NCBI GenBank assembly: GCA_020627685.1
Contig: JAHDGK010000013.1
Coordinates: forward strand, 1-64,000
Length of the DNA: 64,000 nt
DNA from: Granulosicoccus sp.
GTDB taxonomy: Bacteria; Pseudomonadota; Gammaproteobacteria; Granulosicoccales; Granulosicoccaceae
Direction: 5' to 3'
Under the pieces are notes generated by a model. It saw only the letters and a list, made by a program, of their open reading frames with translations, searched no databases and was not told where the DNA came from. Shown here piece after piece: positions 1-64,000 of the stretch. A program made the position numbers and the translations under genes. Numbering within the stretch: position 1 is the stretch's first letter; each line of letters starts with the position of its first letter.

Positions 1-33
1 CAGAAGCAGAAGCAGAAGCAGAAGCAGAAGCAG
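1..33. repeat. CAGAAG hexanucleotide tandem repeat encoding (Glu-Ala)n
   Basis: Five full copies of CAGAAG plus a half copy run from the first base, so the array probably continues to the left of the window. In the frame of the following gene it reads GAA-GCA repeatedly, giving alternating Glu-Ala. The unit is six bases, so changes in copy number would add or remove two residues without shifting the frame. Confidence 0.9.
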
Positions 34-758
34 ATCAAGACAGTGTTGATCTGGACAATTCATTCGTGGCAAACGATCACCTGAAACGTCTTGACTGCCA
101 ATACCATTGGAAGAATTCAGACTACTCAAGCTTTGAAGATTTTCTCGCCCGCTGCACGGCCAAACGGCGTAAAACTATTCGCCGTGAAAGACGACATGTG
201 AGCGATGCGGGTTTGCGACTTGAACGGCGACTAGGCAACACGCTGAGTGAGCGAGAATGGCGTTGGGTGCACGGATTTTATCAATCCACGTTTGATCGCA
301 AGTGGGGCAACCCTTCGCTGACTCGTGATTTTTTTGAGCGTGTCGGTAACTTGATGGGTGACAAAATACTGATTGTCTTTGCCTACGATGATGCCGACCC
401 CACCCCCGACTGGCCAGTCGCTTGCTCCATCATGTTTATCGGCAGTTCTACTTTGTATGGACGCTTCTGGGGTTGCCGAGCTGAGTACAACTCATTGCAT
501 TTTGAAGCCTGTTACTACCAGGGAATCGAGTATTGCATTGAACACGACATTGGTACGTTTGAACCCGGTGCTCAGGGCGAACATAAGATAACGCGCGGCT
601 TTATTCCAACGATCACCCGCTCTGCTCACTACATAAGGCATCCCGGATTTCGAGATGCGATTGCAAACTACCTTGAACAAGAAAGACCGCATGTAGAACA
701 ACGATGCACAGGGCTTAACGATTTGCTACCTTTCAAGTCCGAATCAATTTCTTTGTGA
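3..758 (+). CDS. FemAB-like N-acyltransferase (COG3146 / PF04339 type), 5' end outside the window
   Basis: The reading frame is open from the left edge, so the N-terminal part is missing. The visible part reads a Glu-Ala repeat, an acidic stretch, then a QYHW motif followed by a phenylalanine-rich segment and a very basic RRKTIRRERR motif. That order, with RKWG and YGRFWG motifs further on, is characteristic of the COG3146 predicted N-acyltransferases (GNAT/FemAB fold). The substrate is unknown for this family. A GTG at position 66 could start a shorter protein, but the conserved QYHW region begins only about 12 codons later and the frame is open upstream, so truncation by the window edge is more likely. 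It ends 7 bases before aat, suggesting one transcript. Confidence 0.85.
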   Translation, partial: EAEAEAEAEADQDSVDLDNSFVANDHLKRLDCQYHWKNSDYSSFEDFLARCTAKRRKTIRRERRHVSDAGLRLERRLGNTLSEREWRWVHGFYQSTFDRKWGNPSLTRDFFERVGNLMGDKILIVFAYDDADPTPDWPVACSIMFIGSSTLYGRFWGCRAEYNSLHFEACYYQGIEYCIEHDIGTFEPGAQGEHKITRGFIPTITRSAHYIRHPGFRDAIANYLEQERPHVEQRCTGLNDLLPFKSESISL

Positions 759-765
759 AGACTTA

Positions 766-1461
766 ATGCCTATTCCTTATCTGGCCCACGACGATGACGT
801 GACACCGTTCCCGTCAGTGAGCACAGCATTAAGTGAACCTAACGGCCTGCTCATGGCCGGCGGAAACTTGAGCCCTAGCCGACTCATCGCCGCTTATAAA
901 AACGGTGTATTCCCTTGGTATGAAGCCGGCGAACCGATCTTATGGTGGTCACCTGATCCACGTTGCGTCATATTCCCCGATGACATCAGAATAACCCGCA
1001 GCCTCAACAAGACGATTCGCAACAGCGAATTTTTGATAAAAGAAAATACGGCTTTTCGCGATGTGATGAACGCCTGCGCCGCACCTCGTCGCGACAGCAG
1101 TGGCACTTGGGTCACAAGCGATATGATTAACGCTTACTGCCGTTTAAACGAAATGGGCATTGCCCATTCGGTTGAAGTCTGGAGTGATGACGAACTCGTC
1201 GGTGGGCTGTACGGCATCAAACTCGGCCGTGTCTTTATAGGAGAATCCATGTTCTCAAGACAAAGCAACGTATCGAAAATCGCCTTGGTTCATTTGGCTA
1301 AGTCAGATGATATTCATCTTATAGACTGCCAACTGGAAACGGCTCATCTAAACAGCATGGGCGCCACGTGTATAAAACGCGAACGCTACATTGAGCTGCT
1401 CAACACCCTTGGAGGTTTCGATACTGACCTGCATAAAACAACACAGGTCAGCAACGATTAA
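766..1461 (+). CDS. aat: Leucyl/phenylalanyl-tRNA--protein transferase
   Basis: The enzyme transfers Leu or Phe from aminoacyl-tRNA to N-terminal Arg or Lys of proteins, making them substrates for ClpAP through ClpS (N-end rule, cytoplasm). The 231-residue length is normal. Family signatures are visible: GLLMAGGNLSPSRLIAAYKNGVFPW near residues 28-50 (quoted as its start and end only: GLLMAGG, GVFPW), WWSPDPRCVI near 60-70, and the C-terminal GGLYGIKLGRVFIGESMFS region with DCQLETAHLNSMGA. The ATG lies 7 bases after the upstream stop. It is convergent with thrC, whose stop is only 5 bases away, so no long terminator fits between them. Confidence 0.97.
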   Translation: MPIPYLAHDDDVTPFPSVSTALSEPNGLLMAGGNLSPSRLIAAYKNGVFPWYEAGEPILWWSPDPRCVIFPDDIRITRSLNKTIRNSEFLIKENTAFRDVMNACAAPRRDSSGTWVTSDMINAYCRLNEMGIAHSVEVWSDDELVGGLYGIKLGRVFIGESMFSRQSNVSKIALVHLAKSDDIHLIDCQLETAHLNSMGATCIKRERYIELLNTLGGFDTDLHKTTQVSND

Positions 1462-1466
1462 CCCTT

Positions 1467-2603
1467 TTAGATATGCGACAAAATCGCAGCCTTAACCGCT
1501 TCTAGTTCGGCTGGTACTGTCTGAACAGCTTCTTGTCCGCGAATGGCAATATCAGGATCCTTTAAGCCATGCCCTGTGAGCGTACAAGTAATCACACTAC
1601 CCGCTGGAATCAATCCTGATTTGATATCACGCAATGCACCGCATAAGGACACGGCAGAGGCAGGCTCACAAAACACACCTTCTTTTTTAGCGAGCAGGCT
1701 TTGTGTTGCTAACAATTCCTCGTCGCTGACTTCATCAAACCAGCCACCGGACTCATTCACGGCTGCATGAGCCAAATCCCAGCTTTGCGGGTTACCAATG
1801 CGGATGGCTGTTGCCAAAGTTTCCGGTTCAGATACCGGTTCGTCTCTTAAAAAAGGTGCCGCTCCGTCAGCCTGATAACCCACCATGATGGGTCGCTTAT
1901 CCGTCATAGGATTTTCGAGGTAAGGACAATCGCCATTGCACAAGGTACAAGAGGCAGTGTTGTGCCCACAAGCCTCGCTAAAGCCTATCCAGTAGCCGGA
2001 AATATTACCGGCATTTCCCACAGGAATGCAGTGATAATCCGGCGCCCGTCCTAAGGCTTCAACGATTTCAAACGCCGCCGTTTTCTGACCTTGCAGTCGA
2101 TAAGGATTAATCGAATTAACAATAGCAACCGGCGCCTCGCCTGCCACTTCCTTAACCAAGCGCATTCCATCATCAAAATTGCCTTTGATTTGCAGCACAA
2201 CAGCGCCATGTGCGATGGCTTGAGCTAATTTACCCATCGGAATTTTACCTTCCGGAATGAGTACAAACGCGGTCATACCCGCTCGCGCAGCATAGGCTGC
2301 AGCTGCCGCGGACGTATTGCCGGTAGAGGCACAGACAATAGCCTTAGCTCCTTCCTCTGCCGCTTTACTCACAGCCATGGTCATACCGCGATCCTTAAAA
2401 GAGGCGGTAGGGTTCAAACCCTCGTATTTGACGTAAATTTCGCCGTCAAAACCAATCTCACGAGGAATGTTGGCCAATTTGATCAACGGTGTATCGCCCT
2501 CGTTTAACGATACAACGGGGGTGTTTTCATCGACCGGCAGCCGGTCTTTATAACGATCGATCAGACCCGTGTAGTGTGCCGGACGATTTGAAGGTGCAGA
2601 CAT
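1467..2603 (-). CDS. thrC: Threonine synthase with a four-cysteine insertion
   Basis: This PLP enzyme converts O-phosphohomoserine to threonine. The 378-residue length is that of the short, Bacillus-like class rather than the E. coli class. The PLP lysine is K70 in SFKDRG and the phosphate-binding loop is PVGNAGN near 194-200. Unusual is a Cys-rich segment at about 210-233 with C212, C219, C222 and C226 (spacing C-x6-C-x2-C-x3-C), which sits where typical short enzymes have only a brief loop before the KRP-x-M-x-GYQA region. It follows hom on the same strand after 112 bases, and the two probably form an operon. Confidence 0.96.
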   Translation of the reverse strand: MSAPSNRPAHYTGLIDRYKDRLPVDENTPVVSLNEGDTPLIKLANIPREIGFDGEIYVKYEGLNPTASFKDRGMTMAVSKAAEEGAKAIVCASTGNTSAAAAAYAARAGMTAFVLIPEGKIPMGKLAQAIAHGAVVLQIKGNFDDGMRLVKEVAGEAPVAIVNSINPYRLQGQKTAAFEIVEALGRAPDYHCIPVGNAGNISGYWIGFSEACGHNTASCTLCNGDCPYLENPMTDKRPIMVGYQADGAAPFLRDEPVSEPETLATAIRIGNPQSWDLAHAAVNESGGWFDEVSDEELLATQSLLAKKEGVFCEPASAVSLCGALRDIKSGLIPAGSVITCTLTGHGLKDPDIAIRGQEAVQTVPAELEAVKAAILSHI

Positions 2604-2715
2604 GGATGACTCTCGGACCTTTTAAGGATCTATAGGGCTCAGTAAATAAAACACTGAAGAGTTTAAATGCGCTTTCTTTAGATTCGATAAACGATTCAGC
2701 GGGGCATATGATAAA

Positions 2716-4035
2716 TCACAATGTCTCGACGCGTATTCGGGTTACCGGTTCTACGACGGTCTCTAGCGCTTGCACGCGTTCGATGGCCTGATCAATTAAG
2801 CCCTCTTTGACAGAACCCGTCAGCAAGATTATCGGAACCGTGCACATTGCAGGATCAATCGCAGCCTCGTCCGGCTCTTTCTGCAAAATGGCCTCTATAC
2901 TGATACCCAGTTCACCGAATATGCCCGTCACCGTCGCCATGACACCGGGCTTATCTAGCGCTTGTAAACGTAGATAAAAGGCAGCTTGGTAATCAGCAGC
3001 TTTAAGGATGTTCAGTGGTTCGATTGAATCCGGCTGAAACCCCAGGGTAGGAACGCGATGCAGCATGTTGGCATCGATACCTCGAACGACATCAATGATG
3101 TCGGCAACCAATGATGAACCGGTCGGTTCGGAGCCCGCGCCGGGACCATAGTAAAGCGTAGGACCAACGGCATCGCCCTGCACGACAACGGCGTTCATCA
3201 CGCCATTTACGTTTGCCAATAATCGTTTTTCCGGAATAAGCGTCGGATGTACTCGTAATTCAACACCGTCTTCTCTTCGGCGAGCTACGCCCAAGTGCTT
3301 GATGCAGTAACCCAGCTCTGCTGCAAATTCAACATCTTCACGACTGATTTTACTGATGCCTTCGGTGTACACCCCGTTGAATGACAATGGGATACCGAAA
3401 GCGACAGAGGCCATGATCGTCAGTTTATGCGCAGCATCGATACCTTCTACGTCGAACGTGGGATCAGCTTCTGCGTAGCCTAGCGCCTGGGCTTCGGCTA
3501 ATACATCTTCAAAGGAGCGGCCCTTTTCAGCCATTTCACTCAAAATGAAATTGCCTGTACCATTAATGATGCCTGCCAGCCACTCGATTTTATTCGCGGC
3601 TAATCCTTCTCTGAGTGCTTTGATGATAGGGATTCCACCAGCTACCGAAGATTCGAACGCAACCGATACGCCATGATCGCGGGCCTTGTCGATAAGGCTA
3701 TTGCCGTGAACGGCAATAAGCGCTTTGTTGGCCGTGATGATGTGCTTGTTATTGTCCAGCGCAGTGTGCAAGAGAGTCAGGGCCGGCTCGTCACCACCCA
3801 TCGCTTCACAGATAATATCGATATCAGGGTCGGTTACCAGGCTCTGACTGTCCGTCGTAATATCGATACCCAGATTCAGTGCCTCGGCTTTTTCCTGATT
3901 GCGCACAGCAGCCCGCGTGACTCTGATGTCTCGGCCGGTTCGACGCTTAATCTCATTTGCGTTACGAATCAGGATGTTGGCAACTCCCTGCCCCACAGTT
4001 CCCAAGCCGAGTAGTCCGATGTTTACCGGTTTCAA
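2716..4035 (-). CDS. hom: Homoserine dehydrogenase (monofunctional, with ACT domain)
   Basis: It reduces aspartate semialdehyde to homoserine with NAD(P)H, the branch point for threonine and methionine. The order is a Rossmann GLGTVGQG motif at about 9-17, the catalytic/substrate domain with the GIINGTGNFIL and EADPTFDVEGIDAAHK motifs, and a C-terminal ACT domain from about residue 355, as expected for feedback-sensitive enzymes of 430-440 residues. The start is TTG at 4035: AGGAGA lies about seven bases upstream and the protein then begins MKPVNIGLLGLG, which matches the family. The ribosome-binding site is inside a hairpin (see the leader feature). Confidence 0.97.
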   Translation of the reverse strand: MKPVNIGLLGLGTVGQGVANILIRNANEIKRRTGRDIRVTRAAVRNQEKAEALNLGIDITTDSQSLVTDPDIDIICEAMGGDEPALTLLHTALDNNKHIITANKALIAVHGNSLIDKARDHGVSVAFESSVAGGIPIIKALREGLAANKIEWLAGIINGTGNFILSEMAEKGRSFEDVLAEAQALGYAEADPTFDVEGIDAAHKLTIMASVAFGIPLSFNGVYTEGISKISREDVEFAAELGYCIKHLGVARRREDGVELRVHPTLIPEKRLLANVNGVMNAVVVQGDAVGPTLYYGPGAGSEPTGSSLVADIIDVVRGIDANMLHRVPTLGFQPDSIEPLNILKAADYQAAFYLRLQALDKPGVMATVTGIFGELGISIEAILQKEPDEAAIDPAMCTVPIILLTGSVKEGLIDQAIERVQALETVVEPVTRIRVETL

Positions 4036-4042
4036 AAAAATC

Positions 4043-4079
4043 TCCTGCCAATAAAGGAGCCGACTATGACTCAGTCGGC
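4043..4079 (-). promoter_or_regulatory. hom leader with two consecutive hairpins, the second covering the ribosome-binding site
   Basis: On the minus strand a 7-bp stem (GCCGACT/AGTCGGC, plus-strand 4059-4065 with 4073-4079) is followed directly by a CTCCT...AGGAG stem with an 8-base loop. The AGGAG arm is the only plausible Shine-Dalgarno of hom. Seven T residues follow, so the second hairpin resembles both a weak intrinsic terminator and a ribosome-binding-site sequestrator. The structure is seen in the sequence; the regulatory role is inference. Confidence 0.5.
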
Positions 4080-4085
4080 GTCTGG

Positions 4086-4101
4086 GCGCTTATTATAGCG
4101 C
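4086..4101. promoter_or_regulatory. Shared divergent -10 region of hom and the Mth938-domain gene
   Basis: The dyad GCGCT-TATTAT-AGCGC occupies 4086-4101. Read on the minus strand it holds TATAAT (4092-4097), and read on the plus strand TATTAT (4091-4096). Neither has a convincing -35. The plus-strand gene starts at 4103, about where a transcript from TATTAT would begin. Confidence 0.45.
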
Positions 4102-4102
4102 T

Positions 4103-4492
4103 ATGAAAATGCATCTAGAGACTTCTGATCAAAACCTGATCAGTAACTACGGGATTGGCCTACTTAGCGTCAATGGTCAGGATTTTCACAACAATATTCT
4201 GATAACCAAGACCCGGGTTGTTGAGGATTGGTTTAGCGGCGACATCACAGAGCTCACCTTAGAGCACTTCGCACCACTGTTCGATGACGTTGAGGCTGAA
4301 ACACCTGAAATCGTCGTGCTTGGCTCCGGGGAAAAACATCTATTCCCATCATTCTCTTTAATGGCTGAGCTTAAGAAGAAAGGCGTTGCTTTGGAGGTCA
4401 TGAACACTCGCGCTGCCTGTCGAACTTATAGTGTCTTGGTTAGCGAATACCGCCCTGTAGCGGCAGCCCTCATACAAATTTCCAAAGCGTAA
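4103..4492 (+). CDS. Mth938-like (DUF498/PF04430) domain protein
   Basis: The 129-residue protein consists of one Mth938-like domain, recognised by the LGSGEKHLFPS and EVMNTRAACRTYSVL motifs. Related proteins include the mitochondrial complex I assembly factor NDUFAF3; the bacterial function is not established. There is no ribosome-binding site before the ATG at 4103, and a second in-frame ATG follows six bases later. A -10-like TATTAT ends seven bases upstream, so the message may be leaderless. It is divergent from hom and convergent with rpoS, with a shared terminator. Confidence 0.85.
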   Translation: MKMHLETSDQNLISNYGIGLLSVNGQDFHNNILITKTRVVEDWFSGDITELTLEHFAPLFDDVEAETPEIVVLGSGEKHLFPSFSLMAELKKKGVALEVMNTRAACRTYSVLVSEYRPVAAALIQISKA

Positions 4493-4497
4493 AAACG

Positions 4498-4526
4498 ACA
4501 AAGGGCGCTAAAAAAGCACCCTTTGT
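4498..4526. terminator. Bidirectional intrinsic terminator between the Mth938-domain gene and rpoS
   Basis: ACAAAGGG and CCCTTTGT pair, with one mismatch and two further G-C pairs below an A-rich loop. On the minus strand the stem is followed within three bases by five T residues, so it most clearly ends the rpoS transcript; on the plus strand a T-rich stretch comes later. Confidence 0.75.
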
Positions 4527-4545
4527 GTTGAAAATTGTTTTTCGG

Positions 4546-5547
4546 CTATGCCATAAACAGGTTTTCGGCCGAATAACCACTGCCTTCTAAAATGCGTCGA
4601 AGCCGCTTGAGCGCCTCCATTTGAATTTGACGTACGCGCTCTCGCGTGACGCCCAATTCCTGACCCACTTCTTCAAGCGTAGACTTCTCATGTCCGTGTA
4701 GTCCAAAGCGACGGACCAGTACTTCCCGTTGCTTCGACTCTAACTTGAGCAGCCAATCGTTGATGTTCGAGTTAACGGTCTCGTCCTGCAACACCATGGA
4801 TGGATCCACGTTGTTTTCGTCTGGAATAATATCGAGCAGAGGCCGTTCGCCGTCTTTACCGATGGCCACGTCTACTGAAGTCACACGATCACGTAAACCT
4901 AATAGACGGATGACATCTTCTACTGGGCGCTCAGTCAGTGCAGCAATATCTTCAGGTGTCGGCTCGCGGTCCAAAGACTGCTGAAGACGTCTTTCCGCCT
5001 TGATGTACACATTCATCTCTTTAACAACATGAATAGGCAGGCGAATAGTACGAGTCTGGTTCATCAAACCCCGCTCTATGGTTTGTCGAATCCACCAAGT
5101 AGCGTAGGTTGAGAAACGGAATCCACGCTCGGGGTCGAATTTCTCAACCGAGTGGATAAGACCTAGGTTTCCTTCTTCGATCAGATCGAGTAAGGCCAAG
5201 CCCCGGTTCATGTAACGGCGAGCAATTTTCACCACCAGGCGCAAATTGCATTCGATCATCTTCGCCCGCGATTTCTCACAGCCTTTCTGAGCAAGACGCG
5301 TGTACATCTTCTCTTCATCGGCTGTCAAAAGCTCCGAATGCTCAATTTCCTTTAAGTACAGTCGCGTGGCGTCCATCTCCTTACGAGACATATCACGCAG
5401 CTTACTCGCCGTGATCTTCTCGCTCGGTTCGCTATCGTCTTCCTCGACGGCAGCGGTTGATGCGGACGCGCCAGTGTCGACGCTTCTCCGGTTCCAACCG
5501 GTGCGTTCGTCAGTGGTCATCGTAAAGTTTCCCCAATGCTGTGTCAT
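4546..5547 (-). CDS. rpoS: RNA polymerase sigma factor RpoS
   Basis: This is the stationary-phase and general-stress sigma factor. In order: region 1.2 ([20 protein letters not shown]), region 2 with [17 protein letters not shown] and [13 protein letters not shown], region 3, and region 4 with the helix-turn-helix [19 protein letters not shown] near the C terminus. The 333-residue length and the position after nlpD identify it as RpoS rather than RpoD or RpoH. The start could be the ATG at 5547 (GAGAG upstream) or the ATG at 5520, nine codons later; the extra N-terminal residues are not conserved. In relatives, major rpoS promoters lie inside nlpD, so a 127-base spacer with a leader is expected. 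Confidence 0.96.
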
Positions 5548-5626
5548 ATGACACTCTCAATTTTTTTTATATATTAAAGGAACTTAGCGCAACTTGCTAA
5601 CGCAAATTCGCCGGTTTTCGTTTTTT

Positions 5627-5647
5627 TGTAACCCTTGTACGGTTACA
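5627..5647. other. Inverted repeat in the nlpD-rpoS spacer
   Basis: TGTAACC and GGTTACA form a 7-bp stem with a 7-base loop. On the minus strand the stem is followed by A residues rather than T residues, so it is not a terminator for nlpD; it would lie in the rpoS leader of any transcript that starts in nlpD. Confidence 0.5.
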
Positions 5648-5674
5648 CCACGGAGCACGTAATATGCGGTGTTA

Positions 5675-6652
5675 CTAACGTGCACTTAAGAACTCCATAG
5701 GATTCAAAGCATTACCGTCTTGACGAACTTCAAAACGGAGTACAGATTCTTGTTTGGTATTTGCACCTAATGTGGCGATAGGATCCCCGGCTTTCACGCG
5801 GTCCGTTTCGGCGACATAGAGGTCTCTGGTGTGCGAATAGGCGGTTAGCAAGTTGTTGTCATGCCGTACCAGCACCAGATTGCCAGCGCCACTTGGGTCT
5901 TTACCCGAATACGCCACCACACCATCCAATACAGCCACTACCGGTTGTCCGGGAAGGCCAGCAATATCAACGCCGTGTCGACCTTCTGTTTTAGGAGCAA
6001 AGCCTCGGGCAATTTGTCCCTGAGTCGGCCACATCCATCCACCGCGCTGTTCTTGCAGACCTAAATCTGAGTCGCGACGTGCTAGTGGTATGTCACCGTT
6101 ATGAATATATTCTTCTTCAACGATCTCCTGCCCTGCGTAAGTCATGGTTTCCATAACCCCGTTACGCATAACCTGATCACCCGCAGCAGAGCCTCGAGAA
6201 TTCAATAAAGCTCTATCGGTCACGACTGTTCCACCCTGACCGTAACCATTATTGCTAGAGGCAGCGACCTCAACGGCGCGCGGGCGGTAGACCGGCTGCG
6301 TGGTTGCAACATCGTTGGTTCTGGTTACGACGCCTTGTCTGACTCGAGTCGGCGATGAGAACGAATGACCTTGTCTGGTTTGGGCCATCTGCTGGCCGGG
6401 AGTGCGAACGTAGAGGCGAGTTCCTGATGCCAACGATCGGCCACTCAGCCCAGGATTCAGTGTTGCCAGTTCTTGTGGTGAGAGTTGATAACGGAACGCA
6501 ATGCTTTCAATGGTTTCACCCGCGCGAGCGATGTACGTATCTGACCCTAACTCCAGGCTTTGCAGGCGAGAGTCTATGTTGGACACAGACTGGCAGGCCG
6601 CTGCGGAGAGAGCCAGAAAACCAATACAGCAAGCTCTAGGCAATTGCTTCAT
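5675..6652 (-). CDS. nlpD: NlpD-type LysM/M23 lipoprotein (amidase activator)
   Basis: The envelope lipoprotein activates septal amidases in E. coli. It begins with a lipoprotein signal ending at C20 (SAAAC), has a LysM peptidoglycan-binding domain at about 40-83, a Ser/Thr/Gln-rich linker, and a C-terminal M23 (LytM) domain at about 206-325. The M23 active site is degenerate: the first ligand position is Arg (R225, with His next to it) and the final HxH motif reads LRFEVR, with R306 in place of His. That fits a regulator rather than an endopeptidase. It lies between pcm and rpoS in the canonical order. Confidence 0.95.
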   Translation of the reverse strand: MKQLPRACCIGFLALSAAACQSVSNIDSRLQSLELGSDTYIARAGETIESIAFRYQLSPQELATLNPGLSGRSLASGTRLYVRTPGQQMAQTRQGHSFSSPTRVRQGVVTRTNDVATTQPVYRPRAVEVAASSNNGYGQGGTVVTDRALLNSRGSAAGDQVMRNGVMETMTYAGQEIVEEEYIHNGDIPLARRDSDLGLQEQRGGWMWPTQGQIARGFAPKTEGRHGVDIAGLPGQPVVAVLDGVVAYSGKDPSGAGNLVLVRHDNNLLTAYSHTRDLYVAETDRVKAGDPIATLGANTKQESVLRFEVRQDGNALNPMEFLSAR

Positions 6653-6739
6653 CGATCACTCTAAAAACAGTTCTACAAGAAAACAGCTTCATATTGACGG
6701 GAAGAGCCCCGCCTGCGATTTATGAGTGTAGTAGGCAAT

Positions 6740-7429
6740 TCAAGACTTACCAGAAAGAAATGGAACAAATTTCACATCGCTCTCTTCACGCACAGAAAAA
6801 CTATCTCTTGTCCGCGTAATGATGGTTAACGACTGAGCACCATCCTGCGCTCCAACCGGCACAATCATGCGTCCGCCAATCGTTAATTGTTCTAGCAATG
6901 GCATAGGCACTTTCGCTGGTGCCGCAGTTACCATAATCGCATCGAATGGACCATGGCTCGCCCAACCCCAACTTCCGTCGCTGTAACGTGTGTGGATATT
7001 TCGATACTGCAACGCCCGGAACCGGCTGCGTGCCTTGTCCAATAAATTTCTTATACGCTCAACTGTAAAGACAACATCGACGAGTTGGGAGAGCACTGCC
7101 GCTTGGTATCCAGAGCCGGTACCGACCTCCAGTACCCGCTGCACGGGGCCTTCTTCCAGCAATATTTCAGTCATGCGTGCAACCGCATACGGTTGAGAGA
7201 TTGTTTGTCCTTCACCAATGGGCAAAGCCACATCTTCGTAAGCCCGCGTGGATATCGCTTCGTCAACGAACATATGTCGTGGAACTGTTGCCAATACCTG
7301 CAATAAGGCTTCGTTTTCGATACCGCGATCGATTAAACGCCGAATCATCCGCGTGCGGGTTCTCTGTGACGTAAAACCGATTCCAGCTATTTGATGAGCA
7401 CTTGCGATCACGTAATTTGTTCCAGCCAT
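6740..7429 (-). CDS. pcm: Protein-L-isoaspartate O-methyltransferase
   Basis: The cytoplasmic repair enzyme methylates isoaspartyl residues with S-adenosylmethionine. Family motifs are FVDEA, the ALPIGEGQTISQPY block and the SAM-binding VLEVGTGSGYQAA at about residues 112-124. The 229-residue protein has about 20 residues before the usual TSQRTR start; the ATG at 7429 overlaps the end of surE by 22 bases. A shorter start inside the gene cannot be excluded because no strong ribosome-binding site is seen. Confidence 0.95.
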   Translation of the reverse strand: MAGTNYVIASAHQIAGIGFTSQRTRTRMIRRLIDRGIENEALLQVLATVPRHMFVDEAISTRAYEDVALPIGEGQTISQPYAVARMTEILLEEGPVQRVLEVGTGSGYQAAVLSQLVDVVFTVERIRNLLDKARSRFRALQYRNIHTRYSDGSWGWASHGPFDAIMVTAAPAKVPMPLLEQLTIGGRMIVPVGAQDGAQSLTIITRTRDSFSVREESDVKFVPFLSGKS

Positions 7430-8157
7430 TCGGCCACTGGTAGCACACTGTCGCGCTTGGTTAGATCAATTTGTAGTGGGGTTACAGAGACGAATCCATC
7501 TCGAACTGCACCAAAATCAGTTCCTGGGCCATCATCAGCAATGTCACCTGCAGCCCCTATCCAGAAGATGGTTTCACCTCGTGGATTTAGCTGACGAATG
7601 GCACTTTTGGATGGGTGTCGGGTGCCCAAACGCGTCGCTTTGAACCCCTGTATGGAATCGTAAGGAATATCGGGCACATTAATATTTAGGATGGTGTCCG
7701 ACGGCAATGGCACCGATTTCAAATGCGCGACCATGTCAGCCGCAACCTTTGCACCGGTTTCAAAGTGTTGTGGTTCGTGACTTGCCATAGACAGTGCTAT
7801 AGCCGGATGCCCTAGGTGCCGTCCTTCCATCGCGGCAGCCACCGTTCCTGAATAGATCGTGTCATCACCCATATTCGGGCCATCGTTAATACCACTGACC
7901 ACCATGTCAATGTCATCTTCCAGTAATCCGTTTAGTGCAATGTTGACGCAGTCCGTGGGCGTGCCTTCCAGAGAATAAATCGATTCTTCGCGCTCAACGG
8001 CATGGACCGGGTGAGACAAGGTCAACGAATTACTCGCGCCACTGCGATTTCTATCAGGAGCCACAATTGTCGCATTGCCAATCTGCTTCAATGCTGCAAA
8101 AAGAGCTCTAATGCCAGGCGACAGATAGCCATCGTCGTTAGAAATAAGGATGCGCAT
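7408..8157 (-). CDS. surE: 5'/3'-nucleotidase SurE
   Basis: This is a stationary-phase survival phosphatase acting on nucleoside monophosphates and short polyphosphate. The N-terminal metal-binding motif MRILISNDDGY is intact, as are N41-type APDRNRSGAS and the VSGINDGPNMGDDTIYSGTV block (residues about 86-105). The length of 249 is normal. It is the first gene of the surE-pcm-nlpD-rpoS run and overlaps pcm. Confidence 0.97.
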   Translation of the reverse strand: MRILISNDDGYLSPGIRALFAALKQIGNATIVAPDRNRSGASNSLTLSHPVHAVEREESIYSLEGTPTDCVNIALNGLLEDDIDMVVSGINDGPNMGDDTIYSGTVAAAMEGRHLGHPAIALSMASHEPQHFETGAKVAADMVAHLKSVPLPSDTILNINVPDIPYDSIQGFKATRLGTRHPSKSAIRQLNPRGETIFWIGAAGDIADDGPGTDFGAVRDGFVSVTPLQIDLTKRDSVLPVAEWLEQIT

Positions 8158-8336
8158 TGAAGTGGCGTTTTACACAACATTTTTATGAAGACTGAATGAA
8201 TTTAGTCTGCCTTAGCGGTTACGCAACACCTTATTTGTTCCGAATTACCACCAAGATAGAAAAAATTGGAATTTATGGTTAAAAATCAGCCTCTGATAGA
8301 CTCCTTCCTTGCATCCAATCTACGACACTCAGCCTC

Positions 8337-9296
8337 GTGCCCGTTATCAATAGTCAGTTCAGGCCAACAGGCTTTTTGAAAAATGCGCACTTACAAACTG
8401 TATTGGCGTCTAAAGTTTTTAAACCAAAGCTGGTAGACACCACGCGAGAGCGGATTGATACACCCGATGGTGATTTCATCGATATCAATATCGCCCAGGG
8501 TGATTCTCAGAACGTCGTAGCCCTTTTCCACGGGCTGGCCGGTTGTGTCGAGAGTCCTTATATACAAGGTGTTGTTGCGGCGCTTAAGTCCTGTGGGTTT
8601 CAAGCGGTCTTAATGCACTGGCGCGGCTGCAGTGGTGAGCCTAACCGCCTTAGCCGAGCCTATCATTCCGGCGCGAGCGATGACATTGATTGGTTCATCC
8701 AGTATTTGAAAAATCGCTATGCCGATGCAAATCTCTATGCCGTTGGCTATTCACTCGGTGGCAATGCATTACTTAAGTACCTGGGGGAACAAGGCAACAA
8801 ATCTCCTCTGAAAGGTGCTATGGCCGTATCTCCTCCTTTGGTTTTATCCGAAGGGGCTAATCAGCTGGATCGCGGTTTTGCCAAGATCTACCAACGGTAC
8901 TTGCTTAATCTCATGCGTAAGCAGCATGAGAAAAAACGACTTCGATATCCCGATTTAAACGTGCCCGTTGCCCACAAAGGCTTAAATACTTTTTGGAAGT
9001 TTGACAACGAAATAACCGCCCCGCTACACGGATATGCCGGTGTGGATGATTACTACACACGCTGTAGCGCGCGCCAATACTTGTCGTCCATTCACGTACC
9101 CACACGAATTCTCAGTGCTCGTGATGACCCGTTTTTTACACAAGCGATCTTACCGGAGGCATCTGAGCTGTCTGATCAGGTCACATTGGAAATATCGGAA
9201 CACGGAGGCCATGTCGGTTTTCTGGGTGAATCTGGACGGTGGCTGGATTCGCACGTGGCTCACACGATGAATAATTTCAAAACCGCAGCGAATTGA
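8337..9296 (+). CDS. YheT-family alpha/beta hydrolase
   Basis: The 319-residue protein has the arrangement of the COG0429/YheT hydrolases: an FHGLAG oxyanion loop at about 63-68, HWRGCSGEPN at about 98-107, and the nucleophile elbow GYSLGGN near 140-146 (Ser in the centre), with a late Asp (ARDDPF) and His (EHGGHVGF). The physiological substrate is unknown. GTG at 8337 is the best start because the homologous region (FRPTGFLKNAHLQT) begins eight codons later. Its 3' end overlaps the 3' end of the convergent phosphatase gene by 20 bases. Confidence 0.9.
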   Translation: MPVINSQFRPTGFLKNAHLQTVLASKVFKPKLVDTTRERIDTPDGDFIDINIAQGDSQNVVALFHGLAGCVESPYIQGVVAALKSCGFQAVLMHWRGCSGEPNRLSRAYHSGASDDIDWFIQYLKNRYADANLYAVGYSLGGNALLKYLGEQGNKSPLKGAMAVSPPLVLSEGANQLDRGFAKIYQRYLLNLMRKQHEKKRLRYPDLNVPVAHKGLNTFWKFDNEITAPLHGYAGVDDYYTRCSARQYLSSIHVPTRILSARDDPFFTQAILPEASELSDQVTLEISEHGGHVGFLGESGRWLDSHVAHTMNNFKTAAN

Positions 9297-9915
9297 TCGC
9301 TTTTATCTGCCACGGCCCTCCCGGGTCTTTGCATTGCAGCCAGCACTGTGAGGCAGGATCAACATTGAATGTCATCGCGTCGGAAAGATCCCAGCCCAGA
9401 CACAGACAAACGAGTGCTCGAATAGAACCGCCGTGGGATATAACCGTCGCGGAAGCTTCGGTCTCTTGCTGCACACTGGTCAGCCACTCATTAAGCCATG
9501 ACTGACAGCGGTTGCATTGCTCATTGAACGTCTCACCGTTAGGGGGTGAGCGGTTGACCCAGTCTTCCCCCCACTTCGCGAGAATGTCCGGAGTGTTTTG
9601 ATGGACCTCATCCCAGGTTTGCCCTTCCCAATCGCCGAAGTCGAGCTCCACAAGCCGTTTATCGAATACAAGCTCAGGCAGCGAATACGAGCGTGTTGAT
9701 TCAAGAACGGTTCGGATAATATCGGCTGTTTCGCGAGTGCGTGTCATTGGACTGCAGAACCAATGAGTAGCCATGGCTTCGTGACGGAATGTCTTTGCCA
9801 AGGCATTAACTGATGCCCGACCCTTGTCTGATAAATCAATATCGGTGCGCCCTGCAACACCACCGGTGTCTGACCAGATCGTATGACCGTGGCGAACCAG
9901 ATGCAGGTTTATCAT
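9277..9915 (-). CDS. cobC: Histidine phosphatase, probable alpha-ribazole phosphatase
   Basis: The phosphoglycerate-mutase-like fold is shown by LVRHGHT at residues 5-11, the second arginine in the SPMTRTRETA motif, the GDWEGQTWDEV motif, and the late VISHGGSIRAL histidine. I place the start at the ATG at 9915, since it overlaps the cobS stop as ATGA and gives an N terminus typical of the family (212 residues). Removal of the 5'-phosphate of alpha-ribazole phosphate is inferred from its position after cobT and cobS; the fold alone also fits other phosphatases. Confidence 0.85.
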   Translation of the reverse strand: MINLHLVRHGHTIWSDTGGVAGRTDIDLSDKGRASVNALAKTFRHEAMATHWFCSPMTRTRETADIIRTVLESTRSYSLPELVFDKRLVELDFGDWEGQTWDEVHQNTPDILAKWGEDWVNRSPPNGETFNEQCNRCQSWLNEWLTSVQQETEASATVISHGGSIRALVCLCLGWDLSDAMTFNVDPASQCWLQCKDPGGPWQIKAINSLRF

Positions 9916-10676
9916 TGCAAATAAGCCAGTACCGACAGCAATATTGCTATCTCGACAATTTGATTTGTCGCACCCAAACAATCCCCGGTAATTCCGCCGA
10001 AGGCATGCTTAAAACGTTTGACCGATACAAATGCGGTTAGCCAGGCAACAGGAAGCAAGACAAATATAGCTGGCGAAGACAACCACCAAAGAGGGAGCAT
10101 TAACAAGATACTTATTAGAGTTGCCTCGATCAAACGCGTCATTGTCACCCCCTCAGCAACCACTTTATTGGCAGCTTCAGGACGAGCATAAGGGGCCGTG
10201 GCCATTAAAAAGACACTGCTCCAACGACTGAGAATATGAGCACTGACCAAGGCCACGACACAAACGACTAAATCGATAGCCAGCAACTCGCTGAGAAGAA
10301 CAAATTTACCCAAGACCAGCAGTATCAGGGCTAAGGCACCGTAGGTACCAACTCGACTATCCCGCATGATGTCGAGTTTCTTGTCGACATCAAACGCGCC
10401 TGCGCTGTCTGCGACATCTGCCAGCCCGTCTTCATGAAACGCACCGGTAATTCTAATGCCGAGAACGAGTGTTAAAAATACAGCGACGGGTATCGGTAGG
10501 AAATTCGAAAGGACAGCTAAAGAGAGTGCGAGCAAACAACCTACTAAGGCACCCACCGCCGGAAAGTACCGACTGGAATCGGACAGAACCTTTGCATCAG
10601 GACTACAGAATCTTCCAACGGGTAGTCGCGTTAGAAACATCAAGGCAGTACCAAAGGTAATGATCCGTGCTTTCAT
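9912..10676 (-). CDS. cobS: Adenosylcobinamide-GDP ribazoletransferase (cobalamin synthase)
   Basis: The inner-membrane enzyme joins adenosylcobinamide-GDP to alpha-ribazole. It begins with LMFLTRLPVG, has the FHEDGLADVADSAGAF motif near residues 80-96 with conserved acidic residues, and carries several hydrophobic helices. The ATG at 10676 overlaps the cobT stop as TGATG; a GTG one codon earlier is also possible. Stop-start overlaps on both sides indicate translational coupling with cobT and cobC. Confidence 0.95.
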   Translation of the reverse strand: MKARIITFGTALMFLTRLPVGRFCSPDAKVLSDSSRYFPAVGALVGCLLALSLAVLSNFLPIPVAVFLTLVLGIRITGAFHEDGLADVADSAGAFDVDKKLDIMRDSRVGTYGALALILLVLGKFVLLSELLAIDLVVCVVALVSAHILSRWSSVFLMATAPYARPEAANKVVAEGVTMTRLIEATLISILLMLPLWWLSSPAIFVLLPVAWLTAFVSVKRFKHAFGGITGDCLGATNQIVEIAILLSVLAYLQ

Positions 10677-11725
10677 CACTCACCAGTGGAGACGCCCGCC
10701 TCCGCAAAGCTTGCCATGTCTGACATGATCGCCGCAGCACCACGAACCAACGGGATTGCCATGGCAGCAGCAGATCCTTCACCGAGTCTCATGCCAAGCT
10801 GAAGCAACGGTTCTGCATTCAAAGTGTCTAGCGCCAGAGCATGGCCAATTTCAGCAGACCTGTGGGCAAACAGTAAATTGTCTCGCACCGCCGGTCGAAT
10901 TTGGCAAGCGACCAAAGCAGCTGATGTCACAATAAAACCATCGACAATAACCACCATACTGTGGGCGGGCGCTTCAAGCATTGCACCCACTATCGCCGCG
11001 ATTTCAAGTCCTCCGGCTTGCCGTAAGCATTCCATTGGATCATCACTTAATGATTCGAGTCGCTGCATAGCCTCCGCAACAACTCTTTGCTTAACCGGCA
11101 TTTGCTCATCACTCAACCCGGTTCCCCGACCGGTTACGTCAGCGGCAGCATCTGCATTCTGCGCGCACAGTAAACCCGTGAGTATTGCAGCCGAGGTGGT
11201 ATTGCCGATTCCCATTTCTCCAAGTCCAACACATTGGACTCCTTGATCAGCTGCACGCACTATCGCTTCCCTGCCCACTTGCAACGCAGAATCAAGCTGC
11301 TCGTGAGTCATTGCAGCGCCCTTGGCAAGATTGGCAGTCCCCCTAGTCACTTTCTGCTGAACGATGGCGCTGAATTCAGATAGGTCGCCATTGACTCCGA
11401 CATCTATGACTTCCAAAGAGGCATTCGCACTTTTGCTCAGTACGCACACAGCTGCGCCGCCTGCGGCAAAATTAGCCATCATTTGCACAGTCACTTCAGC
11501 CGGGAAAGCACTAACCCCCTCTTCGGTGACACCGTGATCCGCACCGAACACAATCACTCGAGCCGGATCAACGACGGGTTTTAAGGTTCTTTGAATGGTA
11601 GCTAACTGGACCGCTACAGACTCAAGCTGCCCTAATGAGCCGGGTGGCTTAGTCTTATTATCGATAGCATCCTGCGCGGATGATTTAAGTGTCGAAAGGT
11701 CCGTAGAAGAGTTGCTGGAGTTCAT
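10676..11725 (-). CDS. cobT: Nicotinate-nucleotide--dimethylbenzimidazole phosphoribosyltransferase
   Basis: It makes alpha-ribazole phosphate, the lower-ligand precursor of cobalamin. Family motifs are KPPGSLG (residues 26-32), FGADHGV near 64-70, the glycine-rich GLGEMGIGNTTSAA block at about 167-180, and the late Glu in the LRLGEGSAAA region (MRLGEGSAA). Normal length (349). With cobS and cobC it forms a nucleotide-loop assembly group; cobU/cobP is not in the window. It starts 16 bases after the PilZ gene, so the two may be cotranscribed. Confidence 0.96.
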   Translation of the reverse strand: MNSSNSSTDLSTLKSSAQDAIDNKTKPPGSLGQLESVAVQLATIQRTLKPVVDPARVIVFGADHGVTEEGVSAFPAEVTVQMMANFAAGGAAVCVLSKSANASLEVIDVGVNGDLSEFSAIVQQKVTRGTANLAKGAAMTHEQLDSALQVGREAIVRAADQGVQCVGLGEMGIGNTTSAAILTGLLCAQNADAAADVTGRGTGLSDEQMPVKQRVVAEAMQRLESLSDDPMECLRQAGGLEIAAIVGAMLEAPAHSMVVIVDGFIVTSAALVACQIRPAVRDNLLFAHRSAEIGHALALDTLNAEPLLQLGMRLGEGSAAAMAIPLVRGAAAIMSDMASFAEAGVSTGE

Positions 11726-11741
11726 TAATATGCATGGCGGT

Positions 11742-12305
11742 TCAAGTCTTAATCAATGAACTTTTATCGAGAATACGCTGCACATGACCTTCTATGAGCT
11801 TTCTATCGCCGTCGCTTAATCGCTCAAACAGGGCGCGATAACTGGGTTCATCACGTTTCGCCACCTCAGGTGCTTCATTACCATCCAATATGCGAGCATC
11901 GGTACGGATGCGAATTCCTGAGGGGAACAGCGTTAGTGTAATACCAATGAGTTCGCCTGGGCGCAATAGCATCGTATCGGCAAAGTGTATGCCGCCTGCG
12001 GATAAACTGACTTTGTGGGTAGGCGTCGCTCGTTTGCCCTCATCACCGTCCAGTAGCAGTTGCCTAATTCGCTCTTCGAGCTCATCGATGTAGGCACCGA
12101 CCGCAGGAAAATCCCGTCTAACAGTGGCATACCCTTCAATCTCGTACTTATCGTTTTTTCGAACAGTTTTGCGAGGCTTTGGCGTCACAACCTGACCAGC
12201 GGCCGGCATTTCGTTCAGTTTTTGAATTTCCAGGCCAACAGCGTCGTGAACACGCACATATTGGCGACGATCGGACTGAACAGCGGGGGTATCTTCAGTA
12301 TTCAT
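11742..12305 (-). CDS. PilZ-domain protein (putative cyclic di-GMP binder)
   Basis: The N terminus carries RRQYVR (residues 13-18), fitting the RxxxR part of the PilZ cyclic di-GMP motif, and SLSAGGIHF at about 101-109 fits the second part (D/N-x-S-x-x-G), with Ser in place of the usual Asp or Asn. About 80 residues separate the two parts, more than in a minimal PilZ domain, with basic and helical sequence between. The target is unknown. No cobalamin riboswitch sequence is apparent upstream, although cob genes follow on the same strand. Confidence 0.7.
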   Translation of the reverse strand: MNTEDTPAVQSDRRQYVRVHDAVGLEIQKLNEMPAAGQVVTPKPRKTVRKNDKYEIEGYATVRRDFPAVGAYIDELEERIRQLLLDGDEGKRATPTHKVSLSAGGIHFADTMLLRPGELIGITLTLFPSGIRIRTDARILDGNEAPEVAKRDEPSYRALFERLSDGDRKLIEGHVQRILDKSSLIKT

Positions 12306-12393
12306 CTGCGCTAGCCTGCCTTATATAACTGAAAGTAAGTGTAGCCACCTAAACAAGCAAATACTGGGCACATCGGTTACGCAGAGAATTCGC

Positions 12394-12399
12394 TATACT
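12394..12399 (+). promoter_or_regulatory. Putative -10 element of the tRNA-Arg(CCT) gene
   Basis: TATACT lies 17 bases before the 5' end of the mature tRNA. No good -35 is visible at 16-18 bases upstream, so only the -10 is proposed. Confidence 0.45.
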
Positions 12400-12415
12400 G
12401 CGTTATGTGAGTTCC

Positions 12416-12492
12416 GTCCCGGTAGCTCAGCTGGATAGAGCAGCCCCCTCCTAAGGGGCAGGTCGGGGGTTCGAATCCCTCCCGGGACACCA
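12416..12492 (+). tRNA. tRNA-Arg (anticodon CCT)
   Basis: The cloverleaf is complete: acceptor GTCCCGG pairs with CCGGGAC, the anticodon stem is GCCCC/GGGGC with loop CTCCTAA, and the T arm holds GGTTCGAATC. The anticodon is CCT, reading AGG. CCA is encoded. It stands alone on the plus strand between two minus-strand genes. Confidence 0.97.
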
Positions 12493-12560
12493 CTTTCCCC
12501 AAGATCTTCGAATTTGGGGCATCAATTCCCGCAATCTCAGTAGCCAAAAAATTGGGAATT

Positions 12561-12588
12561 GTGCTGAGGGGTTATCTCCCCTCAACAC
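12561..12588. terminator. Hairpin between the tRNA-Arg gene and the M42 peptidase gene
   Basis: TGAGGGG/CCCCTCA forms a 7-bp stem with a TTATCT loop, extended by GTG/CAC beyond one mismatch. TTTT follows on the plus side; on the minus side a run of six T residues lies further on. It is placed to end both the tRNA transcript and the peptidase transcript. Confidence 0.65.
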
Positions 12589-12610
12589 AAGTTTTACTGT
12601 CTAACAGGTT

Positions 12611-13858
12611 TCAATCACCTTTCTTTTTAAGTTTCTCAAATCCCTGGTGAATAATTGCGGTGGTTTGGTCCAGTCGAGGGTGAGACGCGCGGAACGAGGC
12701 GAAAAGATCGTCTTCTTTATCCATGGCTAAAAGCGTGTCTTTGAGTACATGAATAGCCGCTAACACGTCCCCCGTATGCCCGGATTCCGAGATGGTATGC
12801 ATATTTCGAGTTGGGAAACCAACGGACGTTGCAGCACTATCAACACTGGCCAACACAGCGGCCATGCCGTCTGTTCCTGTGTCGCGTCCGCTAACATCCA
12901 ACTGCATGGGAATGTCTGCAGCCATGGCAGCGCGTTTGATACGCGCATTGAGTTGCTCACTCACGATAGCGCCTGAAGACAAGGTAAAACCTTTGCCCAT
13001 TTCCAGCGGCTGCATATTTCGATCGCCGATGCTTGGTGCGGCGACATAATCATGATTGACATCAATGGCAATAAGAACGTCGGGGGCCATTTCACCCGCC
13101 AACACACGGCTGCCAAAACGACCGATTTCTTCATGCGATGCAATGGCATACAGCACGCGGATATTGTCGGTGCCGCCGGCTTCAGACACCAGGCGTGCCA
13201 CTTCAGCAGTAACAAAACATCCCAGCCCATTATCTAAGTAGGCGCCATAAAACGTGTCCGGACTGAATCCACGTTTGATAGGACGGTCGAGAATAATCGT
13301 ATCACCCGGCTTTAATCCCAATCGCTTGACCTGATCAGCTTTGTTCTCACCGTGTATTTGTAAATCCAAATACAGCGAATTGGGTCGAATGCCTTTGTCA
13401 CCCGTACGCTGAGCAGCATCAGAAAAGTGGATCGCACCCATCGCTTCGATAGTTCCGCCTTTGAGCGAACGATACTCACCGGGAACATCCGGGTTTTCAC
13501 TGAAAACAATCACTTCGTGTCCGATCAGAGTGCACGGTAAAAAAGAATCGCTATTGATGTAAACCTTGCCGTCCGCGGCAATCTTTCTTACCTGCATGCG
13601 GATTTTGTCGGCATGGCCAACGAGCATGACGCTGAACATATCGTCCTCACCCGGATGAGAATCCCACACGACACCGGCATTACCGACAAATTGGTGCATC
13701 TCCCAGGAATCAGGCATGAAGCTGTCGAAATAGGGTTTCAGCACACCCAGCGTCATGGCCGATTCTAAACCCACAGGACTGGGCGCTTTGAGAATGTCCC
13801 GCATGATGTCGAATTGTTCTTCGGGCATCGGGTTAGACCAAGGTTTACTTTGAGTCAT
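12611..13858 (-). CDS. M42-family (glutamyl/aspartyl-type) metallo-aminopeptidase
   Basis: The 415-residue protein has the co-catalytic dimetal site of the M42/M20 peptidases: VGHADKI (His and following acidic region), AYLDNGLG (bridging Asp), ASHEEIGRFG (catalytic Glu pair), AIDVNHD and, near the C terminus, RNMHTISE (His). An inserted beta domain follows the first His, as in M42 enzymes (residues about 95-200). It probably trims N-terminal residues from peptides in the cytoplasm. It is longer than typical M42 enzymes of 340-370 residues. No operon partner. Confidence 0.85.
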   Translation of the reverse strand: MTQSKPWSNPMPEEQFDIMRDILKAPSPVGLESAMTLGVLKPYFDSFMPDSWEMHQFVGNAGVVWDSHPGEDDMFSVMLVGHADKIRMQVRKIAADGKVYINSDSFLPCTLIGHEVIVFSENPDVPGEYRSLKGGTIEAMGAIHFSDAAQRTGDKGIRPNSLYLDLQIHGENKADQVKRLGLKPGDTIILDRPIKRGFSPDTFYGAYLDNGLGCFVTAEVARLVSEAGGTDNIRVLYAIASHEEIGRFGSRVLAGEMAPDVLIAIDVNHDYVAAPSIGDRNMQPLEMGKGFTLSSGAIVSEQLNARIKRAAMAADIPMQLDVSGRDTGTDGMAAVLASVDSAATSVGFPTRNMHTISESGHTGDVLAAIHVLKDTLLAMDKEDDLFASFRASHPRLDQTTAIIHQGFEKLKKKGD

Positions 13859-14009
13859 AGTTTTTTAACAAGTCAGTAGTCTGGTGTTAGATACGAAGAA
13901 TATAGGGATGAAACTGAAATCCGTATATAAATAAGTCAGCAATTTTATTCCTCGGCCTACAAATCCTTAACGGCGACATCTAGAGTCGTTTGAGCCACAG
14001 ATAACCCGC

Positions 14010-14945
14010 CTATTTTCGCTGCCCCAACCCGATACCAATAAAAATCAGGGTCAAGGACACCCACATCACGATAGTGGGAGTCTGAGAAAGGAACAACCAT
14101 CCCCAAAATACGGCAAAAAGTGGAATCAGATAACCCACGTTAGACATGAACACAGCGCCGGTATTTTGCACGATCTTCACGCGCAAGACATAGGCCGTGG
14201 CCGTGGGCCCAATCGCTAAAAACAACACAGCGCTTAACGTGATACCCGAGTATTCCTGCTGCCAAGGGGGGTACCACCAGATCAGAATGGGCAGCAACAC
14301 CAATGATGCTATGGCCAAAGAACTGGCCACCAGCAACAAACTGGGCATAGGGCCGAGTCGTCGGATCAATACAGCAGAAAGCGAATAGCAAGCAGCGGCT
14401 AACACCACTGCAAACATCGCGACAAGACTCCCACCACCAATCAACAGGCCTTGCCACAACAGGCACACAACCCCTAAGAAACCGAATACCAGCCCGACAA
14501 ATTTATTCCACGAGAAGCGGTCATCGTGTGTCATGTAATGTGACAACAACAATGAGAAAAATGGTGAGGACGCTAGCAATATACCGGTTGTCGCGCTGTC
14601 TATTCGAAGCTGTCCCCAACCAATCAGCGAGAATGGAACCACACTGTTAAGCAAACTGATCAGAGTGATCAGCCCCAGAGTCCTTCCATTGAACTTGGGA
14701 AGAAGCCCTTTCCAAAGACAAATTAGCCCCAAAATGATGGCGGCTAGAGAGATACGGTACGCGGCTATGGCGACCGGTGAGAAGTCATCCAGCGCTATCT
14801 CATTGAGTAGAAACGTACCGCCCCACATGCCTGCAGCGGTTAAAAGCAGTAAGTAGTCCCCAATTCCGGCTTTTCGCAGGCTCTGACTGTGTCTGTCTTG
14901 CAAGGTGTTATCGAGAACTCGAATTTTCGCGGATCGGACAGGCAT
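14010..14945 (-). CDS. EamA-family (DMT) transporter
   Basis: The inner-membrane protein of about 311 residues has ten hydrophobic segments in two EamA repeats, with the usual LTAAGMWGGTFLLNEIAL start to the first repeat. The substrate is unknown; relatives export amino acids or other metabolites. The ATG at 14945 gives about 28 hydrophilic residues before the first helix, so a later TTG start is possible. It is divergent from the hexosaminidase gene, with only 31 bases between the assigned starts. Confidence 0.85.
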   Translation of the reverse strand: MPVRSAKIRVLDNTLQDRHSQSLRKAGIGDYLLLLTAAGMWGGTFLLNEIALDDFSPVAIAAYRISLAAIILGLICLWKGLLPKFNGRTLGLITLISLLNSVVPFSLIGWGQLRIDSATTGILLASSPFFSLLLSHYMTHDDRFSWNKFVGLVFGFLGVVCLLWQGLLIGGGSLVAMFAVVLAAACYSLSAVLIRRLGPMPSLLLVASSLAIASLVLLPILIWWYPPWQQEYSGITLSAVLFLAIGPTATAYVLRVKIVQNTGAVFMSNVGYLIPLFAVFWGWLFLSQTPTIVMWVSLTLIFIGIGLGQRK

Positions 14946-14976
14946 AATGCCAGTTCAAAAGCTCGATCACATCACT

Positions 14977-17820
14977 ATGAAAAAGATTTTCAGTGCAGCC
15001 CTACCCGCCATCGTGTCCACAGCTCTTATATTGAGTGCCTGCGGAGGAGGATCCAGCAGTTCAACACCAGGAACCACAGGTGGCGGATCCGATGGCACTA
15101 CCGATTCTGGAAACGGGGGTGGCGACGGCTCATCCACCGGAGGCGATAGCAGCTCACTGAGTCACGGCGGTACTGCTGTTCCTGTGAACAGTGTAGACCC
15201 AACGACAACCAGCTTCTTTTCAACCCGAGGCAGAGACAAGGCCGCAGCCTTGCCCGACAATCTTGCTGTCGTATTTGACGTTGTCGAAAACCACGGTGGT
15301 GATGCTTTCGCTTCCGGGACAACACCTAACTGCAGCAGCCTCGGTGCGCAATACAGTTCCTGCAGTATTTCAAATATACATATCAAGGATGCCACCGGAA
15401 CTCTAAACAGTGGTGACTGGAAGTTGTACTTTCACAGCATTCGCCGGGTGCTACGGGTCGACAGCAACGAATTCACCGTGACTCACGTTAATGGCGATTT
15501 AAATTACATCGAACCTTCAGCAGGCTTTCTTGGGTTTGATGGCAATGTTAAAACCATAGGCTTGGTCACGGAATACAACTACCTTATCGAATCAGACTTT
15601 ATGCCCCGCTACTGGTTAGTACGTGACAGCGGTGCAGTTACCGTCATTAACAACACGAATAACGATACGGACGAGTCTCAATACGCAACAACAATTTCTG
15701 GCGATAACCAACGAGCATTCAACGGTGAGCCTATTGATCTTGCTACCGCGTCAACACGATTTTCTAAAAACTCTGATATCGATGCCATTGCCGCTACTTT
15801 GAGTGCAACCGATATACAGTCGCGCATCATCCCCCGACCAAGCAGCATTGCTTTGGGTGCAGGTGTTTTGGACATCGGAGGAGGATTTTCCTTCTCAGGC
15901 ACGTCCCTTGATGCCGGTTCTGTTGCGGCACTAAACGCTCGTCAGGCACAATTTATGAGTACTGCTGCGGGAGTACCACTCACCGCCGTCATCGATTCTT
16001 CCATGGCAACAGACAGCTATACACTGTCAGTGGCAGCTGGCGGTATTAGCATGGCAGGTGCGGATCAACAATCATTGTTCTATGCGGCACAGTCGTTGTT
16101 GTCTCTTGTTCAACCCGGTGTTGGTACGATTCCATTCGTGAACATCAGTGATTCACCGCGGTTCGAATATCGCGGCATGCATGTCGATGTTGCCCGGAAC
16201 TTCCATTCAGTGGCATCCATACAACGGCTACTCGATCAGATGGCTGCTTACAAAATGAACAAACTTCATTTGCACTTAAGTGACGATGAAGGTTGGCGCT
16301 TGGAAATACCGTCACTACCGGAATTAACTAGCATAGGAGCCCGCCGCAGCTTCCAGCTCGATGCATCAGGTAATGTCACGGAATCAACGGGCCTAATGCC
16401 ACAACTTGGTTCAGGTCCGTCTACTGATAATCAAGGCACAGGCTTTTTCTCTCGCGCTCAATTTATTTCGCTCATTGAGTATGCGTTACAGCGACATATC
16501 CAGATTATTCCAGAGTTCGATATGCCGGCACACGCGCGTGCAGCTGTTGTTGCCATGCGTGTTCGTGCGCAAAACCTTGGTGACATCAACGATATAAATG
16601 TTCGACTTGATGATCCTGCAGATACCTCTAGATACCTGACCATTCAACACTACAACGATGGCATCCTTAATCCTTGCCTACCCGGTACATACAACTTTAT
16701 AGAAACGGTTATCACCGACGTACGATCCATGTACACAGCTGCCGGTGCTACCTTAGATACGTGGCACATGGGTGGCGATGAAGCCAACAATGTGTTTACC
16801 GGCGGTGGCTTTCAGGACGTGAACGCCGGTTCAAAAGTTCCTTGGCGCGGCGAGATTACACGCAGCGATTGGGATTTCCCGTGGGAAGCATCTCCGGCTT
16901 GCCAGACGTTTATTGCCAATACACCAGGTGTTAATTCTCGCGATGATCTGCAACCCTATTTCGTTAAAGAAGTTGCACAACGTGTAGCTGATGCAGGCAT
17001 AGCAACATTTTATGCGTATCAGGATATCTACGATGACATCAGTGCCAGCGAGTTAGCAACGTTAAACGCAGGTGTCGGCTATTGGGAGCCTGTGAGCACA
17101 TCAGCGGGTTATAACAATATCAATGGCTACTCGAACCGCGGCTTTGAAACATTAGTTGCCGTACCTGACTTTTTGTATTTCGATTTTCCACAAGAAGTTG
17201 ATCCAGAGGAACGAGGCTATTACTGGGCTACGCGATACACCGATACACGAAAAGTGTTCGGCTTTGCGCCGGAGAACCTTCCACAAAATGCAGAGACGTC
17301 TGTAAACCGCGACGGTAACAGTTGGACGGCAGCGGGCAATGCGACTAATCAAGGCTTTGTAGGCATGCAAGGGCAACTTTGGAGCGAGACGGTACGGACA
17401 CCCGAACAATTTGATTACATGGTCTTCCCTCGACTGCTGGCTTTAGCCGAGCGTGCCTGGTCAAGAGGTTCATGGGAGCAAGACTATGTGCCAGGTATCA
17501 CCTACTCTGGTACAACAAACCTTGTGGATAAAAATGCGTTGAACGATGACTACGCGAGGTTTGCAGCTGCCTTAGGTTATAAAGAACTCAGAAAGCTGGA
17601 TGCGGCAGGAATTCGTTACCGGGTATCCGTGCCTGGCGCCAGTGTCAATGGTGGTCAACTTAATATGAACAGTGACCTTCCGGGCTTACCTTTGGAATAC
17701 TCAACCGATGGAACGAGTTTCCAACCGTATACAGGTGTTACCTCGGCAGCAGGCGTCGTAGCGATTCGAGCGCGATCTGCCGACAATGCCAGAGCTGGCC
17801 GCGTAGACTCTGTAGAGTGA
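14977..17820 (+). CDS. GH20 beta-N-acetylhexosaminidase (chitobiase) lipoprotein
   Basis: The enzyme cleaves terminal N-acetylglucosamine from chitin oligosaccharides. I take the ATG at 14977 because it gives a clean lipoprotein signal with LSAC at residues 19-22; an upstream ATG at 14905 would overlap the divergent gene. After C22 comes a Gly/Ser/Thr linker, then a chitobiase N-terminal carbohydrate-binding domain, a GH20b domain (from IIPRPSSI), the GH20 barrel (EYRGMHVDVARNFH, LHLHLSDDEGWRLE) with catalytic D601-E602 in HMGGDE, and a C-terminal chitobiase-type domain. The 947-residue length fits marine chitobiases. The lipid anchor implies periplasmic or surface location. Confidence 0.93.
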   Translation: MKKIFSAALPAIVSTALILSACGGGSSSSTPGTTGGGSDGTTDSGNGGGDGSSTGGDSSSLSHGGTAVPVNSVDPTTTSFFSTRGRDKAAALPDNLAVVFDVVENHGGDAFASGTTPNCSSLGAQYSSCSISNIHIKDATGTLNSGDWKLYFHSIRRVLRVDSNEFTVTHVNGDLNYIEPSAGFLGFDGNVKTIGLVTEYNYLIESDFMPRYWLVRDSGAVTVINNTNNDTDESQYATTISGDNQRAFNGEPIDLATASTRFSKNSDIDAIAATLSATDIQSRIIPRPSSIALGAGVLDIGGGFSFSGTSLDAGSVAALNARQAQFMSTAAGVPLTAVIDSSMATDSYTLSVAAGGISMAGADQQSLFYAAQSLLSLVQPGVGTIPFVNISDSPRFEYRGMHVDVARNFHSVASIQRLLDQMAAYKMNKLHLHLSDDEGWRLEIPSLPELTSIGARRSFQLDASGNVTESTGLMPQLGSGPSTDNQGTGFFSRAQFISLIEYALQRHIQIIPEFDMPAHARAAVVAMRVRAQNLGDINDINVRLDDPADTSRYLTIQHYNDGILNPCLPGTYNFIETVITDVRSMYTAAGATLDTWHMGGDEANNVFTGGGFQDVNAGSKVPWRGEITRSDWDFPWEASPACQTFIANTPGVNSRDDLQPYFVKEVAQRVADAGIATFYAYQDIYDDISASELATLNAGVGYWEPVSTSAGYNNINGYSNRGFETLVAVPDFLYFDFPQEVDPEERGYYWATRYTDTRKVFGFAPENLPQNAETSVNRDGNSWTAAGNATNQGFVGMQGQLWSETVRTPEQFDYMVFPRLLALAERAWSRGSWEQDYVPGITYSGTTNLVDKNALNDDYARFAAALGYKELRKLDAAGIRYRVSVPGASVNGGQLNMNSDLPGLPLEYSTDGTSFQPYTGVTSAAGVVAIRARSADNARAGRVDSVE

Positions 17821-17829
17821 TCAACACCC

Positions 17830-17858
17830 ATCGTCTTTTAAACAAAGACGATTTGGTT
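17830..17858 (+). terminator. Intrinsic terminator of the hexosaminidase gene
   Basis: ATCGTCTTT and AAAGACGAT pair perfectly (9 bp, loop TAAAC), ten bases after the stop codon, and are followed by TTGGTTTG. Confidence 0.75.
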
Positions 17859-17870
17859 TGAAATAAGATA

Positions 17871-17896
17871 GCGCGCCTTGAATTACCGAGGCGCGC
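17871..17896 (-). terminator. Hairpin after the MFS gene
   Basis: GCGCGCCT/AGGCGCGC forms an 8-bp GC-rich stem with a 10-base loop, starting about 12 bases after the MFS stop; a mixed T-rich stretch (TATCTTATTT) follows on the minus strand. Confidence 0.6.
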
Positions 17897-17907
17897 GAAC
17901 GAGTCGG

Positions 17908-19122
17908 TTAACTCCGAGCAACTGAAGTTATTCGCGCAAGCGGTTTTTCGTCGATAGGCAAATGCAAAATGGCTGCTAACAAGCCAAGCGCAACCCCTGC
18001 CCACCACATCCCGTTGTAGCTTCCATAGGCGTCGTATAAAGCACCGCCTAGCCAAACACCTATAAAGCTACCGATTTGATGGCTTAGAAATACAATGCCA
18101 AAAAGCGTCGCCATATAGCGTATACCAAATACTTGAGCGATGATTCCCGTCGTTAACGGGACCGTTGATAACCAAAGTACGCCCATAGCTGATGCAAAGC
18201 ACAGTATAACGAACGGCGTTTTAGGTGATAAAAGAAGTGCTGTTATCAATAGCGCTCTTAAGAAGTAAATAGACGAAAGGCTGAGTCGTTTGCTGTATCG
18301 CTGCCCGACGTAGCCGGCTAGAAAAGAGCCAATAATATTGAACAAGCCTATTAACGAAATGCTATAGGATCCAACTAAGCTATCCAAACCCAGGTCTTTC
18401 ACGTACGCGGGAAAGTGCACGGTGATAAATGCCACATGGAAGCCGCAAACGAAAAAGCCAACGGTAAGTAAGACAAACCCTCTATGCGCAAAGGCCTCGA
18501 AAACTGCCTCGCGCAAGGTCTGATCCACAGCCTGCTTTGACTCAGCATTCGATACTGACGGAAGCATGAGCGCCAGCGGAATCATGGCTAAAACAATCAG
18601 GGCGATGATCGTGAGTGTTTGTGACCAACCAACGCTATCGATAAAGTTCTGGGCCAACGGCGAAAACATCACCTGCCCGAAGGATCCTGCAGCCGTGCCA
18701 AGCCCCAGAATAATGGTTCTTTTCTCAGGCCCTACAACTTTTACCATTGCGGCAAGTGCTAAGGAGAAAGCGGAAAACGCGATACCCAACCCTGATAACA
18801 AGCCGGCACTGAGATACAACATCGAGGACGATTCGACGACGCCCATAAAATGCAAACCTACTGCATAGATAATAGCGCCCAGTACGATAACTCTAGAGGC
18901 ACCGTATCGGTCCGTTAGCGCGCCTGCCAGCGGCAGCCCTAAACCCCAAAACAAATTTTGTAAGGCCAGCGCTAATCCAAAGGTTTCACGAGACCACCCC
19001 CGATCTAGCGTCATCGGTTCGAGAAACAGACCTAAAGAGGATCTCGCACCAAAGCCAATCGCCGCGATGAGGCAACCAGCCACAATAACCACCCAAGGGG
19101 CGCGTAGAAACGTCATATTCAT
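17908..19122 (-). CDS. Major facilitator superfamily transporter
   Basis: The 404-residue inner-membrane protein has about twelve hydrophobic segments in two halves, separated near residue 200 by a hydrophilic loop. The MFS loop 2-3 motif appears as GALTDRYGASRV (about residues 62-73). It resembles the MFS group that includes OFA and monocarboxylate-type carriers, but I cannot name a substrate. It is convergent with the hexosaminidase gene, so a link to amino-sugar uptake would be speculative. Confidence 0.85.
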   Translation of the reverse strand: MNMTFLRAPWVVIVAGCLIAAIGFGARSSLGLFLEPMTLDRGWSRETFGLALALQNLFWGLGLPLAGALTDRYGASRVIVLGAIIYAVGLHFMGVVESSSMLYLSAGLLSGLGIAFSAFSLALAAMVKVVGPEKRTIILGLGTAAGSFGQVMFSPLAQNFIDSVGWSQTLTIIALIVLAMIPLALMLPSVSNAESKQAVDQTLREAVFEAFAHRGFVLLTVGFFVCGFHVAFITVHFPAYVKDLGLDSLVGSYSISLIGLFNIIGSFLAGYVGQRYSKRLSLSSIYFLRALLITALLLSPKTPFVILCFASAMGVLWLSTVPLTTGIIAQVFGIRYMATLFGIVFLSHQIGSFIGVWLGGALYDAYGSYNGMWWAGVALGLLAAILHLPIDEKPLARITSVARS

Positions 19123-19479
19123 CGTCTGCGATTCATTAAGGTTTATTTAGATTAAATGCCGGCCCCTTGCAGCTTGGAAAAATACACACACCGCTCTAAG
19201 CTGGCAACACTGAACACGTAAATTGAAGCCAATCGCCTAATTACCGCTGCCTCTCAAATAAATTTAATGCAGCGAGTTAACAGAGTTTGACAGTTTCGCT
19301 GTGACGCACCCGACAAGCTAAAAAGGTTTTGTTTAGTCGATCAACATTTGGAGGGCTACAGCTCACAGCTTTCCTTGAATGGCTGTTCATGGATTCTGAT
19401 TTGTACCGATAACAGTTTAAATGGATGCGTTGTGCAAGCAATGACACCACATAAAAACAATAATAAAGTGAGTTAATCC
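19123..19479. other. Intergenic region between divergent MFS and astacin-type protease genes
   Basis: No reading frame, RNA gene or strong hairpin is evident in these 357 bases. A TTGACA at about 19287 has no matching -10. An AGTGAG about eight bases before the ATG at 19480 is the likely ribosome-binding site of the protease gene. Promoters of both flanking genes must lie here, but I cannot place them with confidence. Confidence 0.5.
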
Positions 19480-20922
19480 ATGTTGTACAACCGCAAAAAA
19501 CGCGTCTCCTCGAGGCCCGTAACGGCTGCGTCTTATTTGGTTTTCATAGCGCTAGCCAGTTGTGCCAAAGCTGCTGACCCGGAGCTTTTCAGAGCGGATC
19601 CAAACCTCTTTGACGATCAAACGCTCAGCCTCCCCACCACGGGAAGTTCCGGGGGATTTAACTATGAAATCATCCAGGGATTCGCCGTATTCGAGGGTGA
19701 TATCTTGCTGGGAAAGGTAGATCACACTGGCTCAGTCCCGCAAAAGTTAATGCCACGTGGACTAGGCCGTAGCGACGCTTTCGGGCGCTGGCCTGACGGC
19801 ATCGTTCCGTACCAGGCTCCGACGGATAACTCAACAACGCAACAAGATAGAATTGCGCAGGCGATTGAACACTGGACTGCGAATACCAATATAAGCTTCG
19901 TCGAGCGCACATCGGAGAATCAGGATCAATATCCTAACTACCTCAGATTCGACTCCAGTAACAGCTGTGCATCTTATGTGGGTATGCAAGGTGGAGGTCA
20001 GTCGGTGCTCGTGTCAGATGCCTGTTCCACCGGTAGCATCATCCACGAAATAGGACATGCGCTAGGGTTGTTTCACGAACATACACGGCCTGATCGTGAC
20101 AACTTCGCTCAAATTAACTGGGATGAAATTGTAGCCGGTAAAGAAATCAACTTCGATATTCTTGAGGCCGGGGTGGAGAATTTCGGCCCATACGACTATG
20201 GCTCGATCATGCACTATGGAGAATACTTCTTCAGCGCTACCGGTTTACGAACCATCACGGTTCCCGACGGAATCAGCATAGGACAAAGAACCAGCTTAAG
20301 TGATTTAGACGCAAGCGCAATCAATGAAATGTATGCCACAGATTTAGCCTTGTTTGAACCTACGCTAAATACAGTGGCGTCGGGCTTGGAAATCGGTATC
20401 AGCATTGCAAATCAAGGACAATTGGGCGCGAACCAACTGGAGCTTGTCGCAACAGCAGACGGAGGTTCCCAGTGGCAAGGTATATCGCAGGAGAGCGACT
20501 GGAACTGCACTTCTATCGCAGCTGAACTTACCTGCACGAGAGATACACTGAGTGAACAGTCTGAGTCCAGATTTACGTTGCTTTTGAATCCTGCCACTGA
20601 GGATAACAACCTCAGCTTGACACTGAGTTCACGTACCGGCGATACCGATTTAAGTAACAACACATTCAACGACATTGTTACCGAACCGACACCGCAGGAA
20701 CCTGCTGACCAACCAACGACAACACCTACGCCTGAACCAACACCCACCACGACACCTACAACCGAACCTACCCCGGCACCGGTAGAAGAAACTCCGGCAC
20801 TTGGCGCTGCGTCAGGCGGTGCTGCTAGTGCAGGATCAGAGAACGGTGCAATCGCAGTTATCGCTGGCATGGCCCTTCTTTGGCAAAGGCGAAGACGGTT
20901 AGTAATCAAGGACGCACACTAG
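19480..20922 (+). CDS. Secreted astacin-type (M12A) metalloprotease with C-terminal anchoring tail
   Basis: The zinc-binding signature HEIGHALGLFHEHTRPDRD begins at H189 (ligands H189, H193, H199) and the Met-turn SIMHYG follows about 50 residues later; both are diagnostic for astacins. The N terminus is a signal peptide containing LASC, so it may be a lipoprotein, although a signal peptidase I site after CAKA is also possible. After the catalytic domain come a beta-rich domain (about 290-400), a Pro/Thr/Glu-rich linker, and a tail with small residues, one hydrophobic helix and an RRRR cluster, similar in layout to GlyGly-CTERM sorting signals. Likely an exported protein degrader. Confidence 0.88.
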   Translation: MLYNRKKRVSSRPVTAASYLVFIALASCAKAADPELFRADPNLFDDQTLSLPTTGSSGGFNYEIIQGFAVFEGDILLGKVDHTGSVPQKLMPRGLGRSDAFGRWPDGIVPYQAPTDNSTTQQDRIAQAIEHWTANTNISFVERTSENQDQYPNYLRFDSSNSCASYVGMQGGGQSVLVSDACSTGSIIHEIGHALGLFHEHTRPDRDNFAQINWDEIVAGKEINFDILEAGVENFGPYDYGSIMHYGEYFFSATGLRTITVPDGISIGQRTSLSDLDASAINEMYATDLALFEPTLNTVASGLEIGISIANQGQLGANQLELVATADGGSQWQGISQESDWNCTSIAAELTCTRDTLSEQSESRFTLLLNPATEDNNLSLTLSSRTGDTDLSNNTFNDIVTEPTPQEPADQPTTTPTPEPTPTTTPTTEPTPAPVEETPALGAASGGAASAGSENGAIAVIAGMALLWQRRRRLVIKDAH

Positions 20923-20995
20923 CCACACGTAGCCTCGAATACGGTTGATGAAATCCATCTTCTTGTACTCGCCTTAGGTGAATAAATAGCGTTAC

Positions 20996-21028
20996 CATGG
21001 AAGGAATCATCTATCGATTCCTTCCATG
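20996..21028 (+). promoter_or_regulatory. Perfect 13-bp inverted repeat containing the lpxB start codon
   Basis: CATGGAAGGAATC (20996-21008) and GATTCCTTCCATG (21016-21028) are exact inverted copies around a 7-base loop. The last three bases are the lpxB ATG. A short frame from the ATG at 20997 (ten codons) ends with TGA at 21027-21029, overlapping the lpxB start as ATGA. No ordinary ribosome-binding site precedes lpxB. Structure seen; translational control inferred. Confidence 0.6.
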
Positions 21029-22171
21029 AGTTCTTCGAAGAAACTATCCATCATGGTGTCCGCCGGAGAAGCCTCCAGCGATGCACATGCGGCCCACGCT
21101 TTGGATGCGCTAAGCCACCTGGGTACCCCGTTCGACAGCTTCGGTATGGGTGCAGGTGAATTGAAAGACGCGGGCACCGAGCTCATTGTAGATTGTCGTG
21201 ATTTGGCGGTTATCGGTATCGTCGATGTATTACTCAACTACCACAAGTTTCTGAAGCGACTGCGGCAGCTCAGGAAAACAATGAAGGCACGTAAACCTGA
21301 TTTGCTCCTGCTCGTTGACTACCCCGATTTCAATTTAAAACTTGCTGAGACCGCGAAATCGCTCAACATCCCCGTACTGTTTTACGTCAGTCCACAGGTA
21401 TGGGCTTGGCGAGCAGGCCGGGTGCCTCGTATTGGAAGCCTGGTATCGCACATGGCAGTCTTGTTTCCGTTTGAAGTTGAGATATATCAAAAACACAACA
21501 TACCCGTTAGCTACGTAGGCAATCCGGTTGTCGCCGATGCCGTCTCATCGATGTCTAAAGCCGAAGCCTGCGATCATTTTCAGTTAGACAGCAACTACCC
21601 TGTCGTCTCTCTATTACCCGGTAGCCGTAGCGGCGAAATCGCCAGAAACCTGCAACCCATGCTGGCCAGTGCAAACCTGATTGCGAAGCAAATACCTAAT
21701 TGTCAGTTCCTTCTGCCAGTGGCCCCGACACTTGAGCTTTCAGATGTTGAAAAAGCTGCCGAGAATTCCCCGGATAACTTACACATCCTGAGTGTGAACT
21801 CCCGGGATGCCATGCGAGCCGCTGATGTTGCACTAGTCGCATCTGGCACAGCAACCTTAGAAACAGCGCTGATAGGAACCCCTATGGTCGTCATGTACAT
21901 CGTCAATAAAATAAATTATGCGATCATGAAACGGCTTATAAAAATTCCCGATATTTCTTTAGTTAATATTGTGGCGGGTAAGAGGATTGTTCCTGAACTC
22001 GTGCAAGAAGATGCAACACCGGAAGCGATGGCAGAACATGTCATCAGTTTATTAAACGATGAAGAACAACGTGCAGTCATGCTACGCGAATTAAACGACG
22101 TCAAGCTGAAAATGGGAGACGCAGGAGCCTCTGAAAGAGTGGCAAAATTGATTCTGCAACTTGCCCGGTAA
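21026..22171 (+). CDS. lpxB: Lipid-A-disaccharide synthase
   Basis: This inner-membrane-associated glycosyltransferase joins UDP-diacylglucosamine and lipid X. Motifs are VSAGEASSDAHAAH at about 10-23, GIGMG-like FGMGAGEL, LVDYPDFNLKLA near 93-104, YVSPQVWAWRAGR near 125-137 and LLPGSRSGEI near 197-206. Normal length (381). The usual lpxD-fabZ-lpxA-lpxB order is broken: lpxB lies next to lpxA but on the opposite strand, so the two are convergent with 49 bases between. The start codon is inside a strong hairpin. Confidence 0.96.
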   Translation: MSSSKKLSIMVSAGEASSDAHAAHALDALSHLGTPFDSFGMGAGELKDAGTELIVDCRDLAVIGIVDVLLNYHKFLKRLRQLRKTMKARKPDLLLLVDYPDFNLKLAETAKSLNIPVLFYVSPQVWAWRAGRVPRIGSLVSHMAVLFPFEVEIYQKHNIPVSYVGNPVVADAVSSMSKAEACDHFQLDSNYPVVSLLPGSRSGEIARNLQPMLASANLIAKQIPNCQFLLPVAPTLELSDVEKAAENSPDNLHILSVNSRDAMRAADVALVASGTATLETALIGTPMVVMYIVNKINYAIMKRLIKIPDISLVNIVAGKRIVPELVQEDATPEAMAEHVISLLNDEEQRAVMLRELNDVKLKMGDAGASERVAKLILQLAR

Positions 22172-22220
22172 GTGTTAGCGGGCTATCAAAGAATGCTTGC
22201 GAGTAATCAGGATTGACTCA

Positions 22221-22991
22221 CTAGCGAACAACACCTCGTTCGCTATTTTCAACAAATTCGATGAGTCGCGCCACTTCAGGAAATTCTGAAGCCTCTTTGC
22301 TTAATGCTGCAATGGCATTGCTTCGCTCCCCGTGCTGTCGAATCAAAATTTTGTAAGCTCGGTGTAAAGCTGCAATCGTTTCATCTGAAAAATCCCGACG
22401 CCTTAGCCCGTTTTTGTTGATCCCCTTTCCTTCTGCGTAATTGCCTACGGCAAGCGTAAACGGGCAAACATCGCGATTCGCCACAGAATTAAGGCCAACA
22501 AATGCATGCTCACCGATTTCGCAAAATTGATGTACGCATGCAAAACCTGCCAGTATGGCGTGGGTTCCGACGGTCACGTGGCCAGCCAACGATGCGCTGT
22601 TAGCCATGATGATGTTGTCCGCGATAATACAATCGTGAGCGACATGGATATAGGCCATAAAAAGATTATTGTTACCGATTCGGGTGATACCCCCACCACC
22701 CTCAGTACCCCGGTTTATCGTGGCAAATTCACGAATCGTGTTGCCATCTCCAATTTCAAGATGAGTACGTTCACCAGCGTACTTTAAATCCTGTGGGTCA
22801 TCGCCAACGGAGGCAAACTGAAATATTTTGTTATTCGAGCCAATTCTGGTTGGCCCTTTAATAACAACATGCGGCCCGATGACAGTCCCTGAGCCGATAA
22901 CGACGTCGGCGCCGATGATGCTGTAAGCCCCGACTTCACAATCATCCGCCACTTTAGCGGAAGAATCGACAATGGCAGTTGAATGAATCAA
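22221..22991 (-). CDS. lpxA: UDP-N-acetylglucosamine acyltransferase
   Basis: It catalyses the first step of lipid A synthesis. The left-handed beta-helix repeats (for example [14 protein letters not shown]) fill the first 190 residues; the catalytic His lies in AYIHVAHDC. The helical C-terminal part starts at about 195. The start is TTG at 22991, which overlaps the fabZ stop as TTGA and gives the typical [10 protein letters not shown] terminus. Last gene of the long minus-strand envelope operon. Confidence 0.96.
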
Positions 22992-23431
22992 TCGTCTATC
23001 TCGTTGCGGGCGATAAGAACTTCAGCAGAACAGGCCAACGCCCCTTCTACCTTAGCTGTCGCATCAAAGCGCCAAATACCGCGCTTCTCCTTTTGCACAG
23101 TGACATGAAATTCAATTTGATCGCCCGGTATCACCTGACGTTTAAAGCGAGCCTTATCAATTCCCACCAGCAGATACAGCGTTTTCTCGCTGGGGTAGCC
23201 ACCCATGCTTTTGAATGCCTGTAACGCACACGCTTGCGCCATCGCTTCTAGTATCAACACTCCGGGGAAGATGGGGGACTGAGGAAAATGGCCAGTAAAA
23301 ATCGGCTCGTTAAACGTGATGTTCTTGATCGCCGTCAGTGATTCGTTCGGCTGAAAATCGATCACACGATCTATCATCAAGAACGGGTAACGATGAGGCA
23401 AGTACTTCAGAATTTCTCGGATATCATCCAC
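22988..23431 (-). CDS. fabZ: 3-hydroxyacyl-[acyl-carrier-protein] dehydratase FabZ
   Basis: It dehydrates 3-hydroxyacyl-ACP in fatty acid elongation. The hot-dog fold shows [13 protein letters not shown] near residues 11-23 and the catalytic motif [20 protein letters not shown] (His and Glu) near 48-67. The 147-residue length is normal. It sits between lpxD and lpxA, which compete with it for the same acyl-ACP pool. Confidence 0.97.
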
Positions 23432-23462
23432 TGCGTGTACAAATCCTATTTGATTTTTAGTA

Positions 23463-24476
23463 TCAATTGATATTATTCATGCGCTCGAGTCTGCGCAAGC
23501 GTTTAAACAGATCGTCCAGTTTGCCTAGGTTAACAAAACTGCGGCGCCAAAGCCGTTCAGGTTGCAGCGGAGTACCGGATCCATAGCGTCCGGGCTTTAA
23601 AATTGACCGCGACACCAATGACGCCGCATTGATGACAACTTTGTCGACGATGCGCAGATGCCCCACAATATTACACGCTCCGCCAATCTGGCAGTAGGCA
23701 CCAATTCTTGTGCTTCCCGCGATTCCCACACATCCGGCAATAGCCGTATTTTCGCCAATTTGCACGTTGTGCGCTATTTGTATCTGGTTATCCAGAATGA
23801 CTCCGTCGGCGATGGTTGTCGCATCAATTGCTCCGCAATCGATAGTCGTGTTCGCCCCAACATGCACCCTGTCTCCAATACGGACTCCTCCGGTTTGCTG
23901 TATCTGTGACCAACCCTGCTTGGTCCACGCATAACCAAAACCCTCACTGCCAATCACTGCACCAGATTGCACCCTACACCGACTGCCTATTCGGACATTG
24001 TTGCAGAGTGTAACCCGAGGGAAAAGTTGAGTATTCGTACCTATGGACACGTCACGACCAATCACACTCTGCGCACCGATGACACAGTGGTCATGAATTT
24101 CAGTGTTAGCGCCAATGACAACCCCCGGCCCGATGCTGGCGCTATCTGCAATGATCGCTGAAGAGTCCACCGTGGCACTCGGATGCACACCAATGGTTTC
24201 TTTGGGCGCAGGTTTAAGAATCCATGATGCTTGCGCATAGGAGGCATACGGATCATCGCTGATAAGATAATTTCCCGGAGCATGACAGGCCATCGCTTCA
24301 GGAAGGATGACAGCGCCCGCCTTGGATGCTTTCAAGGCATCTACAAACTTAGCACCGACGACGAATGCTAGCTCTGTCCCGACAGCACGTTCGATGGGTG
24401 CAAGAGCGGTAATTTCTTGAGACAAATCGCCCTGTGCTTCAAGGCCGAGGCTAGCTGCCAGCTCTTTAAGAATCAT
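23463..24476 (-). CDS. lpxD: UDP-3-O-acylglucosamine N-acyltransferase
   Basis: Third step of lipid A synthesis. An N-terminal uridine-binding domain (about 1-100) precedes hexapeptide repeats such as [13 protein letters not shown] and the catalytic His region near [17 protein letters not shown] short helical C terminus follows [12 protein letters not shown]. Length 337, normal. It lies 26 bases after skp. Confidence 0.96.
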
Positions 24477-24502
24477 TGACAGCGAGCCCCTGAGAACACA
24501 GC

Positions 24503-25057
24503 TTAATTGGCCGACTGCAGTCTGTTGTTCTCTCGCGTAAGTGATTCAAGAATACGCTCGGTAACATCGACACGCTTGTTGGCAAAAAGCACTCCATCAC
24601 TAACAATCAAATCGTAGTCGTGTTTACGACCAAACTCGCCAATGGCTTCGAGCACTAATATTCTGACTTTCTTGAATTCATCGTTTTTCTGAATGTTCAG
24701 CTCTTCGCGGAAATCTTGCTCGCTGCGCTTTATTCGTCGCTCCAGCCCACGGGTTTTTCTATCAAGCTGCGCCAGTTCGGACTCATCAAGCTCAAGGCTT
24801 GAATTGGCCAATTGCGCGACCAGTTGGGCCAGCTCAGCTCTCTGCGCTTCCAATTCGGCCTGACGGGGTGCGAACTCGGTCTCTAGTCGCAATTCAGCTT
24901 CCAGTGCCTGGGGTGCGCGATCAATTAGATACGGAATATCAACAAAACCGATACGCGATTCAGTCCCTTGCGCCATGGCTGGAGATATACAGCAGGCCGC
25001 GAGTGCGAAAAACGCACACAGCAATCTACCGGATAGGGCTCCGAAATTAGTGTTCAA
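24503..25057 (-). CDS. skp: Periplasmic chaperone Skp/OmpH
   Basis: The signal peptide ends at AMA-QG (about residue 29), followed by the conserved start RIGFVDIPYLID and a long charged helical region rich in Gln, Glu and Ala that would form the tentacles of the trimer. It holds outer-membrane proteins soluble on the way to BamA, the gene just upstream. Normal length (184). Confidence 0.93.
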   Translation of the reverse strand: MNTNFGALSGRLLCAFFALAACCISPAMAQGTESRIGFVDIPYLIDRAPQALEAELRLETEFAPRQAELEAQRAELAQLVAQLANSSLELDESELAQLDRKTRGLERRIKRSEQDFREELNIQKNDEFKKVRILVLEAIGEFGRKHDYDLIVSDGVLFANKRVDVTERILESLTRENNRLQSAN

Positions 25058-25103
25058 TGGGTCATCCCCTCATTGCAGGTAAGCACCCTGCTCATCTTAA
25101 TCA

Positions 25104-27437
25104 TCAGAAGATCGACCCAATCGTAAACTGGAATCGTTGCTTCTTGTCACCTTCCTGATCGTTATAGGGGTTGGACAGGCTGAATGTCAATGGTCCGACG
25201 GGAGACAACCAGACAAATGCGACACCGTAGGAACCTCGGAATTCATCCACATCAAATGAATCTGTACTTGTGAACACATTTCCGAAATCGGTAAACAAAC
25301 TGAAACGCGTTGCACCCGGCTCTTCAACAAACGGTGGCGGGAAAATAACTTCCAACGTTCCCAAGGTTCGGTAGTCGCCACCAGAGGCATTCTCCAAACT
25401 ATCCTTGGGCCCCAAGCTGCCGGTTCGATAACCTCGAAGTGTCCGAACACCACCGGCGAAGTAGCGGTTGAAAAACGGCAATTTCTCGAAGTCACCATAC
25501 CCGTAACCCGAATCTATGCGCGCCGACGTGGAAAACGTGTAGCGTTCATTGATGGCTTTGAAATACTCAAATGAATATCCCAGCTTATAGTATGTGTACT
25601 CGCTTCCCGGAATCGCAGCTTCCAGTGAAAAGCGGTTAACCGCTCCACTAGTGGCAAACACCGTACGATTACGCGTGTCATAGGTAAACCCTAAGTTTAA
25701 ATCGTAGATGTTGAAAACATCGCCTTCTTCTTCAACGAATGTATTGATCTCATCCGGCGTACCAGAGGTAGTACCCAGTTCGGTTCTTTCGTAACCCAAG
25801 CCCACTCTGAACGTGGAGAATTCACTCAGTGGCACACCAAATCTTACGCTGGCTCCACGAGTGCTCGCCAGATAGCGCGACGTAGATGTGTTGTTACTGG
25901 TATCAGTCTCTCGAATAAATGCACCTATCGTTCGGCTGATACCGTCATCAGTGAAATACGGGTCGCTAAAGGAGAGGGATAACTGGCGTGTAGTGTCAGA
26001 GTTGTCAAATGAGAACTGAAGGCTTTCTCCGGTACCAAACAAGTTATCTTGTTGGAACGCTAGATTAACCGTTGCACCGCCATCACTGCCATAACCCAGG
26101 CCGGCACTGAATGAACCGGACTGCCCTTCCTGAACTGTGATTTCTAAATCGACCTGATCGTCACGGCCCGGCACTCGAGGGGTTCGAATACTGACAGATT
26201 GCATAAACGCTAATCGCTGAAGTCGAACTCGCGATCGATTAACCAGCGCGGGGGAAAACCGGCTGCCTTCCAACTGTCGCATCTCACGGCGAAGAACTTC
26301 ATCACGGGTCTTATATTGACCATTAAAAGTAATTCGACGCACATAAACCCGCTTACCCGGATTGATTACATAGGTTAAGCCGACGGTTCGCTCTTCATCG
26401 TTGATACGAGGAATGACATCAACTTCGGCGAACGCATAACCATCTTCACCAAGGCGATCATTTATGGCATTGCTACCTTTTACAATATCCTTTCGGGCAA
26501 AAACGTCACCCTCCTTCACAGTGATTAGGGAAGTGAGTTCTTCTTTAGGAATATCCACTTCACCTTCAAGCTGAATATCACCCAATGTAAAGCGCTCACC
26601 TTCTCGAATATTGATAACAATAAAAATATCGCGCTTGTCTGGCGAGATAGACACTTGCGTCGAGTCTATTTCGAAACGAATAAATCCACGATCCTGGTAA
26701 TAGGAACGCAGTGTCTCGATATCAGCAGCCAGCTTAACCTGAGAGTATTCGTCCGCTGTACTAAACGGGTTTATCTTTTTTTCGCTGGAATGAAGCAAAT
26801 CTAACAATGTATCTTCGCTGTAGGTTTCGTTGCCAACAATGTTGATGTGCTCAATGCGAGCAATCGCACCTTCAGTAATATTGATATCCAGCGCAACCCG
26901 ATTTCGCGGTAAATCAGTAACGTCAATGTCAATCTCGCTGCCATAGTTGCCTGAGCTGAAATAAACTCTACGCAGCTCTCTCTCGACAGTTTCTAGAATG
27001 GAGCGGTTATAGACACGCCCCAGTGCGATGTCCGATTGGCGCAGCGATTTTTTTAGTTCATCCGTTTCAACTTTACGGTTACCCGATATATTGATACTGC
27101 CAATCGCAGGACGCTCTTCAACTTCGATCAGTAAAGTGTCTCTACCGCGCTGCTTCAGAAGCACATCGCTAAATAAGCCGGTTTCATATAGAGAACGAAG
27201 TACACGGGCACTATCTTCAGAGGGAACAAAAACATCGCGATTTCTAACCGGCAGATAATTCAGTATGGTGCCCAGGTCAATTCGATTGTTACCCTCGATG
27301 ACGATATCAGCGATGACAAAAGCACCCGACTGTGAGGAACGCACAGAATTTGCCGATGGTTCCTGTGCCGTTGTCACACCCGAAACAAATATCAGGAGCA
27401 ACATGTATTTAACAGATGAAGCTATGAAACGTTTCAT
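25104..27437 (-). CDS. bamA: Outer membrane protein assembly factor BamA
   Basis: BamA inserts beta-barrel proteins into the outer membrane. A signal peptide ends near TTAQ; five POTRA repeats follow (about 40-420, starting [12 protein letters not shown]), and then an Omp85 barrel with the FGYSPEV-like late motifs VRTLRGY and [13 protein letters not shown], ending in Phe as expected for a barrel C terminus. I take the ATG at 27437 because it overlaps the rseP stop as ATGA; a TTG five codons upstream is less likely. About 777 residues. Confidence 0.96.
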
Positions 27438-28804
27438 CGGATTAGTCGCCAAATGTCGTTATAGAATGCCAAGAACATGAGAGCACCAAGCAGCACGATT
27501 CCAATTTGCTGACCCCAAATCTGAACAGATTCCGGCAAGGGTTTGCCGCGAATACCCTCGGCAGCGAAATACAACAAATGCCCCCCGTCCAGCATGGGTA
27601 TCGGTAAAAGGTTGAGCACAGCCAAACTAATGCTTATCAACGCTATAAAGTTAATGTAGTGATCGATACCAATGCTCGCCGACTGTCCGGCGTATTGGGC
27701 AATGCTGATTGGCCCGCTAATATTGTCAAGCGAAGCCTGTCCTAATAAAAGCTTGCTCAGCATCCGAATCGTCAAGGCCGACATATCCCATGTTCGTACG
27801 ACTGCCTCGGTGAAGGCCTGCACAGGGGCATGCTTCACCACAACCTTCGCCTTCTCTGACAAGGCCGCCGACTGGTTTTCCATCACACCTATGCGGCCAA
27901 TGGTCGTATCGCCATATTCGAACGCATCAGGCGTTAAGGTTAATTCAACCGTTTCCTGGTTCCGCTTGAGGACAACTGCCAGCGGTATCCCGGCACTGGG
28001 TTGTACGGCTTCAACCAACATTCGCCAGCTTTCAATCGAAACGTCGTTGATAGACATGATGATATCGTTTGCTTGGAGCCCAGCAGCGTCTGCTGCCCCG
28101 CCCTCAAGCACTTCACCGATGACGGGATCGATTTCGGGCCACCAGGCACGAAACCCCAGGTTGGCAACCGCATCACCGTCTGATTTCAGCATTTGCTCTT
28201 GCGTGACCGGCAACTGTCTGGTGATTTGTTGCCCGCCAGCATCTACCACGTCGATGTTCAATGGACCGCTTGCACTCATAGACGATTCGAGCAACGCAAT
28301 TCGAGCGTCTGTCCACGTGGGAGTCGCAGAGCCATTCACCGATATGATTCGATCCTCGTATTCAAAGCCTGCGAGCGCCGCGGGTGAATCCTTTACGGGA
28401 GATCCGACGAGCGGGGCTACGCCACTGATGCCGATCATCATAACCAGCCAGTAAGCGATGATGGCTAATAGGAAGTTGGCTGCCGGACCGGCGATAACCA
28501 CCGCACTCCTGGCCCACAACGGCTTTTGATTGAACGCTCGATGCCTTTCCTGCGCGCCCACGGGAGCTTCTCGCTCATCCAGCATTTTGACGTAGCCACC
28601 GAGTGGAATTGCACCGATGACGTATTCGGTGTCATCAACTTTTCCACGGCGCTTGTACAGCGGGCGGCCGAAGCCCACTGAGTAGCGAAGAACTTTTATC
28701 CCCACCCGACGAGCGACCCAAAAATGGCCGTACTCGTGGATAGAAATAAGAATCCCCAACGCCACCAGAAACGCGAGCGCGCTGACGACTACATTGCTGA
28801 ACAT
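27434..28804 (-). CDS. rseP: RIP zinc protease RseP
   Basis: The inner-membrane site-2 protease cuts anti-sigma factor RseA after DegS and clears signal-peptide remnants. The zinc motif HEYGH is at H23-H27 in the first transmembrane helix; two PDZ domains lie at about 115-300; and the third ligand motif [12 protein letters not shown] lies in the C-terminal membrane region. The 456-residue length is normal. Its stop overlaps the bamA start. Confidence 0.96.
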
Positions 28805-28858
28805 AGAAACATCATGGTGGAGGGCAAATTATTTTTTCGCTGAGTTGATCATTTGAAA

Positions 28859-30112
28859 TCAAGCTACACCTGAGTTGATCAGGTTAGTTGCTGTTTCTCG
28901 GGCATTTTTGTCTGCATCAATGATAGTGGTCAAATCGACTGCGGGGGATATTTTTGAACGACTTAGTGTCTCCTCAACCACCTGAGAAAGTTGCAAAAAT
29001 GCAACAGATCCCGATAAAAATGCCTCGACAGCAATTTCATTAGCGGCATTAAGAATGGTCGGGGCGGTGCCACCTGCGCGCTGTGCTTCAAAGGCTAAAC
29101 GCAGTAATGGAAACCGGGAAGTATCCGGTTTCTCAAAATGCAAACCGGCCAGATCAAAGAAGTTCAAGGGCTCAACACCGGATTGAATCCGTTCCGGCCA
29201 AGCCAGGCAATGTGCAATGGGAGTCCGCATGTCAGGGCGTCCCATCTGGGCTAACACGGAGCCGTCTTCATAACTCACCATTGAGTGAATAATACTTTCG
29301 GGGTGGACGACCACTTCTATTGTGTCGGCGGAAACAGAAAACAACTGGCAGGCTTCGATAACCTCCAATCCCTTGTTCATCAGCGTGGCTGAATCGATGG
29401 AAATCTTCGGGCCCATTGACCAATTCGGATGCTTCAAAGCTTGTTGCGCCGTTACAACACTCAGCTGTTCAACCGTACAATTACGTAATGGACCACCGGA
29501 AGCAGTAAGCAATATTTTTACGATTCCTCGCGTATTTACCCCGTCAGGTGTCTCAGGCAAACTCTGAAAGATCGCATTGTGCTCACTATCGACAGGCAGA
29601 ATCAGGGCACCGGCATCTTTTGCTGCGCTCATTAGCAGCTGGCCACTCATCACCAGTGATTCTTTATTAGCCAAAAGCAGCCGCTTTCCGGCCTTTGCAG
29701 CCGCAAGCGTAGACATCAAACCGGCCGCACCGACAATAGCCGCAACCACAGTATCAACAGCTGCAGCCGATGCAATTTCGTTCAGTGCATCAGGACCGTG
29801 ACGAACCTCGACCGATAGCCCCTTCTTCGTGCAAAGCTTAAGTAATTTGTGAGCCCCGTCCTCGTCGGCTACGACAGCTACTTCGGGATTGAAACGCTCA
29901 CACAATGCAAACAGTTCATCGACCCTTGAGTGCGCAGACAATGCATAAACGCGGTATTTTTGAGGGTGCCTGGCAACGACATCGAGCGTGCTCTTCCCAA
30001 TGGAGCCGGTGGCTCCGAGCACTGTAATAGCTCGCAGCTGCTGACAAGCATCATGTGGCTCGGCCGCGCTTATATTTGACGAATGATCATCATCACAATC
30101 ACTCACAGCCAC
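28859..30112 (-). CDS. dxr: 1-deoxy-D-xylulose 5-phosphate reductoisomerase
   Basis: First committed step of the MEP isoprenoid pathway, supplying UppS and others. The NADPH motif VLGATGSIGKSTLDV begins near residue 31; LLLANKESLVMSG and the metal-site ILPVDSEHNAIFQ are intact, as is MNKGLEVIEA. The only available start is GTG at 30112, overlapping cdsA by ten bases, which gives an unusual hydrophilic N-terminal extension of about 27 residues with an Asp/His-rich patch. A later GTG start is possible. Confidence 0.95.
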   Translation of the reverse strand: MAVSDCDDDHSSNISAAEPHDACQQLRAITVLGATGSIGKSTLDVVARHPQKYRVYALSAHSRVDELFALCERFNPEVAVVADEDGAHKLLKLCTKKGLSVEVRHGPDALNEIASAAAVDTVVAAIVGAAGLMSTLAAAKAGKRLLLANKESLVMSGQLLMSAAKDAGALILPVDSEHNAIFQSLPETPDGVNTRGIVKILLTASGGPLRNCTVEQLSVVTAQQALKHPNWSMGPKISIDSATLMNKGLEVIEACQLFSVSADTIEVVVHPESIIHSMVSYEDGSVLAQMGRPDMRTPIAHCLAWPERIQSGVEPLNFFDLAGLHFEKPDTSRFPLLRLAFEAQRAGGTAPTILNAANEIAVEAFLSGSVAFLQLSQVVEETLSRSKISPAVDLTTIIDADKNARETATNLINSGVA

Positions 30113-30918
30113 ACCCAGACGAATGCGAAAACGGGCAAGGCCGCAAGTGCTCCATCAATGCGATCGAGTACACCACCATGGCCAGGCAACATTTGACTGC
30201 TGTCTTTCATATCGGCAGCGCGCTTGACCCTGCTCTCGTATAAATCGCCTATGACAGATGCACAAGCAGCAAGCACCGTTGCGATGATTAATTTAAAACG
30301 GTTATCTGCAGCGAACGGTGCAAACACTAGAATGAATAGCAGCACAAGGCCTGTAACCGCCAAGCCACCATAAACACCTTCCCAGGTTTTACCGGGGCTG
30401 ATAGCTGGTGCTAGCTTGTTTGTACCAAAGCGGCGACCACTGAAATAGGCGCCTATATCCATGAGCCATACGATGCTCAACGCATACAGCAACAATCCAG
30501 ACGAAGCTTGTGGCACAAAGCTTCTTAAATTCTGTAGTGCAAGCACCGTAACAATAAAAAGAAAGGCACCGGTTATCAGAAGCATCTCTCTTATATCAAC
30601 GATTGGATCCATGCGTGGCGTCAGATAAAACATGGCAGGAACTGCAACCCAGAATAAGAACCCTGCCAGGAAAAGCCAACGAGCAAATTCATCGCTGTAA
30701 GGGATATAGAGCGCCAGTAGTCCGATCAAACCGACAACCGCCGCAAAACCTGTTTGAACCGACTCGTCTTTTATTCCACATAGCCTGCCCCACTCCCACG
30801 CAGATGCAGCAACAATAAAGCTAAGCATAAGAGCAAAAACATCTACTGAGGAAAACGCAAGTGCTGCCCCAAATACAAGCAGCAAAGCCACCGCCGTTAT
30901 GATTCGTGTTTTAAGCAT
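30103..30918 (-). CDS. cdsA: Phosphatidate cytidylyltransferase
   Basis: The inner-membrane enzyme makes CDP-diacylglycerol. The C-terminal signature is SVIGDLYESRVKRAADMKDS followed by LPGHGGVLDRIDG, both typical. About eight hydrophobic segments precede it. The ATG at 30918 is chosen over one 69 bases upstream: an AGGG lies at suitable spacing, the overlap with uppS is only eight bases and the protein starts directly with MLKTRIITA. About 271 residues. Confidence 0.95.
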   Translation of the reverse strand: MLKTRIITAVALLLVFGAALAFSSVDVFALMLSFIVAASAWEWGRLCGIKDESVQTGFAAVVGLIGLLALYIPYSDEFARWLFLAGFLFWVAVPAMFYLTPRMDPIVDIREMLLITGAFLFIVTVLALQNLRSFVPQASSGLLLYALSIVWLMDIGAYFSGRRFGTNKLAPAISPGKTWEGVYGGLAVTGLVLLFILVFAPFAADNRFKLIIATVLAACASVIGDLYESRVKRAADMKDSSQMLPGHGGVLDRIDGALAALPVFAFVWVWL

Positions 30919-31651
30919 TTTTACCCTGTACTTGTTCGCCAGTGCGGCCGAATCGTCGTTGTCGACCCGCATAGAATTCGAGTGCATGACCTAATTCGGT
31001 GTCGGAAAAATCAGGCCAGAGCACATCGGTAAAGTACAACTCTGTATACGCCAGATGCCATAACAAATAGTTGCTGATGCGTTTTTCACCGCCGGTTCGG
31101 ATGAACAAGTCGGGTTCTTTGAAATCGGACAGCGAAACGTGCTGAGAAAAGAGATCCACATCGATAGATTCTGGATCTAATTCACCATCGCGGGCTTTGT
31201 AGGCAATTTGCTTTGCAGCATTCACAATGTCCCATCTACCGCCATAATTAACGGCAATGGAGAGCGACAAACCATCGTTGTCTTTAGTGTGTTCTTCGGC
31301 GCGCAGCATTTCATTCTGCAGCTTCTCAGCAAAAGCTGACCGCTCACCGATAAACTGAATGCGAACATTATTTTCGTTAAGCTTACTGACTTCACTTTTC
31401 AACGCACGTAGGAAAAGGTCCATCAGCAGACCCACTTCGGCTTCGGGTCTTTTCCAGTTTTCACTGGAGAAAGCAAACAGAGTTAATGCTTCGATTTGTT
31501 GCCGCGCACAAGCCTCAACGATATCGCGTGTGGTGCGAAAACCTGCCTGGTGCCCGAATGCCCTAGCCTTGCCCTGCTGTTTGGCCCATCTACCGTTACC
31601 GTCCATGATAATCGCAACGTGACTTGGCCGATTTTGATCAGTGGAGGACAC
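30911..31651 (-). CDS. uppS: Undecaprenyl diphosphate synthase
   Basis: The enzyme makes the C55 lipid carrier for peptidoglycan and O-antigen. Motifs are HVAIIMDGNGRWAK near the N terminus, LTLFAFSSENWKRP, and the C-terminal DLFIRTGGEKRISNYLLW region. Two GTG codons can start it, at 31693 and 31651; the second gives a normal N terminus and has a weak AGAGAA upstream, so I prefer it (246 residues). The gap to frr is 66 bases. Confidence 0.94.
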   Translation of the reverse strand: MSSTDQNRPSHVAIIMDGNGRWAKQQGKARAFGHQAGFRTTRDIVEACARQQIEALTLFAFSSENWKRPEAEVGLLMDLFLRALKSEVSKLNENNVRIQFIGERSAFAEKLQNEMLRAEEHTKDNDGLSLSIAVNYGGRWDIVNAAKQIAYKARDGELDPESIDVDLFSQHVSLSDFKEPDLFIRTGGEKRISNYLLWHLAYTELYFTDVLWPDFSDTELGHALEFYAGRQRRFGRTGEQVQGKNA

Positions 31652-31717
31652 TCGTCTATTCTCTGTTAGGAATCTGGCTTCGTTATAGTGCACTAATTGG
31701 CAAGGCGTAGGAGGTAG

Positions 31718-32275
31718 TTAAACCTCCATTAAGTCCGCTTCTTTCTTTGACAGCACACTATCGATAACTTTGATGGCAGCATCTGTAAGCTTTTGTACAG
31801 ATTCCTCGCCTTTGCGCAGATCGTCCTTAGAAATTTCTTTCTCTTTTTCCAGCTCTTTTAAGTCGCTGTTAGCATCCCGCCGAATGTTCCGAACTGCCAC
31901 TCTTGAGTTCTCAGCTTCACCACGCACCATCTTCACCATATCTTTGCGCCGCTCCTCAGTCATGGGAGGAACAGGCACTCTGATGACAGTTCCGGCGGTG
32001 TTGGGGTTTAGACCTAAATCCGAGTTGATAATGGCTTTCTCAACCGCGGGCACCATAGATTGTTCCCACGGTGTAACCGTCAGCATACGAGCATCTTCTG
32101 TATTGATATTGGCGACCTGGCTTAACGGCGATTCGGCACCGTAATAATCGACCTTAACGCTCTCCAGCAAGCTCGGATGTGCTCGACCGGTACGCATGCG
32201 CGATAGTTCATTTTCCAAGGATTCCGCCGTTTTTCCCATGCGAATCTTTGCATCTTCAAGAATGTCGTCAATCAT
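31718..32275 (-). CDS. frr: Ribosome recycling factor
   Basis: RRF splits post-termination ribosomes together with EF-G. The 185-residue protein starts [21 protein letters not shown] and has [20 protein letters not shown] and [18 protein letters not shown], the standard family blocks. It follows pyrH after 12 bases. Confidence 0.97.
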
Positions 32276-32287
32276 TGCTAAGACCTA

Positions 32288-33040
32288 TTAATCCAGTTGT
32301 TTTACCGTCGTACCGACATTTTCGCCCATGACGAGTCGCATTAGATCACCGCTTTGATTCATATCAAAAACTTTTACCGGCAGATTGTTGTCTCGACACA
32401 TCACGATAGCGGTTTGATCCATTACACCTAATCGTTTTTCTACTGCTTCATCAAAGCTGACCACATCATATTTTACCGCGTCGTCGTGCTTCATCGGATC
32501 CTTGTCGTAGATTCCGTCGACCTTGGTGCCTTTGATCATAATATTGGCACCAACCTCGACAGCTCTCAGACTCGCTGCGGAATCGGTGGTAAAAAACGGA
32601 TTCCCCGTGCCGGCTGCGAAAAGCACGATGCGACCTTTTTCAAGATGCCGTACTGCCCGGCGTCGAATATAGTCTTCGCACACCGAATTTATTTCCAGCG
32701 CCGACATAACTCGGCAGTAAGCACCCAAGTTTTCCAGGGCATCTTGCATCGACAAGCAATTTATGACGGTCGCGAGCATGCCCATATGATCACCCGTGAC
32801 TCGATCCATACCGGCTTCTGCGAGGCCGGCACCACGAAAAATATTTCCGCCACCAATGACCATCGCGACTTCGACACCGATATCACTCACCGCTTTTACT
32901 TCTGTTGCTAATCGGCGGATGTAAGCGGGGTCGATGCCATAGTCCATGTCTCCCATCAGCGCTTCACCGCTGAGTTTCAACAAGATTCGCTCGTACACCG
33001 GACGTGCAGTTTCCATTTGATGATGACTCATGCGTTGCAT
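32288..33040 (-). CDS. pyrH: Uridylate kinase
   Basis: It phosphorylates UMP to UDP. The protein has [13 protein letters not shown] near the N terminus, [10 protein letters not shown] and the late [11 protein letters not shown] motif of the hexameric bacterial UMP kinases. Several starts are possible: TTG 33052 and ATG 33040, 33031 or 33016. The ATG at 33040 has GAAG six bases upstream and is used here; the conserved region begins only at PVYERI. Confidence 0.95.
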
Positions 33041-33072
33041 CAGGAGCTTCAAACCCTCTGATGCGTTGATAC

Positions 33073-33098
33073 AAAAAAGCCGGGAACAAGCCCGGCTT
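33073..33098 (-). terminator. Intrinsic terminator after tsf
   Basis: On the minus strand AAGCCGGG and CCCGGCTT form an 8-bp stem with a 6-base loop followed by T residues. It would separate the rpsB-tsf transcript from pyrH and downstream genes, although read-through may occur. Confidence 0.85.
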
Positions 33099-33224
33099 CG
33101 TTCAGTACAATTCTAGATCGGATAACTCGCGATGCCTACCGATTTATCCAGCTGGCGGACGAAAAGATAAACTGCTGTCATCTCATTTGCCCGATATCGC
33201 GAAGTTAAAGCGTCTAACAAACGA

Positions 33225-34094
33225 CTATGCACCGCGAACCTGGGCCATAACTTCGTCTGCAAAATTTTCTTCCTTCTTCTCGATGCCTTCACCGACTTCC
33301 AAACGGTAGAAGTTAGCAACTGTAGCGCCCTTCTCTTTTAGAAGCTGTGCAATGGTCTGATCAGGATTTTTAACAAACGGTTGACCCACCAACGTGATCT
33401 CAGCCAAGTACTTGCGAATTCTGCCAACAACCATTTTCTCAATGATTTCTGGCGGCTTTCCACTTTCAGCAGCTTCTGCTGAGAAGATCGCTTTTTCTTT
33501 CTCTAGAAGCTCTGCCGGAACACCGCTTTCATCAACACAAACAGGCTTACTTGCTGCAATGTGCATAGCCAGATCGCGAGCTAGCTCAGCGTCACCATCA
33601 ACGACTTCGCAAACCACACCAATACGCCCACTGTGAGAGTAAGAGCCGTAGACACCGGTTTCAGTGCTACCCGCGACACAACGACGTACCTGAATGTTTT
33701 CACCGATTTTCGCAACCAGTGCTTTTCGCACTTCTTCAACGACTTCACCATCGATAGTCAATTGATCAACGCTCTCAGGCTTCTGTTCTAAAACTGCGTC
33801 GACAGCTTTAGCGGTGAAGTTGACGAAATCTTCGGCTTTCGCGGCGAAATCTGTCTGGCTGTTGATCTCAACCATGCCAAAACTTTTCGCATCGTCACTT
33901 AATTTAATAGCAACCGCGCCTTCTGCCGCAGTATTGCCGGATTTCTTGTCAGCTTTCGCCAAACCAGAAATACGCATCGCTTCAATAGCCGCGTCCATGT
34001 CGCCGTCAGCTTCAGTTAGTGCTTTTTTGCACTCCATCATGCCCGCGCCCGTACGCTCGCGCAGTTCCTTAACCATGCTCGCCGAAATGGCCAT
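33225..34094 (-). CDS. tsf: Translation elongation factor Ts
   Basis: EF-Ts is the nucleotide exchange factor for EF-Tu. The family signatures are LRERTGAGMMECKKAL at the N terminus and the INSQTDFAAK motif. The true start is the ATG at 34094 (MAISAS): the AGAGAGGA ribosome-binding site lies six bases upstream, whereas it abuts the ATG at 34100 directly and leaves upstream starts without one. About 289 residues. Cotranscribed with rpsB. Confidence 0.97.
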   Translation of the reverse strand: MAISASMVKELRERTGAGMMECKKALTEADGDMDAAIEAMRISGLAKADKKSGNTAAEGAVAIKLSDDAKSFGMVEINSQTDFAAKAEDFVNFTAKAVDAVLEQKPESVDQLTIDGEVVEEVRKALVAKIGENIQVRRCVAGSTETGVYGSYSHSGRIGVVCEVVDGDAELARDLAMHIAASKPVCVDESGVPAELLEKEKAIFSAEAAESGKPPEIIEKMVVGRIRKYLAEITLVGQPFVKNPDQTIAQLLKEKGATVANFYRLEVGEGIEKKEENFADEVMAQVRGA

Positions 34095-34234
34095 GTTCAT
34101 TCCTCTCTTTGAATCTGTTGTCCGGACCACCTTTTGGGATTGGGCCGAACCTGAATTGGGATTTCGCTCAAGCCCGTGGGTACACGGGCTTGAGCGGTAT
34201 TACAGTACTCAGACGCCCATAGGCGCCCGGCGAC

Positions 34235-35056
34235 TTATGCAGTCGGGGCAGAGTCGCCCGCTTCAGCAGGAGCAGCTTCTGCTTCAGCAGCTGCCGGCGC
34301 TTCTGCAACAGGCTCTGCAGGAGCCGCCTGAGCAGCGTCAACTGCAGCCGCAGCTTCATCGTCCATTTTGCCCGAGGAGCGTTTGCCGTCCTGGATAGCC
34401 GCAGCGATCGCTTCAACATACAACTGAATAGCGCGGATGGCATCGTCATTACCCGGGATGACATAATCAATGCCATCGGGGGTGTTGTTTGTATCTACGA
34501 CACCAATAACAGGGATTCCCAGCTTGTTGGCTTCGGTGATTGCAATGCGCTCATGACCGACATCGACCACGAACAGGGCATCCGGGAGTCGTTCCATGTG
34601 CTTGATTCCACCCATGCCACGATCCAGCTTCTCGTATTCGCGAGTCAGCCCTAGCGCTTCCTTTTTGCTTAGTCGCTCAAAGCTTCCGTCTTCACGCATA
34701 GCTTCCAGCTCAAGAAGACGCTTAACTGACTGCTTAACCGTCTTGAAGTTTGTCATCATGCCACCGGACCAGCGTCTGTTTACGAAAGGCATGTTGCAGC
34801 TCTCAGCCGCTTGGCGAACGGCATCACGTGCAGCGCGCTTTGTGCCTACGAACAGAATTTTTCCGTTTTTGGAGGCGACTTTACCAGCGTAGTTAGTGGA
34901 ATCGATTAGTGCCGGCAGGCTCTTCTCGAGGTTAAAAATATGAATATTGTTTCTTTCACCGTAAATGTACGGTGCCATTTTCGGCGCCCAATAACGTGTT
35001 TGGTGTCCGAAATGTACGCCTGCCTCTAGCATCTGGCGCATGGTTACATCAGCCAT
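34235..35056 (-). CDS. rpsB: 30S ribosomal protein S2
   Basis: The protein begins [20 protein letters not shown] and has the family blocks [12 protein letters not shown] and [19 protein letters not shown]. At 273 residues it is longer than E. coli S2 (241): after about residue 228 it has an Ala/Glu/Pro-rich, acidic low-complexity tail. AGAGGA lies about seven bases before the ATG. S2 is known to repress its own operon in Gammaproteobacteria through the leader. Confidence 0.98.
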
Positions 35057-35061
35057 GGTTT

Positions 35062-35200
35062 ATCCTCTGGTTGGGTTTGGCCTCCGCAAGCCAACCGCGA
35101 CTGACCCTTTGAATGTTAATCCTCGGGGCACCCGGCCGGGTTGAAACGACTTGCGTGTGAAATCCGCGCCAGCAATCTGGCTACGGTCAGCCCGACTTTA
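35062..35200 (-). promoter_or_regulatory. rpsB leader with a hairpin just before the ribosome-binding site
   Basis: The region upstream of rpsB is about 140-200 bases long without a gene. On the minus strand GGTTGG (35091-35096) pairs with CCAACC (35069-35074), with an alternative inner TTGGC/GCCAA stem, ending just before AGAGGA. A TTATAA-type -10 sits near 35200-35206. A structured rpsB leader used for S2 autoregulation is known in Gammaproteobacteria; that this is the same element is inference. Confidence 0.45.
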
Positions 35201-35260
35201 TAACACAATTGAGGCCATCGTTGTACACTATGCCCCCGTTTAGCATGCAATGATCACATT

Positions 35261-36031
35261 ATGGCCATCTCCCTGAAAACGCCCGAGCAAGTCGCCAAGA
35301 TGCGAATCGCTGGTCGTCTGGCAGCCGAGGTTCTGGACATGATTACTGAATACGTAGTTCCAGGCGTCACAACTGACGAGCTCAACACCATTTGCCACAA
35401 CCACATTGTTAATGTGCAACAAGGCATTCCGGCCACTTTGGGCTACCGGGGATTCACCAAATCGATCTGTACATCTGTCAATCAGCAGATCTGCCACGGC
35501 ATCCCTTCCGACCGAGTCCTCAAGAAAGGCGACATCGTCAATATCGATGTCACGGTCATCAAGGATGGCTGGTTTGGTGATACCAGTCGCATGTACTACG
35601 TCGGAGCAGTACAACCGCACGCCAAGCGCCTGTGCGAGGCAGCCTATGAAAGCATGGTCAAGGGTATCGAGATCGTAAAACCCGGAATCACCCTGGGGGA
35701 CATCGGACACGCTATTCAAGTGTTTGCTGAAGGCAAGCACTATTCCGTTGTTGAGGAATACTGTGGGCACGGCATAGGATCTAGCTTCCACGAAGATCCG
35801 CAGGTTCTGCATCATGGCCGCCCAGGCGAAGGCGAAGTACTTCGACCCGGCATGACCTTCACCATTGAACCCATGATCAATCAGGGTAAAAGGCATACAA
35901 AAGTACTGAGCGATGGCTGGACAGTCGTCACCAAGGACCGATCTTTGTCCGCCCAGTGGGAACATACCATTCTGGTAACCGAAGACGGTTATGAACTTCT
36001 CACCATCAGTGAAGACGGGCAAACGCTTTAA
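35261..36031 (+). CDS. map: Methionine aminopeptidase, type I
   Basis: It removes the initiator Met from nascent proteins. All metal ligands are in place: the DVTVIKDGWFGDTSRMYYVG block (two Asp), GHGIGSSFHEDP (His), TFTIEPMIN (Glu) and the C-terminal QWEHTILVTEDG (Glu). Normal length (256). No clear ribosome-binding site precedes the ATG. It is divergent from rpsB, a conserved arrangement. A long open frame on the opposite strand is a mirror effect of its codon use. Confidence 0.96.
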   Translation: MAISLKTPEQVAKMRIAGRLAAEVLDMITEYVVPGVTTDELNTICHNHIVNVQQGIPATLGYRGFTKSICTSVNQQICHGIPSDRVLKKGDIVNIDVTVIKDGWFGDTSRMYYVGAVQPHAKRLCEAAYESMVKGIEIVKPGITLGDIGHAIQVFAEGKHYSVVEEYCGHGIGSSFHEDPQVLHHGRPGEGEVLRPGMTFTIEPMINQGKRHTKVLSDGWTVVTKDRSLSAQWEHTILVTEDGYELLTISEDGQTL

Positions 36032-36064
36032 GGTGCAGATGGATTATTTTTCACTCAGCACACC

Positions 36065-38758
36065 GTGCGCGAATTCGTGAATATCACTTTCAATGAAAGC
36101 GGGCTAGGGCCTGACTTGCAAAACAATCTACCGCAAATCCTTAAAGACGTTGACGCGTTGCTCGCAGCGCAGTCGGATGCATCTGACAAATACAGAAAAG
36201 CGTTGGAGCTTGCCAGAAACTCTATCCACAGTGCTTTCGAGGCAGGCGCCAGCGCGACCACCCTACTTGCTCTTAGAACTGCCGTCGTTGATCACTTACT
36301 CAAACAGTTATGGGATCAAAATAAAGCTGAATTCGATGGACTGGCATTGCTTGCAGTCGGCGGTTATGGTCGAGCAGAGCTTCACCCGCATTCTGATATC
36401 GACATCGCCGTTCTACTTCCCGAGGGCTGCAACAAAAAAAAGAATAAAGCTCGCGATGAAGCTTTGTCGGCCTGGATAACCTCCCTCTGGGACCTAAACC
36501 TCGACATCGGCCACAGTGTTAGAACCGTTAGTGAGTGCAAACAACAAGCAAGTGCAGACATAACGATCATCACTAATCTCATGGAAGCTCGCCTGCTCTG
36601 TGGCAGCCAGCCTCTGTTTGACGACATGCAGAAAATTATTCAGCCTGCAAGCATGTGGCCGTCAGACGCTTTCTATGAGGCAAAGGTAGAAGAACAAGAC
36701 CAGCGTTACACACGATTCCAAACTAACGCCTATCGCCTCGAACCTAACATTAAAGAGAGCCAAGGCGGGCTAAGAGATTTTCAAACCATCGCTTGGGTAT
36801 GCCAACGTCATTTCGGCACTCGCAGTTTAGATCCCTTGGTTGAAAGTGGCCTACTCGAACAGCAGGAATTAGTCACTATTCGCGAAGGCCTAGAGCTACT
36901 GTGGCGCATACGCTACGTATTGCATCACGTTAGCGGCCGACGAGAAGATCGGCTTTTATTCGACTACCAAAAAGATATTGCTCATGCCTTCGGGTTCACT
37001 GACGATACGAACAACCGATCGATCGAACAGCTGATGCAACAGTTCTATCGAACTGTCATGTCCTTGCAACGCCTCAACGAAATCGTACTTCAAGGGATAG
37101 GTGGCATTATCAGTGGCGTGACTGCAGCCTCAGACATCGAACCCATCAATGAGAGGTTTCATGTTAGAAACGGATTTTTGGAAGTCTCACACGATAAAGT
37201 TTTTGAACAACACCCCTCAGCCCTTCTAGAGTTATTTTTAATTTTTGGCAACACGCCAGAAGCCGTTAACGTTCGCTCTCACACAGTTCGGCTGATTCGC
37301 GCGCACCTCCCGAACATCAATGATGATTTCAGGCGTGATCCGGTTGCTCAAAATCTATTCGTAAAAATATTTAGCAACCCGAACAAGTTAACCCGAACAG
37401 TGCGCATGATGAATCGCTATGGCGTCATGGCGGCCTATCTTCCTGCGTTTGACGAAATCGTCGGCCGTATGCAATACGACCTGTTCCATATCTATACCGT
37501 TGATGAACACACCATTCTGGTTATACGAAATCTCAGGCGGATGGCTCTGCCGGAGTTCGCTCATGAGTTTCCGCACGGGAGTAGCGTGTTTGAAGAAGTA
37601 AAGCGCCCCTATGTACTTTACCTAACCGGGTTGTTTCACGATATTGCAAAAGGTCGTGGCGGAGATCACTCCGAACTCGGTGCCGATGACGCAAGGGAGT
37701 TTGCGCTTGCGCATCAGCTACCACCGGCAGATGCAGAGCTGATGGAATGGACTGTTCGCTATCATTTGCTCATGTCTATCACAGCGCAACGTAAAGACAT
37801 AGACGACCCAGAGGAGCAACTGCACTTCGCTCGTCAGGTCGGCAGTATTGAGAAACTCAATCACCTGTACCTTTTGACCATTTCAGATATTAGGGCCACC
37901 AATCCCGAATTATGGAATTCGTTTAAACAAAGCCTGCTTCAGTCGTTATACAAGCACGCGTATTTGATTCTTAAACGAGGATTAGACAATCCGTTAGGTA
38001 CTGAAGATGTCATTAAGCGCCGGCAAGATCACACCAGAACACTATTGGACAGCTCGCTAAACGAAAGCGATCAAGTCGACAAGCTATGGAGCTCTCTTGG
38101 CGATGATTACTTTAAACAATATCAGGCAATAGAGATTGCTCGCCATACTGAAATACTAATCGCAAACGAGAATACTCCCTGGCCGTTAGTATCGATACGG
38201 TACTCACATTCTCGAGGCTCTTCTGAGATCCTAATCTACACACCTGACGACAATGCGTTGTTTGCGTTAATCACGGCCGTCATGGAAAAACTACAGTTAA
38301 ACATTCTGTCTGCTTCTATTCACACAACAGCACACGGTTTTGCATTGGATACGTTTCATGTTCTGGATGCTACCAATCTACCGTTGGAATCTGACGAAAA
38401 AGTGGAACAAGTCAGACAGTCGCTGGTAGTAGAACTAGGCCGACCGCGTGAAATCCCAAAACTGGGCACTCAGAGACCCTCCAGACAGTTACGCTACTTC
38501 TCAATTTCAACACTGGTTGAATTCTCCGACGGAGAATCAGGCTTCACAGATATGAGAATTACTGCAGCTGACAGGCCGGGTATTCTTTCTGCCATTGGTC
38601 AAATATTGATGGAAGCAAGAGTCAATGTGCACGCCGCCCGAATCTCCACTCTCGGCGAACGCATTGACGATGTCTTTTCATTGTCTACCCAGACAGGCAC
38701 ACCTCTCAGTAAAGACGAGCAGGAATCTCTTAGCCATCTCCTGAAAGCAGAGTTATGA
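36065..38758 (+). CDS. glnD: Bifunctional uridylyltransferase/uridylyl-removing enzyme GlnD
   Basis: GlnD senses glutamine and modifies the PII protein. Domains in order: nucleotidyltransferase with GGYGRAELHPHSDIDIAVL at 99-117; a helical linker; an HD domain (GLFHDIAKGRGGDHSELG, about 520-537); and two ACT domains in the last 200 residues (the second at ITAADRPGILSAIGQ). At 897 residues it is of normal size. The GTG at 36065 lacks a good ribosome-binding site. It overlaps dapE by four bases. Confidence 0.97.
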   Translation: MREFVNITFNESGLGPDLQNNLPQILKDVDALLAAQSDASDKYRKALELARNSIHSAFEAGASATTLLALRTAVVDHLLKQLWDQNKAEFDGLALLAVGGYGRAELHPHSDIDIAVLLPEGCNKKKNKARDEALSAWITSLWDLNLDIGHSVRTVSECKQQASADITIITNLMEARLLCGSQPLFDDMQKIIQPASMWPSDAFYEAKVEEQDQRYTRFQTNAYRLEPNIKESQGGLRDFQTIAWVCQRHFGTRSLDPLVESGLLEQQELVTIREGLELLWRIRYVLHHVSGRREDRLLFDYQKDIAHAFGFTDDTNNRSIEQLMQQFYRTVMSLQRLNEIVLQGIGGIISGVTAASDIEPINERFHVRNGFLEVSHDKVFEQHPSALLELFLIFGNTPEAVNVRSHTVRLIRAHLPNINDDFRRDPVAQNLFVKIFSNPNKLTRTVRMMNRYGVMAAYLPAFDEIVGRMQYDLFHIYTVDEHTILVIRNLRRMALPEFAHEFPHGSSVFEEVKRPYVLYLTGLFHDIAKGRGGDHSELGADDAREFALAHQLPPADAELMEWTVRYHLLMSITAQRKDIDDPEEQLHFARQVGSIEKLNHLYLLTISDIRATNPELWNSFKQSLLQSLYKHAYLILKRGLDNPLGTEDVIKRRQDHTRTLLDSSLNESDQVDKLWSSLGDDYFKQYQAIEIARHTEILIANENTPWPLVSIRYSHSRGSSEILIYTPDDNALFALITAVMEKLQLNILSASIHTTAHGFALDTFHVLDATNLPLESDEKVEQVRQSLVVELGRPREIPKLGTQRPSRQLRYFSISTLVEFSDGESGFTDMRITAADRPGILSAIGQILMEARVNVHAARISTLGERIDDVFSLSTQTGTPLSKDEQESLSHLLKAEL

Positions 38759-39906
38759 GCACAAACGTTAGCAATACCATCGCCTTACTCATAGATCTGG
38801 TTAAGCGAGATTCGGTCACTCCAGCAGATCAAGGGTGCCAGGAGCTCATCGCGGCGCGTTTAAAACCGTTAGGCTTTGAACTTGAGAACATGCCGGCCAA
38901 TGGAGTCAGTAACCTATGGGCCAGACGAGGCACTTCAGAGCCCTTACTGGTATTCGCGGGCCACACAGATGTAGTACCCACAGGGGATATCAACGCATGG
39001 ACGTCTCCTCCGTTTGATGCCGAGATTATTGACGAGCATGTCGTTGGCCGCGGAGCTGCGGATATGAAAGCCGGTGTTGCCGCTATGGTCACCGCTATCG
39101 AACGCTTTGTATCAGCCGACAATCATCATCATGGCTCTATCGCATTGTTGCTAACCAGTGACGAGGAAGGCCCCGCCACTCACGGCACCAAAGAGGTCAT
39201 CGACAGACTTAATGCCCGTGGTGAAAGTATTGATTACTGCGTGGTAGGTGAACCCACAAGCACCGAACAATTGGGCGACGTAATCCGGCATGGGCGACGT
39301 GGATCTCTGGGAGCGAAAGTCGTCGTTCGAGGCAAACAAGGGCACGTCGCCTACCCTCACCTGGCAGACAACCCGGTGCATGGTGCGGCCCCTGCACTTG
39401 CCGAACTGTGCGCCATTGAGTGGGACCAAGGCAATGATCACTTCCCGCCAACCACCTTACAAATTTCCAACATACACGCAGGTACTGGAGCGACCAATGT
39501 CATCCCCGGCGAGCTAAGCGTTGAATTCAACCTACGCTATAGCCCTGAGACCACGATTGAACACATTCAAGCGACGGTAAAAAGTCTCTTTGAGAACCAC
39601 AACCTACAAACAGACATCAGCTGGAAAGACAGTGCACATCCATTTATTACCACCCCTGGAACACTCACAGATGCAATGCAACAGGCCATCAATGCTGAAG
39701 TCGGCCTAACAGCAACGCTTGACACTGGCGGGGGTACTTCTGACGGGCGATTCATAGCGCCAACCGGAGCTCAGGTTATTGAGTTCGGCCCTATTAACGC
39801 CACCATTCATCAAATTGACGAACGTGTAAGCTGTGCGGACGTAGATGCACTCAGCAGAATCTATGAGTCTGTACTGCAACAATTGCTAGGCAAACAAGAG
39901 GATTAA
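38755..39906 (+). CDS. dapE: Succinyl-diaminopimelate desuccinylase
   Basis: This M20 metalloenzyme acts in lysine and meso-diaminopimelate synthesis. Motifs are [11 protein letters not shown] (His, Asp), [21 protein letters not shown] (Glu pair) and late GGGTSDGRF. The ATG overlaps the glnD stop as ATGA, so translation is likely coupled. Length 383, normal. Confidence 0.96.
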
Positions 39907-39910
39907 CATC

Positions 39911-40702
39911 ATGGGCATGCTTGACGGAAAGCGGTTTCTAATTTTTGGCGTTGCGAGCAAGCGCTCTATCGCCTGGGGTATTGCGGAAGCCATGCATAGA
40001 GAAGGTGCAACACTTGCCTTCACTTATCAAAACGATCGATTAAAAGACCGTGTAGTGGATATGGCCGCAGCATGCGATTCAAACATTGTCCTGCCCTGCG
40101 ATGTTTCCAGCGATGATGAAATTAACGCTTTGATGGACAACCTGAAAAGCGAGTGGAGCGATGGATTCGACGGGCTTGTACATGCAGTTGCTTTTGCCCC
40201 GCGTGAAGCTCTGGAAGGTGACTACCTGGAATCGGTATCCAGAGAGTCGTTTCGCGTTGCGCACGATGTCAGCTCGTATAGTTTTGCCGCTGTTGGCAAA
40301 GCTGCAAGACCACAACTGCGAAAAGGCGGCTCACTAATCACGCTCTCCTACCTGGGTGCTGTTAGAGCCATGCCGAACTACAACGTCATGGGGCTTGCAA
40401 AAGCTTCACTGGAAGCTAATACGCGATTCATGGCCGGAGCATTAGGGCCGGAAGGCATACGCGTTAATGCCATCTCAGCCGGCCCGATCAGAACATTGGC
40501 GGCTTCAGGCATTAGTGATTTTAAAAAGCTTTTGGGTTACGTCGCGTCAGTCGCACCTCTACAGGAGAATACGACCATTGAAGAGGTGGGCAACACGGCT
40601 GCATTCTTAGCCTCTCCGCTCTCTTCCGGCATTACCGGTCAAGTTATCTATGTCGATGGCGGTTTCAGCATCGCCTCAATGCCTGATATCAGCCAAAGCT
40701 AA
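39911..40702 (+). CDS. fabI: Enoyl-[acyl-carrier-protein] reductase FabI
   Basis: It carries out the last step of the fatty acid elongation cycle with NADH. The nucleotide motif is [14 protein letters not shown]; the active-site residues are Y147, Y157 and K164 in [19 protein letters not shown], with normal spacing. Length 263, normal. It starts four bases after dapE and ends before a strong terminator. Confidence 0.97.
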
Positions 40703-40716
40703 TTGGCAATCTAGAA

Positions 40717-40745
40717 ACGCCGCCCTTAAAAGCCAAGGGCGGCGT
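40717..40745. terminator. Bidirectional hairpin between fabI and mscL
   Basis: ACGCCGCCCTT and AAGGGCGGCGT form a perfect 11-bp stem with a 7-base loop. It lies 14 bases after the fabI stop and 8 bases after the mscL stop. T tracts on both sides are short. Confidence 0.8.
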
Positions 40746-40753
40746 CAGCAATA

Positions 40754-41140
40754 CTATTTTCCTTGCTTTAAGAGATCACGAATCTCAGTCAGCAATGCAA
40801 CGTCAGCCGGATCTGCTTCAGGCTCAGCCGCTTTCTCTTCTTCTGCAGCAGCTTTCATTTTATTGATCGCGCGCAGAATCATGAACACGACAAAAGCAAT
40901 GATGACGAAATCTATGGTTGCCTGAATAAAGGCACCATAGCCAATCGCGGCATCTCCCACTTTGATAGACAAGTCCTCAAAGTTAACGCCGCCCATAAAT
41001 ACGCCAATAATCGGCATCAGAATGTTTTCAACAAGAGTGCTAACCATCTTCCCGGTTGCAGCACCTATGATAATACCTACCGCCATATCAATTAAGCTGC
41101 CTTTAACCGCGAACTCTTTGAATTCTGAAATCATGCCCAT
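40754..41140 (-). CDS. mscL: Large-conductance mechanosensitive channel MscL
   Basis: The pentameric inner-membrane valve opens on hypo-osmotic shock. The first helix (FAVKGSLIDMAVGIIIGAATGK) and the second (FVIIAFVVFMILRAINK) are typical, followed by a charged Glu/Ala-rich cytoplasmic helix ending ALLTEIRDLLKQ. Length 128, normal. It stands alone on the minus strand. Confidence 0.97.
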   Translation of the reverse strand: MGMISEFKEFAVKGSLIDMAVGIIIGAATGKMVSTLVENILMPIIGVFMGGVNFEDLSIKVGDAAIGYGAFIQATIDFVIIAFVVFMILRAINKMKAAAEEEKAAEPEADPADVALLTEIRDLLKQGK

Positions 41141-41554
41141 CTTTTTTACTCCGTAAATCTACATTGGGTTTAAGTTACGTCCAATACAACTCTCAGCACA
41201 AAGCCCAAGGCGTGCATGGATCAGCGCCCATACTAGGGATGTATTACAAGGTTGTCACCTGCCAATTGAGGGATGTAACTTTACTTTTCAAATCGATGAA
41301 TATTTAGATTCGAAAATAGTCATAAAGTTGACATTTCGACACGGATAGCGATTCGCATCCAGCACGTTGTATCCGAATCTGCCTTTATATAAGCCGTTAT
41401 AAAGGCAACAACAAAAAAGGGCTGTTCTGACAATACAATTGTGCAGAACAACCCTTTTAATTCGGCACTGAACTTATCAGCGCCTACTATTTTGTCTTAT
41501 TGACTTTGCGCGCCAATCCAGAGACACAACACGTCAACAAAAATGTGCTGTTAT
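41141..41554. other. Intergenic region between mscL and ppiD, with two hairpins
   Basis: These 414 bases hold no recognisable gene. A 10-bp stem (TGCCTTTATA/TATAAAGGCA, 41380-41407) is followed closely by the large hairpin listed separately at 41415-41458. The mscL promoter should lie near 41150-41250, but no convincing -35/-10 pair is seen. Confidence 0.6.
41415..41458. terminator. Large bidirectional terminator-like hairpin downstream of ppiD
   Basis: AAAAGGG-c-TGTTCTG pairs with CAGAACA-a-CCCTTTT around a 14-base loop. The A and T flanks give a T tract on both strands. It lies about 100 bases beyond the ppiD stop. Confidence 0.75.
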
Positions 41555-43498
41555 TTAGTAATTGGAATAAGGCGACTCGTAGGGCTCTGTCGAAATATCA
41601 ATTTCAGCCTGTGCCCGCAAACTCTGCAAAAACACTTCAAACTCAGTTCCACCACGTCGAGGATCAGCGCCAGCCTCTACGACACCTCTAACCGGCGCTG
41701 CCGAGTCTGAGGATTCATCCGGCGCTTTCGGTATGTCAATTGAATCTAATCGCAAGGCCAACAGGTCACCATTAGCCGCTGCAGATACGTGAGTGACAAC
41801 ATCCTCACCTGGCTTAGGCAAACCGAACACCTCAGCAATAACGTTTCGATCAAATTCAGTTGATGTGCGATCTAGTACGACTTGCTCTACGGCAGTTGCA
41901 AAATCGTCTGATCCAGCAATCTCTGCAGCAGAGCTGCCAGCCACTAGTTTTTCTATCGCGGCATCGCGCAGAGCGCTTAGGCTCTCTGTAGCTTTCTCGC
42001 CATTCAGGGTATCTGCAACCTCATCTCTAACATCATCGATGGTCTTTGGACGCGGCCCTTCGTGCTCTGCAACTCTCAGGACGACCACGTGACGAGGCTC
42101 AACCTCAATCAATTCAGAATTGATTTCATCTTGAAGCACCTCATCACTGAACATGGTTTGAACCACCTGAGGGTTAGACAACACCGGACCAGAATCTGTA
42201 TCGGAGTCCAACCAGTCGCTCGACTTGATTTCTAGGCCTGTTGCGTCACTAGCCGCTTCAAGAGAATCGGGATTATCAAAAGAGTATTCAATCAATAGCT
42301 CACGTAATTCAAAGTAGGAACTGTCCGCTTCATCCTGCTTGAGTGTATCGATGATATCGGCACTCACTTCCTCAAAAGGCTTTCCGGCCTCAGGCAGGAT
42401 TGCATCAAGTTTTATAAGGTGAACACCAAATTCAGTGACAACAGGGTCAGACACCGCACCAACTTCTTCCAGGGAAAAAACAGCTTCTTCAAACGCCGCA
42501 ACCATCGATCCCGGTGAGATAGTACCCAGGCTACCACCTAAGTCTGCTGAACCCACATCATCGGATATTTCTTTAGCAATATCGCCAAAAGACTCACCGG
42601 CATCGATTCGTGCTTTGACTTCTGTAAGCTTGGCTACCTGATCATCTGCATCGCCTTCATCCGAACTCAACAATATATGAGAGGCATCACGTTGCTCAGG
42701 GCGAATAAAATTTGCACGATTTTCATCGTAGTAGGTTTGCGCTTCCGCTTCGCTGACATCAACAGCATCGGCGAGATCATTAACGTTTAACTCTATGTAT
42801 TCAATTTTCGCCCTTTGCGGGAATGTATATGAGTCTTTATTGGCTTCAAAGTAGGCGACAATTTCGTCTTCGGTCGACTCAATGCCACTCTTGGCTTTTT
42901 CGAAATCAAATCGTACAGCCTCAACCGTTCGTGTTTGTCTAGCCAGTGCCGACAGCTGATCAGCTTCCTGCGGCAACGTAAAGCTGGTATCACTGATACC
43001 GGATCTAAACTGATTGATTGCCGTGTCGTCTCTATAACTTTGCTCAAACGCAGGGACTGACAAACCCGACGAACGCAGTTGCAGCTGGTAGGTTTCGCTG
43101 TCGAATTTGCCGTCAACTTGAAAGTTCGGTAATTGTCGGATGGCACGACCTAAGGTTTCATCCCCTACCGCGAAACGTTGTTTTTCAACTTCACTTTCCA
43201 GAACCTGCTGAGTTATCAGTTGCTCAAGCGCTTGTTCTCTGAGAAGTGTTTCGTTTGCCAAAGCGGGTGGTAGCTGACCGCCAAACATACGCGCTAGCTG
43301 CTGACGCTGCTGCTGATAGGCACGCTCTAATTGTTGAGGAACGATGGGCTGACCATTCACTTCGGCGACTGGTGTCGCTGAGCCACCACTGAAGTACGAA
43401 CCGATGCCAACCAGAGCAAACGGAATACAGATCAGGGTGATCAAGGTGTACTTGATCGGCTTTGAATTCCTGACTGTCTCTCTTAGATCTAATAGCAT
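41555..43498 (-). CDS. ppiD: Periplasmic folding chaperone PpiD (SurA-like N domain and parvulin domain)
   Basis: The protein is anchored by one N-terminal transmembrane helix (about residues 16-34) and works in the periplasm at the Sec exit. After it come a SurA-like N-terminal domain (LERAYQQQRQQLARM), a parvulin domain at about 265-360 (ASHILLSSDEG, GGSLGTISPG, VTEFGVHLIKL) and a long C-terminal part. The 647 residues match PpiD. The location next to hupB and lon is conserved. Confidence 0.94.
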   Translation of the reverse strand: MLLDLRETVRNSKPIKYTLITLICIPFALVGIGSYFSGGSATPVAEVNGQPIVPQQLERAYQQQRQQLARMFGGQLPPALANETLLREQALEQLITQQVLESEVEKQRFAVGDETLGRAIRQLPNFQVDGKFDSETYQLQLRSSGLSVPAFEQSYRDDTAINQFRSGISDTSFTLPQEADQLSALARQTRTVEAVRFDFEKAKSGIESTEDEIVAYFEANKDSYTFPQRAKIEYIELNVNDLADAVDVSEAEAQTYYDENRANFIRPEQRDASHILLSSDEGDADDQVAKLTEVKARIDAGESFGDIAKEISDDVGSADLGGSLGTISPGSMVAAFEEAVFSLEEVGAVSDPVVTEFGVHLIKLDAILPEAGKPFEEVSADIIDTLKQDEADSSYFELRELLIEYSFDNPDSLEAASDATGLEIKSSDWLDSDTDSGPVLSNPQVVQTMFSDEVLQDEINSELIEVEPRHVVVLRVAEHEGPRPKTIDDVRDEVADTLNGEKATESLSALRDAAIEKLVAGSSAAEIAGSDDFATAVEQVVLDRTSTEFDRNVIAEVFGLPKPGEDVVTHVSAAANGDLLALRLDSIDIPKAPDESSDSAAPVRGVVEAGADPRRGGTEFEVFLQSLRAQAEIDISTEPYESPYSNY

Positions 43499-43616
43499 TG
43501 TGATTATCCGAGCTTATTAATGACTTGCCACACGAACACGCTGCTCAACAGTACTCAGCGCAATCATGCCTCACTGACCTTCAGTAAACCTAAATAGTTC
43601 ACTGTGAACTGCACAA

Positions 43617-43643
43617 CGAAAAAAGGGTGCCGAAGCACCCTTT
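43617..43643 (-). terminator. Intrinsic terminator after the hupB-tRNA transcript
   Basis: AAAGGGTGC and GCACCCTTT form a 9-bp stem with a TTCG loop on the minus strand, followed by six T residues. It lies about 65 bases beyond the tRNA-Asp gene. Confidence 0.85.
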
Positions 43644-43708
43644 AATCGACTTACCAAAACTACTGGCAAGTTAAGCGCCGATTTAACTAAAACGACACTT
43701 TCTGGTGT

Positions 43709-43785
43709 TGGCGGAGCGGACGGGACTCGAACCCGCGACCCCCGGCGTGACAGGCCGGTATTCTAACCAACTGAACTACCGCTCC
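43709..43785 (-). tRNA. tRNA-Asp (anticodon GTC)
   Basis: Acceptor GGAGCGG pairs with CCGCTCC; the anticodon stem is CCGGC/GCCGG with loop CTGTCAC; the T arm holds GGTTCGAGTC. Discriminator G and an encoded CCA follow. It lies five bases after tRNA-Val on the same strand. Confidence 0.97.
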
Positions 43786-43790
43786 AAAAA

Positions 43791-43866
43791 TGGTGGGTGC
43801 TGACGGGATCGAACCGCCGACCCTCGCCTTGTAAGGGCGATGCTCTACCAGCTGAGCTAAGCACCC
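43791..43866 (-). tRNA. tRNA-Val (anticodon TAC)
   Basis: Acceptor GGGTGCT pairs with AGCACCC; the anticodon stem is TCGCC/GGCGA with loop CTTACAA; CCA is encoded. It lies seven bases after the hupB stop and is probably processed from the same transcript. Confidence 0.97.
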
Positions 43867-43873
43867 AAGCCGA

Positions 43874-44146
43874 TTAGTTTACCGCATCTTTTAAAGCTTT
43901 ACCAGCTTTAAAACTAGGAACATTTGATGCCGCAATTTGTAATGGCTCACCTGTTCGTGGGTTACGGCCAGTACGAGCTTCACGTTTACGAACAAGGAAT
44001 GTGCCAAATCCAACTAGCGTAACTTGGTCGCCGTCTTTCATGGCATCGGTAACAGCTTCCAAAACTGCATCTACAGCGTTGGCCGCGTCGGCTTTTGACA
44101 TGTCACCTTTTGCGGCAACCGCATCAACAAACTCACCTTTATTCAT
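43874..44146 (-). CDS. hupB: DNA-binding protein HU, beta type
   Basis: The 90-residue nucleoid protein starts [11 protein letters not shown] and has the family signature [22 protein letters not shown] (residues about 46-67), the DNA-gripping beta arm. Its position downstream of lon matches E. coli hupB. Confidence 0.97.
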
Positions 44147-44182
44147 GAAAAGCTATCCCAATGTATTTTTTAGTTGTGTAAG

Positions 44183-44200
44183 CACCGAATCAATTCGGTG
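44183..44200 (-). promoter_or_regulatory. Palindrome in the hupB leader
   Basis: CACCGAAT and ATTCGGTG are exact inverted copies with only two bases between. It lies about 37 bases before the hupB start, downstream of a TATCAT (44229-44234) that may be the -10. It could be an operator or a leader hairpin; I do not recognise the protein that would bind it. Confidence 0.45.
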
Positions 44201-44340
44201 TTGTCTCACGGCTTAACCTATGACGTGAATGATACGCGAAAAAAAGCTAAAAACACACCAACCATAAGGCTTTCAGGCCAATTACGCGTATTTTTTTTCT
44301 AGGAAACAAATTATGCGCATTTGAATGCAGTCTTAACACT

Positions 44341-44376
44341 GATCCCCTGCATGAAAAGTAATTCATACAGGGGATC
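44341..44376. terminator. Long hairpin between lon and hupB
   Basis: GATCCCCTG-c-ATGAA pairs with TTCAT-a-CAGGGGATC around a 6-base loop, about 30 bases after the lon stop. No T tract follows directly on either strand, so it may be a 3' stabiliser rather than a classical terminator. Confidence 0.55.
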
Positions 44377-44406
44377 AACATAGACTTTTACACCATCAAC
44401 TTTGGT

Positions 44407-46887
44407 TTAGTGCGTTCTCACGGAACCGGATTGACCATCCTTACGATCATCACCTCCGGTAACCGGGTCAGGCAGTTTTTCATCATCCGGTCCTGGCGTA
44501 CTGGCTAATGCAACTTCGAGCACCTCATCAATCCACTGCACGGGGCGGATATCCAGACCGGATTTAATTTCATCTGGAATCTCGGATAAGTCTTTTTCAT
44601 TTTCGACAGGAATCAAAACTGTATCAATGCCACCACGCTGCGCAGCTAACAATTTTTCCTTAAGCCCACCGATTGGAAGAACCTCTCCACGAAGCGTAAT
44701 TTCTCCAGTCATTGCAACATTGGCCCTGACCGGCACTCGGGTTAAACATGAGACGATTCCTGTGACCATGCCCACACCGGCACTTGGACCATCCTTTGGA
44801 GTTGCGCCTTCAGGCACATGAAGATGGATGTCCAGCTTCTCGTGAAAGTCAGTATCAATACCCAGCGATTCGGCGCGACTTCGGACGACCATCATGGCAG
44901 CCGTAATGGACTCCTGCATGACATCACCCAATTGTCCGGTCGAGCTTAACTTACCCTTACCCGGTACAACCGCAGATTCAATAGTTAGTAGCTCACCACC
45001 TACGGAAGTCCAAGCAAGACCTGTGACCTGTCCGATTTTATTTTCCTTTTCGGCACGGCCATGTCTGTGACGCGGCACGCCCAGATAGTCGTCGATATTT
45101 TCAGCAGTTACCGTGACCAACTCGTCGGCAGATTCATTCCCTTCCGCTTTATTCTTTAATTCGAGCTCCATCACTTCACGCACAACCTTACGACAGATTT
45201 TAGAAACTTCTCTCTCTAGATTTCTAACACCGGCCTCACGCGTATAACTTCTTATGATCTCCATAATGGCATCATCACTGACAGAGAGTTCCGTCGCATC
45301 CAGACCGTTATCTTCCATTTTGCGAGGAAGAAGATATCTTTCAGCAATATTAAATTTCTCCATCTCCGTGTAACCGGGGATACGGATAACCTCCATTCTG
45401 TCGAGCAAAGGCTCCGGTATGTTCATCGTATTGGCTGTCGCGACGAACATGACATCAGACAGATCGTATTCAACTTCAAGGTAATGATCTGTGAACGTGT
45501 GATTTTGCTCAGGATCAAGCACTTCCAGCAAAGCGGAAGATGGATCACCTCGGAAGTCCGTAGACATCTTGTCTATCTCATCAAGCAATATCAGAGGATT
45601 GCGGCGCTTCACCTTGGCTAGATTCTGAACAATTTTTCCAGGCATCGAACCAATGTACGTTCGACGGTGACCTCGGATCTCAGCTTCATCGCGTACGCCA
45701 CCGAGCGCCATTCGACTGAATTTTCGTCCGGTAGCTCGAGCAATAGACTTACCCAGTGAAGTCTTACCGACCCCCGGTGGTCCTACCAAACAAAGAATAG
45801 GCCCTTTGGCGTGCCCTACTCTCTTCTGCACCGCAAGGTATTCCAGAATGCGTTCTTTAACTTTTTCAAGTCCGTAGTGATCGTGCTCTAGAGTCGCCTC
45901 TGCCTCGTCTAAGGTTTTTTTCAGCTTAGATTTTTTCTTCCAAGGCAAGCTAACCAAGGTGTCGATATAGTTTCTGACGACCGTGGCTTCAGCCGACATG
46001 GGCGACATCATTTTTAATTTGTTTAGCTCTGCAGTCGCTTTTTTCCGAGCTTCTTTAGAGAGACCACCTTTGGAAATTTTTCTTGTCAGCTCTTCGTTCT
46101 CATTGGGCACATCGTCCATCTCTCCCAATTCTTTTTGAATAGCTTTCATTTGCTCATTCAAATAATACTCGCGCTGACTTTTTTCCATCTGGGTCTTAAC
46201 GCGGCCACGAATGCGCTTTTCAACTTGAAGCATATCCAGTTCGGATTCCATCAAGTTGAGTAAGTGCTCTAAACGTTTCGCAGGATCAAACAACTCGAGA
46301 ATCTTCTGCTTCTCTTCAACTCTGAGTGACATTTGAGCCGCGATCATATCGCCTAGGCGGTCGGCGTCCTTCACGCCGGTTAATGAACTTAAGATTTCAG
46401 GTGGTACCTTCTTGTTCATTTTTACGTACTGATCAAACATGTTGGTAACAGAGCGCACCAGCACATCCAGCTCTTTACCGTCCGTATCAATATCGTCTTC
46501 TTGTTCGACAACCGCAGGGGAACTAAAGTCGGCAACAAAATATCCGGCTTCGGCAACAGTGACCGTATCGATCACCGCCCGTTGAACACCCTCTACAAGC
46601 ACCTTGATTGTGCCATCGGGTAATTTCAACAATTGAAGGATGGTTGCTATTGTCCCAACACGATGAATGTCTTCATCGGAAGGATCATCCACAGCTGCAC
46701 TAGTTTGAGCAGCCAACATAATTCGCTTGTCCACAGACATGGCTGCATCCAAAGCATCGATAGATTTTTCCCGCCCTACAAAGAGAGGAATCACCATATG
46801 GGGATAGACCACAACGTCCCGCAATGGCAGGACGGGCAATTGAGTCGTATCCGATTCTTGTTCGTTCGTAATTTCGCTATCAGTCAC
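44407..46887 (-). CDS. lon: ATP-dependent protease Lon
   Basis: Lon degrades misfolded and regulatory proteins. The N-terminal substrate domain begins [16 protein letters not shown]; the AAA+ domain has Walker [10 protein letters not shown] and Walker [11 protein letters not shown]; the protease domain has the catalytic Ser in [11 protein letters not shown] and Lys in [11 protein letters not shown] start it at GTG 46887 (826 residues): AGGAGA lies upstream, and starting further upstream adds a Cys/Arg-rich stretch not found in Lon proteins. clpX lies upstream on the same strand but is separated by a terminator. Confidence 0.97.
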
Positions 46888-47064
46888 TGGGCTGAATTCT
46901 CCTGAGTGCCGTCGACATCTTTTGGTCGAGCATACACGACAAGGTGAGATCAGCTTGAGAAAATTCAAGCTTATAACCTGTAGGATCTTTGGGCAGGTAA
47001 TTCGAGTTGCTAGTTTCTAAAATAAATAATCCAAACCCACCCGGCGTACGTAGGACACGCGCAC

Positions 47065-47090
47065 AAAAAAGCCGGTCTGAAAACCGGCTT
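47065..47090 (-). terminator. Intrinsic terminator after clpX
   Basis: AAGCCGGT and ACCGGCTT form an 8-bp stem with a 6-base loop, followed on the minus strand by T residues. It separates clpX from lon. Confidence 0.85.
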
Positions 47091-47139
47091 CTTCGTTGAT
47101 CATTGTGCGCAAACTGCGCAGCGTTCTTGCGCTCTGAGC

Positions 47140-48435
47140 TTAGTCGTCAGAGGCTGCCCGCTTGTATTTCTCTTCTTCCATAACCTTTTCCTGCCCTTCG
47201 AGCAGCAGGTATGGCTTGGCTTCACCCCGAACAACAGCGCCATCGAGAATGACCTTCTTAACGTTCTCAATTCTGGGTAGTTCGTACATAGTGTCCAGAA
47301 GTACATTTTCTAATATCGTTCGAAGACCACGAGCACCGGTTTTGCGCTCCAAGGAATTCTGTGCCACTGCATGAAGCGCATCTTTACGGAACTCAATGTC
47401 GACTTCTTCCATCGCCAGTAGTTTTTGATACTGCTTCGTGATCGCATTTTTAGGTTCGATGAGGATACGTACCAGTGCATCTTCGTCGAGTTCTTCAAGC
47501 GTTGCGACCACAGGCAAACGACCTACGAATTCTGGAATCAGACCGAAACTGATGAGATCCTGCGCTTCGCAATCCATGAGCATTTGGCCAATATTGCTGG
47601 AGTCGTCTTTTGACTTAACTTCTGCAGCAAAACCAATTCCGCCCTTATCGCTGCGGTTCTGAATAATTTTTTCCAAACCGGCGAATGCACCACCACAAAT
47701 AAACAGGATGTTAGAGGTATCGACCTGTAAAAATTCCTGCTGAGGATGCTTGCGTCCGCCCTGAGGTGGTACCGAAGCAATTGTGCCTTCAATCAATTTC
47801 AACAACGCCTGCTGAACACCTTCACCAGACACATCACGTGTAATGGACGGGTTATCCGACTTGCGTGAGATTTTATCGATCTCATCGATGTAGACAATAC
47901 CCGTCTGGGCTTTCTCAACATCGTAGTCGCACTTTTGAAGTAGCTTCTGGATGATGTTTTCAACATCTTCACCCACGTAACCCGCTTCTGTCAGCGTGGT
48001 TGCATCCGCAATGGTGAACGGCACATTAAGTGTGCGCGCCAGCGTTTCAGCCAACAGTGTTTTACCTGAACCTGTTGGACCGATCAGCAATATATTACTC
48101 TTTGCGAGTTCTACATCACCTTTTTTGTCTTTGTATTCCAATCGCTTGTAGTGGTTGTATACCGCTACAGATAGGATGCGCTTGGCTTTTGCCTGCCCGA
48201 TAACGTATTGATCGAGCAATTCGTTAATTTCATGAGGCTTGGGAAGTGAACTCTCTTCATCACTTGTCTGCTCCTGCATTTCCTCCGTAATGATGTCATT
48301 ACAGAGATCCACACACTCATCGCAAATAAATACAGAAGGGCCTGCAATGAGCTTGCGAACCTCATGCTGGCTTTTTCCACAAAAAGAACAATACAGCAGC
48401 TTGCCGTCGTCTTTTTTGTCTTCCTGGTCACTCAT
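47140..48435 (-). CDS. clpX: ATP-dependent Clp protease ATP-binding subunit ClpX
   Basis: ClpX unfolds substrates for ClpP. An N-terminal zinc-binding domain (CSFCGK and CDECVDLC, C-x2-C pairs) is followed by AAA+ Walker A GPTGSGKT, Walker B IDEIDKI and the GGAFAG and RKTGARGL motifs. The IGF-type loop that docks ClpP is likely in the GIGF segment near residue 265. Length 431, normal. Confidence 0.98.
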
Positions 48436-48586
48436 GCTTCACTAACCTCTGGCTTTCCAACACATTGCCGTGTTTCCCAATAAGATTCAAGCACCAAAGT
48501 CGCACCGGAATCTGGGATGTTGGGCGGATCACACTCTCGAACCGGATAATATGTCCGGCTTTCACTTATCCAACTGTCTTTTACAA

Positions 48587-49309
48587 CTAGTCTTCAGAGT
48601 CCGACGTGTTACCACTACTCGCTACATCGACTTCTTCGTCGCGTGTTTGGACGATTCTGTCTACGAGGCCGTATTCAACAGCATCTTCTGCTGTCAAGAA
48701 ATTGTCGCGCTCTGTGTCTTCTTTTACTTTTTCAACACTCTGACCGCTATGTTGAGCCATCAGTTTGTTCATTCTCTCTTTTATCGACAGAATTTCGCGA
48801 GCATGAATATCAATATCCGTGGCCTGTCCCTGAAAACCGGCCGAAGGTTGGTGAATCATTACACGAGAGTTAGGCAAAATGAAGCGCTTACCCGGTTCAC
48901 CGGCATTTAGCAGGAATGCACCCATACTTGCCGCCTGCCCGATACACAAGGTACTGACGTTTGGCTTAATGAACTGCATGGTGTCGTAAATGGCCATTCC
49001 GGCAGTGACAGAACCACCGGGTGAATTAATGTACAGAGAAATGTCCTTATCGGGATTATCAGACTCTAAAAACAGTAACTGGGCCACAATCAGGTTGGCC
49101 ATATAGTCCTCGACCTGGCCGACCATGAAAATTACTCGTTCCTTGAGTAGACGCGAGTAAATATCATAGGAGCGCTCGCCACGTGACGATTGCTCCACGA
49201 CCATGGGTACCAAGCCGCCCGCAGCAGATGGATCGCCAGCGCCAAAGGCTGAGTTACCGAATGTGCCAGGCAATGAGCCGGTGAAACCCCAAGTAGGACC
49301 TGAATTCAT
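48587..49309 (-). CDS. clpP: ATP-dependent Clp protease proteolytic subunit
   Basis: The catalytic triad is S128 (QAASMGA), H153 (MIHQPSAG) and D202, each 31 positions later than in E. coli ClpP, so spacing within the core is unchanged. The shift comes from a longer N-terminal region of about 33 residues, rich in Gly, Pro, Phe and Ser, before LVPMVVEQ; it may be a longer propeptide. The ATG at 49309 lies two bases after the tig stop. An acidic Ser/Asp tail ends the protein. Confidence 0.96.
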
Positions 49310-49311
49310 TA

Positions 49312-50646
49312 TTAGCTGTTCTCGCTCTCTGCCGCAGCTGTTGGCTCCGACGGGTTCATGATGTCTTTAAATGTAGTCGGTTCATCGCTAACTGTCGCTG
49401 CATCTAAGACGGATGTAGTGACAGCATCTTCAAGAACCAGGCCTTCAATGTTCTTCAACATTTCCGGATTACCGTAATAATAGTCAATGACTTGCTGAGG
49501 ATCCTGATAAGACGACGCTAACTGCTCCACTTGTGCTCGAACTGCTGCCGCATCGGCCTTGATCTCGCTTCGCTGAATAATTTCAGCAACCACCAGACCT
49601 AACTGCACCCGACGCTTGGCTTGTTCGGAGAACAATTCGTCAGAAAGCATTGAAGAATCGGAATCCGCAGGCATTTGTTGCATAAGTTGTTCCCGCTGAC
49701 GCTGAATTTCTTCTGAAACCAGCGAACTTGGAACATCTATAGGGTTTAGATCGACCAAACCGTCCATTACTTGTGACTTCACTTGGTTTTCGACACGAGT
49801 AGACAGTTCTCGTTCCATATTTTTACGAATATCGGCGCGCAAACCTTCCATTGATCCGTCCTCAATACCAAATGTACGGATTAAGTCTTCAGTTAGTTCC
49901 GGCAGATGAGATTCTTTAACTTCATGAACCGTTATATCGAACTCAACTTCTTTACCCGCCAGGTGCTCTGCCTGGTACTCATCGGGGAATGTTACTTTGA
50001 TGGTCTTTTCATCACCGGCCTTCATACCGACTAGCTGAGATTCAAAACCCGGGATCATGGAGTTACTGCCCAATACCAGAGGGGCTTTCTCAGCTTTTCC
50101 ACCGTCGAATTCTTCGCCGTCGAGGCGGCCGAGGAAATCGATAACGATCTGATCATCGTCTTTTGATTCACGATCCACTGCGACATATTCAGTACGTTGC
50201 TTACGAAGATTCTCCAACATGTCATCAATGTCAGATTCTTCAACGTTAACTACAGGGCGAGTAACCTTGATGGAGTCGTTGTAAACCGGGTCAAATTCCG
50301 GATAGACCTCGAAAGTGGCTACGAAGCTGAAGCCGGTTTCTGTATCGTCTTCTGCCGTCTCACCAGGAACGATCTCCGGCTGCCCTGCCGGGCGCAGGTT
50401 CTCTTGCTGAACCGCATCAAAGTATGAGCGATTAATTAACGTCCCCAGAACCTCGCCGCGAACCTGTGATTCGTAGCGTTTCTTGACGACTTTAAAAGGG
50501 ACTTTCCCGGGGCGAAAACCATTCATACGCGTGGTTTTACTCAGACTCTGAAGTCTTTCTAGCACTGCGCTGTCAATGTCTTCAGAAGGCAGAGCGACTG
50601 TCATTTTACGCTCTAAGCCCTGGGTGGTTTCAACGGATACTTGCAT
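49312..50646 (-). CDS. tig: Trigger factor
   Basis: The ribosome-bound chaperone and prolyl isomerase begins [15 protein letters not shown] and has the ribosome-docking signature [16 protein letters not shown] (about 44-59), a FKBP-type domain at about 155-240 ([16 protein letters not shown]) and the C-terminal chaperone arms. Length 444, slightly longer than E. coli (432). First protein gene of the tig-clpP-clpX run, after a tRNA cluster. Confidence 0.97.
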
Positions 50647-50733
50647 GCTTGCCTCTATTAACCACGATGTTCGACATTGCCCTATTCGGGCTGTTCATCG
50701 GGTCAGGTGATGTGCCTGATACGGCACGTAATC

Positions 50734-50817
<84 letters not shown>

Positions 50818-50909
50818 AGTGGTACATCCTAAGTCGCTAATTATAGCGAAATCCCGACAACAATGACGAGACAAAATGTGCATATCAGTCGATGCACTTG
50901 AGGCTAAGG

Positions 50910-50986
50910 TGGGGTGAACGACGGGATTCGAACCCGCGACCACAGGAATCACAATCCTGCGCTCTACCAACTGAGCTACGCTCACC
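50910..50986 (-). tRNA. tRNA-His (anticodon GTG)
   Basis: Acceptor GTGAGCG pairs with CGTTCAC, preceded by the extra G at -1 opposite discriminator C, as required for histidyl-tRNA synthetase. The anticodon stem CAGGA/TCCTG holds loop TTGTGAT. CCA is encoded. Confidence 0.97.
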
Positions 50987-51126
50987 ACAAATTTACCCTA
51001 GCTATTGTAATACCAACTTGCCCCAACCGGATAGACTCCGATAGATCCAAGCCTCTACCAACACTGGGCTGGCGTCCTACTTAGGTACGAATTTACCTGA
51101 GCTACCTCTCAGATAAGTGCAATAGA

Positions 51127-51203
51127 TGGTGCGCCCGGCAGGACTCGAACCTGCTACCCTCGGCTTAGAAGGCCGATGCTCTATCCAGATGAGCTACGGG
51201 CGC
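51127..51203 (-). tRNA. tRNA-Arg (anticodon TCT)
   Basis: Acceptor GCGCCCG pairs with CGGGCGC; the anticodon stem TCGGC/GCCGA holds loop CTTCTAA; CCA is encoded. It reads AGA and complements the separate CCT species at 12.4 kb. Confidence 0.97.
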
Positions 51204-51324
51204 TCTCTGCCGATCATCAGGTGAGGATCTAGAACACCCCGTGCCCGTTAATGCGACGGTACGTACCCAGAACGATATCTGAACAAATAGCGCTTAGAAA
51301 TTGCTGACTCTAAGCTCGCAAAGT

Positions 51325-51401
51325 TGGTCGGGGCAGCAGGATTCGAACCTACGACCCTCTGCTCCCAAAGCAGATGCGCTACCAGGCTGCGCCATACCCC
51401 G
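51325..51401 (-). tRNA. tRNA-Pro (anticodon TGG)
   Basis: Acceptor CGGGGTA pairs with TGCCCCG (one T-G pair); the anticodon stem TCTGC/GCAGA holds loop TTTGGGA; CCA is encoded. First gene of the Pro-Arg-His-Leu tRNA run that leads into tig. Confidence 0.97.
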
Positions 51402-51426
51402 AAACTTCGCCTCATTCAGCCGCGCA

Positions 51427-51455
51427 ATGATAGCGGCAACTTAACGACTGGTCAA
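51427..51455 (-). promoter_or_regulatory. Sigma-70-type promoter of the Pro-Arg-His-Leu tRNA cluster
   Basis: On the minus strand TTGACC (51450-51455) and TATCAT (51427-51432) are separated by exactly 17 bases. The bases after the -10 are TGCGCGGC, a GC-rich discriminator as seen at stringently controlled stable-RNA promoters. The predicted start lies about 20 bases before tRNA-Pro. Confidence 0.8.
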
Positions 51456-51495
51456 CAACACCATGACGTTGATTAACGTAAATAGTGACAAAGAT

Positions 51496-51696
51496 TTAAT
51501 CTATTTCGTCAATCCAGGTCATTTGGATGGCTTCAAGGATGCCTTCCGACGATTTTTCCGGATCATCATCAAACCCATCGATCGCCAAAATCCATGCATG
51601 CATGTCTGTGAAGCGCACATATTGCGGATCCACATCAGGGTGAGCTTCGGCCAATTCAATGGCGATGTCACGAACATCTGTCCATTTTAAATTCAC
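51496..51696 (-). CDS. iscX: Fe-S cluster assembly protein IscX
   Basis: This small acidic protein (66 residues) binds IscS and can carry iron in E. coli. It starts MNLKWTDVRDIAIELAE and has DVDPQYVRFTDMHAWI, the family core. GTG at 51696 overlaps the fdx stop as TAGTG. Last gene of the isc operon. Confidence 0.94.
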   Translation of the reverse strand: MNLKWTDVRDIAIELAEAHPDVDPQYVRFTDMHAWILAIDGFDDDPEKSSEGILEAIQMTWIDEID

Positions 51697-52037
51697 TAGT
51701 GCGGCGCCTCAGAAACCATGTTGATTGTGTACTTCGGAATTTCGATAACGAGGTCATCGTCTGCGACGATTGCCTGGCAACTGAGCCTAGAATCGGGATC
51801 CAAGCCCCAAGCCTTATCGAGGTAGTCTTCTTCTAACTCGTCGGCTTCATCGAGGGTTTCCCCACCTACTCTCACGTGCACATGGCACGTGGTGCAGGCG
51901 CAAGATTTTTCACAGGCATGCTCGATATGCACACCATTGCGCAACATGGCATCGCATACCGACACGCCGGCGTCCACAGAGAACTCAGCCCCATCAGGAC
52001 AAATTTCAGGATGCGGTTTTATCGTTAAGGTTGGCAT
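51696..52037 (-). CDS. fdx: [2Fe-2S] ferredoxin of the Isc system
   Basis: It donates electrons during cluster assembly. The cluster ligands are the Cys in CEKSCACTTCHVHV (C-x5-C-x2-C) and the later SRLSCQAI. Length 113, normal for this adrenodoxin-like family. It follows hscA after 105 bases. Confidence 0.96.
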   Translation of the reverse strand: MPTLTIKPHPEICPDGAEFSVDAGVSVCDAMLRNGVHIEHACEKSCACTTCHVHVRVGGETLDEADELEEDYLDKAWGLDPDSRLSCQAIVADDDLVIEIPKYTINMVSEAPH

Positions 52038-52142
52038 ACTGCCTTCAACTCCAATGTCGTTTTGTTAAGTTCAGCCGGACGAATTTCGCTCAGCAATAAT
52101 AATTACATACTTTTATTTGGGATCTGCCGTTATCGTTTCAAC

Positions 52143-54032
52143 TCATGGATTCTCTAGTGTTGAATCAATAGCGTCTATTTCTTTGCCAGACATCATTTTT
52201 CTAACGCTGGCGTTCATTCTACGCTCTACAAATTCCGCACTGGCATGCTCAAGATCGTGAACAGCCGTTTTGATGGCGGCCCGGTCTTCACCCTCCATAG
52301 ATACCTTGACGTTTTGAATCTGCTGATCGACAAGCTCCCTCTCCTCCGCGGACAGGTGCTCGTCGCCGTCGGCCTCAAGCGCGCTAGCGATAGCCTCTAA
52401 CACGCGTGAGGCTTCAACTCTTTGCTCCTGAAGTACACGGCGTTGCATATCTTCGCCTGCGTTATCCATAGACTCTCGTAGCATCCGTTCGATCTCACCG
52501 TCGGACAAACCGTATGAAGGTTTTACATCGACACTGGCAACAACACCGCTTTCCCGCTCCAGCGCACTAACGGTCAGCAGACCATCAGCATCAACTTGAA
52601 ATAGAACCTGTATTCGAGCTGCGCCTGCTACACGCTCAGGGATACCTTTTAATTCGAAACGCGCTAGAGAACGGCAATCATCAACCATTTCTCGCTCGCC
52701 CTGAACAACATGCAACGCCATGGCAGTCTGACCATCTTTATAGGTGGTGAATTCTTGCCCACGCGCTATTGGAATAGTTGTATTGCGAGGGATAACCTTT
52801 TCAACCATGCCGCCCATTATTTCCAAGCCTAAGGATAACGGCGTGACATCAAGTAGTAGAAGATCACTGTCCGGTTTATTGCCTGCAAGCACATCGGCCT
52901 GAATAGCGGCACCGATAGCAACTACTTCATCAGGGTTTATAGACGTCAGCACCGTCTGCTCAAAAAACTCACCGACCTTATTACGCACGAGCGGTACACG
53001 AGTAGAACCGCCCACCATAACAACAGCCGTTACAGATTCCTTATCGACATTGGCATCGCGAAGCACCTGCCGACAAGGCTTAAGCGTTCTGGCGATGAGT
53101 GGTTCCAACATACTATTGAATTCTTCAAGAGAGAGTTCACCTTTCCACGCATGACCATGTGCATCTGACCAATCCACAGTGACGGATTCTTCTGTCGAGA
53201 GCGCTTCCTTAATGGACTTAGCGTATTCCTTTATGGACGCCTGCTCTGACTCACCGGACAATGCATCGATATCGGCTTTTTTCATCAACCAATCAACAAT
53301 GAGATTATCGATATCATCACCGCCTAAAGAGGTATCACCGGCAGTTGCAAGCACTTCAAATATGCCTTGCTGCATTTTTAATAAGGATATATCGAACGTG
53401 CCCCCACCAAGATCATAGATAGCGATAGTGCCTTCACTATCGTTGTCCAAACCGTAGGCAACCGCTGCCGCTGTTGGCTCATTCAATAAACGCAGCACAG
53501 ATAAACCAGCTAAAGCCGCCGCATCTTTCGTAGCTTGACGCTGAGCATCGTCAAAATAGGCGGGCACAGTCACGACCGCCCCTACCAAATCACCGCCCAA
53601 GGTTTGTTCAGCAGTCTCTTTCAATGTTTTTAGAATAGCTGCAGAGACATCGATAGCGCTTTTAGGCCCATCGGCTGTCACAAACGCTGGAAGCGAGCCC
53701 GAGTCGACGTCGAATTGGTAATGCTTGTTGAGCCACGAATCCTGAATATCAGAGGCACCTTTGCCCATCAATCGCTTGGCTGAGCGGATGGTACTTAGCG
53801 CATCAGAAACGTTAGATTCAGCCTCATGCCCGACTAATGGGACCTCACCAGATTGATAATGCACAACGGAGGGCAAGGAGCGATTTCCCGACTCGTCTGG
53901 AAGCACATCAGCACTTCCACTTCGTACCGCAGCAACCAAAGAGTTGGTAGTTCCCAAATCAATACCGACAGCTAACCTATGTTGATGAGGCGCTTGTGAT
54001 TGTCCGGGTTCTGCGATTTGCAGCAATGCCAC
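52143..54032 (-). CDS. hscA: Fe-S protein assembly chaperone HscA (Hsp70 family)
   Basis: HscA binds IscU and drives cluster transfer with ATP. The nucleotide domain starts [12 protein letters not shown] and has [28 protein letters not shown] and [12 protein letters not shown]; the peptide-binding domain starts near [14 protein letters not shown]. Length 629, shorter at the C terminus than DnaK, as expected. Confidence 0.96.
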
Positions 54033-54100
54033 TGACTGATCTCCTTAAATTAAAATGATGGATGAGAAGGCTTTTCTAGAACCGTTGCCTGGCTAACGCC

Positions 54101-54634
54101 CTACTCATCTAATCGCTCTTCAGCACTTCGTACTTCTTGTTTAAGCTTATCCAGAAACTGCCATTGACGCACTGACGTTCTGGCTTCATCCCATGATTGT
54201 TGATTGCACGCATTTTCAAATGCGGCAAGCTGCTCTGATGTAGCGGATTTCAAATTTTTCCTAACCGCGTCGAGAGCTTGATAGGGGTCGCTGGCATCAG
54301 GTGCCATTTCAAGAGCTTCCCTGTATTCCATTTGTTCCATTAGGAACATGGGAGACATCTGTGTGTCAGTCTCCTCGTCAATGGAAACTCCCTGCAGAGT
54401 GAGCAAGTAGATGGCACGCTTAAGATCATCGCCAAGCGTCTGATAGGCCTCGTTGACAAAGCTTGCCGCCTGCATGGACCAACGACGCTCAGCGTCAGGC
54501 TTAGACGCATACTTGTCAGGATGTAGCTGCTTCTGCAATTCTTGAAAACGCGACACAAGCTGTGCATTGTCAATGTCAAACTTTTCTGCCAAGCCGAAAA
54601 GATCAAAATAGTTTTTTGAAAAATCAACGTGCAT
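54101..54634 (-). CDS. hscB: Fe-S assembly co-chaperone HscB
   Basis: The J-domain protein recruits IscU to HscA. The J domain (about 1-75) has the HPDKY form of the HPD motif, and a C-terminal helical HscB oligomerisation domain follows. Length 177, close to E. coli (171). It begins after a spacer with a strong hairpin. Confidence 0.95.
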   Translation of the reverse strand: MHVDFSKNYFDLFGLAEKFDIDNAQLVSRFQELQKQLHPDKYASKPDAERRWSMQAASFVNEAYQTLGDDLKRAIYLLTLQGVSIDEETDTQMSPMFLMEQMEYREALEMAPDASDPYQALDAVRKNLKSATSEQLAAFENACNQQSWDEARTSVRQWQFLDKLKQEVRSAEERLDE

Positions 54635-54664
54635 GGCAAAGCAATCTCGAACCTTAGTAACGAC

Positions 54665-54695
54665 GCTGCCCGGGTCAAGTTGACTTCCGGGCAGC
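54665..54695. other. Intercistronic hairpin between iscA and hscB
   Basis: GCTGCCCGG and CCGGGCAGC form a perfect 9-bp stem; the loop holds a further GTCAA/TTGAC pair. No T tract follows, so it is more likely an mRNA stability or processing element than a terminator. Confidence 0.65.
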
Positions 54696-54725
54696 GGTCT
54701 TAAGAGCTAACGAAAACGACTTGAG

Positions 54726-55049
54726 TTAAATCGTGAAAGACTCACCGCAGCCGCATTCGTCCTTAACGTTAGGGTTATTGAACTTAAAACCCTCATTCAG
54801 ACCTTCCCGGGTGAAATCCAACTCGGTACCGTCCAAATACACCAAACTCTTCTTATCGATAACGACAGTGACATCGTTATTTTCAAACACTTCATCGTTG
54901 GCAGCAACTTCGTCCGCGAACTCCAGTACGTAAGCTAGTCCGGAGCAACCTGTCGTACGCACTGCCAGACGAAGACCGACACCCTTGCCACGCTTTTCAA
55001 GGAATCCCTTGATGTGCTCAGCTGCTCGATCTGTAAACGTTACGCCCAT
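54726..55049 (-). CDS. iscA: Iron-sulfur cluster assembly protein IscA
   Basis: This A-type carrier holds and passes on Fe-S clusters. The three conserved Cys are in [14 protein letters not shown] and the C-terminal CGCGESF. Length 107, normal. It follows iscU after 19 bases. Confidence 0.97.
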
Positions 55050-55068
55050 GATAAAGGCCTCCTAAGTT

Positions 55069-55479
55069 CTAACTGGCGACAGCTTCAGAGCTATCTTTTT
55101 CAGTTCGTTTTGCTTTGATGTCGGCAATAGCCGCAGCTATGGCGTCTTCAGCCAACACTGAGCAATGGATTTTAACCGGTGGCAAAGCCAGCTCATCTGC
55201 GATGTGCTTATTTCGGATTTCACCCACTTCTTCAAGAGTTTTACCTTTCACCATTTCAGTGACTAAAGATGAGGATGCGATAGCAGAGCCGCAACCGTAA
55301 GTTTTAAACTTTGCATCTTCAATAATGCCGTCATCGTTGACTTTGATTTGAAGACGCATTACGTCACCACAAGCTGGAGCACCTACCATACCTGTACCCA
55401 CGTTTGGATCATCTTTATCGAGCACACCAACGTTGCGTGGGTTTTCGTAATGGTCAAGAACCTTGTCACTGTAAGCCAT
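55069..55479 (-). CDS. iscU: Fe-S cluster scaffold IscU
   Basis: IscU is the scaffold on which IscS builds clusters. Ligands C37, D39, C63, H105 and C106 are all present, and the HscA-binding LPPVK motif is at 99-103. Length 136, slightly longer than E. coli (128) through an acidic tail. It lies 104 bases after iscS, with a hairpin between. Confidence 0.98.
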   Translation of the reverse strand: MAYSDKVLDHYENPRNVGVLDKDDPNVGTGMVGAPACGDVMRLQIKVNDDGIIEDAKFKTYGCGSAIASSSLVTEMVKGKTLEEVGEIRNKHIADELALPPVKIHCSVLAEDAIAAAIADIKAKRTEKDSSEAVAS

Positions 55480-55545
55480 GATTTTCTCCGATTAAAACGA
55501 CGAGTAACGCCGTTTGAATAATTACCTAGTTATCTATAAAAGCCA

Positions 55546-55563
55546 CCGCAGGCGAACCTGCGG
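55546..55563 (-). other. Hairpin with TTCG loop between iscS and iscU
   Basis: CCGCAGG and CCTGCGG form a 7-bp stem closed by TTCG on the minus strand, followed shortly by TTTT. It could reduce transcription or protect the 3' end of the iscRS part, so changing IscS relative to IscU levels. Confidence 0.65.
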
Positions 55564-55583
55564 CATTAAAAATTCGATTGGAA

Positions 55584-56807
55584 CTAATGACTAGCCCATT
55601 CAACAGTATCGAGATCGATCCCTTCTTTATGCATATCCCATAATGGGGATAAATCTCGCAATTTCTCTACCGCTTCGCGCGTCTTAGCGATAGTGAAGTC
55701 GATTTCTTCTTCGGTTGTGAATCGGCCAATGGTGAAACGGATTGAACTGTGAGCCAACTCATCATTTCGACCGATCGCTCTAAGCACGTATGAAGGCTCC
55801 AGACTTGCACTAGTACACGCTGAACCACTGGAGACAGCAATGTCCTTCATAGACATTATAAGACTTTCACCTTCAACAAAATTGAAGCTGACATTCAAAT
55901 TGCCAGGAATGCGCTGCTCAAGATCGCCATTGAGGTAGATCTCTTCCATATCGGATACGCCATTCCACAGTCGATCACGCAAAGCGCCCATGCGTACGTT
56001 TTCTTCATCCATTTCTTCATGAGCAATACGGAAAGCTTCACCCATACCAACGATCTGGTGCGTTGCCAATGTTCCTGAACGCATGCCTCTTTCGTGTCCA
56101 CCGCCGTGTATTTGAGCTTCAAGGCGAATGCGTGGCTTGCGACGAACGTAAAGTGCACCGATGCCCTTTGGACCATAGACCTTGTGAGCACATAAGGACA
56201 TGAGATCGACATTCATAGCGTTAACATCGATAGCAACCTTACCCGGGCTTTGAGCAGCATCCACGTGGAAGATAATCCCTCTTTCACGAGTGATTTGGCC
56301 GATCGCAGCGATGTCTTGAATGACGCCTATTTCATTGTTGACGTGCATGATAGATACGACTGTCGTGTCGTCTCTCAGTGCTGCTTTGAAAGCGTCCATG
56401 TCAAGCAGACCATTTTCCATTGGGTCCAAGTAGGTGACTTCAAAGCCTTCCCGCTCTAGCTGACGACAAGTATCGAGTACAGCTTTGTGCTCAGTTTTCA
56501 AAGTAACAATGTGCTTGCCTTTTTTCACATTGAAACGGGCAGCACCTTTGATAGCGAGGTTATCTGATTCGGTTGCACCGGAAGTCCAAACGATTTCTTT
56601 ACTGTTAGCGCCGAGCAAAGTTGCGACATTATCGCGAGCCTGTTCGACCAGCTCATCTGCATGCCAACCAAACGGGTGTGAGCGTGAAGCAGGGTTTCCG
56701 AAATGACCTTGCTTAGTCAGACACTCAGCCATTTTTGCAGCAACTCTCTCGTCTACCGGAGTAGTTGCTGAATAATCCATATAAATGGGTATATTTAAAG
56801 AACTCAC
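55584..56807 (-). CDS. iscS: Cysteine desulfurase IscS
   Basis: The PLP enzyme takes sulfur from cysteine for Fe-S clusters and tRNA thiolation. The PLP lysine is K209 ([10 protein letters not shown]) and the persulfide cysteine C331 ([13 protein letters not shown]). It starts [19 protein letters not shown]. Length 407, normal. Confidence 0.98.
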
Positions 56808-56906
56808 TATGACTGCCTCAATTCAATTTTCTGTTAACTGGGGTGCTTAAGACCCCGGTGAATATTTCTTTACGATATTAATGGTTGTTCGTATGACCAA
56901 CCCAGC

Positions 56907-57365
56907 CTAAACGAAGGGTTGTTGCACGATGACTTCCTCTTGACGAACGGACGAGCTGTGCACGCGATGCCGATCGATCATGTCCTGCAACGATACGCTA
57001 CTTAAAAACTCTTCTATCTGGGCACTAAGACCCTCCCACAAATCATGGGTAAGACACCGGCCATGGCTATGGCAATTTTCTTTACCTGCGCACTGGGTGG
57101 CGTCGACTGACTCGTTGACAGCGCCGATGATCTCTGACACCGCCACGTCACCGAGCTCTCTGGAAACAGAGTATCCACCGCCCGGGCCTCGGGTACTGGT
57201 GACCAAGCCGTGCCGGCGAAGCTTCGAAAACAGCTGCTCAAGATACGACAGAGATATTTCCTGCCTAACGGAAATTTCAGCCAACGAAACCGGGCCGGTT
57301 TGGCCGTGCAAGGCCAAATCGAGCATCGCTGTGACTGCGTACCGCCCTTTCGTTGTCAGTTTCAT
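56907..57365 (-). CDS. iscR: Fe-S-sensing transcription regulator IscR
   Basis: Rrf2-family winged-helix regulator of iron-sulfur genes. The start is ATG 57365 (MKLTTKGRYAVTAM), 13 codons inside the longest frame. The cluster ligands C92, C98, C104 and H107 have the same numbers as in E. coli IscR. The helix-turn-helix lies at about 25-50. The C terminus is basic and short. It heads iscRSUA-hscBA-fdx-iscX and follows cysE. An IscR-like site lies upstream. Confidence 0.97.
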   Translation of the reverse strand: MKLTTKGRYAVTAMLDLALHGQTGPVSLAEISVRQEISLSYLEQLFSKLRRHGLVTSTRGPGGGYSVSRELGDVAVSEIIGAVNESVDATQCAGKENCHSHGRCLTHDLWEGLSAQIEEFLSSVSLQDMIDRHRVHSSSVRQEEVIVQQPFV

Positions 57366-57439
57366 AGCATCAACTTCTGCCAGCTGAGTTTGCGGGCTAC
57401 ACAACCGTCCAGCCCCTTTAGATAGGGTGTTAGAGTCGC

Positions 57440-57464
57440 ATAACCCACCAAATTAGTCAAGTAT
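57440..57464 (-). promoter_or_regulatory. Predicted IscR type 1 site overlapping the iscR promoter
   Basis: Compared by eye with the type 1 consensus ATASYYGACTRWWWYAGTCRRSTAT, the minus-strand sequence agrees at about 22 of 25 positions; the mismatches are in the AGTC half and next to it. TTGACT inside it (57455-57460) can serve as the -35. This is the expected place for autorepression of the operon. Confidence 0.7.
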
Positions 57465-57515
57465 TATCCTCTTCTACGAGCGATCCGAAAAAAACGATGA
57501 TTCGAGCGTCAACAG

Positions 57516-58214
57516 CTAACAGGCTTTGTTTCTGAGTTGATCCAATTCGGCTCTCAATTCAGCAACTTGCTGCTGTAATAATTCGACTGCGTTTTCCATT
57601 GGGTCGTCAGTTTCACCGGCCACACCGTAGGCATCGAATGCCTGCTCGCGCATTTTGACCTGCTTCTCGCGAACCAACTCCAGGCATTTGGCATTGTCAT
57701 CTTTGCAGCGCACAATTTTTCCGGGAACACCGACTACTGTGGCGCCTGCGGGCACCGGTTCTAGCACCACTGCGTTCGAACCGACTCTCGCATCATCCGC
57801 GACTGTAAAAGGACCGAGAATTTTAGCCCCGGCACCCACGACAACGTTATTTCCCAGTGTCGGATGTCGTTTTCCTTCATTGAGCGTGCGGCCGCCTAAG
57901 GTGACGCCCTGATACAAGGTCACGTCATCGCCGATTTCTGCTGTCTCACCGATAACCACGCCTGTGCCGTGATCTACAAAAAAACGGCGACCGATTACAG
58001 CACCGGGGTGAATTTCGATACCGGTCAACCAACGCGCAATATTGCCTAGAAATCTGGCCGGCCATCGGAAACCCCTGCGCCACAACCAATGGTTGAAACG
58101 ATGGAACAGAATTGCATGCACGCCGGAGTAACAGGTGAGCACATCAAAGGTTGTCCGAGCGGCAGGATCTCGCTGGAAAACACAGTTAACGTCTTCTTTT
58201 AGCAGTTGCCACAT
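57516..58214 (-). CDS. cysE: Serine O-acetyltransferase
   Basis: It makes O-acetylserine, the precursor of cysteine. An N-terminal helical part is followed by left-handed beta-helix repeats with [21 protein letters not shown] (active-site His region), and the family motif [18 protein letters not shown]. The C-terminal helix (about 205-232) is coiled-coil-like. It precedes the isc operon, which uses cysteine as sulfur source, and has its own IscR-like site. Confidence 0.95.
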
Positions 58215-58226
58215 ACCACACCGCCG

Positions 58227-58253
58227 ATAATTCCTACTGATTTAGTAGGTTAT
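58227..58253 (-). promoter_or_regulatory. IscR-like palindrome in the cysE promoter region
   Basis: The core CCTACT-AAATC-AGTAGG is a perfect 6-bp inverted repeat around five bases, the layout of the IscR type 1 core, with the G and C of GACT/AGTC both replaced so that symmetry is kept. TACAAT (58252-58257) and TTTCCA 17 bases upstream could be -10 and -35, placing the site from the -10 onward. Confidence 0.5.
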
Positions 58254-58351
58254 TGTACGCCCTATTCCCAATTCTGGAAACAGTCTGCGAAGTTTACGAA
58301 CGGCATCGATACTTGGCTGCCGGCCCCGAGAGACACTATATGGGGATGGAT

Positions 58352-59146
58352 TTAACGATTTCGAGGTTTTTCAGTCGCAGACAGGATGCCCCGGAAGATT
58401 GCCAATTCATTTCCGGTGGGTCGATTGGCCTCGAAATAACGGCGTACCCGCCGCCGGAGCAACCTCGGGTTATCAGGATTCATAAAACCGGTGCTGATCA
58501 TAACTCTGTCGAGGTGATCAAAAAAATGTCCCATTGCCTCGCTAGTGGCCGGAAGGTCGTCTGGGTCTGCCGAGTTATCAGAGGCATCAACAGCCTCGGT
58601 TGAGCCCTTCCATTTCCCAGGCATGGGGATTGGCGCACCGAGCGGCACAGAAGCGATTGCTTGAGACAGCTCATATGAGACAACTTGCACTGCACTTCCC
58701 AGATTCAAAGACGAAAAATCCGGATTACAAGGGATTCTTAGCAGACGTGTACATAGATCCAACGACTCATTACTGAGACCAGAACGCTCCTGCCCGAACA
58801 CCATGGCCACTTTTTCGCCATCAGGCAGGCTTTGAGAAAGAGATCCGATTTCATCGGCGATTTCGCGACAAGCAAGCAAAGGCACCGCGAGTTGACGGGC
58901 CCGCGCACTGGTTCCAACAACGACCCGGCAATCTGCGATGGCGTCAGCAAGCGTGTCGAACGATTGGGCGTTTTTCAGCACATCGTTTGCACCCGAGGAC
59001 CTGGCCAACGCTTCAGCTGACAAATGCGAACAGGTATCCACCAACCGCATGGTGGTAAATCCCATGGTTTTCATGGCACGAGCTGCCGCACCCAAGTTAC
59101 CGGTGTGGGTTGTACCCACCATGACAAAAACAATTTCGAGGCTCAT
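58352..59146 (-). CDS. trmJ: tRNA (cytidine/uridine-2'-O-)-methyltransferase TrmJ
   Basis: This SPOUT-class enzyme methylates the ribose at tRNA position 32. Motifs are TTHTGNLGAAARAMKTMG at the N terminus, MVFGQERSGLSNESL near residue 115 and the knot motif IPCNPDFSSLNLGSAVQVVSYEL. Length 264; the C-terminal region (about 165-264) is variable and probably dimerises. trmJ-cysE-iscR order is common in Gammaproteobacteria. Confidence 0.94.
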   Translation of the reverse strand: MSLEIVFVMVGTTHTGNLGAAARAMKTMGFTTMRLVDTCSHLSAEALARSSGANDVLKNAQSFDTLADAIADCRVVVGTSARARQLAVPLLACREIADEIGSLSQSLPDGEKVAMVFGQERSGLSNESLDLCTRLLRIPCNPDFSSLNLGSAVQVVSYELSQAIASVPLGAPIPMPGKWKGSTEAVDASDNSADPDDLPATSEAMGHFFDHLDRVMISTGFMNPDNPRLLRRRVRRYFEANRPTGNELAIFRGILSATEKPRNR

Positions 59147-59271
59147 ACCGTAATGATGTCACAACTGAGGAACTTCACTGCAAAAGTTGTCAACAGATAC
59201 TCGCAAAATTACTCGGTGAAGGCCGTTTAGCACTACACTAGGGAGTTCTGCCACAGATAAGCGAAATTACC

Positions 59272-60090
59272 ATGCATCCGATGCTCAACATCGGCATCCG
59301 AGCTGCCCGTGCAGCCGGCAAGGTCATCACTCAAAACATCGATCGATACGATCCGATGACAATTGAAAAAAAACAGCGTAACGATTTCGTCACAGAAATC
59401 GATCGTAAAGCTGAAGCGGAAATTATCAACACGCTTGGACGCTCTTACTCCGATCACTCGTTTCTTTGCGAAGAAAGCGGACTTATCGGTGACGCTAATT
59501 CAGAATTCCAATGGATCATCGACCCCTTGGACGGCACCACCAACTTTATCCACGGCCTGCCACATTTCAGTGTCTCGATAGCCCTGACACAGCATGGCAA
59601 GCTCTTCCAGGCGGTAGTCTACGACCCGATGCGTCAGGAACTTTTCACGGCAGGCAAAGGCGAAGGCGCTTTTCTTGATAGCAAACGTTTGCGCGTGTCA
59701 CCAACCTCAAAACTCGAAAACGCCCTGCTAAGCAGTGGCTTTCCCTACAGAGACGGACAGGATCTAGACTTCTACCAACGTACTTCCAGGCACTACACGG
59801 AGCGCAGTGGTGGGGTTCGCCGCCTCGGCTCGGCCGCTCTCGATCTTGCCTATGTTGCAGCAGGCCGGATCGATGGAACTTGGCTCACCGGGCTGAGTAG
59901 CTGGGATATGGCAGCTGGTGGACTCATCGTTCGAGAAGCCGGTGGACTCTTAAATGATTTTGATGGCGGCGATGATTGGATGAGCAAAGGTGAGGTCATT
60001 GCTGCCACACCAAAAGTGCATCATCAGATGATGGAAGTAATGAAGCCGCTGTCTGCGGCGCGGCATAAAATGCCCCAGAAGAAAGCTTAA
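59272..60090 (+). CDS. suhB: Inositol-1-monophosphatase family protein SuhB
   Basis: SuhB dephosphorylates inositol monophosphate and in E. coli also acts in ribosomal RNA antitermination. Metal ligands are in FLCEESG, WIIDPLDGTTNFIHG and GLSSWDMAAGGLIVREAGG. It starts MHPMLNIGIRAARAAGK as in E. coli. Length 272. Divergent from trmJ. Confidence 0.96.
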   Translation: MHPMLNIGIRAARAAGKVITQNIDRYDPMTIEKKQRNDFVTEIDRKAEAEIINTLGRSYSDHSFLCEESGLIGDANSEFQWIIDPLDGTTNFIHGLPHFSVSIALTQHGKLFQAVVYDPMRQELFTAGKGEGAFLDSKRLRVSPTSKLENALLSSGFPYRDGQDLDFYQRTSRHYTERSGGVRRLGSAALDLAYVAAGRIDGTWLTGLSSWDMAAGGLIVREAGGLLNDFDGGDDWMSKGEVIAATPKVHHQMMEVMKPLSAARHKMPQKKA

Positions 60091-60116
60091 CTGTAATTTT
60101 TTGCTAAGCGTTGATA

Positions 60117-60135
60117 ACCCGCCAGTGTGGCGGGT
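60117..60135. terminator. Bidirectional terminator between suhB and secF
   Basis: ACCCGCCA and TGGCGGGT form an 8-bp stem with a 3-base loop, about 27 bases after the suhB stop and 16 bases after the secF stop. On the plus strand GTTTATT follows. Confidence 0.7.
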
Positions 60136-60150
60136 GTTTATTCAATACCG

Positions 60151-61089
60151 TTAAGGCATTGAATCGATTTCTGCCCCTTCCTTTTCTACCGGCATGAGAT
60201 CTTCTTTGGTGATCCCCAAGCGAAGCACTGCAATACTCGCAACAAAGATAGACGAGTATGTCCCGATCAGGACACCGAGAATTAGCGCCAGTGCAAACCC
60301 ATGGATAATCTGGCCACCGAAAATAAACAACGAGGTTAGTACCAGCAGCGTCGTGAACGAGGTAATTACTGTACGCGATAATGTCTGGTTAATAGATTGG
60401 TTCATGACCTCGGCCGGTGTCCCGCTCCTCATGAGCACAAAGTTTTCGCGAATACGATCAAAAACAACTATGGTGTCGTTGAGCGAGTAGCCGATGACTG
60501 CCAGGATGGCGGCAAGGATAGTCAGGTCAAATTCGATTTGAAACAATGCGAAAAAACCCACGGTAATAAGAACATCGTGCACAAGCGCTAAAACGGAACC
60601 CACCGAGAATTTTTTCTCGAATCGAAACCAGATATACAAAACGATTCCGAAGAGTGCTGCCAACACGGCCAGACCACCCTTCTCGCGAAGCTCTTCGCCC
60701 ACTTGAGGTCCGACAAATTCCACTCGCCTCATCGTAACTTCAGATTCACTGGCCGTGGCTAGCACGCGAAGCACTTCCGTACTAACACTTGCCCCGGTAA
60801 AACCTTCTTTAGGGGCCATCCTAATAAGTACTTCAGTACTCGAACCGAACGTCTGAACTTGCGAATCGGGCAAATCGGCTGTTGCCAGAGCAGTACGGAT
60901 AACATTGAGATCGGGTGCTTGTTCGTAACCGACTTCAATGGTGTACCCGCCGGTAAAATCAACACCAAAATTCAATCCGCGAACAGCAATTGAAATAACA
61001 GATACGGCCAACAGAAAACCGGAGACAATCAGCGCTAATTTGTAGCGCCCCATGAAATCGAAATTCGTATTGTTGATAAAACTACGCAT
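60151..61089 (-). CDS. secF: Protein translocase subunit SecF
   Basis: SecF works with SecD to drive late steps of Sec export with the proton-motive force. Six transmembrane segments; the family motifs are GLNFGVDFTGGYTIEV near the N terminus, GPQVGEELREKG and the late GYSLNDTIVVFDRIRENF block. Length 312, normal. It follows secD after 78 bases. Confidence 0.97.
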   Translation of the reverse strand: MRSFINNTNFDFMGRYKLALIVSGFLLAVSVISIAVRGLNFGVDFTGGYTIEVGYEQAPDLNVIRTALATADLPDSQVQTFGSSTEVLIRMAPKEGFTGASVSTEVLRVLATASESEVTMRRVEFVGPQVGEELREKGGLAVLAALFGIVLYIWFRFEKKFSVGSVLALVHDVLITVGFFALFQIEFDLTILAAILAVIGYSLNDTIVVFDRIRENFVLMRSGTPAEVMNQSINQTLSRTVITSFTTLLVLTSLFIFGGQIIHGFALALILGVLIGTYSSIFVASIAVLRLGITKEDLMPVEKEGAEIDSMP

Positions 61090-61167
61090 GCGTTAGTCCT
61101 ATGTTCATCACACAAGCTAATGAACTGATGGTTATCGATATGAGGGGAAAAAGTAAACGCACGGAAA

Positions 61168-62991
61168 TCAGATGGGTAAGGTTTGTAGACGTTTCCCGCC
61201 GTACAAACTGTTAACCAGAACACGTGTACCGAATATGGCGGTGAACATGGATGTCAAAATACCAATGCACAAGGTAATAGCGAAACCCTTGATGGGCCCT
61301 GTTCCAAGACTGAATAGTACGACCGCCGCAATCAGTGTGGTGATATTGGCATCGGCGATGGTGACAAAAGCTTTGTCGTAACCCGCAGATAGTGCTGCCT
61401 GAATACTACCGCCACCCTTTAGCTCCTCTCGAATTCTTTCGAATATAAGAACGTTGGCATCAACAGCCATACCCGTCGTCAAGACGATTCCCGCAATACC
61501 CGGCAACGTCAACGTTGCACCCAACACACCTAATACCGCAACGATTAGTACGACGTTAGTGACCAATGCGAAACCCGCAATCACACCGAACATCCGGTAG
61601 TAAAAAGCCATGAATACAACAACCAGCGCTAAACCGACAACAGCGGATAGAAAGCCTTGTCTGATGTTGTCTTTACCTAAGCTTGGGCCGACAGTCCGCT
61701 CTTCCACGATTTGCATAGGTGCTTTCAAAGCACCGGCACGCAGTAGCAGCGCCAGGTCTGCCGCTTCACGAAGCCCAAGACCTGTGGTTTGGAATCGATG
61801 ACTCAGCACATCGTTGATCGTGGCAACGTTTATCACCTCTTCGATCTTGGTAACCTTCTTAATAACTTCGCCATTAACTTCGATATTTTCGATTCGATTC
61901 TCGATGAAGACGACAGCCATTGGGTTGCCGACGTTGTCCTGAGTGACTTCCTGCATACGTCGCGCACCCGCGCTGTCCAGGTTAACGAAAACCGCCGGCG
62001 ACCCGGTTTGCTGATCGATGCCCGATGACGCACCTTTGATCTGGTCGCCGGTGACAATAATGTCCCGATCCAACATGATCGGAGTGCCGTCGCTACGACG
62101 GTTGTATGATTTTCCGTTACCACCTTGAGCCACTAAGCGATATTCTAGAGTTGCCGTCGCGCCAATAATATCTTTGGCTCGACCCGTGTCCTGTACACCA
62201 GGCAGTTGGACCACAATTCGGTCCAAGCCCTGCTGCTGGATGACAGGCTCCGAAACACCCAGTTCATTAATCCGGTTTCTTAATGTGACGATGTTCTGCT
62301 GGATGGCTGTGCGCTGCTCTTCTACAGCGGCAATCTCTGTGAGGTTTGCGGTTATGTAGGCGTACTCGTCGTCTTCAGATGCTGATAAATCCAGAGTGGT
62401 AGCATCCCGGTTAAAGATGGGATACATCCGGTCCCTGTCCTCTTCGGTTCTGAAGCGCGCTACTATTTCGCCATCCAAGTACTGAATAGAGGTGCCGCGA
62501 ATCACTTCCGCTCTAACCATTCGCTTCCAATCCGGAACAAAGCGCTCTTCGGCGGATATGAGCACGGCATTAACGTCGACTTCCATTAGGAAGTGTACTC
62601 CGCCCCTCAAGTCCAGCCCCAAATACATTGGAGCTGCAATTTTTCTGAGCCAATTGGGACTGGCATCGACTAGGTTCAACGAGGTGATGTAGCGGTTCGA
62701 ATCGACAGATTTCGCCAGCACATCCCGCGCTTTGATCTGCTCGTCCTCAGTGGGAAACAAGGCCAGAAATCGCCCTTCCTCAACTCGGATTTCAGTGTCA
62801 TCGAAGCCTTCGTTTTGAAGGGTCGACGTTAGCTGGCTGATATCGACAGCCGTGAGTGTATTCGTTCGCCCCGAGACCTGAACCGCCGGGTCGCTGCCAA
62901 AAATATTTGGCAATGCGAAGAGCACCCCAATGACTACAACCGCTGCCAGAAGCACCGTTTTCCAAAGAGGATTAGTATTGGTCATACTCAA
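61168..62991 (-). CDS. secD: Protein translocase subunit SecD
   Basis: The first transmembrane helix is followed by a large periplasmic domain (about 35-430) with the DLRGGVHFLMEVD motif and the GTxEFR-like LEYRLV region, then five helices with GMAVDANVLIFERIREEL. Length 607, normal. yajC-secD-secF order is canonical. Confidence 0.97.
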   Translation of the reverse strand: MSMTNTNPLWKTVLLAAVVVIGVLFALPNIFGSDPAVQVSGRTNTLTAVDISQLTSTLQNEGFDDTEIRVEEGRFLALFPTEDEQIKARDVLAKSVDSNRYITSLNLVDASPNWLRKIAAPMYLGLDLRGGVHFLMEVDVNAVLISAEERFVPDWKRMVRAEVIRGTSIQYLDGEIVARFRTEEDRDRMYPIFNRDATTLDLSASEDDEYAYITANLTEIAAVEEQRTAIQQNIVTLRNRINELGVSEPVIQQQGLDRIVVQLPGVQDTGRAKDIIGATATLEYRLVAQGGNGKSYNRRSDGTPIMLDRDIIVTGDQIKGASSGIDQQTGSPAVFVNLDSAGARRMQEVTQDNVGNPMAVVFIENRIENIEVNGEVIKKVTKIEEVINVATINDVLSHRFQTTGLGLREAADLALLLRAGALKAPMQIVEERTVGPSLGKDNIRQGFLSAVVGLALVVVFMAFYYRMFGVIAGFALVTNVVLIVAVLGVLGATLTLPGIAGIVLTTGMAVDANVLIFERIREELKGGGSIQAALSAGYDKAFVTIADANITTLIAAVVLFSLGTGPIKGFAITLCIGILTSMFTAIFGTRVLVNSLYGGKRLQTLPI

Positions 62992-63040
62992 AAACGCTTG
63001 TTAAGGTTGGACGAAAACGAGAACTGGCCGCTTTTGGAGA

Positions 63041-63367
63041 CTAAACGCTTTTCAGAGTTCCATTGGGCAGAAGTGCCGCAATAGCCTGCTTTTGGACGTT
63101 AACTTCCATACCTTCGGCAACTCGCATAGTGATGAAAGCGTCACCAACCTTTGTGACAGTTCCACCCAATCCACCATTACTAACGACCTCATCGCCCTTT
63201 TTCAAGGCCTCGACCATGGCTTTATGTTCCTTCATTCTCTTTTGCTGCGGGCGAATCATCAGAAAATAGAAGATAGGCAGCATGAGGAGCAATGGGAGAA
63301 TACCCATGATGGAACCACCGGCACCACCGGCTGCTTGGGCATAAGCGTTACTGATGAAAAAATCCAT
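63041..63367 (-). CDS. yajC: Preprotein translocase subunit YajC
   Basis: This small inner-membrane protein accompanies SecDF. One hydrophobic helix (about 20-37) is followed by the signature FYFLMIRPQQKRMKEHK and a beta-rich tail with GDEVVSNGGLGGTVTKV. Length 108, normal. Confidence 0.96.
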   Translation of the reverse strand: MDFFISNAYAQAAGGAGGSIMGILPLLLMLPIFYFLMIRPQQKRMKEHKAMVEALKKGDEVVSNGGLGGTVTKVGDAFITMRVAEGMEVNVQKQAIAALLPNGTLKSV

Positions 63368-63463
63368 AACAAATACTCTTAAAATGACGACGAAAGGTAA
63401 CGCGCGATTATGCCATAGACGGTGTCATTGAGCGGATTTACTGACCGCCTCCTAATCTGACCA

Positions 63464-64000
<537 letters not shown>

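Follow-up and report, generated by a model that had tools for sequence, protein, structure and literature searches.

The start codon of lpxB in the Granulosicoccus sp. DNA analyzed here (a stretch of 64,000 nucleotides, referred to below as the window) forms the end of a perfect inverted repeat that has been kept as a structure in related genomes and is probably a real lock on translation. The hairpin likely acts at the RNA level and is probably not the leader-peptide switch that was first proposed for it. Our preferred explanation, drawn from sequence comparison and computed RNA folding, is that the repeat is an RNA lock on lpxB against read-through and is opened in a transcript from a local promoter; we put this forward tentatively, as a possible rather than a probable account. 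The features of the region are the following:

19480 to 20922, forward strand: gene for an astacin-type (M12A) metallopeptidase (PF01400), upstream of lpxB and co-directional with it
20985 to 20999, forward strand: conserved block AATAGCGTTACCATG, from an alignment of seven loci
20991 to 20998, forward strand: putative -10-like box G.TA..AT (here GTTACCAT), with a predicted transcript start at about 21005
20996 to 21008, forward strand: left arm of the hairpin, 13 nt, which shares three bases with the end of the -10-like box and contains the ATG of the short frame
20997 to 21029, forward strand: possible 10-codon frame MEGIIYRFLP, from the ATG at 20997 to the TGA at 21027 to 21029, overlapping lpxB as ATGA
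21009 to 21015, forward strand: loop, 7 nt
21016 to 21028, forward strand: right arm, which ends in CATG, its last three bases being the lpxB ATG (21026)
21026 to 22171, forward strand: lpxB, lipid-A-disaccharide synthase, 381 amino acids (TIGR00215, E 2.9e-90, above cut-off; PF02684, E 1.4e-94)
22221 to 22991, reverse strand: lpxA, convergent with lpxB, an arrangement also found in relatives

The arms of the repeat (20996 to 21028) are 13 nt each, 100% complementary and 7 nt apart. The original prediction had described this 13-bp repeat, its 7-base loop and the ending of the second copy on the lpxB ATG, and all of its coordinates were right. A background sample of 407,921 bases of the same genome (the window and 20 further stretches of an assembly of 4.93 Mb in 117 contigs) contained 26 perfect hairpins (arm length of at least 10, loop of 3 to 12); in three of them the arms reach 13 or more. 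Four other hairpins among the 26 touch a possible start codon; three of these starts look internal or belong to short overlapping frames, and the remaining one, in stretch L087, could be a true start. From -1000 to +400 of lpxB, the repeat is the sole perfect hairpin of at least 9 bp in the window and in each of two relatives with the same hairpin, L032 and L074. The inverted repeat at the lpxB start is not due to chance.

Several other origins for such a repeat were considered and rejected. An intrinsic terminator was rejected because no T run follows the stem; the bases after it are AGTTCTTC, and no terminator-like site was found in 20700 to 21300. The repeat is single copy in its own genome, which argues against a mobile or repeated element. 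A search of Rfam with positions 20800 to 21300 returned only two matches, with E values of 2 and 6.2, both far under the gathering score, so a described RNA family was rejected as well. The GGA of a CsrA site is present in the left arm, but by eye it lies in the stem instead of the loop. An assembly fold-back artifact was ruled out because three separate assemblies show different letters with identical geometry.

RNA folding sets the lpxB start apart from other starts in the genome. The region from -35 to +10 of lpxB folds at -21.3 kcal/mol, compared with a mean of -5.3 kcal/mol (standard deviation, 2.8; lowest, -13.4) for 49 genes with unambiguous starts, and the z-score of the fold in the window is -3.9 over 91 nt and -6.15 over 45 nt. 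Only three of 1,772 candidate starts folded as low as lpxB; without the overlap filter there were four of 1,945, namely lpxB itself, one start in L084 and two neighboring starts that belong to a single frame in L098. The computed probability that the lpxB AUG is open in a 120-nt RNA is 0.003 in the window and 0.001 to 0.071 across all eight orthologs that have a hairpin at the start. These values support the earlier claim that the start codon is sequestered, and by computation the codon is base-paired in a long transcript, as in a lock of the phage T4 gene e type. A shut AUG alone proves little, because the AUG of one relative, L038, is shut (0.017) although that locus has no local stem. The earlier observation that lpxB has no Shine-Dalgarno sequence was also borne out, in that no match of 4 nt or more was found. 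This absence is ordinary, because 27 of the 49 unambiguous-start genes in the sampled DNA of the same genome are also without a 4-base match, and the missing Shine-Dalgarno sequence was therefore rejected as a special feature of lpxB.

Other structures were seen in the same genome. An inverted repeat of 14 bp, perfect and with a loop of 4 bases, CGCTCAAGCCCGTG/CACGGGCTTGAGCG, lies at positions 34165 to 34196 of the window and has no T run after it. Perfect hairpins at 9843 to 9868 of L093 and 4836 to 4868 of L094 have a common arm core, TGATCAAC/GTTGATCA, and both are within reading frames. The L087 hairpin (12726 to 12749; 10 bp, loop of 4) holds possible starts at 12747 and 12729 of a long reverse-strand frame, both computed to be shut (0.001); this frame continues without a stop as far as 12831 on its upstream side, and Pfam gave no match for it. 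On the reverse strand of L098, two adjacent candidate starts of a 365-codon frame, at 16090 and 16087, fold more strongly than lpxB (-26.7 and -24.5 kcal/mol).

Of 27 genomes of the genus, among them that of the window, 26 yielded lpxB, and the upstream DNA was read at 29 of 30 lpxB loci and at L074; L011 was left out as it begins inside the gene. The left arm has an identical place and geometry in L032 and L074. In L074 the hairpin is again perfect, with 13 bp, a loop of 7 and the same register on the ATG, and in L032 the register is the same and 12 of the 13 pairs are kept, one as U-G. Among these three genomes, on which the window's hairpin group rests, three of the 13 pairs have changed on both sides and 97.4% of the cells in the stem alignment pair. 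One further stem change is from C-G to U-G, a change that RNA pairing tolerates. The 97.4% pairing was equalled by eight of 500 shuffles. Four-fold sites differ at 67 to 73% among the three genomes, and in the DNA from -110 to -45 only 17 to 23 of 66 ungapped positions agree. Neutral sites are thus near saturation while the stem is still paired, and therefore the structure has been held under divergence. The loop ends in C in the window; in L032 and L074 it ends in T, giving a complete TGA. The alignment of these sequences demonstrates that the hairpin is conserved, and the compensatory changes that the original prediction proposed to look for in relatives were found. In a tree of LpxB, the window and L032 form a pair (99/95), and L074, for which only 154 residues are available, stands beside them without firm grouping.

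A second group of loci (L033, L034, L035, L007, and L009) buries the lpxB start in an unrelated stem of nine pairs and one mismatch. These stems end on a start that consists of two tandem ATGs, and they are weakly better than shuffled sequences (z-scores of -1.3 to -1.8). The LpxB clade to which these loci belong has 13 readable members, of which eight have a start hairpin, four have none (L036, L037, L038, and L027, which is the same as L051) and one is ambiguous. L023 (the same as L048) was counted apart because its start codon is not settled between two candidates, a GTG computed to be shut (0.002) and an ATG computed to be open (0.42). Both L023 and L027 lie within the clade on a long branch, and L040, which begins inside lpxB, was left out of the count. 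The original prediction held that relatives lacking the repeat would speak against it; the repeat is kept in L032 and L074 but a start hairpin is missing from the four clade members named above. In L025, a perfect 8-bp hairpin (loop of 6) that begins 4 nt before the lpxB match has the likely start within its left arm.

The gene upstream of lpxB provides a possible source of read-through transcripts. In the window the peptidase gene stops 103 nt before lpxB, and no terminator was found between the two. A relative of the peptidase is upstream of lpxB in most of the loci compared; its aligned part ends about 0.3 to 0.4 kb before lpxB in hairpin-bearing loci and 1.3 to 1.9 kb before it in 11 other loci. 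In L036 (genome G001), which is without the start hairpin, the peptidase frame crosses the site of the short leader and overlaps lpxB by 56 nt. The peptidase encoded in the window ends in a Gly/Ser-rich stretch, a hydrophobic segment and an arginine-rich terminus, features that we take to resemble C-terminal sorting signals. The idea that lpxB was recently inverted away from an operon was rejected, as lpxB and lpxA are convergent in every relative that has lpxA on the examined DNA.

Sequence just upstream of the hairpin is also conserved. Between pairs of the window, L032, and L074, 11 to 13 of the 14 bases before the hairpin are kept; the consensus of the aligned block at seven loci is AATARSGnTAnnATG, and AATARCGNTANNATG has one exact match in the window's own genome. 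The -10-like box within this block keeps its position, -32 to -34 relative to the lpxB ATG, in nine of 11 orthologs tested, including all eight with the hairpin as well as L036 without it, against a background rate of 0.0005 per position for a box that was selected after the alignment had been inspected. In position and letters the box resembles an extended -10 element. TACCAT is a poor -10 sequence, no -35 hexamer is kept across the orthologs, and a simple consensus promoter scan returned no promoter. We infer from its conservation that the box may be a local promoter.

The box reaches into the first bases of the left arm and also overlaps the ATG with which the short frame opens. An RNA that started seven bases past the box would have its left arm cut in all eight hairpin orthologs, losing nine of 13 left-arm bases in the window's group and three of 10 in the second group. 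Modeling of such RNAs suggests that the lpxB AUG would be closed in long transcripts and more open in short ones. For the more open lpxB ATG, the computed value climbs in seven of the eight orthologs from at most 0.07 in an RNA beginning at -60 to between 0.20 and 0.77 at the predicted start, a range that spans the median of 0.43 for the 49 comparison genes. The exception is L035, whose two ATGs remain closed in the short RNA (0.11 and 0.04). A single base decides the result in the window, with an openness of 0.03 for a start at -22 and 0.25 for a start at -21. The original prediction considered that a transcript start downstream of 21008, which removes the left arm, would count against it; the predicted start near 21005 is upstream of that limit, yet an RNA beginning there would lack the leader ATG and nine of the left arm's 13 bases. 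In L037, a -10-like hexamer, TAGAATACCTCCATG, occupies positions -12 to -7 relative to the lpxB ATG, and a start seven bases on would be the lpxB ATG itself, giving a leaderless mRNA.

These features can be combined into a mechanism. Transcripts entering from upstream, for example from the peptidase gene, would carry the whole 13-bp stem, which would bury the lpxB AUG, itself without a Shine-Dalgarno sequence, and shut translation. Transcription from the putative local promoter at 20991 to 20998 would start near 21005, and the resulting short mRNA, lacking nine of the 13 left-arm bases, would leave the lpxB AUG usable. In that case lpxB output would be set by the gene's own promoter and shielded from read-through. 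We infer both that read-through reaches lpxB and that the output of LpxB is affected. The transposase genes of IS10 and IS50 are shielded from outside transcription in such a manner, with a stem that is present in read-through RNA alone hiding the start; these stems are at the ends of mobile elements, unlike the lpxB repeat, which is single copy in the window's genome.

Phage T4 gene e offers a close parallel. According to the part of PMC3014915 that we draw on, late transcripts of gene e without the 5' part of the stem are well translated, late promoters of phages related to T4 lie in the region that encodes the 5' stem strand, and start-sequestering hairpins also occur at soc, 49, and I-TevI (for I-TevI, see also the portion used of PMC2988022). 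The likeness to the proposed read-through lock is that the stem shuts the start region in long read-through transcripts and that a promoter at the DNA of the 5' strand, putative for lpxB, would give transcripts lacking this strand. The T4 cases, as presented there, concern genes of a phage, transcribed from late promoters and with transcript ends that have been mapped, whereas lpxB is a chromosomal biosynthesis gene without a Shine-Dalgarno sequence and with a putative promoter.

The original prediction was that translation of lpxB is coupled to a leader peptide. In an amended form of this idea, ribosomes that terminate after 6 to 10 codons near the lpxB AUG would open the stem and restart without a Shine-Dalgarno sequence, of which lpxB has none. 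The frame MEGIIYRFLP exists as described, from 20997 to the TGA at 21027 to 21029 with the ATGA overlap, and all eight hairpin orthologs have an ATG 27 to 30 nt upstream whose frame closes somewhere from 9 nt short of lpxB to 4 nt inside it, so that its stop is within 9 nt of the lpxB start. However, a stem that ends in CATG on the lpxB ATG produces an upstream ATG automatically because CATG is its own complement, and the 10-codon form with its ATGA overlap was found only in the window. The frames of the other seven orthologs have six codons and a TGA 8 or 9 nt before the lpxB ATG, or 6 nt from the first of two tandem ATGs where these are present, and in the second group the short frame is in the lpxB reading frame. 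The leader peptides vary in sequence and in length (MEGIIYRFLP, MGGILY, MGAIDH, MLIIHQ in two loci, MLIIHS, MPIIHH, and MAIIHQ). The sequestered start thus stands and the stem is kept in relatives, but leader length, peptide, and overlap are not. In L036 the ATG at the place of the short leader falls in the peptidase frame that runs 56 nt into lpxB. The leader ATG of the window has a 5-base Shine-Dalgarno match, AGGTG (20976 to 20980), but at 16 nt away it is far for a Shine-Dalgarno sequence. Most directly, the self-complementary CATG pairs the leader AUG with the lpxB AUG in the window, L032, and L074 (computed open probability, 0.003 to 0.006), and therefore translation of the leader would need a stem that is already open; by computation, the leader could hardly be initiated in these three loci while the lpxB start is shut. 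Leader AUGs are accessible in the five second-group loci (0.34 to 0.48), and coupling is more plausible there. For the hairpin as a whole we consider coupling to a very short frame unlikely.

Paired changes in a stem do not speak for RNA alone. If a dimeric regulator bound the palindrome as a DNA operator, covering the -10-like box and the transcript start, paired changes would also be expected, because both half-sites follow one changing protein. The half-site centers are 20 bp apart, and a site over the -10 box is typical of a repressor. However, no second site within three mismatches was found in the window's own genome. A relaxed half-site pattern gave 2, 3, and 3 extra two-mismatch sites in three genomes (1, 0, and 0 for a reversed-pattern control), but by eye these extra sites are not palindromes of this kind. 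An operator also leaves the exact end of the stem on the ATG without a reason, and in the second group this start codon is buried by another stem. An operator is accordingly a less credible account than coupling, and we regard it as quite unlikely. Template switching, in which one arm is copied onto the other, produces paired changes in a single step, and functionless turnover of a palindrome by this route would accord with the four of 13 readable clade members that manage without a hairpin. Against turnover, the 13/7 geometry and the register on the ATG are the same in three genomes whose neutral sites are near saturation, no other perfect hairpin of comparable length surrounds lpxB in these genomes, and a firmly shut start codon should be selected against if nothing is gained from it. 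Turnover is the least likely of the explanations and seems improbable. The read-through lock, in which the stem would close long transcripts and a promoter at the left arm would supply an open one, remains the account that we prefer.

Coupling to short open reading frames is itself a known general pattern, as the sections used of PMC5574718, PMC12548453, and PMC8876359 describe, and includes E. coli iraD and integron ORF-11. In E. coli, iraD is translationally coupled to the short upstream ORF27 and a structure sequesters the Shine-Dalgarno sequence (PMC5574718, in the part used). As at lpxB in the window, the stop of the short ORF overlaps the main start (at lpxB as ATGA) and a stem sequesters initiation signals; in that part of the paper, however, ORF27 has its own Shine-Dalgarno sequence, is translated and is controlled by CsrA. 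At lpxB, unlike iraD, the stem contains the leader ATG, the sole Shine-Dalgarno match of the leader lies 16 nt from it, and relatives do not share the overlap. ORF-11 of integron attI1 is a very short ORF that couples starts poor in Shine-Dalgarno sequence, and its amino acids matter little (PMC8876359, in the text examined). It resembles the lpxB leader in preceding starts without a Shine-Dalgarno sequence but differs in having a good one of its own, and the text examined of PMC8876359 describes no stem that shares both AUGs.

No such control of lpxB was found in the literature as covered here by titles and the openings of abstracts, with subscription journals thinly represented. For lipid A synthesis, the best-known point of control is LpxC. 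Start-sequestering stems are of an already known kind, and our comparison suggests that the lpxB case would be new to that kind. The broadest form of the proposal is that a lipid A gene is insulated from its neighbor, with a start lock that is kept as a structure, unrelated stems in sister lineages, an unlocked message that comes only from a promoter at the left arm, and an output that depends on which promoter is used; as a combined claim this is rather doubtful. A conserved lock on lpxB translation would, if true, be another control point in lipid A synthesis and a chromosomal counterpart of a phage device, and it would show how a gene avoids being expressed by a neighbor that reads into it.
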